The position numbers and the translations under genes are program-made. This document shows, one piece after another, positions 1-64,000 of a DNA stretch of 64,000 nt (position 1 is the stretch's first letter; every line of letters begins with the position of its first letter). The stretch comes from Porpolomopsis calyptriformis (lineage: Eukaryota > Basidiomycota > Agaricomycetes > Agaricales > Hygrophoraceae), in assembly GCA_951640195.1 (NCBI GenBank), contig OX621176.1, positions 930,001 through 994,000 of the forward strand, read 5' to 3'. The notes below the pieces were generated by a model. It ran no database searches. It had not been told where the DNA came from and worked only from the letters and a program-made list of their open reading frames with translations.

Positions 1-661
1 GCAAGCACAAAGTCAAGAAGTGTCCGTTCGTTCGCTAGCCAATCCAGCATGCTTGTGGGTTGATGGAGGATCCGCTTGGTGAGTATTTTGTTTTATCTTT
101 ATTAGTCTGTGTTTGTTGATAATAGGCTTTCCCTTTCTTAGCTTGGGATGATGACGCCCCTCCCCCTACTTCCCAGCTCCCTTTGGAGGAGCAGGTTAAT
201 TGGGGGTCTGACAAGTGGGCTGATTCCCTCCCTTCTGTCAAGAAGGAGGCAGTCGACTGGGCTGCCAGTCCCCCCTTCCATCCTTGGACCCCTGGTCCAA
301 TGAGTTCTTTATCTAGTGGTAAGCTCTCAATTCTCTCGCTCTCTTCATGATTGTTGACTCTTTATTCTTAGTGGAAGATTTGTCGTCGTCATTGACTAAC
401 GTCAACGTTAAGATCGAGGAGGAAGAAGTTCCTCCCAGTTTGTTATGGAGTCCCACCAACGATTGGTTGGGTGAGGAAGCGAGAAAGATAGCGATGAGTT
501 TCATTGAAGGGAAGGCTGCCGAGTTGCAGGCCTCCGGTGGTGACACCAATGGGGCAATCTACTGGGGTAATAAGTTGGCCACAATAGATGGTCAAGTAGT
601 GTCGAGTTTTGTAGAGTTCTTGAGGGACAGTATGGTGCAGGAGATTGCCAAGACGGACTAG
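1..661 (+). pseudogene. LTR-B antisense gene, copy 1 (5' truncated by window)
   Basis: This is the 3' part of the three-exon gene carried antisense in LTR-B. Exon 1 ends at 78, exon 2 is 142-318 (177 nt) and exon 3 is 372-661 (290 nt), the same exon 2 and 3 lengths as in the intact copy at 19789-20622. Introns have GTGAG/TTAG and GTAAG/TTAG borders. The exon 1 fragment keeps part of the cysteine-rich segment but has a TAG where the intact copy has the Trp codon of RWPIQ, so this copy is probably dead. An AATAAA lies at 718-723, 57 nt after the stop codon. The function of the protein is unknown. Confidence 0.75.
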
Positions 662-819
662 TATAATTAGCTAGTCGGACATGGATTCCCCCTTTTGTAC
701 AAGTAGTTTCCGCTGCCAATAAAGACAGCCCTCCCTCCAAAAGAATAGGCACAAGAAAGAAAAGAAAAGAGCGATGAAAAGAGAGGAATTTTAAGAGAGT
801 GAATGCCAATTTCATGACA
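1..819 (-). repeat. LTR-B, copy 1 (partial, left end outside window)
   Basis: This segment matches the part of the 1.7-kb LTRs of LTE-3 that runs from the end of exon 1 to the terminus, and it stops at the same TTTCATGACA terminus (position 819). In the orientation of the retroelement the LTR begins there as TGTCATGAAATTGG, so the copy lies on the minus strand. It interrupts LTE-1, whose protease region starts right after it. The five bases after it are GATTG; the matching duplication would lie outside the window. Whether it is a solo LTR or the end of a full element cannot be seen. Confidence 0.85.
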
Positions 820-899
820 GATTGAAGGTTCGAGAGGCAGTAACCCCTAAATGAACTCAGCCTCCTAGTTGACTGATCGCAGTCAAAACCGTCGAAGTG

Positions 900-1475
900 G
901 AAGCGATTCCAAACAACGCTCTTCCCTACTGCAATGATGACAATTGTTCCATCACTATTCCCAACCCCTACGAATCGTATCTGAACACCCTCTCATCTGA
1001 TGAAACTCCTCACACCATTACCGTCGCAAAAGAATCGCACACTCTCTGATCAATTGTCATGTTGATCAATCATAAAGAAACAATCAAATGTATCATCGAT
1101 CCCAGATCTCAGATAATCGCTATGTCCAAAGCCATTTGCCATAACCTAGGACTAATCTATGACCCAACCATTCAACTCAATATACAATCGGCCAACAGCA
1201 AAATAGACCAATCATTAGGTCTTGCAAGGAATGTCCCCTGTCAGATTAGTGACATAACCCTCTACCTCCAGATCCACATCATTCGCGCTTCCACCTACGA
1301 TATCTTGCTCAGAAGACCATTCGACATTTTAGCTCAAAGCCTCATCAAGAATTTCACTGACGAAAACCAGATGATCACTATTTGCGATCTGAATAGTGGA
1401 AGGACCGTTACAATTCTGACAGTTCCACGAGGACTACTGAAGCATCGTTCAGATTTTCACTCATTAAGGATTTGA
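900..1475 (+). pseudogene. LTE-1 gag end and aspartic protease remnant
   Basis: The frame holding 1059-1475 resembles a retropepsin: an IID-PRS motif near residue 13 stands where retroviral-type proteases have D-T/S-G-S/A, followed by hydrophobic strands and a Y-DILLRRPF motif near residue 80 that matches the usual D-hydrophobic-ILG-P-F signature. The glycine of the catalytic triplet is arginine (AGA for GGA), so the enzyme should be inactive. The stretch 820-1058 continues the same region upstream with a stop and no clear start. Related copy: 33960-34328 in LTE-2. Confidence 0.6.
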
Positions 1476-3640
1476 TTCCTAATCAAGGAGAGATCATGAT
1501 AATTCTAGATTACAACCACACTATGTCTATGCTATCTATCAATTCCTATGCGCCTTTATGCACATCAAATAAAGTTTCAACAGTTTCCCATGCTTATTTA
1601 TCTGCTTGTGACCTCCCCGACCTTATCTCTAAATCTCAATTAACTAGCGATCAACCTTCCGATTCCAACTGTCTCAATCGATCAATGGAAATTGCAACCT
1701 TCCTCACATTGAAAAAGAAATATAAACCCATCTCAAAGAAAGTTTGCTCCCCAATAGCTGAACTCCCTGACAAGTTCCAAATCATTCAAAAAATCCTTGG
1801 CAATCCACTCGCAGACATGCCAACACTTGACCTGAACCTCCTGACATTTACCCTGACCAAAAGATATATAATTGAACAAATAGAGCTTTTCGATAAAGCT
1901 TACCCTGGAGATTTCCTTTGGCCTCAGGAAAGGGCTCTCCTTCATGATTTCATGAGAAAGCAAGATCTCACCTTCACCTGGAATGACTCCAAACAAGGAC
2001 GTTTCAGATCGGACTTTTTCCCTCCCGTCAACCTACTGGTCATACCACATATGCCTTGGGTGCAGAAGAATATTCCAATTCCCCCAGGTATCTATCATGA
2101 AGTCTGCAAAGTTATCCAGTGAAAAATCGATGCTGGTGTCTACGAACCCTTAAACTCCTCCTACTGATCACGATGGTTCACCATTCTAAAGAAAGGAGGA
2201 AAAGAACTTAGAATCATTCATAGTCTCAAACCACTCAATCAGGTCACAATTCAACATTCGGGAGTCACGCCAATCCCCAAACATCTGGCTGAACAGTTCG
2301 GCGGACAATCCTGTGGTACTATGTTCGATCTTTACATCGGATATGACGAACGAGTAATCGCGCCTTCATCTCACAATCTAACCACGTTCCAAACACCCTA
2401 TGGGGCTCATCAACTAGTTACCCTACCCATGGGATGGACAAATTCTGTACCAGTTTTTCATGACAACGTCACCTATATTCTCCAACCAGAGATTCCGGAG
2501 TTTACAATCCCCTATATCGATGATATCCCTGTGAAGGGTCCCACGACTTGATACATACTACCTGACAGATCCTATGAAATGATTCCAGAGAATGATGGAA
2601 TCCGATGATTCGTGTGGGAACACTTCAGGAATCTCAATCGGATAGTCCAGCAAATAAAATATTGCAGTGGAACCATGTCAGGCTATAAATTGTTCTTGTG
2701 CACAGAAGAAACCACCATTCTCGGACACTGATGTACTCACTTAGGATGACTACCAGACAAATTGCATGTATCTGCGATCCAAAACTGGGGTCCCTGTAAA
2801 GACCTCTCTGAAGTTTGAGCCTTCCTTGGCACTATTGGCGTTGTTCGAATATTCATTCACAACTTCACGCACTGAGCGCACCACCTAGTCAAGCTCACTA
2901 GGAAGGATATGCCCTTTGAATTCAGTCCCAATCAGCTCGCCACTCAAGAGGACTTGAAACAAGCTCTTCTAGAATTGCCCACTTTATGAGTCCTCGATTA
3001 TACTTCTAATGCCCCTGTCATACTCGCCATCGACACCTCCTATATCGCTGTTGGCTTTCACTTGTGCCAATGCGATCCCGACAACCTGAAGAAATGGTAC
3101 TATAATCGATTCGGTTCAATCATGCTGAACGATTGAGAAAGAAGGTTCTCTCAGCCAAAACTCGAAATCTACAGTCTCTATCAAGCTTTGCAATCGCTCC
3201 AACTCTACCTCATTGGCATTCAGAACCTCATTATAGAAGTCGACGCTCGCTATATCAAAGGAATGCTAGCGAACCCAGACATCGCACCTCAAGCTAGTAT
3301 TAACAGATGGATCATAGCGATTCTCACGTTCCATTTTACTTTGGTACACGTCGCTGGTTCGAACCATGGTCCCAACAGTCTCTCTCGATGTCCCCGACAG
3401 CCTGATAACCAAGACGATGAAGAGCCAATTGATAAAGACTTCAACAACTGGATCAATCACGTCCATGGATTAATGCACTATATCAATGATTCACCCACGC
3501 CCCAAATGAAAACCCTTCAATCGCCAACCTTAGTTTACTCACAGAGTAAAAATTTCAGTGAGGAGGAGGACCCTATCTACCCACGTACCGATTCCTATAA
3601 CATCATTCTGCAATCGGAAGTGGCTCAGCAAGATGATTGA
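1472..3640 (+). pseudogene. LTE-1 reverse transcriptase and RNase H remnant
   Basis: Translated across stops, this stretch gives a Ty3/gypsy reverse transcriptase. Seen are the linker IPIPPGI near 2085, the FDLYIGYDER motif near 2322, FQTPYGAHQL-V-LPMGWTNS near 2390-2440 and the catalytic FTIPYIDDIPVKGP near 2500-2545. The RNase H part follows, with the LDYTSNAPVILAIDTS region near 2995-3050, KLEIYSLYQAL near 3160 and the IIEVDARYIKGML region near 3230-3270. At least eight in-frame TGA codons occur where CGA arginine is expected. It is a clear pseudogene. Confidence 0.8.
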
Positions 3641-3826
3641 CGACTTATCCTTGTTTGCAAATGGCTCTCAGATCTCGAACGACCAAGCAACATGTCCAAC
3701 AGCAACTATGCGAGTTTTATATGATACTGCGAAGAGTTCTTTATCGACAACAACTAACTATGGCGAAAAGATAGACAAGGCACTCATAAATTAGTCATCA
3801 ATCCGGATCGCCAATTAGCAATCATA

Positions 3827-4880
3827 ATGGAACTTCACAATCAAACAGGCCACAAGGCTATCTTCACTACCCAATCGATCATTTCCAAATGTTTCTGGTG
3901 GCCTCATATGGCCCCCAACATAGTCTGGTTCATTCGGATGTGTTATACCTGTCAGGTTCGCCAAACCACACAAGCCCTCATCCCTCTGACCATTTCCACG
4001 CCAGCTCCCCTATTTGCCAAAATCTACGTCAACGCTATGCACATGCCCTGATCTGGTCCTTTTCAATATATCATTCAAGGATGATGCTCCCTCACCCACT
4101 ATCCCAAATTTCAGATGCTTCGATCAGAAACAGTGAAATCGATTGGTGAATGGATCTTGGAGGATATAATCTGTCGCTGGGGCTCTCTTCAAGAAATCGT
4201 CACGGACAATGGAACAGCTTTCTTAGGAGCCATAGATCACCTCGCCAAGCACTATCAGATCAACCACATTCGCATCAGCAGATACAACTCTTGCATGAAC
4301 GGAATAGTCAAATGATCTCACTTCGATGTACAACAATCGCTATTCAAAGCTATCAATGGTGATCAAAAGCAATGGTTGATTGGAGCCTACTCCGTATTCT
4401 GGGCTGAACGCATCACTACCCGAAAGTGATTGGGATGCTCACCCTACTTCGCCATCACTGGATCTCAGCCATTGCTACCTTTAGACATTTCCAAAGCAAC
4501 ATATCTCCTTCCCACTCCAGATTTGGTTCTCTCGATGACTGATCTAATATTGCAACGCGTGATTGCTCTACAGAAATGAGACACTGACTTAGAGCAACTT
4601 CAATCAAAGGTTCTCACTACTCGCCTACGATCCACCATTCAATTTGAGAAGAGACACGAGAAGACCATTCACAACTATGACTTCAAGACTGGCGATCTCA
4701 TACTCATTCGGAACACAAAAATTGAGAAGTCTCTCAATCGAAAGATGCATCCTCAATACCTAGGACCCCTTGTTATGATATCTCAAAACCTAGGGAAAGC
4801 TTATATTGTCACAGAGCTCAACAGATCCATCTTACATCGCCTAATCACTGCATTTAGAGTCATCCCATACTTCACTTGAA
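3827..4880 (+). pseudogene. LTE-1 integrase remnant
   Basis: This part contains the H-H-C-C zinc module (HNQTGHKAIF...CYTCQVRQ, 3830-3960) and the central core, with EIVTDNGTAF near 4195 giving the second catalytic Asp. The stretch that should follow with N-x(3)-NGIVE has NGIVK, and then a TGA. The tail (4600-4880) resembles the C-terminal part of the LTE-2 integrase (NY-DFKTGDLILIRN, KMHPQYLGP). No chromodomain was recognised. Broken by several TGA codons. Confidence 0.75.
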
Positions 4881-5122
4881 GGTCGATTGCAATTCCCAAA
4901 TGATTCCTCGATATATTGACTTCACGACTTAGAGAGATGGAACATTCGCTAGCTAGTGAACCACTCAATAGCATTGCAATTGAGGACTTGTAACCTGCCA
5001 TAACGCACCTCTACACAATATTTTTTTTCATTACAAGTCCTTTCATTTTTTTTCAAGAGACAGAAATACAATTTTTAAAGAGGAGAAGACTAAAGGCTAC
5101 AAATTATACAAGACAAATAAAT

Positions 5123-6692
5123 CTACAAATTCTCTAAAACCATTGCCTCTTCCTTTTCTTCCAAACCCCTTAAAATCTCCTCGAGAATGACAATCCACAC
5201 TTTTACATGTGCTTTCTCCTCCGCAATCACTGCCAACACCTCTCGCAACTTGTCTTCATCGACAGCTGCCACCTTCACCTTGCCTTTCTGACCTGCGATT
5301 GGTCGGGTTGTTTCCTTTGAGCTTTCGCCCACCATTTCCTCCTCGAAGGGTGGGGTCTTGTCGATATAAACCACAGGACCTATAAAAAGAAGAGGTTAGA
5401 AAAGAAAAACAAATGATAGAAAAAGAATTACTTATGAGATATGGCCCTCACTGATTTCCAAACCCCCTTCTTTGACTCTTCCGCTGTCGCCAACTTGTTC
5501 GCGCCCTTCGATTCTGCCTTGGGCCGCAGCTTGAACTTCTTGCCCAAGCGGGTTTCCCCCTTCCAATAGCAGCCTCACTTATCTGTTACGCACTTGATGC
5601 ATAACGGATCAGCGGGGTTGATTTCGCATTCCGCGCTGACCTTTTTGCAGAAATCACACTATGAAATAAAAGAGTCCATTAGTAAAAACAAAAATAAGAG
5701 AAAAGAAGGAGACTCACTTTGCCCTTGACCAGGCGCAAAGTCTCCTCCATCGCTTTTCACTTGCGGTACTCCTGCATCATCATCACTGGAAGGGATCATC
5801 CCTTCTCTGCCATTCTCTCCTGATACGCCGCCTTCAACCGCTCAACCAGTTCTTCAGCAGTCAGTGATTGTGCTGCTGCCGTCAATTCATCTTCACCATC
5901 CGGGGGCTGGTGCCCATCCTCCGTCGTCTCCGTCGTCACCCCCGTTGTATCTGGCATGTCTGCCGACACCTCTGCCACCTTTGTTTCACCTTCGCCCGCC
6001 ACCTTTTCCATCTCTCGACAGAACTCCTCCTCATTGATCTTTCCATCCATAAGCGACTGGAGGAGCCTCTCGTAGGCTTCCTCTATCCACTTCCGGCCCT
6101 CCATGTCCCATTCCTCCTGTACCTCTCGCTCCCGCTTCTCACACACCTCCCATTCCACCCTCTCGACCTGCTCGTGCTCCTCTCGCTTCTCTTGTTCTTC
6201 ATGCTCTGCTCGCTCTCATTCCTCTCGCTCCTTGCACTCAACCCTCTCTCATTCCTCCTACACAGAGGCCTCCACCTTCTCCCTTACCTCGCATTCTTCT
6301 TCCTCCCTTCGCTCTCACTCGACCTTCTCTGCCTCCGCCTTCTCTTTGACCTCCTAATGTACCACCTCTGCCAACCTTGGCATTAGTAGCTCCCCTACCC
6401 ACTCTAACCACCCTCGTTCTTCGAAAGTGTCGAAGGTCTCACAGACCTCCCTTTGCCATGCGACAACCTCATCGTCCATCGATGTTTCCTTCAGGGCCTT
6501 CATGACCTGATTATATGCGATCTAAGAGATGGATTAGCGAAGAAAAAGGATTAAAAACACGAGACTTACCAGCAACTTGCAAAATTGTTGCCCCCAGATC
6601 TTGTAATCTTCGGGTTCAGCAACACCATCCAGAAGCAACTTCATCTGGTCACTTATCTTCTCTTTCACAATGGTGATGATGTTCTTCATCAT
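5123..6692 (-). pseudogene. LTE-1 antisense gene: coiled coil plus Zn2Cys6-like cluster
   Basis: A multi-exon gene on the strand opposite to pol, lying between pol and the 3' LTR. The start is taken at 6692 (MMKNIITIVKEK). A GTAAGT...TTAG intron (about 6521-6567) joins to a second exon with the motif QREVCETFDTFEERGWLEW. A long Glu/Lys-rich coiled coil follows (about 5796-6360). Next comes CX2CX6CX8CX2CX6C (about 5575-5655), the spacing of fungal Zn(II)2Cys6 clusters, then a basic stretch and a last helical exon (5123-5379). A stop lies inside the cluster (after VTDK) and more lie in the coiled coil, so the copy is dead. LTE-2 and LTE-4 carry counterparts. A role in DNA binding is inference. 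Confidence 0.65.
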
Positions 6693-7242
6693 TTTTGATC
6701 AATTTGTTGCATTTTTCTTGGCATTGTGGTATGCGGTTTGAAGATGGTCATTGTTATGATTCAGTAGTTGAAGGTTTTACTTCTCACGTTGGAGGGGCTG
6801 ATAAGGAAATGGAATTTGGCTAAAGAGTGGGGGAGCTAACTAGGAATCGAACTTAACCTATTGACTAGAGGTCAGGCCTTATATACTAACTACCTGAGTT
6901 GGCATGAGTCAGTCGTATGGACAATTACAAAGCAGAATATGGAATGTGACTGGTGAAGAGTCACAAAAAGAATAACGGAAGCAGAATGTGACTCATGAAG
7001 AGTCGGAAAGAAGGTACATGTGATCAGTCTCTATATATAAAACGGTAAAGCGGAAGGATAAACAGAGTAGAGACTAATCAAGTATGACTAAAAGAGAAAT
7101 GAAAGAGAAATGAAAAAGAATCCGTGACAGTCATGTCTGAAGAAGAATGTGACACAGTTGTCACACTTATAAACGTGCCTTGGCAACTACCAGCAAATCA
7201 CGTGATTGACTGAGGACAGTCAACATTTCAGTGAGGAGGAGA
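6693..7242. other. LTE-1 region between antisense gene and 3' LTR; polypurine tract
   Basis: No gene is visible. The segment would include the promoter of the antisense gene. It ends in a purine-rich tract (GTGAGGAGGAGA, 7231-7242) directly before the LTR start TGATACAAC, which fits the plus-strand primer of reverse transcription. Confidence 0.6.
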
Positions 7243-7840
7243 TGATACAACCCCTCCATCCCCTGTCCACTGTATATTCAACTATATGAATACTAGACAC
7301 CTATCAAGTCCTTTGAATACAAACACGAACCCTGCGAATGCTCCTGAACATCCCGAACAAGTTCAAGAATCATTGAACTCTCTGAACGTGATTGAAGCTT
7401 TCCAAACACAAATGAAAGTTTGTATATCAAAGGGAAGACACTATTCAAAGGCATCAATTCTCTTCTATTTCTCCTTTTTCATTTGACTTCTTCATTCCCA
7501 TTCACTACTTTCCCCTTAGATCATTAGAGAGGCTCCCCTTTTATCATATACACTCAAAGGGATCCTTGTACTAGAAGATATATATACTGTATGTTGTAGC
7601 TAGTGATCCAACAAGTTAGATATTCGCCTCTCTCTCGCTCTCGACTCTAGATCCTCTCTAGATCTTCTAAGACTTCCTCTTTTGATCTTCCAATCCTTCC
7701 GATTCCCCAATTGATCACATTCGCGAACGATCAAAGACTTCCTATCCACGATCATCAATCATAGACTGTGTCGAGACTCTTTATAGTCATCCTCGCACCT
7801 TGTTCTGTGTTCGGTTCTCATACATGAAGCAGACGTATCA
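7243..7840 (+). repeat. LTR-A, 3' LTR of LTE-1
   Basis: A 598-bp LTR with inverted tips TGATAC...GTATCA, starting directly after the polypurine tract of LTE-1. A truncated copy of the same LTR, in the other orientation, lies at 51240-51827. The matching right ends (GCAGACGTATCA) in both copies set the boundary. A TATA-like ATATATATAC stretch lies near 7580. Short open frames inside it are not conserved genes. Confidence 0.85.
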
Positions 7841-7876
7841 ACGGAGCAACCACAAACTTGGCGCATCATCAGAGTA

Positions 7877-8765
7877 ATGGAAAATGAAGGACAAGTTGGG
7901 CACACACAAGAGGAAGCTGTCTTTATGGTCTACAGTATTGTGTGCGGAACTGACCTTCCGCCGATACTAGAAAAGCTGTCATAAGTGTTAGACCTGGACG
8001 ATCAGCGAGGGTGCTTACATTTATTGAACCTAGGATCCCACTGGCTCATTACCGCTTCTTAAGACAGGGATTGATGATCACAGGTATGGGGTCACCCACT
8101 TTCGAAAACACCGTGAAGGCAGCGCGCGAAATATATGGCCAGTTCCATTGTCAGTTCACAGAGGGTAAACTTGAGCCATGGAACACAACAACGTACCTAA
8201 GTCATGAGGCACTTGGGGTATCCAATCGATATCTGACACCCAAGAGGGACATGCTGAACTTGGAGCACATACCTTTCCTGAAGTCAGTCGATCCTCTAGG
8301 CATACTGGAAGAGATGGCAAAATCTGACTACATTCACAGTGAAGAAAATGAGGTGCAATACTACAATCTCCAGATGGACAGAGATGGAAACAAAAGGTAA
8401 GCAACTTGGGTCAATGGCTCAGATGGATGGTACCAATACTGTCAATGTTTAGTTACGAAGTCATGCAACTGCAACTGTACCATGTGGGTAACATCATTGA
8501 AGTGCAAATCTCCTTCATTGTCATACCACTGAATGGCTAAAAATTCAAAATAGTATCTGTATTGCATTCCATTGCCTTGTTAGAGAGTACATTCAGTCAG
8601 GTAAGCCAACCATTTGGACATAGCTAAAAGTCTAAACCAGAACTACAGGAGGCCATGGTTAGGCACATATCAGAAAAGTCTAGTGAAATGAGAGGGGCGG
8701 TGAAGCGCAGAGTCAGTTATGAGGATAGAGGATTGATGAAAAAAGGACCAGCTTACATGGACATG
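7877..8765 (+). pseudogene. Broken fungal gene, conserved agaricomycete hypothetical protein
   Basis: Several pieces in changing frames give one protein-like sequence. The best open part is 8011-8400 (LEPWNTTTYLSHEALGV, HIPFLKSVDPLGILEEMA). Another frame from about 8450 reads VGNIIEVQISFIVIPLNG and continues to LLESTFSQ near 8598, and a basic tail with AVKRRVSYED lies near 8700. I recall this pattern from agaricomycete hypothetical proteins, but no function is known to me. In-frame stops and frame changes mark it as a relic. It is chromosomal sequence outside the recognised elements. Confidence 0.45.
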
Positions 8766-9389
8766 GAGTAAGCAGAAATAAATATTATGTCCCAAGTGAA
8801 GACAACAATAAATAAGTCAGGCAGTAAGTTTAGGGCAGGTGGATTAAGTTCAGCAATTGCCGCAATGATAGATGGACAATGAAATTTTCTGGTGAGCTTA
8901 GTCTGTATAAAGACCAAGCCTAAATATACATTTAGAACTCAGAATTTTGCTCACTCATCTGCTTGCTTATTACTTCCCAAAGTATGAAGCTTTCATTGAC
9001 AAGTATACTTGCTAGTGATGGGAGCCTGAATATGAGAGAAAGGTATATTTTGGACAACTGAAACATATATTTGTCATTCAATTGCCAGTTGTCATCCCAC
9101 TCAAAGTCTTTGAACCCCAGACCATTTTCCTAGCTGCTATTGACACCTGTAACATTGTAGCTTTTGACACACTTGGCATGCAATATTTTCTGATCCTTGA
9201 ACCATCCACAGTCATAGATGTATCTTGCATACAATATGTGGTTGGAAGATTATGGGCTGGTTAGTTGTGGGCTATCATTGATAGAAGTACTCATGTTTCT
9301 CCAACTGATGAAGGATTGGTATGGTCAAATACTGGTTTGGTGGGGGGCTTGGAGTGGGTATGATATCGCTTGCCTGGGATCATGTTGAA

Positions 9390-9960
9390 GCAGACTTAAA
9401 GGACTCGTATGGTCAAACACCCATTCATACACAGCTGGGAATGGGCACAATGCCATCCCAAAGCTGCTGTTAGCTCAGGATGACATTCAAGCAGACTTGG
9501 AGGACTTAGGTGGTTAGATGCCCCTTTCATATGCAGCTAGGAATGCGCATGATGCCATCCCAAAGCTGCTGCTAGCTCAGGATAACATTCAAGCAGACTT
9601 AAAGGACTTGGATGGTCAGATGCCCCATTCATATGCAGCTGGGAATAGACATGATGCCATCCCAAAGCTGCTGCTAGGTCGGGATGACATTCAAGCGGAC
9701 TTGAAGGATTCAGATGGTTGACACCCCTTTCATATGCAGCTGGGAATAGGTATGATGCCATCCCAAAGCTGCTGTTAGCTTGGGATGACATTCAAGTGGA
9801 CTTGGAGGACTTGGATGTTGAATGCCCCTTTTGTATGCAGCTGGGAATTGGCACGATGTTATTGTAGAGCTGCTGCTAGCTCAAGATGATGTTCAAGCAG
9901 ACTTGAAGGGCTTGGGTGGTTTCCCATCACCCTTGTATGCAGTCATTAAAGGCTGTGATG
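9390..9960 (+). pseudogene. Ankyrin-repeat fragment (about five repeats)
   Basis: Five tandem units of about 102 nt encode a 34-residue ankyrin-type repeat with the pattern PLSYAA-N-HDAIPKLLLA-DDIQADLKD-DGQ. Two units are continuous at 9518-9721; the others are in shifted frames or contain stops. This is the repeat type found in fungal NACHT-ankyrin proteins, but no upstream NTPase part is present, so only a broken C-terminal piece is left. Confidence 0.75.
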
Positions 9961-11179
9961 TGGCAGTAACACCCCCCTCACTTAGGCTGACTCTGAGGCA
10001 GCAGGAATTTTTTCCCACCTTGTCTCCTTTCTCCATAAACAAGAACACACAAATGCCTCTGCCCCCTCCTTATGCCCCCCATTTTCACTACTCACTCCAT
10101 CTCCCCCCATACCATTTGTCTTACCTACTCCACTTCCATCCTTATGGAAGGATATCACCCACCCTATTCCATATCTTAAAGGTATGTCAATCTTATTCTT
10201 TTCTCAAAAATTCTTTTTCTTAAACCACTCTTAGAACAGCCCTCCCCCCTGTGACAATCAACCTGAGGTGTTGATGTCTATCACAGTAAGCTTTTATTTC
10301 TCTTTGTTTTTACTCAATTTAGACTAATTATTCTTTAGCGCTCATCCACTTGCCCTCCCAATTCAGCTGAGGAGTGAGCTGGTTGACCAGAGAAAAATCA
10401 ACCAGCTGTGTAGTTTCAATTCTGCGAAATCCTAGTGATTTCACACATTTCATATTGCATTGTATTTAGTGGACAGTTCATTGTTTTAAATTCTATAAAA
10501 CTTAACTCAAATCTTGAAGCAAAACACTGCTATCCTGGGTATTTTTATCCAGATGTTAGGCATGACCTCACCCTATTGAATATTACTCAGTTTTGGGGGT
10601 GATTTCAGATTACCTGGTTACTACCTATTACCCAATCACCACCCAGTTTTTGGGTTATTTGTATATATCACTCTATCATAAGGTGATTATTACTGACTAA
10701 TAGGTTCACAGTGACCGTTACCACTGGTTTAACCCAGATGGACACCTGCTTCAACCCCCAGCTTATAATGGCGTAACCTAGGGACTGCATGCTATTCCCA
10801 AATGAATGGGTATTCCTTGCACCTCCCTTCTGGAGGTGTGGTTAGAGAAGGTGATATCTACTAGAGAGTTGAGGAAAAGTATACCCAGTGGATAGTCTTT
10901 GATCTGACATCTGTCTACTCATCCCTCCTCTTTATTACTCACCCCTCTCACCACCCCTCTGCCCACCTCTACCATCCCTTTACACCTCCCCTTGACACCT
11001 CTCCTTTCTCTTCAAAGAGTCTTCTTAAAATTCAGGATGAATTTCCATTTTGTGGAGGTGAATGTTAGAGATATATTTTTTCTTTTTCTTTTTCCTTTAC
11101 TTGTCTATTCCTATTTACATCAGACAGTTTACATCAATAACCGCTTAGCCACCCAAGCTCTGCTTAGTAATAGAAGGTG
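9961..11179. other. No gene seen
   Basis: Pyrimidine-rich and AT-rich sequence with short open frames (for example 10992-11180) that have no recognisable features. Nothing convincing on either strand. Confidence 0.5.
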
Positions 11180-11632
11180 ACCAAGCCATATCTATATTTA
11201 GTCTACCATTACTCTCCTTATCTACATGACTCATCTATAGTCATTACGACTCACACATAATCAGTATGACTCATACTTGGCTGGTATATAAAGCTAGCAG
11301 TAGATAGACTTAGGATAAGTCTGTTTCTTTTGTTAACACCCCCAATCAGTAGTCTGCTAACCCTTTAAAACCCTACACCCAGAGCCTGAAGTAAAACCTT
11401 GCGATCAATCCTAGACTGCCATCTAACAAGTCCCTTTATTCACCTCCTCTATATATACACTCACACATATACTTCCAACAATACATCTTACCTTCCCACT
11501 TGTTATATTAAGAGTTCCAACATCAAGGAACATCTACAACCACCCTCTGATTACTGAATCAGTCCTCACATGTTCTAATACCCCTTGGACAAACATCAGG
11601 AATCTCCTTTGAGATCCCTCTTGCCTTCTACA
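11180..11632 (+). repeat. Diverged solo LTR related to the LTE-2 LTR
   Basis: The stretch shares blocks with the LTE-2 LTR: TTTATTCACCTCCTCTATAT near 11434, GATTACTGAATCAG near 11550, TAATACCCCTTGGACAAA near 11577, and the end GCCTTCTACA at 11632. The left border is uncertain because TG tips and a target duplication could not be set. Confidence 0.6.
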
Positions 11633-11937
11633 TTGCACAACAGATCCTTTTGATGACCTTGTCAGAAATTCACCCAAGAAGAAAACTACATCAGATTAGC
11701 ATGACACACAGTGAGTGATAACTTTTGTCAATATTCAAAATGACAGATTAACAAATCTCAGTGTTAAGTAATGCTAGAATCCAAACACTCAACATTGCCC
11801 TTTCCATCTTTATATTTTTTCACCTCTATGGATAAATTGTACTTCATATCAGTTATTGAAATAACACAATCTACTTAAGCTAAGCAAGGTACCTGCCAAT
11901 GCAGTCGGCAATTCTTTCTCTAGTACATTTAGGACTC

Positions 11938-11971
11938 CACTGTGGGAAGTAAATCTGCTAGATATCAGTAA
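11938..11971 (+). repeat. CACTA left terminal inverted repeat
   Basis: Twenty-two identical bases (CACTGTGG to ATCTGCT), then ATATCAGTA again shared, match the reverse complement of 57731-57764. The preceding ACTC matches the ACTC after the right repeat. Confidence 0.85.
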
Positions 11972-13782
11972 TTGCATTGCTGATTGTGGATAAATCAATG
12001 GTCTTGCCGCTGATACTTGAGTTACTTGTTTTCAGCGATCATCGCTGATCACTCATTTTCAGCAAGGGGTTGCTGATTTATGCATTGCTGATTTTAAGTC
12101 CCTGAATTTCAGAGGTGATTGTTGCTGATTATAAGTGGATGGATTCTATACTACTCATCTTCGTTATTCTCATTAAATACAGTCCTGGTGATACCAGGCT
12201 TTCTATCAATGATACCCCACTTGCCTTGAGTAAGCACACATCTGACAACATTTTTGACATTCCTTATATCTGTCACAACCAGGGCATACATCTTTTGATA
12301 GTCTGTAAGTTGTTTGGTTGCATCCTTGTTTCCTGTGTTGCATGGGGTTATAAGTGCAAGGATTTGAATCTGTCCACAAAGATTCCTGAAGGCAATGTTG
12401 TCTGGTAACTGATAAACAAAAATCATATCAAGTTGTCCATATCCAATGCTTCATACAGTATTATTGCCTGATCCATAGTTGACCTCAAACTGTTGCAAAT
12501 CATAATTGTTCAAAATGAAAGGTAAATCTACACACATGAACATAGGAAGCATTTCTTTGGTCAAATCTTGACACATTGCGCATCCCAGACACACTGCGAA
12601 TTGAGTTGCCTTTGTCATGAATGTGGAATTTCCCCCAGACATCCATAACTTGTGGTAAGTGTTTTCTGAACTCAACCTGACGTCCACCAAGTACACCCGC
12701 AAAGTAACTGGCCAATCAGGTGTGCACATTGTTGGGAACAGATTGATTTGCTTGATAAGGAGCTTAAAAGATTTGGTCAGGATCTAATGTTAGTTGTAAG
12801 TTTCAGGCTACAGAAAGATTGTTGCTCCATACATTCTGGGTACATCCTTTCATTACGTCTTGGACTGTCACTGCGGTGATCATGGTAAGTTGCTAGTTCA
12901 GCTTCAAGATTATGGTGTGTGCCCAATTAACCTATATAGCTCATATGGAGGACTCAGTTGTCTAGATTGGCCCATGGCTGGCAATGGGAATGCAGTCCAA
13001 TCTGAAGCAGACCACAGAAACATTCCATGAAGAACATCCATGTGGTCCACACTGGCCCACAGTTTCACATATCGCCTACCACATGCAGTAGGCTGTGAAG
13101 GGTTAGCATACATACTGATAGCCTACTCTCTTGATAGTAGTAGTAATACCTATATAGAGATGCTGTGTTCATTCTGCTTAGTCAGATATACAAAACAAAA
13201 CTCACAGTTCATACTTTTTGACCCAATTAATCACTGAAGTCTCCAAAGCTTCAAGTTCTTTGAGAGTGATCTCAAATTGCAGCAGCATTTTCATGATTGC
13301 AATGAGCTCAACCATATGATTGTAATATTTTGAATCTTGAAAACAATTCTTCATGACATGCAGTGTGACATATATAAACTAGAAGCCCCATGACTCTGCG
13401 GTGAAGCTTATACAATTATCTGCAATATTTCCTAGCACATGGATGAAGGCTGAAGGGATATCACAAGCCATGTTAGCTGTCTCTTCCCCAATGGTCTCCC
13501 AAATATTTGGCTCGATCTTGAAGTCTGAGCCTGGTTCGATCCCTGGAAAGCGCCCAGTCCACAGCTTCACGAGGTTGGGAATGTTGTTTTCAAGCAGAAG
13601 ATGGAACTATTCCCAAGGACAAGATCTGGCATAATTAATTGAATGAACATAGGAGAGTGCAGGTGCATGTCGTATGCCATGGTCTTTAGCTATTTGATTA
13701 TGTCTTGTTTTCATCAGAGCAGCTTTCATTTTCTGAAGAATTTCATTGAAGCTCTTGTAGGTTCAATACGGTAGGTTGGCAG

Positions 13783-14531
13783 TATTATTGCCATTTGCAG
13801 AGGAGTTTGCGGAGCATGAACTTTATTATAAATGTGGCAGATATTATATATTATTAATAACTCAAGAAATACTTGATGGATTTTTAAGATTTTATAATGG
13901 AAAAATATATATTTACAAGGGCTAGGTGCCCCCATAGTTATCTTGGAGGATCTTAGCATTTGAGAGAAGTTATAGACATGTATTTACTTTTAGAGATAAT
14001 ATAATATGTGTAGCTAATAACTTTTTAACTAAAATAGTTATCAAAAAGGTAGTAGTGTGAAAGTTGGTCTAATATTTAATACCTAGGTGCCCCAATAGTT
14101 TAAAGTATATAATATAATATTTTACATCAACTGTAACCTATATACTTTGTATAATATTTTTCTAAATATTCTTCCAAAGAATACTTACCAATTCTAAGGA
14201 TTTCTTATATATATGATATAGGGGCACCTAGGTATTAAATATTAGACCAACTTTCACACTACTACCTTTTTGATAACTATTTTAGTTAAAAAGTTATTAG
14301 TTACACATATTATATTATCTCTAAAAGTAAATACATGTCTATAACTTCTCTCAAATGCTAAGATCCTCCAAGATAACTATGGGGGCATCTAGCCCTTGTA
14401 AATATATATTTTTCCATTATAAAATCTTAAAAATCCATCAAGTATTTCTTGAGTTATTAATAATATATAATATCTGCCACATTTATAATAAAGTTCATGC
14501 TCCGCAAACTCCTCTGCAAATGGCAATAAAT
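13783..14531. mobile_element. Foldback / MITE-like palindrome, 749 bp
   Basis: Two arms of about 311 bp (13783-14093 and 14221-14531) are almost exact reverse complements, joined by a spacer of about 127 bp. The arms are AT-rich and carry no gene; identical short open frames on opposite strands are a consequence of the inverted repeat. It is inserted in the CACTA transposase. A clear target duplication was not found. Confidence 0.8.
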
Positions 14532-14841
14532 GATAGTTGATCTTGCCCTTGAGGTGTCATCAACGGTATGTAGTAGTTTCTCCCTCCTCCTTGGATTTTT
14601 CACACACCCCTGATAGTGCATGACTAACAGGGTACGATCGAATTCACACCCTTGAGGCCTAGAATCTTGTCCATCACCACAATATCACCAAGTTTGAGAA
14701 TAATGTATGCATGCATATCAAATGTAATCAGGTCTTCTGCGTCAAATGTAGGCACACCTATCGCAAGCTGTGCCAGTTCATCATTGAGGGGAGCCAAGAA
14801 GGACTCAAGGTCCTTGGGTGAATGCAGACCAGGGATCACAC

Positions 14842-15414
14842 TGATATGACCCCTTAGTCCCCTGAGCTCCAGAGTACATGTTTTATATATCGACATGATC
14901 CCCCAGACATCTACTACACTTCTACGATGTCCCTGACTACGCGATTCGGCTTCCTGCCCAGCGATTTACCTCCGAATTCTTTGGATTTCTGTAAATTTCT
15001 TCAGATTCTTTGATCCTTTGATTCGCAATCGCAGCTCATATCAAAGGATGCATCTGATAGCCAGATGTCCATTGTATATATTTCCATCGTTTCCATAGAC
15101 CCTTTCACTGGTGGCTTTGTTCAGAAGTCTCATCCCTTTACTATATAGCATATAAAGGGATCTTTGTTTTCACAGATATATTTACTTGTAGATATGTTTG
15201 TATCATAGAGAAGGAAGATAGATTCAATCGTCCCACGTCCAGTCCTTCATGTTTGAGCCTCTTCAACTGCCTCTAGCACTCTAGAGAGTGCTCCGATTTT
15301 CCAATTTCTTCTATTTCTTTGATTTTTATGATTTCTTTGATAGCTCCTTTCTATTGTGCCTCCTGTCATCTCTCGGGGCAGATTCCAGAGCTCAGACGGC
15401 TCCACATTGCATCA
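14842..15414 (+). repeat. Solo LTR in the CACTA transposase
   Basis: A 573-bp segment starts TGATATGACC and ends TTGCATCA. It is flanked by ACAC on the left and ACGC on the right, a 4-bp duplication with one change. Cutting it out restores the transposase motif LICLGV-IPG across the junction. Its centre (ATATAAAGGGATCTTTG) resembles the TATA region of LTR-A, so the source element may be a relative of LTE-1. Orientation is judged by that similarity. Confidence 0.75.
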
Positions 15415-16240
15415 ACGCCAAGACAAATGAGGTTGTTGATGTGAGTGCATATATCGGGTAGGAGGTTGTAGTTTTGGAGAAGGATAGGAGTAGCAGATGG
15501 CCCACCCCTATGATGTTTAAATAATAGATATCCATCAAGACATACAGTGAAAGCCAGGTCACATTTACTGGAGAAGTAAGTATATGGTCATGTGATTCCA
15601 TTGACCATGACCTTTTGCTGGAGAAGGGTGCAGTAGTTTTCACAATCAAAAACATCGCGGATCTGTCCTGGTTTATGATGAAAGTTGGCACAGTATGAAA
15701 GTTGTTGGATCATCTCCTTATTTTGGTGGAACCCCTGGAGGAGAGGGATGAGTGGGAGGTATGCAAACCTGCATCTTAGCTGCTTGTAGTAGTAGCATTT
15801 TTTGTCACAAAATGGGCACCATCTTAGCAATCTGTATTTTCCCATATATGCTATACATGACCTGATACAGCAGTTATAATAAACCAGCTTGACACCTGAG
15901 AGAAACCCAAGTCAATGGAGGATCTTCCATTCTGAGTTGATGTCTAGCTTGTGAGTGAAAGAGAGATGCATCTGATTAAATGCATCCCTTGACATATTGC
16001 TCTTCAGCTTAAGCATGAAGGCTCATATGTTATCATGGTCTTCATCTGATATACTGTCATTTCCTAGCATACAGTTACGAAAAAAAATCATAACAATTGA
16101 AAAACAAGACTCACAAGTTGAGAACACCATCTCATCCTCCAATTCTTGCTGCATCTGATCAAGATTGAGAAGAAGGCCATCTTTGAGGGCTTCATTCTCA
16201 TCAAACTCAAGCTCCCCAAAATCACACACAATACTCAAGT

Positions 16241-17074
16241 CTGAACAGTCTTATATTGGTCTATAGATTAGGAAGAATGAATGAGAAATACCTTGTGGGT
16301 CATCTGAATCTTCTGGTACTTCCACCACAGGTTCATATGCATCTAATTGATTCCTTCTACTTGGGTTCACTGAGCTACTGCTGCTAGAATCCAACCAATG
16401 GCAGTGTTGAGCTGTAACAGATATGGCTGTTACAGAGCCTACAGAGGTAGGTGATCAGTGTTGATAGGTGTTTGGCACCTCAGAGTGGTATAGAGGCTGT
16501 ATTTACCACTATTTACAGTATGTTTTAACCCTTTGCCACCGCTTGTACCAGAGATACTGCACCCAATAGATATTGGTCGTATTCAGTCTGGTCTTGAGCA
16601 AGGCAAGAACCAAAACCCTTACATGAGCAGAGGAGGAGATGGTGGTGGTTGCAACATCCCCATCCTCACTAGAGATGGAGGAAGGGGCTATATCTACATC
16701 ACTACTGTAGTCGGAACCCAGCATGGTTCATTTATCAGCCTTGCAATAGTGCACTTTTCTAGCCTCATATCCAATCCATTTGTAGCAAGTTGGTGAACAT
16801 CGACATTATTTGTGTTTGAGCATTGTAGTGCTACCTGTGAAAAAATGGCAGTGAGAAGTATAGTACTTCCATGTGAGTGGTCACATGATATTAGAAGGAA
16901 TTTGTTTGTTCCTGCTATTTATGGTAATATTCTGTGCACATGACACAATACAGACAAATAACACATCAATTCACATCTCCCAATACCTCATCCCCTCATT
17001 ATCCCCCCTCTCTAGGCTCTCCAGAAAATCGCACCGATATTGTCTCACTATTCTCAAGACATCTACAAACTATT
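16241..17074. other. CACTA spacer between the divergent transposase and second gene
   Basis: No convincing exon. A short minus-strand acidic frame at 16509-16724 (SDYSSDVDIAPSSISSED) may be a transposase N-terminal remnant. Any promoters for the two divergent genes should lie here. Confidence 0.35.
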
Positions 17075-18256
17075 ATGCCAAAATCCAAGAAGTTAAAATG
17101 TAATACTACTGGCCAACTCAATGCCCTCCAACAAACTATTCAGGAGATGGCAATGGAGATCCAGGACATTGAGCATAAGTAAAAAGTCATTATTATTCAT
17201 CATTAACATTATTTATTAATGTTACAGGAAAAAGCAAAGCTCAAAAGCATTCTCATACTGAGATTCACCAAGACCAGATGAAACTAATCAAGAAACCAGC
17301 TGGGTTGGCTGGAAAAGCCCCTCTGAAGGGGTTCAATCTCCAGGAAGCTATAGGATTAGCTGACAACAAACAACAATATAATAAACTTTCCATAAGTTTC
17401 ACGCTTGGGATGTGAAAATTAATGCACTAATACTTATTTTATAGGCTTTAGCATGTCAATATGCATGTAAATACCTCAAACTTGGGAAGACAATCATGGA
17501 TCAGGATCAAAGAAAGGTGATATCGGTGGTAGATATGGTAAGTTATCCAATCTTCTGTGTTCAAATCTTTATTCCCATAATTGCAGATGCAGAAGAACCA
17601 CCCGTTCTTCTGTAAATTCATGAATGGATAGCCTGTCTGTATCTTCATCAGCCAATACCTCAAGAACCATGCTACAGCAAAGAAGTACAATAGGAAGAAA
17701 TTTCATGTGAGCAATTGAATCTACTAAAGACGAAGCATTAATGAGTTACATGTATATTCTTTCAGGACCCTGACATAGACAGTAAATCAGGTGATATCAG
17801 CTCCGATGGAAGTGTCTCTGAGGATTCTAACAACTCAGATGATGCCAGCAATTCTGACTGGAACACAGATGACACAAGTGATGATGAAGATGAAGATAGA
17901 TAGCCTCACAAACATGCTAGGTTTGACAAGGTCAGAATTCTCCTTTATCCATGTAAAATAGCAGCTGATCAGCTCCTCATCTTGTTCATAGGGTGAACTA
18001 TCAATAGAACACAACGTGCCTCTGTCTGCCTTAAAATCAAGCAAGAAACTGTTAAATGCCCAGGTAAGTCTTCTCAACTGTTTGCAATCATACTCACTTA
18101 TTATTACAGAAAGACCATGACATGGATGGTATTGATAGTAAGAAAGCTCAACTTCCAACTTCCAGACACATAAACATACTTGACATTTATGACTCTGATG
18201 ATTACTTATAAACCCCACCACCATTGCAGAAACCTATTAAATCTGCAGATGAACGC
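17075..18256 (+). pseudogene. CACTA second gene, N-terminal part
   Basis: Likely exons are joined by GT-AG introns. MPKSKKLKCNTTGQLNALQQ starts at 17075. A GTAAAA...TTACAG intron (about 17180-17227) leads to a segment with GFNLQEAIGLADNKQQYNKL. After another intron (TTATAG near 17444) come ALACQYACKYLKLGK and, past a GTAAGT...TGCAG intron, MQKNHPFFCKFMNG. A strongly acidic Ser/Asp stretch lies at 17766-17902. In-frame stops (TAG after KFMNG, for example) show decay. LTE-2 cuts the gene at 18257; the C-terminal part resumes at 46593. The gene is divergent from the transposase. Function unknown. Confidence 0.5.
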
Positions 18257-18800
18257 TGTAGGAAATCCATCCTCCCTACCAATGGAAAACCTTTCCATCA
18301 CACAAGAGCTCAACCTCACCAAATCCGCATACACATATCCCAAAACCCGACCCTTCTGACTTTCCAATAAACATTCTGATAACGTCCGCCTCTAACCAGA
18401 GGACTTCCGAAAACACGAACTCCTTCAGAAACACCTCAAACTAATCGGAAAGTCTCTTTTCTTTGTTTTCCTTATCTTATCTACCTTTTCCTATGTTTCT
18501 TTCACCTATCTACCTAATTTCCACTCACATAATGTTACAAAGGAACTATCCTTTGTACACATACCTACAAAGAAGTTCCTTTATTCACCTCCTCTATATA
18601 TATCAAGTAGATAATCACTAAAAACAAGATAGACACACCTTCCTCAATACATACCTTCCCTTCCTACCCAATATATCAAGCTTTTATAAGCTTGAAACCC
18701 CTGTCCATCATCATCTAATTACTGAATCAGTTCCTACATGTTCCGATACCCCTTGGACAAATGAGAGGAATCTCCCTCAAGATCCCTCACGCCTTCTACA
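18257..18800 (+). repeat. LTE-2 5' LTR
   Basis: The 544-bp LTR runs from TGTAGGAAATCC to GCCTTCTACA and matches 46045-46588. The TATATATATC box near 18595 is a likely core promoter. The leader after it (TAATTAGAGCCCACTG) should contain the primer-binding site, but no tRNA could be assigned by eye. Confidence 0.9.
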
Positions 18801-18830
18801 TAATTAGAGCCCACTGTGAGGGGTTCTAAC

Positions 18831-19070
18831 ATGTCCACTTTTCAGTATTCTACCACTCCACCACTCCACACACCTCAACTGCTCCTCACAATCCTTAACT
18901 GTCCTCCCAACACTCCCACCTTGGACTCCTTGGATGAGCTCATTATCGAAGCTCTTATCAACCCCTCAACCTCAGCTTCCCTTCTTAACACCCCTTCGGA
19001 AGGAAACATAGACCTTCCACCTGCAAGCAAAACACCCCTCACCACACTCCCCAACACCGCAGCTATTCCC
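18831..19070 (+). pseudogene. LTE-2 gag, N-terminal piece before the LTE-3 insertion
   Basis: An open frame from MSTFQYSTTPP at 18831 runs to the TTCCC target site at 19066-19070, where LTE-3 is inserted. The frame resumes after the second TTCCC at 31771. The piece is low-complexity (Pro/Thr/Leu-rich), like many gag N-termini. It is interrupted by 12.7 kb of LTE-3. Confidence 0.65.
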
Positions 19071-19422
19071 TGTCACAACTGTAGTTGCAAGTCTTTTCGT
19101 TAATCACAAGGCAGGCCTTGGAGCTTAATAAGTCTAGTAGGATGTAGAAGAAAGTTCTGACGGGGACGTCCTCGTAAAGGGTGATAATTCCTCTGAGTTT
19201 AGTTTTACTTCTACAAAGAAGTTGTTCTGCGAGTTAAATCCATTGCATGCCTCTGCGGAGAGTTTAGGGAATATGGGCATGAACGATTGGCTCAGTAGTT
19301 ATGGGTTTATGTTTCTCTTTTCTTGTTCTGATGGAAAAGAAGTCTGATGATTCTGATTGCGTTCGTGCTACTACAAGTAATCTCACAGGAGGATGAAGTG
19401 ATGATCCGCTTTGCCCTCAGGG

Positions 19423-19430
19423 TTTATATA
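19423..19430 (-). promoter_or_regulatory. LTR-B sense TATA box
   Basis: On the minus strand the sequence reads ACTATATAAACCC. It is conserved in the other copies (26490-26497 and near 56073), upstream of the leader and the small open frame that ends the LTR. This position fits the core promoter of the genomic RNA. Confidence 0.6.
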
Positions 19431-19732
19431 GTATTTCTAAAATAGGAGTCACTATGAGTCAGCCTCCGCAGTCACCCCATTTTCTATTGTTCACAGCCTC
19501 CGATTTAAGGTTTGTCATTGTTCTTAGTCATACTGCGGAAGGCTGTGTTGTTTTGATGACTCAACTCTATTGGGCATAGCCTTCCGCAGTATCAGGCTGT
19601 GCTGTCTCATGACTGGTTCCTATTGTTCTTCTAGTCATGAGATCGCCGCTGTTTCTATCTCTTGTCCGGCGTATCGGGTTTCTCTTCTTTGACTGAGGAA
19701 CCTCCTTTTAGTCTTCCCTTTGTGTCTGAGCA

Positions 19733-19740
19733 TATAAAAG
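19733..19740 (+). promoter_or_regulatory. LTR-B antisense TATA box
   Basis: TATAAAAG lies 49 bp before the ATG at 19789 of the antisense gene and recurs at 30723-30730 in the other LTR. Initiation about 30 bp downstream would give a short leader of roughly 20-30 nt. Together with the sense TATA box it makes the LTR look like a two-way promoter. Confidence 0.55.
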
Positions 19741-19788
19741 ATGTGGGGTTGTATCCCTATGCTTCAGTTCAATCCTTGTCAATTTATC

Positions 19789-20622
19789 ATGACTCCCTCC
19801 CACCAAGGTCACTACGTCCGATTCTTCAAGCAGTCTGGAGTGGTGCACCGCACTGCTCCTGTCTTTCTCGATTGTGATTCGTTTCATTACTACCTCCAGC
19901 GCATCCCCTCCGACGCCGACCTCTGCTGGTTTTCCTTTTCTTGTTTTGCTTGCGGTGGCAAGCATAAGGTCAGAAAGTGTCCGTATGTTCGCTGGCCAAT
20001 CCAGCATGTTTGTGGCTTAATGGAGGATCCGCTTGGTATGTATCTTGTTTTGTCTTTATTAGTCTGTGTTTATTGATAATAGGCTTTCCCTTTTTAGCTT
20101 GGGATGATGATGCCCCTCCTCCCACCTCCAAGCTCCCTTTGGAGGAGCAAGTTGATTGGAGTTCCGACCGTTGGGGGTATCCCCTCCCCTTTGATGATGC
20201 TAAGCCTGAGGACTTGGCTACCAGCCCCCCTTTCCATCCTTGGACCCCTGGTCCAACAAGTGTTCTGTCTAGTGGTGAGTTTTTAACTCTCTCGTTTTCT
20301 TCATAGTTGTTGATTCCCTGTCTTTTTTTTAGTCGAAGATTTGTTGTCGTCGTTGACCAACGTCAATGTCAAGATCGAGGAGGAAGAAGTTCCTCCTAGT
20401 TTGTTATGGAGTCCCACCAATGATTGGTTGGGTGAGGAAGCGAGAAAGATAGCAATGGGTTTCATTGAAGGGAAGGCTGCTGAGTTGCAGGCCTCCGGTG
20501 GTGACACTAATGGGGCAATCTACTGGGGCAACAAGTTGGCCGCATTAGATGGTCAAGTAGTCTCGAGTTTTGTAGAGTTTTTGAGGGACAGTATGGTGCA
20601 GGAGATTGCCAAGATGGACTAG
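19789..20622 (+). CDS. LTR-B antisense gene, intact copy (3 exons, 237 aa)
   Basis: Exons 19789-20035, 20098-20274 and 20333-20622 (247, 177 and 290 nt) join in frame without stops. Introns are GTATGT...TTTTAG (62 nt) and GTGAGT...TTTTAG (58 nt). The start is MTPSHQGHYV, 49 bp after a TATA box. Residues 52-75 hold CX2CX8CX10C (C52, C55, C64, C75), with more Cys at 29 and 46, possibly a metal-binding module. An acidic Pro-rich middle (about 83-140) and a C-terminal domain with LWSPTNDWLGEEARKIAMGF, rich in Glu and predicted helical, follow. AATAAA lies 57 nt after the stop. The gene runs opposite to LTE-3 pol. I do not recognise the family; function unknown. An upstream frame (MSGVSGF-like) could add N-terminal residues. 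Confidence 0.75.
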
Positions 20623-20678
20623 TATAAATAGTTAGTCGGACATGGACTCCTCCCTTTGTACAAGTAGTTTCTGCTGTC

Positions 20679-20684
20679 AATAAA
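20679..20684 (+). terminator. AATAAA polyadenylation signal of the LTR-B gene
   Basis: AATAAA 57 nt past the TAG stop, kept in other copies (718-723; 47670-47675 on the minus strand). It suggests the antisense transcript ends inside the LTR. Confidence 0.5.
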
Positions 20685-20780
20685 GACAGCCTCCCTCCCA
20701 AAAGAACTGTCATAAGAAAGAAAAGAAAAGAATGAAGAAAAGAGAGAAATTTTAAGAGAGTGAACGCCAATTTCATGACA

Positions 20781-20794
20781 TTACCCCCTCCCTA
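20781..20794 (-). promoter_or_regulatory. LTE-3 polypurine tract
   Basis: On the minus strand TAGGGAGGGGGTAA directly precedes the 3' LTR start TGTCATGAAA. This is the expected position and composition of the plus-strand primer. Confidence 0.8.
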
Positions 20795-22312
20795 GAGTCC
20801 ACCGGAGCCATGCGAGGATGGACCCAAAGCTCTTCTCCTCTCAAATTTGAAGTCGGGATGCTTGTCATGAAATTCTGAGACCTTTTCTGCCGCATTCTCC
20901 AGATTTTTTCTGGGTTCCCAGGAGTTTTCTGAAATAGAGTACCCCTTCCACTGTACCAAATATTGTTTTTGGTTTCGCCAGAGCCTCCCATCCAGGATTT
21001 GGTCAACCTCGTACTCTTCCTCCCCTTCTATTTCTATTCCCTCCGGTTCTTCCAATCTTCTCCTTTTTATTTCTGAATCTTCATAAGTGCTGAGTAAATT
21101 CCCATGAAAGACCGGATGTATTCAGTACGTCCCTGGTAATTTCAATTTGTAGACTTGGTCTGAGAGTTTCCTTTCTATTTCAAAGGGTCCCAATCTCTTA
21201 TCTGCCAGTTTTTTGCTAGGGGCAGTAGTGCTGATGTTTGTCGCATCCAGCCAGACCTTATCTCCAACCTCCCTGTGTACTTCTTCCGTTTTCTTATCGT
21301 AATAGTCTTTCATTGTATTCTGGGCTAGCCTGATTGATGCCTTGATTTCTTCTTGAACTCTTTTTATTTCTTCGGTCAGATCTTGGGCTCTCGGTACTTC
21401 AGACTTTCCAGCCTGAGGGATGGCCATCTTTGGATGATATCCCCTTGCAGCATAGAATGGAGTCCTTTTCGTGGATGAATTTTCATTGTTATTGTGGGCG
21501 AATTCTGCCATTGGTAAGAACTTAGCCTAGTCATTTTGTTGATAATTACAGAATGTTCTGAGGTATTGTTCTAACTCTTGGTTAATGCGTTCAGTTTGTC
21601 CGTCAGTTTGAGGGTGATATGCTGTTGAGTAGGCCCCTTCAATCCCAAGTTTCTTGAAAATTCCCCTCATTAGTTTCGATGTGAATTGCATTCCGCAGTC
21701 TGAAATCATTTTCTCCGGGACCCCATGTAGCCTCCAAATATGATTCATATATAGCTTTACTGTCTCTTCTGTGTCCACCTTAGTAGTCGTTGGTATAAAA
21801 TGAGCTTCTTTTGTTAACTGATCCACCACAACCCAGATGGCATCGTAACCTTCTGATTTGGGTAGTTCCATAATGAAGTCATTTGTTACCGTCTCCCATG
21901 GTCTTTCTGAAGGTAGTATTGGTGTCAATCTTCCTTTGGCTCTGTGATAGGATCTTTTCTTTCGATTACAGGTGTCACAGGTTTTCACATAATGTTTGAC
22001 ATAAGTCGTGATTCCCGGCCACCAGTAATTTCGGGTGAGTAGTTCCAGTGTTCGGTATTCTCCTTGATGCCCTCCTTCCAAGGTATCATGATGCAGATGT
22101 ACCAAATCCCTCCTTATTTCCTCGTCTTTTGGGACATAGACCTTTCCTTTGAAAAGGATTAGACCATTCTCGGTGTTCCAGTCTTCCAATCCTTTTCTGA
22201 GTTTTCTTGGCATCCCTCCTTTAACTATTTTCAAGGCTTCTTCGATTTCAGAGTCGAAAGCTTCAGAGGCTTGAATTCTTTGTAGTATAGGGTGATCTTT
22301 GACTGTTGTCAT
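20792..22312 (-). pseudogene. LTE-3 integrase and chromodomain
   Basis: From 22312: the H-H-C-C module (HLHHDTLEGGHQG, CDTCNRKK), then the core with TNDFIMELP (Asp 1), KMISDCGMQFTS (Asp 2) and QTERINQELEQ (Glu). The region near 21540 has a TAG where Trp is expected (QND-AKFL). The C-terminal part (21122-21511) has VGDKVWLDA and LADKRLGPFEI, a TGA follows GTY, and the last part is a chromodomain (YEVDQILDGR, YLVQWKGYS, SWEPRKNL). Chromodomains direct such elements to marked chromatin (family knowledge). Two or three stops make this copy inactive. Confidence 0.85.
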
Positions 22313-22318
22313 ATGTCC

Positions 22319-23881
22319 TCAAAATAGAGCTTTTATTTTGAAAACTTCTGGCTTCAATAGAATCTGTCCCTGGTTTTCTTCTCCTTCTACCTGGTAATCT
22401 GCTCGTCTCGACAATTTATCTGGTTTTCCCCCTAGTCTTCCAGGCCGATGTTTGATTATATAATCAAATCTTGTTAGGAATAAGCTCCATCTTGCTTGTC
22501 GTCTCGTTAGGGTTTTTGCTGAGGCAAAATACTGCAGATTCTGATGATCTGACAAGATGGTTACTTGATGTTTCGCCCCTTCCAGATAATGTCTCCATTC
22601 TTCAAGTGACGCTATTATGGCTAACAGTTCTTTGTCATAAATTTCATAATTCCTTTCCGCGTCATTCATTCCTCTTGAGTAAAAGGCTATAGGATGTATC
22701 TTTCCATCTTTTCCATATTGTGAAATAATAGACCCAATGGCGTAATCTGAGGCATCACATTCTAAGATGTATGGCTCTTCTGGGTTCGCCATTGCTAAAA
22801 TTGGTGCTGTGGTGAATTTCTTTTTAAGGAGTTGAAAAGCTTGTTCCTGTCTCTCTCCCCATTCCCATTTCTTCCCTTTTCTTAACAGCTCTGTAATTGG
22901 TCTCACTGTTTTGGAAAACTCAGGAATGAAGCGTCTATAGAAGTTTGCGAATCCTAAAAAGGATTGCACTTCTTTTACTTTTCGTGGTGTCGGCCAATCA
23001 ATTACTGCTTTGACTTTTCCTGGATCCATCTCAATTTTCTCCTGGCTAATAAGGTGTCCTAGATATTCCACAGAGTCTTTGAAAAAGTAACATTTTTCTG
23101 GTTTGAGAAAGAGATTGTTCTCCCTTAACCTTTTGAGTATTTCTTGGATATGTCCTAGTTGTTCCTTTTCATCTTTCGAATATATAAGGATGTCGTCAAT
23201 GTATATTTCAACATATTTTCCAATTAGGTCACGGAAAATAGTATTCATCATTCACTGAAAAGTTGCTGGGGCATTCGTTAACCCGAACCACATTACTTGT
23301 GGTTCAAAGAGTCCTTCCTTTGTATTAAAGGCAGCTTTCCATTCGTCCCCTTCCTTGATCCGAATATTGTTATATCCCCATCGCACGTCCAATGTGGTAA
23401 AGACTTTTGCGCTAGCCAGGTTATCGAGTAGTCTCTGTGTCAATGGTAGAGGGTATTGATCTTTCACAGTTGCATCGTTTAATCCCCGATAATCCACTAT
23501 GAGTCTTAGTGTCCCATCCTTTTTCTTGATAAAGAAGACTGGTGAAGCAGCTCGAGATTCTGATTCGACTATGTACCCCTTCTTTAGGTTTTCAGCAATG
23601 AATTCTTTCAGTGCTTCAGCCTCAATTGGTGCCATTGCATAAGGTTTTTTATTAGGTAGTGGTTTTTCGGGTATAAGGTTGATCGGGTGATCATACGTTT
23701 TTCTAAGTGGTAGTCTCTCCGATGCCTTTTTATCAAAGACGTCCCTATAGTCATGTAGAGACTTTGGTACCAGTTCTTCAAAGGTTTTTGCCCCTTCTTT
23801 GATGGTGGTCGGTTCTGCTACCTTCTGAGATATAGTGAAACCTGCTGCTATTCGTTTGTCTAGTCCTTTCTTCAGAATCAA
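22319..23881 (-). pseudogene. LTE-3 reverse transcriptase and RNase H
   Basis: From 23881: a connector region (LHDYRDVFDKKASERLP), FFIKKKDGTLRLIVDYRGLN, FTTLDVRWGYNNIRI, then a TGA for Arg in TFQ-MMN near 23250. The catalytic YIDDILIYSKD follows near 23195, then YLGHLIS, FLGFANFYRRFI, and the RNase H part ILECDASDYAIG (Asp), YDKELLAIIA (Glu), LSDHQNLQYF (Asp). The last Asp lies near KPDKLSRRADY. Catalytic residues are intact; only single TGA codons break the frame. Confidence 0.88.
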
Positions 23882-23929
23882 GATCTGGTCACCTTTTTCG
23901 GGTTGATATTCTCCTAGTACATTCCATTC

Positions 23930-24391
23930 TCATATCCAGGTATTGTCTAGATCTGGACTCCAATATTCCATTTCTGTTTCTTCCATTCTAATTTTCTGGA
24001 TCTTCATTTTCTTGCAGTTCCTTCCTTTCTTGGTTTGACAAAACTTTGGGCACCGGCTAAAGGTAATTTTCTCTGTTTCCCAGTTGATTTCTGGGTTGTG
24101 TCGCTTTAACCAGTCTATTCCAATGATTAAGTCATCTTCTCCTATTCCTGCTATAAGGAAATCTTCTTTCATTTTATGTCCTCCTAAGTCTAGGTTAAGT
24201 TGAACCTTCTGAGTGATTTTTCCCATTCGATTCATTGTTTGGTCAACATTCGTAATTTTGATGGGTTTTTTTAGTGGTGTAGTTTTCAGTTTCTGATTTC
24301 TTACCACCTTTGGTGAGATAAAGAGTGAGGATGCTCTGCAATCAATAAGGGCTTTGGTCGTCCATTCATTTTTTCCTTCATGAAGGTTCAC
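23930..24391 (-). pseudogene. LTE-3 aspartic protease
   Basis: A retropepsin-like domain. ALIDCRASSLFIS near the start should be D-S/C-G-A; the Gly is Arg (AGA), which would destroy activity. LIIGIDWLKRHNPEINW matches the conserved second motif. A stop separates it from the upstream gag region and another from the reverse transcriptase. The same Gly-to-Arg change occurs in LTE-1 and LTE-2. Confidence 0.75.
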
Positions 24392-24399
24392 TTAAGTAT

Positions 24400-25959
24400 A
24401 AATCTGTCCTTCATTAGGGTTGGCGCTAATGTACATAGTCGGATCTTTGTCCTTTAAGTCCTTATTTGGTCGGGCTAAAGAAAATGCAGAGTCTTTCTTC
24501 AGCCTTGAGCAAAATCCTCCTCTCCCTCTTCCTTTTCTTCTTCATCAACTTTCTTGGCTTGGATATTTCCAAATTTCTTTCTAGGGCAAGCTCTGGCCAT
24601 ATGACCTGCTTGTCTACAGAAGAAGCATCACCCTTCTTTCATCAGGCTTTTTCGTTCTTCCTCTGTTAGTTGAGCGACTTTGATGGCTACAGGTTTTCGG
24701 TAGCCTCCGGTGGGCTCGACTCTTCTTTTTTCTTTGGCCCTTATTAAGATTCTTCCTTCAATGGTTAAGGCCACTTGCAATAATTCCTGCAAGGTTCCGG
24801 GCCTCTCAACGGTAACCATGATGTCTTTGATCTGATCTTTGAATCCTTGGTAAAATATCTCAGTGAGGGTCTCTTCTCCATATTCACATTGGAGCGCCTT
24901 TTCAAGGAATTTAGCATAATAATCCGTGATCGATTTTTCCTGTTTAATGGTCCTTAGGGCTTCTCGTGCATCCTGCACTTCATTAATTGGTCCATATAGA
25001 ATGGTTCCTCATTCTAACAGTAGTCTCCAATCTCTCAGCATCAGAGATTCATGTGGAAGATCTCTTGTAACCAATATTGCGTCAGCCCACGGCCTTGCAA
25101 GTCCAGTAAACCAATTCAATAAGTAAAGACATCGGTTTCTGGAATTAGTTGTCTCATCGAAGAAGTCAGGGAAATGGAGGAAATAGTGGTAGGCTTGGAT
25201 GAGGAATGTTCTCCACTTGCTCCTGTCTCCATCGAAATGGTCCAGCTCTGTCGGCTTAGGAATCCTTATGTTTGGAACTCCCCCTCCAGCTGGTCCTAGT
25301 CCTAGTCCTCCTAGGGGTGGTCCTAGGGGCGGTCCTCCAGGGGGTGGTCCTCCTAGTGGCTGTCCTCCAGGTGGTCCTCCAGGTCCTGCGGGTTGCCCAC
25401 CTCCTCCTATTGATCCTCCAGGGGGTGGTGCAAATGGATTTAATGTCAGAGTTTTCTTGGGACTTCCTTCAGGTGGCTCCTCTCTTCCTTTCCCTTTTGG
25501 TTCCTTGGTCGGTGTTTCCATTCCCAAGTGGGCAATCGGAATCTTCGGTCCCCATCCAGTGAGCCCTGTTTTCTCTATTGGTTTCGTTGGTACTGGGTCT
25601 AGTAATCCAGTTCGACTCGCATAAGTTGTGCTTTCCCTTCCTATTCCCCTTCCTCTGCTACTTAATGCTCTGCTTGCTTCAAGTTCTCCTCCTGCCTTCC
25701 TTTTCAATTTCCTTCCTATCATGGTGAAGAGCCCTTTCTCCTTTTCAGTTTCATCATCTCCTTCATCTTCGGGTTCATCTGCTGTCCTAGAGAAACTGGT
25801 GGTGGACCCCCAGAATACTCCTTCAGGTGTCTCTTTTTGGGGTTCACTCTTGGAGCTTGCAGGAGTCTCCGGGTCCTCTATTCCTGCTTGGTAACTGAGT
25901 GCAGTTACAGTGGTATCTTTCGGATCCTGGTATGGTTGACTCATAGTTAGGGTCTTCAT
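24400..25959 (-). pseudogene. LTE-3 gag with zinc knuckle
   Basis: Starts MKTLTMSQPYQDPKD at 25959. A disordered N-terminal half has a Gly/Pro-rich repeat (25290-25450). The capsid-like region follows (HFDGDRSKWRTFLIQAYHYF, LNWFTGLARPWAD). A TGA near 25010 and another near 24628 stand where Arg is expected. The nucleocapsid part has CFFCRQAGHMARACP (CX2CX4HX4C, about 24585-24627). Otherwise complete. Confidence 0.85.
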
Positions 25960-26053
25960 GTATATCTATTTGAATTCTAATTGGCTTATTCGCAAGCTTA
26001 TGGTAGGCCAAGTAGTTTATGCTTCCTTTAGCTGCTGAAAAGAATAACGTTTC

Positions 26054-26347
26054 TCATCTGAGGAGATGGTATCGTTTGTCGTCCAATATTAAGCAGGATA
26101 ACCAGTCTGCGGTGTGATTCCAACACTTCGTCCTAATGTCACAACTGTAGTTGCAAGTCTTTTCGTTAATCACAAGGCAGGCCTTGGAGCTTAATAAGTC
26201 TAGTAGGATGTAGAAGAAAGTTCTGACGGGGACGTCCTCGTAAAGGGTGATAATTCCTTCTGAGTTTAGTTTTACTTCTACAAAGAAGTTGTTCTGCAAG
26301 TTAAATCCATTGCATGCCTCTGCGGAGAGTTTAGGGAATATGGGCAT
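26054..26347 (-). CDS. Small open frame crossing the 5' LTR-B / leader border (97 aa)
   Basis: ATG at 26347, MPIFPKLSAEACNGFNL, running across the LTR end at 26137 into the LTE-3 leader. It is the first sizeable frame behind the sense TATA box, so it would lie at the 5' end of the genomic RNA. The LTR part is kept in the solo copy (56219-56432, + strand) and, with a one-base change, in the 3' LTR. It contains a hydrophobic stretch (FFYILLDLL) and several Cys. It could be a leader open frame or a remnant exon; no family recognised. Confidence 0.4.
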   Translation of the reverse strand: MPIFPKLSAEACNGFNLQNNFFVEVKLNSEGIITLYEDVPVRTFFYILLDLLSSKACLVINEKTCNYSCDIRTKCWNHTADWLSCLILDDKRYHLLR

Positions 26348-26999
26348 GAATGATTGGCTCAGTAGTTATGGGTTTATGTTTCTCTTTTCTTGTTCTGATG
26401 GAAAAGAAGTCTGATGATTCTGATTGCATTCGTGCTACTACAAGTAATCTCACAGGAGGACGAAGTGATGATCCGCTTTGCCCTCAGGGTTTATATAGTA
26501 TTTCTAAAATAGGAGTCACTATGAGTCAGCCTCCACAGTCACCCCATTTTCTATTGTTCACAGCCTCCGATTTACAGCCGTTTGCAGATGAATTGGCGCA
26601 CGTGATAATTTCCTAATTTGGGCATGCACAGACCCCCTCTAGAACTTTTGAATTATTTCTCAATAACGAGGATGCATACACCTTCGGGGTGTCTAGAAAA
26701 GTTGTTTTAAAAATTAATCCTGAGCTGCTGGTAGTAAAAATGAGTGATTCTGACTGTTAGATAATATTATGAAAAATCTCAGCTTCAAACTGTATGTTTT
26801 GAATTTTCCTGCATAAAAGACATTATATTTCGAAAGGAAAATGACTGAGATCATATGTATAAACTAGTAGGCAGCTGCCAGTACAATTTCCATGGTGGTG
26901 CACACTGTCTATGAGTTTGCGCAACCTCATGTCAGCGCAAACACGTTTTGATCTTGTACCACTTTTTCAGAACCTCCGGTGTCCCCTCCCAACATTTCC

Positions 27000-28653
27000 A
27001 TGGTCGACAGTAGGTCCAAATCGTGAACCTAAGCAAAAAATAGACCTGTTGGCCGTCCTCCTAAGAAGAAGATCGATATTAATACTGAAAGTGATCTTAC
27101 CTCTAATACTGATTCTGAGAAAGCCCACCGCGCATATACCAAGCGTTCCTCTCAACCACCTGTGGACCCGAAGCCTCGCCCAAAGCCCAAACCAAATTAC
27201 AAGGGTGCTCCGACATTTTCTAGGCCGGCAATGAACTGTCAATCAAGCCTTCCCACCAGCGATAGGGTATCTCAGGGATATTTGGCCGGTCCTGGGGTTT
27301 CCGGGATACCCGAGGTGGACAAGGATGTATACGATGGATTTATGGATGAAATGGATAGAGAATTCGAACCTGAGTCAGACCAGGACTCCAATAATGAGGT
27401 CGATCAACTGGTGGAAGACTCTGGTAAGCGTTTTTAGCGTTAAACATAGTTGGGACTTACATGGGCAGCAGATATTGCCTCCCCGGATGATGAACATCCA
27501 GTCCAGATACCAATTGATGTACCTATTAATGGTGCACTAGACCGGCTTGAGGTCCCGAGTGACATCCACTGGGGGGTGTTTCAGCTCATTGTCGCGAACA
27601 AGATTGGAATCGCAGAGCAAAATTTAGACGTAACATACAGGTTCTCAATTGACAGCAAGTTGGAGATGCCGTGCTGCCTAAGTTCTTCTACCCACTTGCT
27701 CCAGTTGCTTTGCACCGCTAGCCAACATATCCGAGGGGAGCTCAAGTCTTGTTCCAAAAAACCCTTCACTGTTATTCTTATCGACAAATCACCCGACATG
27801 AGCAAAGATGGAAAGGGAAAAATGGTATGCTTCTTTACTGAGTTTGCGGTTATTCATCCCGACAAATCTGCAGGCTTCGAAGCAGAAGGAACCCCCACAA
27901 GAAACGTCCTCGGGGACTGACAGCTTGGGAATGGGTAGATATGTAACAGCCTTGGAGCTGAAGTATTCGTGTCACGAACACCAGAAGAAGTACTGTTTCG
28001 TGAGGCGCGATGGTGAGCATCGCCATTTAATGCAAGCTGAAATTGCCCAATGGGCACTCATGATTGTAAGTGTCATTTACTTTACTTTTATTACCATCAA
28101 AGTAACTGACTATCGACAGAACCTCAAGCAAGCGGATTTTGAGAAGCCTCCACCTGGACTAAGGCTCGAAGATGCCCTCCTTCCAACTCGCATCCCCAAA
28201 CAGACTACAGCACCTCCACCAGACAATGCAAATCAAGCCCCCCCTTCCAACATGTTCACCTCAAATCCCGCATCTGGATTCCCCATCTCTCCCTATTACT
28301 TCTCCCCGCATCCATACTTCCCACCGTTTCCTACCTGAGAGCCAATCTTTGGAGCCCATGCAGTCCCCAACTCCCCAGCTCCGATATCCAAGAATCCAAT
28401 GGCATTTCCAACCCTCTTGGACTGGCTTCAAGGACTGGATGCTAGTCCTCGCGGTGCCGATGGGCACAACTTCTCTCAATATATATCAAACTTCGATGAG
28501 CACAGAATCATACGCATCCATGAAATCGCTGACCCTGACATCTTTGGCTGTGCCGACCTTTGCTCAATTTGCCCTGGAATCAAACTAGGAACGGCTAACC
28601 TTATTCTAACATACACCCGGGATGATGTCAAAGCGATTCGAAGGTTACAGTGA
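27000..28653 (+). pseudogene. Passenger gene of the Tc1-like element: AT-hook and SAM-like C-terminus
   Basis: Four exons, 27000-27423, 27469-27824, 27874-28065 and 28120-28653, keep frame through GT-AG introns of 45-54 nt and total 502 codons. Early residues include an AT-hook-like RPVGRPPKKK. A middle region has HWGVFQLIVANKIGI, the third exon has CHEHQKKYCFVRRDGEHRH with conserved Cys/His, a Pro-rich linker follows, and the C-terminal region with LLDWLQGLDASPRG and FSQYISNFDEHRIIRIHEIA resembles a SAM-type helical domain. I recall this arrangement from agaricomycete hypothetical proteins. Stops at 27024 and 27030 in exon 1 and a TGA near 28337 break this copy. Function unknown; DNA binding is inference. 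Confidence 0.6.
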
Positions 28654-28672
28654 GATAGCTTTGTGATAGAAG

Positions 28673-28803
28673 GAAGAGATTGACAGAGACGATCGGGTTT
28701 GAAGGGATTGATGCAGATGGGTTGGAAGAGATTGACGGAGACGATCGGGTTGGAGGGGATCGATGGAGATGGGTTGGAAGAGATTGACGGAGATGATCGA
28801 GTT
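28673..28803 (+). repeat. 52-bp minisatellite, 2.5 copies
   Basis: Direct repeats beginning GAAGAGATTGACNGAGACGA, with a period of 52 bp, lie between the two convergent genes of the Tc1-like element. Confidence 0.75.
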
Positions 28804-28937
28804 CAGAGAGAGTGTGGATTGTGGGGATGATACAGAAGATGCTGGGGTATGGAAGTAAGGTGCCAGAGCTTATCGTTGTGCATCAAACCAACATTCCAAG
28901 TCATTCCGTACATTTTCACATTGTATACATGTACATA

Positions 28938-30135
28938 TCAAATGTAATTACAATAGTGATACCAGCCGAGGACATCCTCCTGGCTAATTGTGTATACAGC
29001 TTCAGTAAGAGTAAGAAAAATGTCTGTATTGTCGATAGAACTGAATGCAGCAAGAAATTCATGACGATGGTGATGCAGGTGATTTTTGACAGCCGAGAAA
29101 GCTAGTTCAATTGGATTATAATCAGGGGAATACGGCGGTAGAAATTCACACCGCATCCCTCTTTTGAAGAATCATTAGGGATTATTTTTATGAAGTAATG
29201 AAGACTTACCTCTCGCGGATCAATTCCTGAACTAGTTCCAACCTGTGTATGCGGCAGTTGTCCATCACAATAATGGAATTCAGTCCCGGAAACGGGTTCA
29301 TACGCGTGAGTAGGCCATCGATGAATTGCGCAAACTTGAGTCCAGTAAACGAGCCTTCAGTGATGTCTAGGGCAAGAACCCCATCGAGAGACAATGCGGG
29401 AAGAATAGAATAGCTATAAATATGTCAGTAATTTGGTTTTAGATTGAATAATTGAATAACAAACCGTTGGCCGCGGATAAAAAACGATCTACACGTTGCC
29501 CGGTGCCCTCGCTTCGCCCACCCATGAAGGCGGCCCATGCGACGGTCTGCAGCACTTTCGTCGATGAAAACGAGCTGCTCTGGTGTGTAGTTAAGGCCCA
29601 TGTGGGCAATAAAATCCACTCTTTTTTCGATACTACGCTCTAGCGCTTCACGAGTAACCTGTTAGCATACAGAGTGTAAGAACCTAAAGAAATTGGTATA
29701 ATAATACTCACCGACTTGAGTGTATATCCTGAGCGCTGTAGGGCTCTCCATATCGACGAAAGTGAGACTTCAACGTCGCAGGTACTCTGCAAACTCTGTT
29801 GAAGCTCGTCCAAGTAGACGTCACAATTTCAGGCGATACAGGAGTGTAAGAACTGTCAATAAACTACTGTAGATTGTAAATAACTGAATGAGACTTACTT
29901 CCACATCATCAAAACTCAACGTTCGCCCTGATCGTCCCCACTGATTTGCCATCGGGTGATCGGGTTGTTTGTTCTCCTTGGACATCACTTTGATGCGTTG
30001 GATTTGGCGCTTGCTCACCCCTGTGAGTGCCATTATGTTGAGGATGTCCATCTGGCTGTCAAGCATTCGGGAAATAGCGAGGGTGAGGTCTTGAGAGATC
30101 TTTCGGCCTTGAGGCATGATAGAGGAGGTGAGCAA
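28938..30135 (-). pseudogene. Tc1-like DD34E transposase (5 exons)
   Basis: Exons 30135-29899, 29852-29712, 29658-29465, 29413-29210 and 29160-28938 join in phase through GT-AG introns of 46-53 nt, giving 333 codons with one TGA (Arg expected, after HSCIA). The N-terminal part is a helix-turn-helix DNA-binding region (GVSKRQIQRI). The catalytic core has FIDESAADRR (Asp 1), IIVMDNCRIH (Asp 2) and PDYNPIELAFSAVK (Glu); 34 residues separate the second Asp from the Glu. It would cut and paste the element between the long inverted repeats. The start could be the inner Met at 30117. Confidence 0.85.
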
Positions 30136-30778
30136 TATGTAATCAATGAAACCACCTCACAAAACCTCCCTCAGGCCAGGGTTTTCTTGCCTGCACATAG
30201 AATTAGTCCTACATACACAGTATCTACCCTTTACTTCCTGAAATATAACGTTGTTCGTGCAGGAAAATTCAAAACATATGGTTTGAAGCTGAGATTTTTC
30301 ATAATATTATCTGACGGTCAGAATCACTCATTTTTACTACCAGCAGCTCAGGATTAATTTTTAAAACAACTTTTCTAGAGAGCCCGAAGGCGTACACGTC
30401 CTCATTGTTGAGAAATAATTCAAAGGTTCTGGGGGGGTCTGTGCACACCCAAATTAGGAAATTATCACATGCGCCAATTCATCTGCAAACAGCTATAAGG
30501 TTTGTCATTGTTCTTAGTCATACTGCGGAAGGCTGTGTTGTTTTGATGACTCAACTCTATTGGGCATAGCCTTCCGCAGTATCAGGCTGTGCTGTCTCAT
30601 GACTGGTTCCTATTGTTCTTCTAGTCATGAGATCGCCGCTGTTTCTATCTCTTGTCCGGCGTATCGGGTTTCTCTTCTTTGACTGAGGAACCTCCTTTTG
30701 GTCTTCCCTTTGTGTCTGAGCATATAAAAGATGTGGGGTTGTATCCCTATGCTTCAGTTCAATCCTTGTCAATTTATC

Positions 30779-31612
30779 ATGACTCCCTCCCACCAAGGTC
30801 ACTACGTCTGATTCTTCAAGCAGTCTGGAGTGGTGCACCGCACTGCTCCTGTCTTTCTCAATTGCGATTCGTTTCATTACTACCTCCAGCGCATCCCCTC
30901 CGATGCCGACCTCTGCTGGTTTTCCTTTTCTTGTTTTGCTTGCGGTGGCAAGCATAAGGTCAGAAAGTGTCCGTATGTTCACTGGCCAATCCAGCATGTT
31001 TGTGGCTTAATGGAGGATCCGCTTGGTATGTATCTTGTTTTGTCTTTATTAGTCCATGTTTATTGATAATAGGCTTTCCCTTTTTAGCTTGGGATGATGA
31101 CGCCCCTCCTCCCACCTCCAAGCTCCCTTTGGAGGAGCAAGTTGATTGGAGTTCCGACCGTTGGGGGTATCCCCTCCCCTTTGATGATGCTAAGCCTGAG
31201 GACTTGGCTACCAGCCCCCCTTTCCGTCCTTGGGCCCCTGGTCCAACAAGTGTTCTGTCTAGTAGTGAGTTTTTAACTCTCTCGTTTTCTTCATAGTTGT
31301 TGATTCCCTGTCTTTTTTTTAGTCGAAGATTTGTCGTCGTCGTTGACCAACGTCAATGTCAAGATCGAGGAGGAAGAAGTTCCTCCTAGTTTGTTATGGA
31401 GTCCCACCAATGATTGGTTGGGTGAGGAAGTGAGAAAGATAGCAATGGGTTTCGTTGAAGGGAAGGCTGCTGAGTTGCAGGCCTCCGGTGGTGACACTAA
31501 TGGGGCAATCTACTGGGGCAACAAGTTGGCCGCATTAGATGGTCAAGTAGTCTCGAGTTTTGTAGAGTTTTTGAGGAACAGTATGGTGCAGGAGATTGCC
31601 AAGATGGACTAG
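30779..31612 (+). pseudogene. LTR-B antisense gene, 5' LTR copy of LTE-3
   Basis: Same exon layout as the intact copy: 30779-31025, 31088-31264, 31323-31612. A TGA replaces the CGA of HYVRFF in exon 1, so translation stops after about ten residues. The Cys residues of the cluster are kept. The Tc1-like insertion lies upstream of its TATA box (30723-30730). Confidence 0.75.
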
Positions 31613-31775
31613 TATAAATAGTTAGTCGGACATGGACTCCTCCCTTTGTACAAGTAGTTTCCGCTGTCAATAAAGACAGCCTCCCTCCCAAAAGAACTGT
31701 CATAAGAAAGAAAAGAAAAGAACGAAGAAAAGAGAGAAATTTTAAGAGAGTGAACGCCAATTTCATAACATTCCC

Positions 31776-33689
31776 ACTCCCTCAACATCTTCCCCTGCCA
31801 TGGCCAACCTGGCTCTAATACCTTTTCGACATTCCTCCAGTGCCCCCGTCTTCGACAGAAACCCCACACACCTCAACTGATACTTCTCTGACATCGACAT
31901 GATGTACATGACCCTTGGGATGAACCCTACTGACAAAGAACGAATCACTCACACTCTGTATTTCCTAGACAACAACATTGCTCTCCTTTGGGAAATGCTC
32001 TGCCCTGGAGCAGCCAACCCCTGGACATGGAACTCCTTCAGAGACGACATCCGAACACTCTACCCCGGTTCTAACACCAACGACACCCTGCACAATGTTG
32101 TGGACCTCGAACGATTCACTCAGGAAACTGCCTCCAAAGGGGTGTTGTCAGAAATATCTGCGCCAAATGAGCACACTCATTTTGCGCACTCTCAGGTGAC
32201 GTTGTGACACCTTGCGTGAAACGAGCATACTCGTTCCGTGCACCTTTTATAGTGATTATGCCAAAATCACTAAAGCGACCGTAACTCAAGAACCAGTGAT
32301 TGGATTCACTCCAAACTTGGTTCATCGGGCTCCTTGAAAGCTGCGCCAAACGAGCACACTCGTTTCGCGCACTCTGAGCCACTGTGGCACTCGGATCATC
32401 TATGATGGTCCCTTTCACCCTTTCATTTCACTTCATTCTGTACTCCTATTGAACCCCCTTTAAAGACTATATTACGGACCATTATCCCTTACATATCAGG
32501 TCCCTATGACCTTCAAACACTCGTCCCTTATAGTCCTTCATAGATTTCCCTTTTATTGCTTCATATATAAAGATACACTTTTTCGTAGTAGACTCCCTAG
32601 TTTTGACTTACTTGTCTACATACTGTGGTTCCGTCCTGAATCCAACAGTCCCTTTGGATCACTTATCAGCTCTATATTGTGTTGTGCTAGGCCCAGAGAA
32701 CCCCCTTGGAACCTTGGTCCTGACAGGTGTACACCCAAGGTGATCTAGGAGAGTACTTCCGAGAGTTCACCCAGATCTCATCCCACCTTTTACGGACCAA
32801 CCGGATCGATCAATGGACCGTTGACAGACTATTTGCCCAAGGCTTTAGAATATCTACCCTACGCCGGATCGAACACAGACTATCCATCACCATGCCAAAT
32901 CATCACCCCAATGAGCCATATCCCATGAAAGACATCAACAATGCTGCCCAGTTCCTCCTTTGTTCCACTTCCCCAATCACTTCGCTGCCACCCATCACCC
33001 CCACCACATCCTGCACAACCCCCAAAACAGAGTCAAGTGATACCATCACCATGGCAAATCTTATGACCACCATGATGACAATGATGGAATCCATGATGAA
33101 AAACCAAACCGATCGACCCCGGAATTACCCAACTCTGACGGAAACCCGCCCCCGACAACAGACTAACCCATGCATCTTTTGCGGATCTCCGAATTGTCGC
33201 ATCTGGACATGTGTTATGGCTGAAGAGTTTATAAGAGCTGGGAAGTGCATCTGGAATGATCAAAGACAAATAGTTCTTCCAAACAGCAACTACCTCCCCT
33301 GGGACATCACTGGCAATACTCTCTCAGAAAAATTCAACAACTGGCACAGTGCCAATCCCGGAAACCTCGCCTCACCAGCCCCCATCATCACTGCTGCCAT
33401 CATTGAGATGATTCCCCCCTCAGATCCACATTCTATGTATGATACAACCACTTCCCCACTCCCCTTCTTCCCAGAAGATATCCCGTCTTCATCCGAAGAT
33501 GACAACACACTCATAGTCCTCCATACTATGCTCAGAAATGAGATCGCCAAGAAGGTGGAACGAAACAAGAACTGGAAAACCCCTCCTCCCAAACCTGGAC
33601 CAACATCAAAACCCATCATCGAAATCCCACCTTCTAACATACACAACCCGATCAAATCCATTCCGACCCCACAACCCAAAGAACCCTAA
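31776..33689 (+). pseudogene. LTE-2 gag, C-terminal part (split by a solo LTR)
   Basis: Resumes after LTE-3 with MANLALIPFRHSSS, FDRNPTHLN, a TGA for Arg, and ITHTLYFLDNNIALLW. A solo LTR splits FTQETASKG from VYTQGDLGEYFREFTQ. The nucleocapsid has CIFCGSPNCRIWTC near 33172, where the His of CX2CX4HX4C is Cys. The C-terminal part is Pro/Thr-rich. A separate frame (33726-34049) carries the next piece of gag or pol. Confidence 0.75.
32146..32725 (+). repeat. Solo LTR with three hairpins, in LTE-2 gag
   Basis: A 580-bp segment from TGTCAGAAATATC to GGTCCTGACA, flanked by GGTGT on both sides (32141-32145 and 32726-32730). Three copies of a hairpin of the form GCGCC-AAAYGAG-cac-CTCRTTT-GCGC lie near 32160-32190, 32214-32244 and 32341-32372. 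No coding content. The source element is not in the window; strand is arbitrary. Confidence 0.85.
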
Positions 33690-33725
33690 TTCCGGTTCCA
33701 CTCTCCTGCTGAAGATCCAGTCCTG

Positions 33726-34328
33726 ATGGACCAACTTTACAACAATGTCCTTGGAGCCACTGTCACCACCATGGTCGGACACCTCCTGGCATCACATTTG
33801 GACATCCAGAAAAGGATCAAAGATCACACCACCAGCAAACGTATCCCCATCAACCTATCGGACAACTCAGATGACCCTGTTTCTAGCTTCTATACCACAC
33901 CAAACTCACCCGACGAAGACACTATTGTAGCCGACGATGCCTCCGCTATCCAGGTAATCAACGTCCTCCTAGATGGAAGACAGAAAGAGGAAGCACTCCT
34001 CAACACCAGAAGCACGATAACCGTCATCCGGAAAGATGTCTGGGAATGACTTGGTATCCCAATCCGATCCGATCTTATCATGCACATGGAGTCATCACAC
34101 TCCACCATCGCCCCTACCCTAGGAGTTCTTAAAAACCTCCCAGTCGTCATCGGACCCTGTACCTTCTACATGCAGGTGCAGGTAGCGGAGAAACTACCTT
34201 GTGACATGATTCTCGGACAGCCTTTCTATCTCCTCATGAACCTAGATAGCAGGATCAATCCAGATGGCTCACAACACATCAACATCACAGATCTGAACAC
34301 TGGAAAGAGGATTAAAGTGTCCACATGA
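33726..34328 (+). pseudogene. LTE-2 aspartic protease region
   Basis: MDQLYNNVLGATVTTMVG begins the frame. The catalytic triplet region reads ALLNTRSTITVIRKDVWE; D and G of D-T-G-S are both replaced (N and R), each explained by CpG to CpA. A TGA follows WE. VAEKLPCDMILGQPFYLLM near 34180 is the conserved second motif. Inactive. Confidence 0.7.
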
Positions 34329-36440
34329 CCATGAGCCCGGAAGCCCAACAAGAAACTCGTCCCCATGGGTTTTTAAATGTTGAGAGTACTGATTATACCC
34401 AAACCCCTGTTCTGGTTGCTACACCCTCACCATTTGTACTCTCAGGTTCTATCTCCCACCAAGCTTTGATCCCACCCATGCCGTCTACACCTAACAACGT
34501 ATCTGTTTCCCCACACCTAACCCCCACTTCTCTGACTCCCCTGAACAATATCATCCACTCCCACATATTGGAACGATCCCAGAACAACCTAAACAATGAT
34601 CACCCCTGCAGACAAGGAGCAACCTTCAACATCCCTCTCTCTGACATCCCAGACTCCCTTCTCACTTCCGTATCTGTACATGAATCCTCCTTAGCTGATT
34701 ATGTCGCAGATATCGATGAATATGATTACACTCATGCCACCTACGCCGGAAAGAAATATAAGAAAGTGGCGGACCATGTCCTGCCTATCAAGGGAATGCT
34801 ACCCGAAGAATTCCGCATCATCCGACATCAACACCCTGATCCATTGGCTGACCTTCCATCACTTCCCTTCCATCCACCGCCATTTACACCAGGCTCCATT
34901 TACACCCAAGAATGGAAAGACAAGCACAACGTCAATCCCAACGGATTCCTATGGCCTGAAGAAGAAACCCTTGCCCACCATGTAATCAAAACCCAGGAAC
35001 AAGCATTCGCCTGGGAGGAGACTGAGAAAGGTCATTTTCTGGAAGAATTCTTCGACCCAATCCTCCTCCCCACTATAGAACACGTCCCTTGGGTTCTTAA
35101 AAACATTCCGATCCCACCCGGAATCTTTGACACAGTCCTTAAAGTCATCCGTGAAAAGATTTCCGCTGGCATGTACGAAGAGTCTAACTCATCCTATCAC
35201 TCCCAATGGTTCTGCGTGCTCAAGAAAGACAGGAAATCTCTCTGACTTGTCCACAATCTCAAACCCCTTAACAAAGTCTCAATCTGTGACTCCGCAGTTC
35301 CTCCGCTCACAGAACAATTTGCAGAATCCTTCGCCAGAAGAGCCTGCTACAGGTCCCTCAACCTATTCATATCCTTTGACCAATGCAACCTCGATCTCCA
35401 ATCCCGAGACCTCACCACCTTTCAAACGCCACTCGGAGCTAAACGTCTAACCTCTATTCCTATGGGATATACCAACTCAACACAAATTATGCATGGAGAT
35501 GTCACCTACATCCTCCAAGCAGAAATCCCTCATGTTGCAAGCCCCTTCATAGATGACATACCCGCTAAAGGCCCGGAAACCTGTTACAAACTCCCAGGAG
35601 GACTCTTCGAGACTATTCTACAAAACCCACACATCCAAAGGTTCGTATAGGAACATCTCAACAACCTCAACCAAGTCCTTCACCAGATGAAAATCCTTGG
35701 TGGAACCTTCAACAGAAAGAAGACCACAGTATGTGCCCCCACTGTTGTAGTTGTTGGACACATATGCTGTTATGAGGGACAAATTCTGGATGAATCCTGA
35801 GTACAGAAGATCTGAGACTGGCCCATCTGCCAAGAGCTTACCCACGTCCGATCTTTCTTAGGGACCTGCGGAGTCCTCCAAATCTTCATCAAAGACTTCG
35901 CGCATCATGCCTGACCCCTCGTAAATCTCACCAAAAAGGACGTCCCCTTCCACTTCGAAGAAGAAGAAATCTGATCAATGGAAACCCTTAAGAACGCCAT
36001 CATCAACTCCCCCACTCTCAAACCTATCGATTACCACTCTGGACGACCCGTCATTCTAGCCGTCAACTCATCCATGTATGCTGCCAGATTCATATTGCAA
36101 CAACAGGGAGAAGATGGCAAGCGCTACCCATCCCAATTCAGATCAATTACCTGGAACGAATGTGAGTCCCGATACTCACAAGCCAAGCTCGAACTATACG
36201 GACTATTCCACACCCTCCAGGTGTATCGAATATGGCTCATTGGTCTTCCGAAATTCATGGTAGAAGTCAATGCCAAATACATTAAAGGCATGCTCAACAA
36301 TCTGGACATCCAGCCCAATGCAGCCGTCAACTGATAGATAGCTGGAATCCTCCTATTCGACTTTGACCTTGTCCACATTCCTGCCCATCTGCACTCTGGT
36401 CCTGACAGACTATCCTGAAGACGATCCCTCCAACGATGAT
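34325..36440 (+). pseudogene. LTE-2 reverse transcriptase and RNase H
   Basis: The open part 34325-35245 contains a variable linker and the start of the polymerase (VPWVLKNIPIPPGIFDTVL, SYHSQWFCVLKKD). A TGA then precedes LVHNLKPLN. The rest has FQTPLGAKRLTSIPMGYTNS, the catalytic FIDDIPAKGPET near 35550, and later pieces with TGA or TAG stops. RNase H is partly open at 35978-36334 (VNSSMYAARFILQQ, AKLELYGLF, MVEVNAKYIKGML). The same clade as LTE-1. Confidence 0.8.
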
Positions 36441-36499
36441 CATGAGGAATGGATCGACCGATCCTATGCCTTCACGGTAGAGCTCATCAACTGGAATTG

Positions 36500-37905
36500 A
36501 CTCGAAATCATCCCAAACCGCTCACACATTGCATCACCTTACCTATCTTCACTAAACAACCTCTCGGAACCTCCCACCTTCTCTGTCCTCACTACTACAG
36601 ACAGCCCGCTATCCATTCCTCAATCGGAAAAAGCCCTTTCATGAGATGCCTACCTTCGGACCATTCATGACTTTCTTATCACCCGAAGACGCCCACCCAA
36701 CACAATGGACGAACAATATAAACGACTCCTACACACTGCCTCCAACTTCTTTGTATTCGACAACCATCTCTGGTGCAAACGACGCAACGGAAGACACTAG
36801 CTCATCATCCTGGAACCTCACAGACTGGATATCATCCAGCAGGCTCATGACGGACTAGGCCATAAAGGCCCCTTTATAACCTGAAACTGATTGCTTGACT
36901 GTTTCTGGTGGCCCTATATTGATCACGACATCTGATGGTTCATCTGAACTTGTCATCAATGTCAGATCTGCCAAACCAAACAGATCTTCATCCCTCCAAC
37001 AGTTCCCACACCAGCTCACCTATTCTGATGCGCCCACATTGACACCATGTTCCTACCCAAGTCCAACAGCTACAAACTCCTTCTGCATGCCCGCTGTTCC
37101 CTCTCCACTTATCCAGAATGGTACCCGCTGAGAACGGAATCAGCTAGGGCTATTGGATCCTTCATTTTCGAAGAACTTCTATGTCGATAGGGTGCTCTTG
37201 AAGAGATAATCACGGAAAATGGAGCCCCATTCATCAAAGCACTTGAATACCTCGCCACCCAATATGGAATCAATCACATCCGAATCTCCCCATACAACTC
37301 CCGAGCCAATGGACTCATCGAAAGACCTCATAGATCTGTCCGGGAAGCGCTCATGAAAGCTGCCAATGGTATTGAATCCAAATGGTACAATGTACATCAC
37401 TCCATCCTATGGGCAGAACGCATATCTATTCAAAGATCCACTGGATTCTCTCCTTACTGGATAGTCCACGGAACTGATCCTCTTTTTCCCTTCGATCTCA
37501 CCCGAGCTACCTTCCTAGTCCCACTAATGGATGCTCCGATCTCCCCAGCCAACCTACTGGCTATCTGAGCCTGTCAGCTTCAAAAACGAGAGGAAGACCT
37601 AGCCCAGATCAAGCAACGATTACTGGATTCACAATTTAAATCAATTCAGGATTTCAAGAAACGCCACGGAAAGCAAATCCGAGACTACAACTTTAAACCT
37701 GGAGCTCTCATCCTCATCCACAACTCTTCAACCAAACTGGAACTCAATCGAAAATCAAAGCCGCAATATCTAGGATGAATGCTCATCATAAGATGAACCT
37801 CCTGTGGCACCTACATCATTTCAGAACTTGATGGAGCAGTTTCCAAACTCCTGATCACTGCCTTCTGCATTCTCCCGTACTTTCCCCGCTTGCATGCATC
37901 ACTCC
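36500..37905 (+). pseudogene. LTE-2 integrase
   Basis: Pieces of the zinc module (HDGLGHKGPF, CHQCQICQTK, 36840-36985) and the core (IITENGAPFIKALEYL, IRISPYNSRANGLIERPHR, 37205-37330) are readable. The second Asp of D-N-G is Glu (TEN). The C-terminal part (ILWAERISIQRSTGFSPYW, FKPGALILIHNSS) ends near 37905, where LTE-4 is inserted at ACTCC. No chromodomain recognised. Broken by several TGA codons. Confidence 0.75.
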
Positions 37906-37915
37906 TGTTACATCC

Positions 37916-38190
37916 CAGTTCCGATGAACTCCGATGAACTCTGATGAACTCCGATGAACTCCGATGAACTCCGATGAACTCCGATAACTCCAACAACTCT
38001 GAACACTCTGTACTTTTCACATGTTTCCTACTTGTGACATCCTCTGTCGTCACTACGTCTCAGATATAATTATCTAGCAGGTATATAAGTACTGCATTTT
38101 TTCCTGTATCTGTAGACAGAATATCAACTAAGTCCTGTCATTTATCCAACTCCAATCTCCGAAATCAACTCTGAAACTTCAGACCTAACA
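37916..38190 (+). repeat. LTE-4 5' LTR with GATGAACTCC repeats
   Basis: TGTTACATCCC to GACCTAACA, 275 bp. Near the start are tandem copies of a 10-bp unit, GATGAACTCC. The 3' LTR (265 bp) has one unit less. A TATATAAG box lies near 38081. Confidence 0.9.
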
Positions 38191-38429
38191 GTATATTCTG
38201 TCTACAGCTCGGGTTTTTATTCATGATGACACAACATACTCTTGAATGTTTCACGGGATTTTCAACTAGAAGTCGATTATCTCTGACCAACTCTGAAACA
38301 AGTCCTGTGTCTCCAACTACGCATATATCTGAAAGGCTTCCTACTGCTTTTCATGATTGAGAAAATCCGTTACGACCCATAACTCTGCGGACTACTCAAG
38401 GTCAAGCATCAACTTTGGTTGAAGAGACA

Positions 38430-39452
38430 CCACAAGTCCAGTCAGCTCAGGAAGCTCCAGAACAGGAGATAGCTGAAGAGAGATTGATTATGGCTTTTCA
38501 AAGTATTGCCACCATCGCTCAAGCTTCTTCTGGAGCCAAACCTGCAAAATCCAAAGTCTGAGAGCCTGATCCTTTCAATGGCTCTGATCTGATGAAACTC
38601 CGACCTTTCCTGGTTCAACTTCAATTGAATTTCAAGGATAGGCCTTCTGCATTTACTTCCAATAAAGCTAAGGTCAATTATGCTATATCGTTTCTGAAGG
38701 GAATGGCGTTATCTTTATTTGAACCTTACCTTTTAGAGACTATTCTTAATCCTCCATTGTTCCTCTCAGACTTCTCGGAGTTCTGCTCCAAGTTACAGGA
38801 CCAATTCGGACCTTTGGATCCAATAGGAACTGCCGAAGTGGAATTGGAATCTTTGAAGATGTTCGATAATCAATGGATCGCCAAATATATTGTGCACTTC
38901 AATAGGCTAGTGGTTCAAGTCCAATGGGATGTTGGAGCACTGCGGCATATTTTTTACCATGGTCTTCCAGATTGAATCAAGGATCAAATGTCTCAAGTTG
39001 GAAAACCAGCCACATTGGTAGCTATGAAGGAGTTAGCTCAAACGATTGATGCTAGGTATTGGGAACATAAAGGAGAGCTTAAGCGGGACTCCAGTTGTGC
39101 TCTGGCACCTCCGACGAATGCTCCTAAACCACCTTCAACTCCAATGACACCTTCTACTTTCAAAAAGACTCCTATGAAATCTACCCCAACTACCTCAACT
39201 CTGAAGCGTCCTGACCTTTCCAATAAGCTTGGAAAAGATGGAAAGCTTACTCCTACCGAACGAAAATGTCATTTGAATAACAACTTGTGTATGTTTTGTG
39301 GATCCCCAGGTCATATGGCAAAGGAATGTCCAAAGTCTGGTTCCTCTGCTTCAAAGAAGGCTTCTGGACATGCCACTACTGTCGCCGAACCACCCACTCA
39401 GGAATCCCCTACTCCTATTCCGAGCACCCCTCCAGCCGCTCTGGAAAAATAG
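38430..39452 (+). pseudogene. LTE-4 gag
   Basis: Readable across two TGA codons (Arg expected, before EPDPF and IKDQ). The capsid-like part runs from FNGSDLMKLRPFLVQLQLNF to FYHGLPD. A Thr/Pro-rich linker precedes the zinc knuckle CMFCGSPGHMAKECP (39290-39335). The frame ends at 39452; pol continues in the -1 frame. Confidence 0.8.
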
Positions 39453-41568
39453 GAGGTAGTCCGCATGAGACATGGAATGTGGACTGCGTTGAAACCATTC
39501 CTGCATCTTCTATTGTAAAGCTCAACACTTCCGTTCCTTGCTCTGATTCCTTTTTGATCACTTTATTTATCGATTCATTATCTATTCTGACTCTTATCGA
39601 TTCAGGATCCACACATTGTTTCTTGGACTTTGATTTTGTCCATTGAAACAAGCTCAAAACATCTCCACTTCCTCCAAAGCAACTCCGATTATTTGATGGA
39701 TCTCAAGGGAGAACCATTGATGCGGGAGTTATCCTCCCTGTCTGATTTCTGTCTGGAGAAACTCTAGATATTGAGTTTTTAGTCACTCCGTTGGATGCAT
39801 CATGTTCTGCTGTTCTTGGATTCAACTGGCTTACCTGCTACAATCCATTGATTGACTGGGTTACAAGCAGTATTTCATTTGGGACACCAAAACCGATGTA
39901 TTCATCTTCATCGTTGACACCTACAGTATGCCCTCTGAGGCAACTCCGCTTGACCCTCCAGTTCCGACTCCAACTCCGACTTCACTTCCTCCTGTGTCCA
40001 TTATTTCAGCAGCTGCATTTTTACATGCTAGCAAGCAAGAAGGATCTCAGTCATTCGTTCTTCAAGCTGCTGATATCTCAAAAGCGCGTTCTGTCGACAT
40101 CTCCGATGTTCCTCCAGACCCTGCATTTTACGCAAAAGTTCTTCCAGAGTATCATGACTATGCTGATGTTTTCAGTGAAGGAAAATCTAAACATCTTCCT
40201 CCTCATCGTTATAGTGATCATCATATTGATCTAGAGGAAGGTACGACACCTCCACTAGGATGCATCTATTCTCTTTCTGTTGCAGAACAAGAAGCCCTTT
40301 GTATATTCTTGGATGAGCACCTTAGAAAAGGTTGGATACGTTCCTCCGGATCTCCAGGCAGTGCTCTGATCATTTTCATCCACAAGAAAGATGGCTCATT
40401 ATGTTTATGCGTGGACTATTGAGGCATTAATAAAATTACCAAGAAAGATTGTTACCCACTTCCACTCATCTCCGATCTCCTGGACCGTGCCAGCAAAGGT
40501 CATATCTACACCAAAATCAATTTGCGAATTGGATACTTCAATGTACGGATTGCGGAAGGGGATGAATGGAAACCCACTTTCCATACCAGGTATGGCGCTT
40601 TCAAATTCTTGGTTATGCCCTTGGGTCTATGCAATGCCCCATCAACATTTCAACGTTTCATGAACAAGATTTTCTCTAACCTCTCCGATATCTCCATTGT
40701 AGTATATCTTGATGATATCCTTATCTACTCGGATAACATTGCGGATCACTGGAGACATGTCCGCAAGGTACTCCAAAGACTCTGACTTAACAGTCTTTTT
40801 GGAAAATTGGAGAAATGTTTCTTTCATCAAGATACGATCAAATACCTTGGATTTATCCTTTCCCCTGGTGGAATTACCATGGACCCTGCCAAAGTTCAAA
40901 TTATCCTAGATTGGCCGGAACCATGGAAAATCAAGGATGTCCAGTCATTCTTAGGTTTTGGAAATTTCTATAGGCGTTTTATCAACAACTACTCAGGATT
41001 GGTATCTCTGCTTATGCAACTGACCCAGAAAAATGTTCTGTGGAATTTTGATACTCCGTGCAAATTCGCATTTGAATCTCTGAAGCAGGCCTTCACTTCC
41101 ACTCCAGTTCTTGTCAATTTCACTCTGGGATCACGTCTGGTGGTAGAAACAGATGCCTCCGATTACACTATAGCAGGCATCTTATCAACTTACACTGAGG
41201 ATGAATCATTACATCCCATCGTGTTCTACTCTCGGACTTTAACTCCGCCGGAGTTGAATTACAATATTCACAACAAGGAGCTATTAGCCATTCACAATAG
41301 TTTTTGCAACTGGCATCATTACCTTGAAGGCTCTTCTGACCCAGTCGATGTTGTCACTGATCACAAGAATTTGGTATACTTTTCTACAACCAAACTCCTG
41401 TCACGACGTCAGGCTCATTGGTCTGAATTTTTGTCAGGCTTTAATCTCATCATTCGTTTTCACCCCAGAAAACTCAGAGCAAAACCGGACTTCTTAACGC
41501 ATCAATATGACATAAATCCTAAAGAGGGAGATAGTGACTATGCCAGTATCAATCCTCAGAACCTCTAA
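39453..41568 (+). pseudogene. LTE-4 protease, reverse transcriptase and RNase H
   Basis: The protease has an intact LTLIDSGSTHCFLD near 39588 and [17 protein letters not shown] near 39810. The frame shifts near 39920. The polymerase has FIHKKDGSLCLCVDY, a TGA, then [19 protein letters not shown] and the catalytic [13 protein letters not shown] near 40705. A TGA follows KVLQRL. RNase H is open to 41568 (VVETDASDYTIAG, HNKELLAIHN, VTDHKNLVYF). Few lesions compared with LTE-1 and LTE-2. Confidence 0.85.
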
Positions 41569-41619
41569 CTGGTTTTTACCTCGGAGTAACTGGCTTCATC
41601 CCTATGAGCTTTATCCTTA

Positions 41620-43129
41620 TTGGATCCAGTGTTAAAGGCTGCATTCATTATGGATGTAGACTCCCTCCACTCAAAAATTCGGAATTCACTTCATGATGAT
41701 CCAGTGGCTATGGAGCATTTGAAGGTTGTGGAGTCCAACTCTGATGCCAACTCCAATCTCCAATGGGCTATCAACACCTCTGGTTTCCTTTGTTACGATG
41801 GTTGTATCTATGTACCCGATGTAGATGACTTACAACTTCAAATTTTACATATGAAGCATGATCATCCAATTGCTGGTCATTTTGGTCAAAACAAAATGCT
41901 TGAATTGATCTGACGAGAATACACATGGCCAGAACTCCGGACCTTTGTAAAGGATTACTGTAACTCCTGTACTATGTGTGCTAGGTCCAAAGTCCCTCGC
42001 CATCAACCTTATAGTTTGCTCAAGCAACTCCCAATTCCGGAGAAGCCTTGGAATTCCATCTCCATGGATTTCATCAAGCAACTCCCTAACTCCGATGAAT
42101 TCTTGTCATTGTTGATTGATTCTCCAAACAAGCTATTTTCATACCAACCTTCGACACCATCACTGCTCCTCAACTCACTCAACTTTTCCTTGTCCATGTA
42201 TTCTCCAAACATGGAGTTCCCTCACATGTCACCTGTGACTGAGGTTCGGAATTCATCTCCCGCTTTTTCCAGTCATTGGGTAAAGTCCTTGACATGCATC
42301 TCCATTTTACCTCCAGGTATTATCTGGAAGGTGACGGACAAACTGAATGAGTCAATCAAACCTTGGAGCAATACCTACAGATGTATTGTAACTATCAACA
42401 GGACAACTGGTCCCATCTCCTGGCTATTGCAGAATTCGCATATAACAATGCTCCGAACGCTACTACTGGGATATCCCCTTTTTTTGCTAACAAGGGTTAT
42501 CATCCAAATATTTTAGTACACCCTGAGTGTGATCTTACTTCCATTCAAGCCAGAGAATTAGCTGTTGATTTGGACGAACTCCACTCCGAACTCCAAAATA
42601 CCATCTCTGAAGCTCAAAAGCGTTATCAGCACTACGCTGACTTAAAGCGTATTCTAGCCCCTGATTTCGAAATAGGAACTCAAGCCTTTGTAAAGGCCAA
42701 GTTTTTCCAAACTACCAGACCCTCCAAGAAACTCTTGGAGAAGAACTTAGGTCCTTTTGAGGTCATTGCCTGAGTTGGAACCCATTCCTATACTCTCTGT
42801 TTGCCTAGTTCCATGAAAGCTATCTATCCTGTCTTTCATGTATCACAGTTGGAACCAGCCTCACCGAATATGATTCCGAACTGAGTACAACCTCCGCCTC
42901 CTCCAGTAATCATAGACAGAGAACCGGAGTTTGAGATCTCCGAAATCCTAGACTCGAAAATTGATAATAGGCATTGCTTATGCAAATTATTGTATTTGGT
43001 TCATTGGGAAGGCTATGAAGGTACCGATGAAGAAACTTCATGGATCCTCGCTACTGAGCTAGGACATGCTTTGGAACTTGTCTTGGAGTTCCACTCCACT
43101 TATCCGGAGAAACCCAGACCTGACTATTG
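41620..43129 (+). pseudogene. LTE-4 integrase and chromodomain
   Basis: Zinc module HMKHDHPIAGHFG and CNSCTMCARS (41850-41985), first catalytic Asp in SMDFIKQLPNS near 42062, later core GDGQTE and LEQYLQMYCNYQQDNWSHL (42330-42415). A frameshift or small deletion lies between 42110 and 42340. The GPF/Y region (LEKNLGPFEVIA) ends in a TGA. The chromodomain (EISEILDSKI, LCKLLYLVHWEGYEG, TSWILATEL) ends at the stop at 43129. Confidence 0.82.
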
Positions 43130-43178
43130 ATTTCTTTCGCTCTTATCTATTCTTTTCTTCGATTCAAAAAATCATTAT

Positions 43179-43926
43179 CTATTCCATTGAAGGGACTATT
43201 TCTACATCCCTTATGGGCATTTCCTCCTCCGACATCTCTGACTCCTCCAACTCCTCCGAACTTTCTCCGCTTTCTCCACTGTCCTTATAATCCCCATCTA
43301 ACAACTCCTCAGTCCTTTCCATGGACTCCCTCATTCTCTTCATCTCCATTCTCATCTTCCTCATCTCCCCCCAAACTCCTTGCAACTCCTCTTTCAAATT
43401 CGCCATCTCCAACAACTCCACATTCCCTCGTCACCACTTTCCTCCATGTTCCGGTTCCTCTGTGGTACTCCAGACATGTTTCCTTTTTGCTGGTTCTTCC
43501 CCAACCCAGCATTTGGCCTTTACCTGTTGGCAGGTGGTACAACTCCGGGCCTTCCCCTGTCTGGTCAGCCACACGCATTCTTCCACGCTCCCTTTCCTAA
43601 CACAAGGCTCGCACAGAGCCCTCCTAGATGAACTCTGGTCAACTCTGGAATAAAGCGGATAAAAAAGAAATTACTTATGGCCTCCTGATCAAGGCCTCTT
43701 GCCCTGATCTTTCCTCCGCCGCCATCTCCACTTGCTCCACTGTTCGAGCTGCCTCCTTTTTTGTAGCTTTGGCTACCTTTCTGGCTGCCCGTCGCTCCTC
43801 TGCCAACCGAAGCTCTTCCTCCATCCTCCAGGCCTCCTCTGCTTCCTCACATTCTCGTTGTTCTTCATTTTTGAGCAAGACTTGCAGTTGTGCAAGTTGG
43901 GCTTGGATCTCTTCGTGAGTGGGCAT
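43179..43926 (-). pseudogene. LTE-4 antisense gene: coiled coil, Zn2Cys6-like cluster, acidic tail
   Basis: Starts MPTHEEIQAQLAQLQVLLKN at 43926; the first exon (to about 43678) is a Glu/Arg-rich coiled coil. A short intron with GTAATT...TTCCAG (about 43639-43675) leads to CX2CX8CX11CX2CX6C (CEPC...CTTCQQVKAKC, about 43510-43612), close to fungal Zn(II)2Cys6 spacing. Another coiled coil (LKEELQGVWGEMRKM) and an acidic Ser/Glu tail end at 43179. A TAA stands directly before the proposed donor, so this copy may be dead, or the splice site is mis-set. Position and strand match the antisense genes of LTE-1 and LTE-2. Function unknown. Confidence 0.6.
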
Positions 43927-44095
43927 TGTTAATGAAGAAGAGTGGTCTGCCAGACCTCATTATATATGTTCTGATTTCAAACTCCGACGATTCTCCGAAA
44001 TCTGCCACATTCCGAAATTCCGATTTCTTGGTCATTACCAAATATGGTCAAATTCAGTATGCAGTCTCAAGGGCTCGCCCTTAAGAGGGAGATAC

Positions 44096-44360
44096 TGTTA
44101 CATCCCAGTTCTGACAAACTCTAATGAACTCCGATGAACTCCGATGAACTCTGATAACTCCAACAACTCTGAACACTCCGTACTTTTCACATGTTTCCTA
44201 CTTATGACATCCTCTGTCGTCACTATGTCTCAGATATAATTATCTAGCAGGTATATAAGTACTGCATTTTTTCCTGTATCTGTAGACAGAATATCGACTA
44301 AGTCCCATTGTTTATCCAACTCCGATCTCCGAAATCAACTCCGAAACTTCAGACCTAACA
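44096..44360 (+). repeat. LTE-4 3' LTR
   Basis: Begins TGTTACATCCCAG right after the purine tract and ends GACCTAACA; 265 bp, one 10-bp unit shorter than the 5' LTR. Followed by the ACTCC duplication. Confidence 0.88.
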
Positions 44361-44551
44361 ACTCCCGATCACACAGATCATCTCACAGAATAACTCCCTG
44401 CCAGACAGACATGTCTCGGATGACTCCAATTCATCCTCAGAGACTGACTGACACATACCAGGGCTTATCCTCACTTAGTTTCACTTAGCACACACCCTCT
44501 CACTCATTTTTATCTAACTCCTTCACTATTCTTTTATTCTAAACAGGACTA

Positions 44552-45909
44552 TTACATAGCCCATTTCCTTCCCTTCCCCTTCTTCTCTGACCCCTTTTCC
44601 ATCCAAGCCATTAACCCGTCTGTCTGCTTGTCTGTCTCGGCCCATGCTCTCCTCCAACCCTCCAATGCCTCAGCTTCCCTCATAACAGCCTTTCGGACTG
44701 CGTTCCGCTTCTCCTCCAACCCCACCACCCAATCCTCTGCTGCCTTCTCCATCTTTCCTCCAATCTCCCGAAGCTCTGAGAGCCTCCGGTGCCCCTCCCG
44801 CACCATCCCGCTGTCCACACTCGCCTGCTGCGCCCTCTTCTGGACCTGGGTGTCCATCTCCTCTTCACTCTCGCCCTCGTCTCCGCTCCCGTCTTCCCCA
44901 CCCTCCGAATCCACCACCGTTACCTCCCTCACATTCCCCTTCGTCTCCCTGGACCCTCGGACTCGCCTTACCGGCCTCGGAACTAGCCTCGGAACTGCCT
45001 TTAGAGGCTGCTTGTGCCTCAGCTTCACCTCCACGCTTGCCTTCCGCTTCGACCCACTGGACTTCAAACACAATGTGTGGTCCCGCGCACATGGACCACA
45101 CACCCCACCTCCCAGATACTTAATGCACGGGACCAGCCACTTGGCACAGCAGTTGCATGCCGGCTCATGACACTAAAAAAAAAAAAAAAAAAAAAAAAAT
45201 GTATATTAGATCATACACGCTAATAAAAATAAAATGACACTTACTTGCACAATGGATTTGACCTATCCGCCCTTCTTTGATAATTCCTCCCCCGCCCTGA
45301 CCTCATCCTCACCGTTCCCGACTCACTCTGACATCTCCATCACTATTCCCCCCCTCTCTGTTGTTATGACCGAAGGCTCCTCCGATACCTTCGATCCAGC
45401 CCCCAGCATCTTCTCCCAGCGGGCCCTCGCTTGTTCAACCTGCTCCTGCTTCTCCTTCTCCTCCTCCTCGATCCTCCTCTCCTCCTCCATCTTTTCTGTT
45501 GTCCTCTCCACTGCCTCCTTGGCCTCCTGCCTCTCCTCCGCGATTGCCTTGGCCTGTGCCTCTTCCTCTATCGCCCTTTCCTTCTCCTCCATCACCTTCC
45601 TTTCCGCCTTCCACTGCTTCCCATGCTTCTCGTACGCCTTGCTTATCTCCTCTGTGAGATCTTCCACCACTCAGGGAATCTCCTCCCCACCCTCTATCAT
45701 CTCTGGGAGTCTCACTAAGAAGTTTGTCTGCACAGACTGATTAGTCCAGTGTCAAGACATATCAAATAAAGACTTACCACGCGATCCGCATTCTCCAGCA
45801 CCCAGATGTCATACCCGGAGCTCTCTGGCCCCTCAGGATGGAGAACCAACATGTCTTGAAGCTCGATAACCAGACTCTTGAAGTCTGTCAGTTCATTGTC
45901 ATTGGACAT
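44552..45909 (-). pseudogene. LTE-2 antisense gene: coiled coil plus Zn2Cys6-like cluster
   Basis: Exon 1 starts MSNDNELTDFKSLVIELQDM at 45909 and ends at a GTAAGT donor near 45778. Exon 2 (about 45738-45250) is a long Glu/Lys-rich coiled coil, with one TGA (EEIP-VVEDL, Arg expected). An intron with a 24-base T run before its acceptor leads to exon 3, which has CX2CX6CX8CX2CX6C (about 45070-45150), the same spacing as in LTE-1. A basic stretch (KRKASVEVKLRHKQP), an acidic region and a helical tail end at 44552. It lies between pol and the 3' LTR, opposite to pol. The splice phase of the last intron is uncertain. A transcription-factor-like or DNA-binding role is inference. Confidence 0.65.
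45175..45199 (+). repeat. Poly(A) run of about 24 bases in an intron
   Basis: On the minus strand it is a T run directly before the acceptor of the last intron of the LTE-2 antisense gene, so it acts as a polypyrimidine tract if the gene is expressed. Confidence 0.7.
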
Positions 45910-46044
45910 CGTCGAGGTTGTTGTTCAAGAGAAAAATGGTGACATGTCACATACAATCGCACGTAAAAGCACTCAACAAAATCACATGACTCAACTCTAT
46001 TCTCACACCAACCAGGGACAGCTGGTATCTAACTACCCCAGATA

Positions 46045-46588
46045 TGTAGGAGATCCATCCTCCCTACCAACGGAAAACCTTTCCATCACACAAGAGCTCA
46101 ACCTCACCAAATCTGCATACACATATCCCAAAACCCGACCTTTCCGACTTTCTGATAAACATTCCGATAACGTCCGCCTCTAACCAGAGGACTTCCGAAA
46201 ACACAAACTCCTTCAGAAACACCTCAAACCAATTGGAAAGTCTCTTTTCTTTGTTTTCCTTATCTTATCTACCTTTTCCTATGTTTCTTTCGCCTATCTA
46301 CATAATTTCCACTCACATAATCTTACAAAGGAACTATCCTTTGTACACATACCTACAAAGAAGTTCCTTTATTCACCTCCTCTATATATATCAAGTAGAT
46401 AATCACTAAAAACAAGATAGACACACCTTCCCCAATACATACCTTCCCTTCCTACCCAATATATCAAGCTTTCATAAGCTTGAAACCCCTGTCCATCATC
46501 ATCTGATTACTGAATCAGTTCCTACGTGTTCTAATACCCCTTGGATGAATGAGAGGAATCTCCCTCAAGATCCCTCACGCCTTCTACA
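46045..46588 (+). repeat. LTE-2 3' LTR
   Basis: TGTAGGAGATCC to CCTTCTACA, 544 bp, matching 18257-18800. ACGC follows (46589-46592). The 135 bp before it (45910-46044) should contain the polypurine tract and the promoter of the antisense gene; none is obvious. Confidence 0.9.
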
Positions 46589-46592
46589 ACGC

Positions 46593-47584
46593 ATGCATCA
46601 TGCCTTGGAACCATGCAGCAGACAGAAGCAATGGAAGATGATAAGTGTATGTTATTGATCGTTTTATGTCCATGATCAGTTTATTACGATATCCCTCCCA
46701 GGATTCTGATTCTAATAATAATGAGCCAATGAAGATGAAGTAGAATATTAGAATAGTGAGTGATTGGTATAGTAAATGGTTCCCAAGTTCAATAGGCCAT
46801 ATCACAGAAGGGATCAACTAAATGTGAGTGGTCAGTATCACTCCACTTTTTCATCTATTGAATTTGCATAGCCACAAAAAAATGCAAGGGCCCCCCTCCA
46901 TTTAACATTAAGAAGGACATCTTAACTGCATACCCCATTGATAGCTACACAGATGCCATACCAATTGACCCATCAAAGACCCTTGTCGACATGTTCAAAT
47001 GTTTGAAACAACTTCAATACAACCCTCCAGCTGGGGCAGGTCTTCTGCGCCACAAGTTACTTATCTGCAGTGAACTCAAAGCAGAATACTCAAAGAAAAA
47101 TCTCACAGTTCTGGCTAAGAAAAGAGGCTGGCCAGTGAATATTGACTTCACAGCATTGCCAAATCGGATACTATCAATGAAGAATGAACTTGACAAGCTA
47201 CTGATGGTTGCGCAATCAAAGGAGGCATATTAGAATATTTGACTGACGAGGTCAAACAGCTTCGCATTTCGATGCGCACATTGGCAAACAAGTCAATTGC
47301 AATGGCGCCAAGGAGACTGTTCGAGATCTCACACCCTGGATAGTGAGTACATTTATCTAACTATGAAAGATATCTATTTGATTGGTATTTGCTAGTTATG
47401 GACCAAAGGGTGCCATGATAATTGAAAGCACCCTTCTCCACATATATAATCCCATCGAGACCCCCACAGAGGCATTTGCGCCACTCACCCTTTTACAGTT
47501 TATGCAATGGTTTTTAGTCCCACACATTGCAACATGTCTGATTGAGGAAGACTGGGGATGCTCATATGAAACCGCCTGGGAGGA
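46593..47584 (+). pseudogene. CACTA second gene, C-terminal part (RTC4-like)
   Basis: Resumes after LTE-2. The region 46991-47233 reads MFKCLKQLQYNPPAGAGLL and LTVLAKKRGWPVNIDFTALP. After stops and a possible intron it continues at 47396-47584 with YGPKGAMIIESTLLHIYNP, FMQWFLVPHIATCLIEEDWG and YETAWED, then is cut by LTR-B at the GAGGA site. The last residues follow at 56438. This resembles, from memory, the RTC4-like domain seen in many agaricomycete proteins. Stops mark it as broken. Confidence 0.45.
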
Positions 47585-47730
47585 TGTCATGAAATTGGCA
47601 TTCACTCTCTTAAAAATCCATTCTTTTCCTCTCTTTTCTATGCCTGTTCTCTTTGGAAAGGGGGCTGTCTTTATTGGCAGCAGAGACTATTCATACAAAA
47701 GGGAGGTCCATGTCTAACTACCTATCTAAA

Positions 47731-48557
47731 CTAGTCCATCTTGGCAATCTCTTGTACCATGCTGTCCCTCAAGAACTTTATGAAACTTGAAACTACTTGA
47801 CCATCTAATGCGGCTAGCTTATTGCCCCAGTAAATTGCCCCATTGGTATCACTACCAGAGGCCTGCAATTCAGCAGCCTTCCCTTCAACGAAACTCATTG
47901 CTATCTTCCTTGCCTCTTCACCCAACCAATCATTGGTAGGACTCCACAATAAACTAGGAGGAACTTCTTCCTCCTCAATCTTAATATTGGTTGATGACAA
48001 GGACAAATCTTCAACTAAAAATGATAAGGAGTTAGCTTTACGAAGAGAGTGAGAGAGTTGAGAGCATTACCACTGGAAATAGGACTTAATGGACCAGGGG
48101 TCCAGGGATGGAAGGGGGGACTGGCAGCCCAGTGCTCAGGCTTGGGATCAGCAAAGGGGAGAGGGTGCCCCCAACAATTGGAACTGCAATCAACTCACTC
48201 CTCCAAAGGGAGCTGGGAAGTAGGGGGAGGGGTGTTATCATCCCAAGCTAAGAAAGGGAAAGCCTATTATCAATAAACACAGACCAATAAAGACAAAACA
48301 AAATACTCACCAAGCGGATCCTCTATCAAGCCACAAGCATGCTGGATTGGCCAGCGAATGAATGGACACTTCTTGACTTTGTGCTTGCCACCGCAAGCAA
48401 AACAGGAGAAAGAAGACCAACAGAGGTCAGTGTCAGAAGGGATACACTGAAGGTAGTAATGGAAAGAGTCACAATCAAGGAAGACAGGGGCAGTGCAGTG
48501 CACCACCCCAGACTGCTTGAAGAATCGAACGTAATGGCCTTGGTGGGAGGGAGTCAT
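47731..48557 (-). pseudogene. LTR-B antisense gene, solo-LTR copy
   Basis: Exons 48557-48311 (247 nt), 48247-48071 (177 nt) and 48014-47731 (284 nt, two codons shorter). Exon 1 is open and joins in frame to an upstream segment (MSSVSGFSSLTEEPPFG, from 48683), which suggests an older, longer N-terminus. The Cys cluster is kept. A TGA in exon 2 (after LPLEE) breaks it. Exon lengths are preserved although the sequence is the most diverged copy. Confidence 0.72.
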
Positions 48558-48885
48558 GATGATTGACAAGGATTGAACTGAAGCATAGGGATACAACTCC
48601 ACACTTTTTATATGTCCATGAACAAAGGGAGAACCAAAAGGAGGTTCCTCAGTCAAAGAAGAGAAACCCGATACGCTGGACAAGAGATAGAAACAATGGC
48701 GATCTCATAACCAGAAGAACAATAGGAACCAGTCATGAGACAACACAGCCTAATGCTGTGGAAGACTGTGCCCAATAGAATTGAGTCATCAGAAGCACAC
48801 AGCCTTTCGCAGTATGACTAGGAACAATAGCAAACCTTAATTGGAGGCTGTGAACAATAGAAAATGGGGTGACTGTGGAGGCTGA

Positions 48886-49275
48886 TGTTATAAACTGGTT
48901 GTCAATGAGATGGTTTTACTTCGAAGAGCTCTGTCCCAAGACGATGATAATGTCTCAAGTCCTAGTTATTGGGTTGCTAATGAGGAATCAGACTTAAAGT
49001 CTGAGTACGACTAACTAGGAGTTTATATACTAACTACGCTACTGCAGATGAGTCAGTATCTACATGAGGAATACATGCGACGAGTAGAGATAAGCATGAT
49101 AAGAAACTCAGAGCATGTGAAGAGATGAAACATAGTTGTCGGAAATGAAATCTATCCTATCTAGGGTAAATGAAAAGATATGGAATCATGGGGAATCCCA
49201 AGCAAAGATAAGACAGATCCAACCAATCAATGATGACTAACATAGAGAAGGAATGGAAAAATTATGTCCGTGACA
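48886..49275 (-). repeat. LTE-5 3' LTR
   Basis: TGTTATAAACTGG to TCCGTGACA, 390 bp; partner at 55649-56038 with few differences. Confidence 0.9.
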
Positions 49276-49309
49276 TACACCTCGTTTTTCAGGAATTTCA
49301 ACCCGAAAT

Positions 49310-50050
49310 TCAAACCTGGGCGGTGTCAGGCATTTCATTCTCTGAGGCCTGAGTCGAGATTTCCTCAGTGACGGGGGCCTCAATGGTCACTGAGAGAGAA
49401 GCAATGGGGGCGGTTTCCGAAGCCGCTTTGATGGGGGAAGGGGCTCGGACTGTCGCGATGTTGTCCTCATCCGGGTATTCCAAGTCGAGATTGATTGGGT
49501 ACTCGACTGACGCACCGTATTCGATCAGCATCTCCGTTGTCGCGAGGTCATGCTGAGCTCGGAGGAAATCCTCCCTAGAAAGTTGTTCAGCTCGACAACT
49601 CTCTTCTACGAGTTTGGCGATGATGGCGCGGGTAGTGACGTCGTAGCAATCGACCCATGTTCTTCTCTTTTGTTGTTGGAGCTCCCAAATTTTGAGCTCA
49701 CTGTTGTCCCAATGGTTCTTCCAGAATGAGATGCTCTTCTGTAACGATTCATTCTCAGCTCACAAAATGTCGCATTCCTCACGGAGTTCTCAGTTCCAAT
49801 TACTGACACTGTTGCTATGGACTGTGAGATGGGAGATAGTGATGGTGGGATCTTCGGGGGGAGGAGTTTGAGTAGGATACTCCTTGAAGAAATCCTTGGC
49901 GCAAGCACGAGCTTGTCAATGTAGTTGTCGAGTGGAGGAGGTAGAGGTGGAGGGACTGGGAGTAGGGGAACGGATGGCAGACGAAGGGATTCATCCAGTA
50001 CGTCTGATGGCGACTTGTTGGTCAGGGGTAGAAGTGCGAGAGGCGGGCAT
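49310..50050 (-). pseudogene. LTE-5 downstream gene, same strand as pol, coiled coil
   Basis: Starts MPASRTSTPDQQVAIRRTG at 50050. Then come a Ser/Pro-rich stretch, a coiled-coil region (ENESLQKSISFWKNHWDN, IWELQQQKRRTW), and an acidic C-terminal part (DLEYPDEDNIATVRAPSP) ending near 49310. At least four TGA codons interrupt it. No Cys cluster, and it is in sense orientation, so it differs from the antisense genes of LTE-1, -2 and -4. Function unknown. Confidence 0.55.
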
Positions 50051-50219
50051 TGTTGAATGAAGACTTTCGATGTTGAAATTGAAATAACAGTATTGGATAA
50101 GTCCAGAACTATGAGGTGTTGTCGAAAGTGGGAAAATATTGGATGGAGTCGTATTAACAACTCTAGGTTTATAAGTGCCTCTCGGATCTAAGAATAGAAT
50201 TCAAAAAATGGACAGCCAG

Positions 50220-51239
50220 AATGATGACAAACAAGTTAAGTCGCCGTTTGAATTGAGTCTTCGTAAGTCTTCACAATTTCCTTGGCATGTTGTAAGACAT
50301 TCGATCATTCTTCCCAAGTAGCTTCTTCAATTGGATAACCTCTCCATTTGACCAAATATTTTTGTTGGCGTTTAGCTCCAGAGTGTTGAAGAATAGATTC
50401 GACTTCGTATTCTTCTTCATTCTCAATCAGATCTGGGGGAGGTCGAGACGTATCAGTGATGTCAGGGTGGAGCAACTTATCTTCAATGTTTGGTCTCAGG
50501 AGTGATACATGAAAAACTGGGTGGAGCCTCCAGGTTCTGGGGATATCAATGAGATACGCAAGATCCGATACTTGTTTCAGGATCTTGAATAGTCCAGTTC
50601 TTCGGTTATCCAATTTCTTGGCAGGTCGAGTCGTCTTGATATTCTTGGTATCCAACCAAACCAAATCTCCAACTTTGAAGGAGGGAGAGAGTTTCCATTT
50701 TCAGTCAGCATATTTCTTCATCGATTCTGCGGCATGTGATAGTGATTCGCCAGCATTCTTCTGAGCACACATGAGATGTTTATGGAAGGTGTTTGCTGTG
50801 GGGACATTACTCGGGGACTCGATAGTGATTGGTAAATGAGGGTAACGGCCATATTCTAAATAGAAGGGTGATTGTGAAGTGGCGGAATGTTGTCGATTGT
50901 TGTAAGCGAATTCAGCAGAAGCCAACCATTCGGACCAGTCATCTTGCATGAAGTTGGTATAGAATCGTAGGTAGACTTCGAGTTCTTGATTTGTACGTTC
51001 AGTCTGACCATCAGTTTTGGGATGATAAGTGGTAGACAGTCCAGAAATGGTCCCTAAGAGTTTGTTAAGGGCTTCAGTGAATTTCGATGCAAATTAAACT
51101 CCACGATCAGAAATGATCTTCTTTGGCCATCCATGATGTTTCCAGATGTGATCACGGAAGAGTTGGGCAGTGCCTTCTGATGAGAGGTTGGAAGTCATTG
51201 GAATAAAATGAGCACATTTTGTAAAGCGATCAATGACGA
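50220..51239 (-). pseudogene. LTE-5 integrase C-terminal half and chromodomain
   Basis: From the LTR-A junction: IDRFTKCAHFIPMTS, WPKKIISDRGV (second Asp), a TGA, then YHPKTDGQTERTNQELEVYL (Glu), WSEWLASAEFAYNNRQHSAT, and the GPF/Y-like region (KKLDNRRTGLFKI). The chromodomain (YEVESILQHSG, KYLVKWRGYP, ATWEE) ends near 50270. The zinc module and the first Asp are missing, lost at the LTR-A junction. Confidence 0.8.
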
Positions 51240-51827
51240 TGATACGTCTGCTTCGTGTATGAGAACCGAACACAGAACAAGGTGCGAGGACAACTATAAA
51301 GAGTCTCGACACAGTCTATGATCAATGATCGTGGAAAGGAAGTCTTCAATCGTTCGCGAACGAGATCGATTGGGGAATCAGAAGGATCGGAGAATCGAAA
51401 GAGGAACTCTTAAAAGATCTAAAGAGGATCTAGTCTCGAGAGCGAGAGAGAAGCGAATATCTAACTTGTTAGATCACTAGCTACAACATACAGTATATAT
51501 ATCTTCTAGTACAAGGATCCCTTTGAGTGTATATGATAAAAGGGGAGCCTCTCTAATGATCTAAGGGGAAAGTAGTGAATGGAAATGAAGGAATCAAATG
51601 AAAAGGGAGAAATAGAAGAGAACAGATGCCTTTGAATGGTGTCTTCCCTTTGATATACAAACTTTCATTCGCGTTCGGAAAGCTTCGATCGCATTCGGAG
51701 CGTTCGATGATTCTCGAAGTCGTTCGGGACGTTCGGAAGCTATCGGGAGCGTTCGGAGGGTTCGAGTTCGTGTTCGAAGGACTTGGTAGGCGTCTAGTAT
51801 GGGGGCAGGCATGGGACAGTCGTATTA
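51240..51827 (-). repeat. LTR-A remnant inside LTE-5
   Basis: Reverse-complement copy of the LTE-1 LTR, starting TGATACGTCTGC at 51240. The far end is unclear: alignment with 7243-7840 breaks at about 51795, and the sequence beyond continues the integrase frame (LRTDIIRLSHA). No target duplication is found. About 100 integrase codons are absent, so the copy probably arose through insertion followed by a deletion or recombination. Confidence 0.7.
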
Positions 51828-53328
51828 TGTCTGTGCGCAAAGATACTTCCTCCGGCACCACAATTCAACCTTCAACATCGTGAACCAACCCATCAGCTTG
51901 GTCCCAAAACAATGAGGCATCCTCGATTCTCTGTGAGATCTTGTTCAGTATTGGTAGCTTGAAGCATAATCTTGCGAAAAAGTCTGGTTTCGAAAGTTTG
52001 ATGATCGAATTGATCCAGTGATCATTCGCAATTAAAATCTCATTTTCCACCTCGCCTTTACCTCCGTTGAAATAATCCGGGCGCCTGGACAATCCATCAG
52101 CCTTTTTCTTTCTCCCTGGGATGTACTCGATTTTGTATTCGTATCTTGCCAAAATCTCTGACCAATGAGCACGTCGTCCAAATAACACTTGAGCAGTACT
52201 GAAATACTTGAGGGTGAGACTGTTGGTACGAATAAGGAGGTCATGTTGTGAACCTTCTAAAAGGTGTCGCCACGCATTGAGACAGTCTATTATCGCTAAA
52301 AGCTCAGCGTCGTGAGTTGGGTAATTCTTTTCAGCAGGGGTTAAAGATCTCAAATGAAAGCCTACAGGTTTCCAGTCATTTTCATGCAGCTGAGACAGTA
52401 TGCCTCCTAAGGCAAATCCAGAGGCGTCAGTCTCCAAGCAATATGGCAGGTCCTAATCCGGTACTTTGAGGAGAGGGGCATTTGTGAGGGAGTGTTTCAA
52501 CTGATCAAAGGCGTGTTGTCGTTTAGGAGTCCATTCCCATATAGTATCTTTGCAGAGTAGTTGGTTAAGTGGTTGAGCGATATCTGAAAAACCTTTGATA
52601 TATTTTCTCCAGAAGTTTGCACTTCTGAGGAAGGATTGAAGTTGTTTGATGGTCTAAGGTTTGGGCCATTCAACTATGGCTTTGACTTTCTTGGGATTGG
52701 TTCTGATATGACCTTTCATCAAGGTCATTCCCAAATAGATCACCTCTTCCTTCTCAGATTGACATTTAACAGGTTTACAGGAGAGTTTATGTTTCTTCAT
52801 GATATCAAGAGTCTTGAATGTCCAGTGTCATAGTTCTTGTAGATCGTTTCCGCAGATGAGAACGTCGTCGATATAGATAAAAACACAGCCTGATTTTAGT
52901 ACTTCAGTGAATTGTGTATCAATCATTCGTTGGAATGTAGCTGGAGAATTCCGTAGACCAAAGAACATCACTCTTGGTACAAAGAGTCCTTCGACTGTAA
53001 GGAAGGCAGCTTTCCATTCGTCACCTTCGTTTATACGAATATTGTTGAATCCTCATCAGATATCCACAACTGTGAATAGTGTAGCAGATCGGAGTTTTGG
53101 TTGTTGAATGATCTGATGCAAGAGAGGTAGGGGATAGCAGTCAGGAACTGTAAAGTGGTTCAAATATCGATAGTCTTCGATTGGTCTATATCCAGCATCT
53201 TGTCCTTTCGCATTGATATCTTCAGCTTTCTTGCTCAGGAAGAAGGGGGCAGCTTGAGGCAAAGATCCTTTGAAGATTCATCCAGTGGCTACGTTTTCAG
53301 CTAAAAACTTCTTCAAATATTCTATCTC
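51828..53328 (-). pseudogene. LTE-5 reverse transcriptase and RNase H
   Basis: From about 53328: EIEYLKKFLAENVATG, PFFLSKKAEDINAKGQD, FTVVDI followed by two TGA codons (RW or similar expected), GFNNIRINEGDEWKAAF, VMFFGLRNSPATFQRM and the catalytic FIYIDDVLICGND near 52870. RNase H is open at 51865-52437 (METDASGFALGG, HDAELLAIIDCLN, KADGLSRRPDYF). Confidence 0.82.
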
Positions 53329-54129
53329 TCAAGGGGACATCGGATAAGTCACGTCAGTTTGAGGTATGAAGTCATCTCTGAGGTCAATGATGTGATCGAA
53401 CTCGGAATGAGGTGGAAGGCAATCGAAGGACTCCTTGGCAAAGACACTAGCATAGTCTTTCCAGTAAACCTCCGGTACAAACTTTCGCATATCTTCCTCC
53501 ACTGTGCTAGCTCGAGATTCGTCTGATTTTGAAATACTTGCAATCGCCAGTGAGACTGATTCTACCACAGAGGGCTCTGCTTCGCTGCTACAATACCGAC
53601 GAGAAGTCTCTTTGCCTCCGAGAGCCAGTGTTGACTTCTCCCAATCGATACTAGGGTTTTGAGCTCTGAGCCATGGGTAGCCAAGGATAATATCAAACTT
53701 GGATCTGAGGTCAGTCACTTCCAAATGGATCCTTTCAATGTGTCCACCTAGAGCTTCTATCCAGACATCTGTGTCAAAAACGATCAGGCCTCCTTGGTTC
53801 TCTGACCCATCGGCATTCCGTACAGGGATTGGGGTTTCTAAGTCCTGAAGAGTAAATTCGTGACAAGTTGCGAAGGTCTCATCTATAAAGTTTCCAGAAG
53901 CTCCGCTATCAATAAGACACATGGCGGGGACATGTCGGCCACTGTCTGAAGCTTTGATCCAAACGTCCATTGTAAGTCCTGAATCGCCCTTTTCAATAGT
54001 ACCAAGAGTTCGAAATAGATTGCATGGGGTAATGGTACATCGAGTGGTATAGTCCGTAATGTTGGGCAAATCGTCCAGACTTTTCAAAAACCCTGGGACT
54101 TCAAGTCCGTCGCCAGCCTCTTCTTTCAA
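53329..54129 (-). pseudogene. LTE-5 aspartic protease region
   Basis: Open for 266 codons. The catalytic triplet is intact in AMCLIDSGASGNFIDETF; the second motif is FDIILGYPWLRAQNPSIDW. The C-terminal part (VYWKDYASVFAKESFDCLP, FDHIIDL) is the usual link to the reverse transcriptase, and ends in a TGA after TYPMSP. Confidence 0.82.
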
Positions 54130-55600
54130 TCATCTGACCAATTGCATATACCACATTTCGCCATATCCGACGGAGTCTCGCTTGTTGCCAGTGTAGCAGG
54201 TGAGTTAACGTTCTCCATGTTGGGCTCAGCAGTAACGACATGTATACCTCTGCCTCGTCCTCATCCTCATCCTCTGTAACCTCCTCTACCTCAATAGTAT
54301 CCTCCTCGACGTGAGGGAGAGGTATTGGGTATATTCTTTGCATCACTGGTGACACAGTTTGGGCAGGTGTTCGCGAAGTGGCCAGGTTGGCCACAGGAGT
54401 AACAGTTTCCATACGGGATCGTAAGGGTAGAAGAGGAAGATTCTTCTCTTTTGACGGTGGGGGCTGCTGATGTTTGACAGGTCGTTGTTGCAGCCACGTA
54501 TGATCCTCAGGCAGGAAAGGGATTAGAGTATTGGGGTCAGGACGTAGAGGACTGTTTCTGTGAAGCGAGAATGTCCTTTTGATGTTGGTAACATGTCGTG
54601 GCATCCTTCCACTCTTGAAGTGTGGTAGGGACGGCGGGGAGTCAGTAAACATATTCTATGAACTCGGAATCAAGTCCAGCTTGGTAAAGATCAATGAGGG
54701 CGGCGTCATTGAAACCAGTATCAACCTGTAAGGTGCCGAAGTGCAGGTTATAGTCTTCAATCTTCTTTCTTCCCTGGCAGAGATTCTTGATATCGTTACA
54801 AGCACAAGACTGTCTGTCGATTCCTTCAAATGTTGATTGGAATCGAGCCACAAATGTGGCCCAGGTAGCAGTCAGGCCAGTCCAGTTGACAGTTCTCATG
54901 TCGTTGGTTTCTTTCTCAGACCAGGTTTGGGCCATTGTGCCCTTCATGAAAGAAAGGGCAAAGGGGATCTTGTGTTTGTTGCGGTATGGTTTTCCCAAAA
55001 GTATAGTTTGCAGCTGTTAATAAATTTGTCAACGTCCTGCTGTCGACCAGTGAACTTGTCTGGTTTGGCCATCTTTATCTCAATGGTGGGAGCGGCAGGA
55101 GGTTGTGGTTGAGGTTGCGGTGGGGGCTGAGGCTGAGCTTGAGCGGCAAGTTGCTAGTTGAGGTTTTGAATCTCTGCCACCTGTTGAGCGTTTGAAGCCT
55201 GGAGATTAGCCATCTCCCTCCATAAGTCATTCATGACTGCAAGAATTTCGTTGAGGTTGGGAACAGGGGGATTAGTGTGGGAACCTATTGGATCTGGTGA
55301 TGGTGAATGTGAAGGTGTTGTTAAGGGTGAAGAAGGTCGAGTAGGTTGTTGGAATGGGAAGGGTTGATACCTAACAGTAGGGGGAGTGATGGGACATTGT
55401 GACTGGGCAGCAGCGAGTAAATGAGTTGTTTTGCTTCGAGTTCTTCCTAGAGCTTGTGAGATACTTGGTAGAGGGGAAGCTTGACTAGCTTCCTTGTTTG
55501 GGTCTGGGAAGATTCGAGTTTGTGAGTAAAGCGATTGAGAGAGAGGATTCTGCTCAGAAGGATCGTAAAGATCTTCGTCGTCGTCGTCCAGTGTGAAAGC
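54101..55600 (-). pseudogene. LTE-5 gag
   Basis: The N-terminal part (LDDDDEDLYDPSEQNPL, from about 55600) is Pro/Ser-rich. MNDLWREMANLQASNAQQVA near 55240 starts a helical stretch followed by a Gln/Pro repeat. The capsid-like part (PDKFTGRQQDVDKFINSCKL; MKGTMAQTWSEKE) changes frame in a T run near 54995. The zinc knuckle CYSCGQPGHFANTCP lies near 54380. Broken by stops and frameshifts. Confidence 0.78.
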
Positions 55601-55648
55601 AAAGGTGGATCAAGTAGAGGGGAGAGAGCAAGAAGGAAGTCTGATTCT

Positions 55649-56038
55649 TGTTATAAACTGGTTGTCAATGAGATGGTTTTACTTCGAAGAGCTCTGTCCC
55701 AAGACGATAATAATGTCTCAAGTCCTAGTTATTGGGTTGCTAACGAGGAATCAGACTTAAAGTCTGAGTACAACTAACTAGGAGTTTATATACTAACTAC
55801 GCTACTGTGGATGAGTCAGTATCTACATGAGGAATACATGCGACGAGTAGAGATAAGCATGATAAGAAACTCAGAGCATGTGAAGAGATGAAACATAGTT
55901 GTCGGAAATGAAATCTATCCTATCTAGGGTAAATGAAAAGATATGGAATCGTGGGGAATCCCAAGCAAAGATAAGACAGATCCAACCAATCAACGATGAC
56001 TAACATAGAGAAGGAATGGAAAAATTACATCTGTAACA
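55649..56038 (-). repeat. LTE-5 5' LTR
   Basis: 390 bp, TGTTATAAACTGG to ATCTGTAACA; partner of 48886-49275. A TATATAC-like box is near 55788. GCTGA follows. Confidence 0.9.
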
Positions 56039-56437
56039 GCTGACTCATAATGACTCCTACTTTAGAAATACTATATAAACCCTGAGGGCAAAGCGGATCA
56101 TCACTTCGTCCTCCTGTGAGATTACTTGTAGTAGCACGAACGCAATCAGAATCATCAGACTTCTTTTCAATCAGAACAAGAAAAGAGAAACATAAACTCA
56201 CAACTATTGAGCCAACTGTTCATGCCTATATTCCCTAAACTCTCAGCAGAGGCATGCAATGGATTTAACCTACAACAGAACTTCTTTGTAGAGGTCAAAC
56301 TTAACACGGAAGGAATCATTACCCTTTATGAAGACGTCCCAGTCAGAACCTTTTTCTATATCCTCTTAGACCTATTAAGCTCCAAGGCCTGCCTTGTGAT
56401 CAATGAAAAAACTTGCAACTACAGTTGTGACAGAGGA

Positions 56438-57730
56438 GATGGATGCAAGCAGGGAGGTCAGTTGTTAGGTGTGAAGCAGGACTCAGGTCTTCACTCTGGG
56501 AGGTCCAATGTGGGTCTTAGCTGATGCAAACAAGGAAGTTGGCAAGTCCAAGTTGTGGTTCAACCTAGAGAAGTACAAGCAATTCCGAGCTGCCTATATT
56601 TACCCTAGCTGAGTCCGAAAATGTGATTATGTAATCAATCCATGGAACGATTGTGTAAGCAATGATTAAGTGTAAAAGATAAGATAAGAAAGATAAGAAG
56701 GAGTGACAAATGTCACACTTGTGACCGTGACTCGACCGGTCGGGTAACGGTCACGTTGTGACAGCGTGACAATCGCAGCATCGAAAATGATAGTAAAGAG
56801 AACTGGCACACAGAAAGGAAATAATAACCAAAAAAGAGACTCATTGTAACATCAGTGCAGCATTACACCAAGTTGAAGACGACAACCCAATGTTCAATGA
56901 AATCATCATGAAGAACAACAGAGAAGCTCACAAGGCATCCTGATGTATAGAGATGACGAAGGAAATGGATATTCAAGTATGCGCTATTTAATTCCCTGAA
57001 TATAATACTAATATCATTATGTTTTAGGGCATTGGAGCAACTGTCAAGGCTTCACCAAAGGCTGGCCCTTCAAAGTTCCCTGGCACTCTCGATGATACAC
57101 TTGTGAGTATTGTGCTTCTTGTTGCTCATCAAACTGATACGATACACCAGGATAATAATGGAGTCCTACCAATGAAAGTGCGCAGGTCCCTGCACAAGAA
57201 CGCAAGTATTTCCCCATCGCCTCTTTCACTTGTTTCACCTCAACTGACCTGTGGTGGAACACCTCTGAGACAGACTGGGCCTGTATAATAGTGAACAAGA
57301 CATTGAACTCCCAAAACAAGCTTTCAAATCGCAACCACCCTCATTGACTCTATTCCATTCAGCTATAGACTTTAATTGGGAATCCTGCAACACCTGTATC
57401 GCTCGAGTGTGTATTCCTATGTGTTTCTCTCTCTCCTTGTGTTTCACCTTCATCCTGTCCTATGCACGTTGCAATATATTGTATTTCAGTTACATGTCAA
57501 CTTAAATTCAGCTACAGTACTTGATTAATGAAAATCAGTTGCCAACCCGCTGCTTTTCAATGCGATATACTGAAATAAAGTGATTGAATCGCTGATTTTA
57601 AGACACAAAAAATACCCAATCAGTGATTGAGCAGCTGATTTTTTCAGCTGTTCAATCACTGAAAAAATCAACAATCAGCAATGGGATCACTGAGTTTCAG
57701 ACATAGTGTCACTGAGTTTCAGTGAATAAT
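56438..57730. other. CACTA right part: end of the second gene and subterminal repeats
   Basis: The first 90 bp continue the RTC4-like frame (MDASREVSC, then a stop). The rest shows no gene; short frames near 57103-57334 are not conserved. From about 57480 the DNA is rich in GCTGATT and CAGTGATTGA units in both orientations, the subterminal repeats of the CACTA element. Confidence 0.55.
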
Positions 57731-57764
57731 GTACTGATATTGAGCAGATTTACTTCCCACAGTG
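57731..57764 (-). repeat. CACTA right terminal inverted repeat
   Basis: Ends CAGATTTACTTCCCACAGTG, the reverse complement of the left end, followed by ACTC. Confidence 0.85.
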
Positions 57765-57848
57765 ACTCGGAACTAGAATGCAAACCCATACATTCGCAAA
57801 CACAACTACGGTTCGTTGATGACGTATACGCTCGCAGATCACTGAATC

Positions 57849-59219
57849 ATGTCTTCCCCATCCGCCTCTGTTGCCGCCTCTGTTGCAGCTAATCATGTTT
57901 GGCTTATTCTTCTGCAGGAAGAAGATTCATCGTTCTATCTGCAAATACCACTAGATATCATCAGGTCTTTATGTTTGAAGCCCCGCAAATATCTCCTTTT
58001 CCTTGGTTGGTGCATACTCGGTGTTGAAGGCGTGTTGGCTCTCCAACCCAACGGCGATGAGATTCCCACTGATGGAGATCTGAATAACCAAGGGATATAC
58101 TATTTTGTTACACCCGAAGACACAAGTACGTTTTTCTTTTTACGATGCCGTTGCTGCTATGGCATACTATTTGTCCGATGAAGATTTCGATCAGGCTGTC
58201 GACCCTGAGGTCATCAAGGTTAGGACGAACATACCTTCGGCATCTACGCAGACGCGCGACGGTTTTCGCACCAATTTGCTGGAGCGTGATACTTGTTGCG
58301 TCTGGACAGGAGCCAGTGAGATATCCGGAACTGGCATGCACATCATTCCTTTTCAGCGGGGCTCCGACGTGTGTTCTACAATCTTATGCTGGGGAGATAC
58401 CTGATTGACTGCCCTTCCTTTGGCTGTTTCAGTGGTTTCAGCTTATCGTGGAAAATCGTCCATGCTATGACGAGGATGTCACAGATCTCGATGATATTAA
58501 CGATATTCGCAACGGCGTGTTCGCAGCCGCTCAGATCCACCACTTGTTTGATCCACGCGCCATAGTCGTTCTCAAGGTTTGTCATATTTGGCTACCCATT
58601 TGTCTTTGTCTTATCCCTGCCCATCCAGACTCCAAACCGTATTCTTGAAACCAGAGACATCCCCCCGCGCCACGAACGAGAAACTATGCCAGAAGATGTC
58701 ATTTATCCGGCCCGCCATCGTTATACCCTGCAATGGCTCAAAACCCCGGATCCGTACACAACCATGGTCCCAAACAACGGCGATGCTGCTTTCAAGAAAT
58801 TCACTAGGAAGCCGAAACCGTCGGAGCTGTTACTACACTATAACTATGGTGCGGCGGCTGTCAAATTGTGGGGCCGTGGCATTAAGGTCCTTCAGAACCT
58901 GGCCAACCCTCCTCGTCCACCTGTGCCAGTGCCAGCACCGATGGAACCACCGAGAGCTGTTCATGACCGGAATGTTGCAATTGTTAAGCGTCATCCGTCC
59001 AGGGACGCCGATGGGGCCGGCGCCGGACATGACGCAGCTGGAGCCGGAACTGGTGAATTGGTGGAGTCGGAAGGCGAGGCAATGTGGGATGAGGATGACG
59101 TGATGTTATTCTTTTGGGGAAATTCCCGGGCCGCAAAAGAACGCTATCTCAAGAGAGTCGATGAAAACACTCAGCGTATGGAGAAGTGGAGGGAAGGGGT
59201 GCCTCAGGTTGCTATCTGA
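57849..59219 (+). CDS. HNH endonuclease domain protein (4 exons, 398 aa)
   Basis: Exons 57849-58125, 58184-58368, 58433-58576 and 58629-59219 total 1197 nt, an exact multiple of three. Introns are 58, 64 and 52 nt with GT-AG borders. The second and third exons form an HNH_2-type nuclease domain: RDGFRTNLLERDTCCVWTG, MHIIPFQRGSDWF across the junction, then DINDIRNGVF and the IHHLFDP His/Asp motif. The C-terminal exon has a proline-rich linker and an acidic region. Proteins of this type are common in agaricomycetes; their targets are unknown to me. The first intron is the weakest part of the model (GTACGT...GAAG); a one-base slip in a T run is the alternative. The start lies 85 bp from the CACTA end. 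Confidence 0.8.
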
Positions 59220-59583
59220 CTATCACACCTTTACGAGTGGCCAAATTGGACAAAAACATTTGCGTGCAAATTCATGTCCCAAAGATAAATTTACTTGACA
59301 AATGGAATAACTTGTGCTTGTGGGTGGTGAAGCCACTAGTATGAGTATCTAATTTGGACCCTCATATCAGTCCAGTCCAGTCTTCCAAATATGAAAAGAC
59401 TGATAAAGACCAGACCGGGACTAAACTGGACTGAGTCGCGGCAACACTAGTTATCACCAAGTCAATGACTTACGGAGGTGTTCCAATTGTCAATTTCAAT
59501 CCCTGATCGAAAGCAGGGCATTTGTACTGTGCATATTCTGTGAAAAAATCATGTTTCCAAGCATCGAAGAATGAAGACATCTG
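59220..59583. other. Intergenic, no gene
   Basis: The spacer between convergent genes. It contains short inverted CAGTCCAG/CTGGACTG units (59366-59441), too short to call an element. Confidence 0.6.
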
Positions 59584-61110
59584 CTATGATCCTTCCACTG
59601 GAATGCCCTGTCGCAGAGGTTTCGAGATCCTTTTCGTCCCCTTCCACACATTGGCTTTGCCACGACGATCCCATCCCGCAGGTTGTGCCCTCTGTGCACA
59701 TCCATTCTCCCCGTTGCGACACCACACTCGCTCAAAATATGCCTTCAAGTTCGGCCAACCATCTTCCTCTAGCGCATTCGCCTTGCCTTTGCCCCTAGCA
59801 TTAATGTGACCGCCAGCGGCATCGGGCAGACTATCATCATGGGAAGGCCGCCGCCGCCAGTCGAACCCCCGATGGACCATATACGCCAATATCGGGAAAA
59901 ACGCGCAATCAGCCAGAGTGAATTCGTCACCAGCTATGAACGCATTCCTCGCCGCATATACTTCCCAGAAATCCAACTCCGCATGTACATTGCGAATAAG
60001 CTGCGCACGTTCTACGGTGGGTAGGGCATCCCCCGAAGCGGCAGCAGCAGCGAAGTGGGCATCCTCAAGCACGTCATATACATGGTGGAGATTTTCAGTC
60101 TCTTGGATTCGGGACAGCACGAGCGCGCGTGTGGCTTGGTGTGAGATCGGAGGAAGGAGAGGAACTTCGGGCTTATGATAGGACTCGAGATAATGCAGTA
60201 TAGCCAGGCTCTCATAGATGTTCACGGTACTAGTGATGTTTGAGGGTGAGGAAGGCGAAGGAGGGATAATGTCCACAAAGACAGGGGTCTTCCCCCGATG
60301 GTTAAGAGCGAGAAACGGTGGTAAGCGAGTCTCCTTGGGGTGGGACATGACTTTCAGTCGCTTGGCCTCAAATTGAATACCCTGTGAACCATTGGCACCT
60401 TGGACAGAGAAATAGGGAGGACGACAAACTTTTTCATACAAGGCCATCATCACCCGCCAACTGGGGATGGAGCCATTTACATAGTACAGCGTTGGGATGC
60501 AAGGTCCGGATTCAGTCGTGCAGGGGATATCCAAAATAGCGCTAGAGGTCACTTGCGCACCGAGCTCTCGCATTTTGGCCAAGGCTTTATCGTGGCTAGC
60601 TCGCTTTCGCCATCCCAAGCAGTCCTCGACCACACTCACATTGAACCCCATAGCCACGGCATCTGTGACAGTGGACTGGACACAGACATTAGTGACCAGC
60701 CCACCTATGAACAGATCGGTAACTCCATGCCGTTTCAAGTCAGAGAGAAGAGGGGTCCCCTTGAATGCAGAGTACCATGCCTTGGTGAGTACAACATCAG
60801 TGGGTGACTCCCCGATCAGAATCCCTATGTCGTCAGGGAACTGTGCCCCAAAACTGCCCTTCATGCAACATTGCTTCCGCCCGGTGTGGGTACCAGACAG
60901 GAAAGAATCCGAATCGAAGTCTGAGACAGGAAGAGGCTGGTTGTTGTATTCCGAACGAATCCAGTAGATGGAATATCCTGCACGACGGAACTTGCGCACC
61001 ACTGTATAAATATTCTGGATGCAAGACCGAGAGGATTCGTGAATTGAGAAGTTTCCCTCTGGTGAAAGAAACTCGTTTTGAAGGTCGACAAGGATGAGAG
61101 AGTAAGACAT
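59584..61110 (-). CDS. Isochorismatase-like hydrolase fused to glutathione S-transferase (508 aa)
   Basis: One uninterrupted frame. The start is set at 61110, where MSYSLILVDLQNEF begins the first domain; an upstream in-frame Met (61149) would add 13 residues. Residues 1-195 form a cysteine-hydrolase (isochorismatase-like) domain with the triad D9 (VDLQNEF), K110 (LTKAW) and C143 (VTNVCVQST). Residues about 207-508 are a GST: thioredoxin-like part (LYYVNGSIPSWRVMMALYEK, NHRGKTPVFVD, IYESLAILHYLE) and helical part (FIAGDEFTLADCAFFPILA), then a basic C-terminus. The substrate is unknown. A joint role in detoxifying or conjugating a small molecule is inference. Confidence 0.88.
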   Translation of the reverse strand: MSYSLILVDLQNEFLSPEGNFSIHESSRSCIQNIYTVVRKFRRAGYSIYWIRSEYNNQPLPVSDFDSDSFLSGTHTGRKQCCMKGSFGAQFPDDIGILIGESPTDVVLTKAWYSAFKGTPLLSDLKRHGVTDLFIGGLVTNVCVQSTVTDAVAMGFNVSVVEDCLGWRKRASHDKALAKMRELGAQVTSSAILDIPCTTESGPCIPTLYYVNGSIPSWRVMMALYEKVCRPPYFSVQGANGSQGIQFEAKRLKVMSHPKETRLPPFLALNHRGKTPVFVDIIPPSPSSPSNITSTVNIYESLAILHYLESYHKPEVPLLPPISHQATRALVLSRIQETENLHHVYDVLEDAHFAAAAASGDALPTVERAQLIRNVHAELDFWEVYAARNAFIAGDEFTLADCAFFPILAYMVHRGFDWRRRPSHDDSLPDAAGGHINARGKGKANALEEDGWPNLKAYFERVWCRNGENGCAQRAQPAGWDRRGKANVWKGTKRISKPLRQGIPVEGS

Positions 61111-61292
61111 GGATATCCGAGTCATTTGCGTGCCGAACTCTGGCATCACGCTGGCTGGCTTCGGTCACAGTATTGGCATCCTGAGCCAAGTCAACTTCTT
61201 GAGCATCCAGTGGTCGAACGGATTGCAATGCTTGTCATTATGAATGCGATTGAATTGGGAAACCATTGAGATGGGAAGATACAATTAATATA

Positions 61293-62369
61293 TTAAATCG
61301 TTCGCTTGTAGGAAGGAGGCGAGGTGTCATCATTGGGGAACTTCCTTTCCATACCCTCAAGGGACTTCTTGACCTTACGCCGGAACTTCCAATCCTTCAG
61401 GGACTGCAGTAGATTTACAGAGTCTTCCTTGACCCGTCGCATTATTGGTGCGATTAAAAGGAAAGCGATGACGCCGAGGACAAGCGCCAAAGGGAGCATG
61501 CCAAAGACGGTCGTGATCGCCCATTTCCACTTTGTGGTGGGTGTATCAAAAAGAACCTGACAATAATGTGTGAGCATCAATCCGGAATCTCGAATGAAAA
61601 GAGGCCAAAACCTGGGATAAATCGTGTGGGTTGTAGTGACATGAAGAAGTGCTGTTGACCAAATGCTGAGTGAAAAAGGCCGAGGCGCTGTTGTTGTTGT
61701 GCCAAAAGTCTTGTGTATAATTGGCATATTCTACGGTGCTACCTCGTGTCTTGTAACGAAGACTGAGGTCGACATCGTAGCATACCGGGCAAGAAATAGT
61801 GCAGTAAAGGTCGGAGGTATAGTCATTACTCCTCCTGGGAATTCCGATTTCAGGTGGCTCGTCTATCGGATCGCTGATCTCTGGGTCCGGAAAGTCATCT
61901 GGGCCTGAAGAATCATTTGAATTGCAGTTACCGCAACAGCCGCAGCAGTATGACCTGATCGGTGGTTAGTTAATGACGCGTAACCGACGGGAGACACCCA
62001 CTTACCCTCCATCGCAGACACTACCGACATCAGGGGGACAAGCGCTCGAGTTGGCGGCACAGACGCTCGGGCTGTAACTACTATCGAGCTGGGAGATGAG
62101 ACTGTTACAGACTGGGGATCCAGAAGGCGCAGACGAGCAACCGGTAGTATCGCAGGACGTATCGCAGCAGTAGCGGGAGAGGATCTCAGAACTGAGAACG
62201 GTGCATTGAGATGAAGGCCATCTATGACGGACTATTTCTGTTTCAAGCCAAGTAAGTTGTCTGGAATTCACGGGTGTTGTTGGAGTGTACCAGGGTAGTT
62301 CAGGCCAAAAAACAGGCCAAAAAACAAACCGAGTGAAACGACGAGGACGGAGAGCAGGCACAAGCGCAT
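61293..62369 (-). CDS. Two-pass membrane protein with Cys-rich loop (4 exons, 305 aa)
   Basis: Exons 62369-62291, 62237-62006, 61954-61612 and 61556-61293 total 918 nt in frame, with introns of 51-55 nt. It begins MRLCLLSVLVVSLGLFFGLF, a hydrophobic segment (signal anchor). The next part is Cys-rich (SRYCCDTSCDTTGCSS, SYCCGCCGNC, LYCTISCPVCYD) with two N-glycosylation sites (NYT, NST). A second membrane segment near residue 225-250 (TTVFGMLPLALVLGVIAFLL) precedes a basic tail. The topology suggests both ends in the cytosol and the Cys-rich loop outside. Family not recognised. The splice sites are supported by the neighbouring copy. Confidence 0.7.
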
Positions 62370-62560
62370 CTCTGGCCCATCCACCTAGGAATGAGAAGGC
62401 TTTTGTAGCACACTGCAGGCACAGCCCATGACATAGAAGACCACCAGATATCCGCAGTCTGTAACTCCATAAGGTATTGAATTTTGGTTTGCATAGGAAT
62501 GCTGTACACGACGTATTCATCTCATTTCGTTCGAATTCTTGTTGAAGGACTTCCACTGCT

Positions 62561-63402
62561 TTAAAGACTCTGTATCCTCCTGACCAGTGCCATCAACCAG
62601 CCGAAAGCGATCAAGCTGAGGATGAGTGTTAGAGTATGAGGCAGCATGCCGAAGACGGCAGTGACAAACCATTTCCAATGTTGTCAAGGGTGTCCTAATA
62701 CTATGCTGAATCAATGCAGAGGCTGAAAGGAAAGGAGACGAATACTTGGGATAAGTTGTGCGGGTTATAATGGCAGGGAGAGGTGCTGTTGAAAAAGGCT
62801 GAGGCGCTATTGTTCTGCCCAAAGTATTGAGTGTAATTGGCATATTCTACGGTGCCACCTCGTGTCTTGTAGCGAAGTCCGAGATCGACATCATAGCATA
62901 TCGGGCAGGAAATAAAGGTCATAAGTGCCGCAATCCCTTTTGTGAAGCTGAATCAGACGAAGATGTTCAGGTTCTGGATGGATTAGACGACAGCCATCGC
63001 AAGTCAGCGGATAATGATGCGTGGGACCCATCAGAGACTCACCCTCCATCACAGACACCGCCGATATTTGGAGGACAAGCGCTCGAGTTAACGGCACAGA
63101 CCCTCGAACTGTACCCATTCTCAAGTTGAGATATCAAGGTATTGCAATCCGGAGATCCGGGAGGCGCAGATGAGCAAAAAAAGTCATCGCAGGATCTCTC
63201 GCAGCAATAATGGAAGAGAATCTGAGAACTGAGAACGGTGCAGTGAGATAAGGGCCATCCATGGCGGACTATCTCTATTTTAAGAGAAAGAAGTTAAAGG
63301 AAATCCTCGTGTTTTTCATCGAGATATTACCGGGGTGGTTCAGACCGAAGAAAAGCCCCAAAAATAGGATAAGTGAAATGACGAAGGCAAGAGACAGCTG
63401 GC
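62561..63402 (-). pseudogene. Decaying tandem copy of the Cys-rich membrane protein
   Basis: Homologous pieces in the same order: hydrophobic N-terminus (LAFVISLILFLGLFFGLN, 63402-63331), a 232-nt exon (63274-63043) equal in length to its counterpart, CPICYDVDLGLRYKTRGG with NSTSPCHYNPHNLSQ, and a C-terminal FVTAVFGMLPHTLTLIL segment. There is no in-frame ATG for the first exon, the SYCCGCC part is missing, and a stop or frameshift lies before the last membrane segment. It lies directly upstream of the intact gene. Confidence 0.65.
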
Positions 63403-63618
63403 ACGGGTGTGCACAGCTCCCATGGCCAGTACCTGGATCCAGCACTGGAATAACTGGCCTGGTGACTAGGGCGAATCACATAGGCACCAAGGACTGGGGG
63501 AAAACCTGCTCGAAGGGCTGATCAGCCTGGGGTTTCCTTTTCAGGAAGCTGTAATTGGTGTCTATCTGTTTGTTTTTCCTCACAAGCCGTTTCCGAATAT
63601 TTAATAATAAGATATTTA

Positions 63619-64000
63619 CTATACTTCATTCTGTAATAGATCTCTCAATATCGGCCGCCCCTTCAACAGTCCTCCTTCGACTACTGCCCGCTTGACCTTC
63701 TTTGCTGACCCACCCGTACAGGTCCTCGAATTTTCCTTGCCAGGCAAACTCAATCTTTCTGCGTCTTGGGTGCCACGCTTCCTTGGAATCGATTCCGAGC
63801 AAGCGCCGAACGGCAAAGCGTACATCTTGTCTGCGTCTGGCGGCAGCGGATATATCCAGCCCTGGGCTTCCATCAAACCGAAGAACTCTGCCAGGATTGG
63901 AGCCGCCTGAAGAGTCTTCCGAGATCCAAAGATGATCAGTTTTGAACGAGCGCGGGTAAAAGACACGTTGATTCTCCGCCAGTCCTTTACAAGGTCGCCA
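63619..64000 (-). CDS. DNA2: DNA2 replication helicase/nuclease, C-terminal end (continues outside window)
   Basis: The frame is open from the window edge to a stop at 63619. It reads DLVKDWRRINVSFTRARSKL followed by LIIFGSRKTLQAAPILAEFF and GLMEAQGWIYPLPPDADKMY. This is helicase motif VI (RINVSFTRARSKLIIFGS) and the C-terminus typical of eukaryotic Dna2, which processes Okazaki-fragment flaps and resected ends (family knowledge). The last 70 residues are basic and less conserved. The 5' part is not in the window. Confidence 0.85.
   Translation of the reverse strand, partial: GDLVKDWRRINVSFTRARSKLIIFGSRKTLQAAPILAEFFGLMEAQGWIYPLPPDADKMYALPFGACSESIPRKRGTQDAERLSLPGKENSRTCTGGSAKKVKRAVVEGGLLKGRPILRDLLQNEV

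Follow-up and report, generated by a model that had tools for sequence, protein, structure and literature searches.

Spliced antisense accessory genes with a selected six-cysteine module in three gypsy families of one Porpolomopsis calyptriformis genome

Three families of Ty3/gypsy elements in the genome of Porpolomopsis calyptriformis carry, antisense to pol, an accessory gene that combines introns with a six-cysteine (Cys6) module under selection. The sequence studied, called the window below, is a 64-kb stretch of assembly GCA_951640195.1 (contig OX621176.1, positions 930,001-994,000), in which LTE-1, LTE-2, and LTE-4 each hold one multi-exon gene, convergent with pol and located in the interval that separates the pol stop codon from the 3' LTR. 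With a probability of about one half, this genuine spliced antisense gene would encode a dimeric, zinc-binding nuclear regulator of the transcription of its own element. For annotation, such multi-copy spliced element genes of Zn2Cys6-like appearance could be miscounted as host genes or transcription factors.

Carrier elements and layout of the antisense genes

The antisense gene runs from an ATG at 6692 to a stop codon ending at 5123 in LTE-1 (four exons), from 45909 to 44552 in LTE-2 (three exons), and from 43926 to 43179 in LTE-4 (two exons), exactly where the initial annotation had placed them (Table 1). The coiled-coil-like exons consist of E/K/R/D/Q for 49-51%, and intron 2 of LTE-2 ends at a Cys codon immediately ahead of the Cys module. 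The window copies of all three genes are damaged: 3 in-frame stops interrupt exon 2 of LTE-2, a single stop interrupts exon 2 of LTE-4 besides its altered donor, and LTE-1 has an AT donor at intron 3 besides its stops, the one in exon 3 lying within the Cys module.

The carriers display RT/RNaseH before the integrase, which was recognised by eye in translation, together with LTRs and a target site duplication (TSD), as expected of Ty3/gypsy elements. Specifically, the TSD of LTE-2 is the 4-bp ACGC, and for LTE-1, whose 3' LTR starts at ~7243, the LTRs were seen in copy L079. RNase H profile matches were obtained for LTE-2 and LTE-4, while 7 of the 10 pieces tested gave none, including all three LTE-1 pieces, and LTE-1 is assigned to gypsy by the 45-56% identity of its pol to that of LTE-2 over RT-to-integrase pieces. 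The pol pieces of LTE-4, whose chromodomain was read by eye, are 18-28% identical to those of LTE-1 and LTE-2. The claim that the genes occur in elements of different clades thus holds for LTE-4 and does not extend to LTE-1 and LTE-2, which are related to each other. For these last two, the case for homology of the genes comes less from sequence than from layout (phase-0 introns, Cys spacing, related pol): hhalign pairs their third exons at E 7.5e-5 with a probability of just 34%, much of it carried by the cysteines, and their first exons at E 0.27, and the LTE-4 gene gives E 0.079 against LTE-1 and 0.9 against LTE-2.

Table 1. Features of the antisense genes and their carrier elements in the window (omega by NG86 in the antisense frame; n, copies)
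Element	Feature	Position	Strand	Remarks
LTE-1	pol stop codon	4991..4993	+	129 bp from antisense stop
LTE-1	exon 4	5123..5379	-	omega 0.188 (n=13); stop TAG 13/13
LTE-1	exon 3, Cys6 module	5436..5658	-	omega 0.175 (n=13); one stop in window copy
LTE-1	exon 2, coiled-coil-like	5718..6521	-	omega 0.282 (n=13); stops in window copy
LTE-1	exon 1	6570..6692	-	omega 0.092 (n=13); 123 nt in 13/13
LTE-2	5' LTR	18257..18800	+	
LTE-4	5' LTR	37906..38190	+	7.3 units of TCCGATGAAC; TSD ACTCC 37901-37905
LTE-4	pol stop codon, after chromodomain-like end	43128..43130	+	48 bp from antisense stop
LTE-4	exon 2: Cys6 module 43509-43613, helix-like stretch, acidic tail	43179..43623	-	omega 0.247 (n=30)
LTE-4	intron, phase 2	43624..43678	-	donor AT instead of GT in window copy
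LTE-4	exon 1, coiled-coil-like	43679..43926	-	omega 0.289 (n=30); ATG 30/30; length multiple of 3 in 30/30
LTE-4	antisense 5' flank, ATG to 3' LTR	43927..44095	-	TATATAA box and six CGGA-type positions
LTE-4	3' LTR	44096..44360	+	3.9 units of 10-bp repeat TCCGATGAAC; TSD ACTCC 44361-44365
LTE-2	pol stop codon	44449..44451	+	100 bp from antisense stop; LTE-4 insertion just upstream
LTE-2	exon 3, Cys6 module 45068-45157 and long C-terminal helix	44552..45172	-	omega 0.258 (n=15); open in window copy
LTE-2	intron 2, phase 0	45173..45244	-	GTAAGT and TAG in 15/15; length range 52-77 nt
LTE-2	exon 2, Glu/Lys/Arg-rich, coiled-coil-like	45245..45727	-	omega 0.318 (n=12); 3 in-frame stops in window copy
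LTE-2	intron 1, phase 0, GTAAGT...CAG	45728..45777	-	GTRAGT donor and AG acceptor in 12/12
LTE-2	exon 1, 44 aa	45778..45909	-	omega 0.205 (n=12); ATG in 12/12 alignable copies
LTE-2	3' LTR	46045..46588	+	96.0% identity with LTE-2 5' LTR

Conservation and selection among copies

Alignment of copies from the same genome (13 of LTE-1, 15 of LTE-2, and 30 of LTE-4) indicates that start codons and splice sites are conserved and that exon indels mostly preserve the frame, whereas introns vary freely. Exon 2 of LTE-1, for instance, ranges from 777 to 819 in length and is a multiple of 3 in 13/13 copies; the LTE-4 donor is GT in 23 of 30 copies and AT in 7, with an AG acceptor in all 30. The six signature cysteines are retained at 337 of 347 positions in the three families together (LTE-1, 77/78; LTE-2, 87/89; LTE-4, 173/180), and the extra Cys8 of LTE-2 varies freely (7 C, 7 H, and 1 R in 15 copies). 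Omega spans 0.09-0.32 overall, compared with a neutral value of 0.42-0.56 in a rough simulation, which favours purifying selection on the antisense frame. For LTE-1, at least 32 of 58 near-complete integrase matches have a listed antisense match on their downstream side at a distance of at most 600 bp, and an integrase neighbour is among the matches listed for 28 of 35 antisense matches longer than 1.4 kb, the copy count having taken in 40 of 92 antisense candidates.

Because splice sites, frame, and cysteines are kept and selection acts on the antisense frame, the sequences show a genuine spliced accessory gene rather than a shadow ORF. The recurring intron-containing accessory gene proposed in the initial annotation is thereby borne out by many copies in three families; its splice sites and the selection on it hold up within this genome, where absence of the frame from intact relatives and freely varying signature cysteines were looked for and neither was found.

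The six-cysteine module

Translation confirms the spacings given in the initial annotation, CX2CX6CX8CX2CX6C in LTE-1 and LTE-2 and CX2CX8CX11CX2CX6C in LTE-4. A six-frame scan of the 64 kb for stop-free CX2CX6-8CX5-14CX2CX6-8C returns two matches, in LTE-2 and LTE-4, and misses LTE-1 because of the stop inside its Cys module; the same pattern occurs in 0 of 100 order-1 Markov sequences, so the motif is more than chance would give.

Zn(II)2Cys6 proteins bind two zinc ions and DNA, and their PF00172 domain has the consensus spacing CX2CX6CX5-12CX2CX6-8C with basic residues between Cys 2 and Cys 3 (CxRxKxKC). The spacing agrees with the consensus in LTE-1 and LTE-2 and departs from it in LTE-4. 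Against the gathering cut-off of 21 bits, the Pfam profile search gives 12.2 bits for L073 and 12.0 bits for L071 (E 0.20-0.23) and no match for L067 among LTE-1 copies, 9.4-10.5 bits (E 0.68-1.6) for LTE-4 (window copy, L038, and L043), and no match for LTE-2 (window copy and L010), the sub-threshold matches each spanning only half of the profile. Moreover, a search of the whole genome for Zn_clus finds 21 places, none of them inside the window. In the alignment, judged by eye, the CxRxKxKC basic stretch is absent from the first half of the module in all three families, the only stretch resembling it being CQQVKAKC in the second half of LTE-4, and the module follows the coiled-coil-like exon instead of being N-terminal. 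Membership in PF00172 is therefore not upheld, and the label Zn2Cys6-like remains apt for the similar Cys spacing and not for the profile score or the DNA-contact stretch. The module is probably zinc-binding.

Queried with exon 3 of LTE-2 and exon 2 of LTE-4, a protein database of uncertain fungal content returns no homologue, and solved structures compared with the Cys-module profile yield nothing significant (two matches, with E values of 1.5 and 2.4). In structure models built from single sequences, the C-terminal helix of LTE-2 is confident (pLDDT ~95) and the Cys regions are too poorly modelled to be usable (pLDDT <50 for LTE-2 residues 1-89; mean 56.5 for LTE-4). With regard to capture of a transcription factor from the host, the pol pieces were compared with 8 of the 21 genomic Zn_clus loci, and none of these 8 matches. 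PF17667, considered as a pointer to agaricomycetes, yields 18 matches and is likewise matched in 4 of 14 control genomes.

Proposed function and alternative explanations

As a regulator, the antisense gene would be driven by a promoter of its own just inside the 3' LTR, and its introns could survive retrotransposition because the genomic RNA would be the other strand, on which the splice signals are unreadable. The protein would dimerise via its coiled coils, bind zinc through its six cysteines, and act in the nucleus on the regulatory DNA of its own element, with the outcome that element transcription may be activated, or restrained as copy number rises.

A competing role, unlikely on balance yet to be taken seriously, is that of a replication-cycle accessory protein with RNA or particles as its target, serving packaging or assembly, export of the genome RNA, or nuclear import, whose Cys module would be an RNA- or protein-binding knuckle. 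That the module lacks basic residues for DNA contact in its first half suits this role, which has a precedent in some retroelement accessory proteins, such as the reported one of Cer1 CERV (PMC10309623), but a structural gene would be oddly placed here, on a separate strand, with introns, and probably with a separate promoter, and one related family sampled at three places (pol 38-40% identical) has its extra ORF on the sense strand. No Cys6 motif is found in the 2.3-2.5 kb examined per place of that family, so a Cys6 gene is not required by every element of this kind.

Regulation of element or host expression, as suggested in the initial annotation, finds its support, of an indirect kind, in LTE-4, whose likely targets would be CGGA-type sites in the LTR arrays and directly upstream of the antisense TATA box. 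The TATATAA is present in 30/30 copies, with the CGGA sites upstream of it, and the variation at their six positions is almost solely CpG decay. TCGGA occurs 7 and 5 times in the two LTRs and 4 times in the flank against 0.45-0.54 expected, and the motif is never reversed in 21 LTRs; for the plain CGG triplet the flank shows no enrichment (4 against 2.66 expected, P 0.285), and the LTE-2 LTR has a weak TCGGA excess (3 against 0.80, P 0.035), these P values being uncorrected for the 16 regions and 3 motifs that the null covered. The excess may be partly compositional, since the internal sense parts of LTE-4 (22 against 7.1 expected) and LTE-2 (21 against 10.4) likewise hold more TCGGA than expected. 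LTE-1 and the LTE-2 flank have no CGG array, LTE-2 as a whole shows no clear one, and the target-site argument is confined to LTE-4. A more specific version, tentative and rather improbable, would have the regulator read the CGGA arrays of the LTR and promoter that belong to its own element, arrays and protein co-evolving by tandem repeat turnover as an LTR-element counterpart of the VANC anti-silencing system; if true, self-targeting regulator genes of the same build would exist within one genome in gypsy clades far apart from each other.

Doubtful, for its part, is a sequence-specific anti-silencing factor like Arabidopsis VANC, which would bind motif arrays of its own family and remove repressive marks. 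The 10-bp tandem repeat of the LTE-4 LTR speaks for it, as its unit number differs between the two LTRs and is lower in other copies (by eye) and its core recurs in the flank in one orientation; so do the nucleotide differences, 88% of them transitions and 31% in CpG/TpG/CpA context, a pattern that fits a methylated host, and the greater divergence among copies of the antisense gene than of the adjoining pol. Conversely, the lack of an array in LTE-1 and of a clear one in LTE-2 and the presence of the motif in LTE-4 coding sequence count against it.

That the protein is incidental and the antisense RNA alone matters, by interfering with the sense transcript or pairing with it into dsRNA, is very improbable: the convergent placement 48-129 bp from pol would allow it, and the idea is discussed for plant aORFs in the text available (PMC7264820), but as the sole explanation it is contradicted because selection acts at the protein level, with frame-preserving indels and splice sites kept in three families. 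Lastly, the reading as a mere shadow of a conserved ORF on the sense strand is scarcely tenable, for although the sense frame sharing third codon positions is fairly open (omega 0.18-0.52) and in LTE-2 exon 2 has 0 stops against 14 in the antisense frame, omega is lower in the antisense frame in 9/9 exons, the antisense/sense ratio (0.52-0.68) falls under all simulated sense-only ranges and within the antisense-only range for 8/9 exons (the ninth, LTE-4 exon 2, has 0.64, above a range of 0.45-0.58), and introns, start codon, and Cys conservation are meaningful only on the antisense strand.

Comparison with known systems

The closest analogues are the antisense genes of plant elements termed aORF-3R (maize Grande gene23, rice RIRE2, Silene Retand TRP28 proteins, and PvRetro13), whose antisense location in the stretch from pol to the 3' LTR is shared by LTE-1, LTE-2, and LTE-4, in a fungal instead of a plant host. 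The Retand proteins carry TRP28 (PF04195), which is not among the matches listed at E up to 10 for 7 window pieces and 6 copy pieces of the LTE genes, whereas introns and the Cys6 module of the LTE genes have no counterpart in the available parts of the aORF-3R accounts, which mention no such module and use the word 'intron' 0 times. In fungi, the antisense gene brtn of Boty was reportedly described by Zhao et al. in 2011. The excerpts available place this additional antisense gene of a Botrytis cinerea retrotransposon at the same site (PMC7264820, PMC8365987), and the likeness, in a different host fungus, is one of position alone.

The Zn(II)2Cys6 factors (PF00172) resemble the LTE proteins in the spacing of LTE-1 and LTE-2, the adjoining coiled-coil-like region, and the sub-threshold matches of LTE-1 and LTE-4, and differ in the scores below cut-off, the first half without a basic stretch, the module downstream of the coiled-coil-like exon, and the CX2CX8CX11 of LTE-4. 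VANC of the VANDAL elements is likewise encoded by its element and binds motif arrays, and VANC21 motifs, in the sections of the source available, form dense one-orientation arrays in non-coding regions that evolve by tandem repeat formation and resemble the same-orientation tandem motifs of LTE-4 (PMC5735166); VANDAL elements are plant DNA transposons, unlike the LTE LTR elements, and the likeness is limited to motif layout. HBZ and APH-2 of HTLV, antisense nuclear regulators of a retroelement according to the available part of the source (PMC11963269), are likened by arrangement alone and come from vertebrate retroviruses, unlike the LTE elements. LTR elements with an antisense accessory gene are mostly plant cases, and the reviews, in their available portions, assign no known function to these genes; the introns and the selected Cys6 module of the LTE genes and the candidate target sites of LTE-4 make the role of such genes directly testable.

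Selection on the antisense gene

Each of the three gypsy elements LTE-1, LTE-2 and LTE-4 carries, between pol and the 3' LTR, an antisense gene that joins a coiled-coil-like exon to a six-cysteine (Cys6) module, CX2CX6CX8CX2CX6C in LTE-1 and LTE-2 and CX2CX8CX11CX2CX6C in LTE-4. Omega (NG86) of this frame, compared with the two other antisense frames, is 0.205, 0.318 and 0.258 in exons 1, 2 and 3 of LTE-2 (other frames 0.75-1.53, 0.57-0.89 and 0.70-0.99), 0.289 and 0.247 in exons 1 and 2 of LTE-4 (0.72-0.73 and 0.71-0.93), and 0.092, 0.282, 0.175 and 0.188 in exons 1-4 of LTE-1 (0.75-1.48 over all exons). Values of 0.18-0.52 are also found in one sense frame, because its third codon positions are common to the antisense frame; in exon 2 of LTE-2 this sense frame holds no stops, against 14 in 1918 codons of the antisense frame.

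The direction of selection was evaluated by a rough simulation, 20 repeats of 10 copies on a star tree with a mutation model rich in transitions and CpG; in it, the mean antisense/sense omega ratio is 0.90-1.45 under sense-only selection, 0.71-0.95 under none and 0.52-0.73 under antisense-only selection. The observed ratios (0.52-0.68, nine exons) lie below the sense-only range in all nine exons and inside the antisense-only range in eight. The remaining one, exon 2 of LTE-4, has a ratio of 0.64, which exceeds the antisense-only range (0.45-0.58) and falls in the range simulated without selection (0.59-0.86), though at 0.247 its omega is far under the simulated neutral value of 0.48. The low antisense omega is therefore real, with a neutral baseline of about 0.5 rather than 1. 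Three families with an antisense omega of 0.092-0.318, against a simulated neutral 0.42-0.56, bear out the recurring accessory gene suggested by the initial annotation; the gene is real and under selection.

Gene layout and carrier elements

The genes of all three elements were found at the sites proposed for them (Table), and all are convergent with pol, their starts lying approximately 550 bp (LTE-1), 170 bp (LTE-4) and 136 bp (LTE-2) from the 3' LTR. The Cys exon of LTE-1 and of LTE-2 starts with a Cys codon, exactly where the preceding intron ends; the LTE-4 intron stops a few residues ahead of the first Cys. A six-frame scan of the 64 kb returned two stop-free Cys6 patterns, in LTE-2 and LTE-4 only, and none occurred in 100 order-1 Markov sequences; the pattern in these two elements is more than chance.

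Table. Positions of the antisense genes, the neighbouring pol stops and the carrier elements
Feature	Position	Strand	Details
LTE-1 antisense gene	6692-6570, 6521-5718, 5658-5436, 5379-5123		intron phases 0, 0, 1
LTE-2 antisense gene	45909-45778, 45727-45245, 45172-44552	-	both introns phase 0
LTE-4 antisense gene	43926-43679, 43623-43179	-	intron phase 2
LTE-1 pol stop	4991	+	129 bp from antisense stop
LTE-2 pol stop	44449	+	100 bp from antisense stop
LTE-4 pol stop	43128	+	48 bp from antisense stop
LTE-1	820 to ~7843
LTE-2 LTRs	18257-18800, 46045-46588	+	96.0% identical
LTE-4	37906-44360	+	LTRs 285 and 265 bp, 94% identical over 251 bp; TSD ACTCC

Across the RT-to-integrase pieces, LTE-1 and LTE-2 share 45-56% identity (28% in one preceding piece), and LTE-4 shares 18-28% with either. 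Pfam recognizes RNase H in both LTE-2 and LTE-4, the latter also having a zinc knuckle, and gives no match in seven of the ten element pieces, including all three of LTE-1; read by eye, LTE-4 pol terminates in a chromodomain-like stretch. The LTRs of LTE-1 measure at least 1.45 kb, as found in another copy of the element (L079). LTE-4 sits inside LTE-2, near the end of LTE-2 pol, and LTE-2 is also interrupted by other insertions. An insertion of approximately 3.9 kb at 26572-30498 seems to split a 1.7-kb LTR; it has terminal inverted repeats some 270 bp long (89.6%) and resembles a DNA transposon. Outside the studied elements, a 313-bp inverted repeat, 99% complementary around a 119-bp spacer, occupies 13785-14529.

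Conservation and decay among genomic copies

Whole-genome searches, with split matches counted separately, returned at least 28 matches to LTE-2 exon 3, at least 40 to the LTE-4 gene (40 of 84 candidates scored) and at least 44 to the LTE-1 gene (40 of 92 scored). The alignments comprised the best 15 of 28 LTE-2 loci (three, L013, L021 and L023, being left out for exons 1-2, where they do not align), 30 of 40 LTE-4 loci, and 13 LTE-1 copies, namely that of the window and 12 of the 44 matches. Among the LTE-1 matches listed, an antisense match follows no more than 600 bp downstream of 32 of 58 near-complete integrase matches, and an integrase neighbour of this kind accompanies 28 of 35 antisense matches longer than 1.4 kb.

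Exons 1, 3 and 4 of LTE-1 have a single length in all 13 copies, and exon 2 varies (777-819 nt) in steps that are always multiples of three. Likewise, exon 1 of LTE-4 (246-291 nt, whole codons counted) is a multiple of three in 30/30 copies and exon 2 is in frame in 29/30, while LTE-2 keeps the frame in 11/12, 10/12 and 11/15 copies for exons 1, 2 and 3. Introns are free in length (e.g., 57-85 and 52-77 nt). The acceptor AG is present in all copies counted, the donor GT in 12/12 and 15/15 (LTE-2), 12/13, 13/13 and 10/13 (LTE-1) and 23/30 (LTE-4), every exception being GT to AT, and the ATG in 12/12 (LTE-2), 12/13 (LTE-1) and 30/30 (LTE-4).

Free variation of the cysteines among copies, which the initial annotation had held to count against such a gene, was looked for and not found: the signature residues are kept in 77 of 78 cases in LTE-1, 173 of 180 in LTE-4 and 87 of the 89 letters present in LTE-2, all losses being Cys to Tyr. 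A sharp internal control for the Cys6 pattern is the free variation of the LTE-2 Cys at position 8, which belongs to the module and lies outside the pattern (C 7/15, H 7/15, R 1/15); the extra LTE-2 Cys at position 1 is kept in 15/15.

The majority of copies have also decayed after insertion. The antisense gene is intact in 3 of 30 LTE-4 copies, exon 2 of LTE-1 is stop-free in none of 12 copies from outside the window, and no LTE-2 locus of 15 has all three exons stop-free. Transitions make up 88% of the differences among the LTE-4 genes, and 31% of the differences fall at CpG/TpG/CpA sites, the bias that methylation decay or a RIP-like process would leave.

The comparison of divergence with pol rests on LTE-4, LTE-2 having been set aside for one copy (L012) with an unrelated flank. 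Synonymous divergence (pS) among LTE-4 copies is 0.235-0.245 in the antisense gene versus 0.130 in the adjoining pol, approximately twofold (24 of 30 copies, in which the pol side aligns), and transversions are 0.010-0.014 versus 0.002-0.005 (22 copies, eight dropped); pol omega there is 0.414, close to the neutral value. The greater divergence of the antisense gene is therefore older and selected, which suggests that its variants were kept long or exchanged between subfamilies.

Relation to Zn2Cys6 proteins and candidate regulatory DNA

The Zn2Cys6-like label first given to these genes holds for the cysteine pattern, while membership is not demonstrated by PF00172 (cut-off 21 bits). Of three LTE-1 copies, two score 12.0 and 12.2 bits, their first half aligning to the second half of the profile; LTE-4 reaches 9.4-10.5 bits, its second CX2CX6C half aligning to the first half of the profile; and LTE-2 gives no PF00172 match in the Pfam profile search. 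The other Pfam matches of the antisense genes are weak coiled-coil ones and further sub-threshold ones. The PF00172 alignments hint at a Zn2Cys6-like half-site, not at membership. A nuclear regulator is the best inference for the function, at about even odds.

The usual half-site of Zn2Cys6 proteins is the CGG triplet. In the antisense flank of LTE-4 (117 bp), TATATAA is present in 30/30 copies, and upstream of it six positions read CGGA or its CpG-decay forms CAGA/TGGA, kept in 30/30, 30/30, 30/30, 28/30, 30/30 and 29/30. With 16 regions and three motifs tried, TCGGA occurs 7 and 5 times in the two LTE-4 LTRs and 4 times in the flank against about 0.5 expected, each count being reached by none of 200 null runs. 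Weighing against this, TCGGA is likewise in excess within the internal sense region of LTE-4 (22 versus 7.1 expected) and LTE-2 (21 versus 10.4), and the bare CGG triplet exceeds expectation in the LTE-4 LTRs (P 0.015 and 0.020) whereas the flank shows no excess of it (P 0.285). Both LTE-4 LTRs contain a tandem TCCGATGAAC array, counting 7.3 units in the 5' one and 3.9 in the 3' one, and TCGGAG in the opposite orientation is absent from all 21 LTE-4 LTRs with a readable start (of 22 copies). LTE-1 and LTE-2 have no array of this kind; in LTE-1, GAATGTGA occurs four times across flank and LTR, and TATATAAG-like strings were seen by eye upstream of the gene. Elsewhere in the window, at 9376-9933, a repeat with a period near 102 bp occurs in five tandem copies that show 65-78% likeness to the reference copy.

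Distribution and comparison with known systems

The antisense gene is a lineage trait, not a universal one. In the comparison element LTE-3, where Pfam recognizes integrase, RT and RNase H and the end reads by eye as chromodomain-like, pol stays open up to the LTR edge; in LTE-5 (RNase H and protease by Pfam), a same-strand frame stays open until about 35 bp short of the LTR. Neither therefore has space for an antisense gene; the Cys6 pattern is absent from both in the six-frame scan of the window. Among pol relatives elsewhere in the genome, one other family, sampled at three places (38-40% identity; 89-99.8% among themselves), has a sense-strand ORF behind pol that includes a segment judged helix-like by eye; in the 2.3-2.5 kb inspected per place, neither strand contains a Cys6 motif. 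Two gypsy copies, L081 (C7:403700-406200) and L082 (C3:1282000-1284500), are 99.8% alike over 2.5 kb, have pol frames of 1425 aa and belong to a young-looking family. Behind pol they carry an extra sense-strand ORF, which fills this site in a different way.

A spliced Cys6 antisense gene in an LTR retrotransposon was not found in the literature searched, which lacks most subscription journals and so does not prove it new. An antisense ORF at the site is already known: passages of PMC7264820, PMC11963269 and PMC8365987 describe ORFs antisense to pol, placed between it and the 3' LTR, in the plant elements Grande, RIRE2, Retand and PvRetro13 and, as a fungal case, in Botrytis (Boty brtn). The antisense genes of LTE-1, LTE-2 and LTE-4 occupy the same position.
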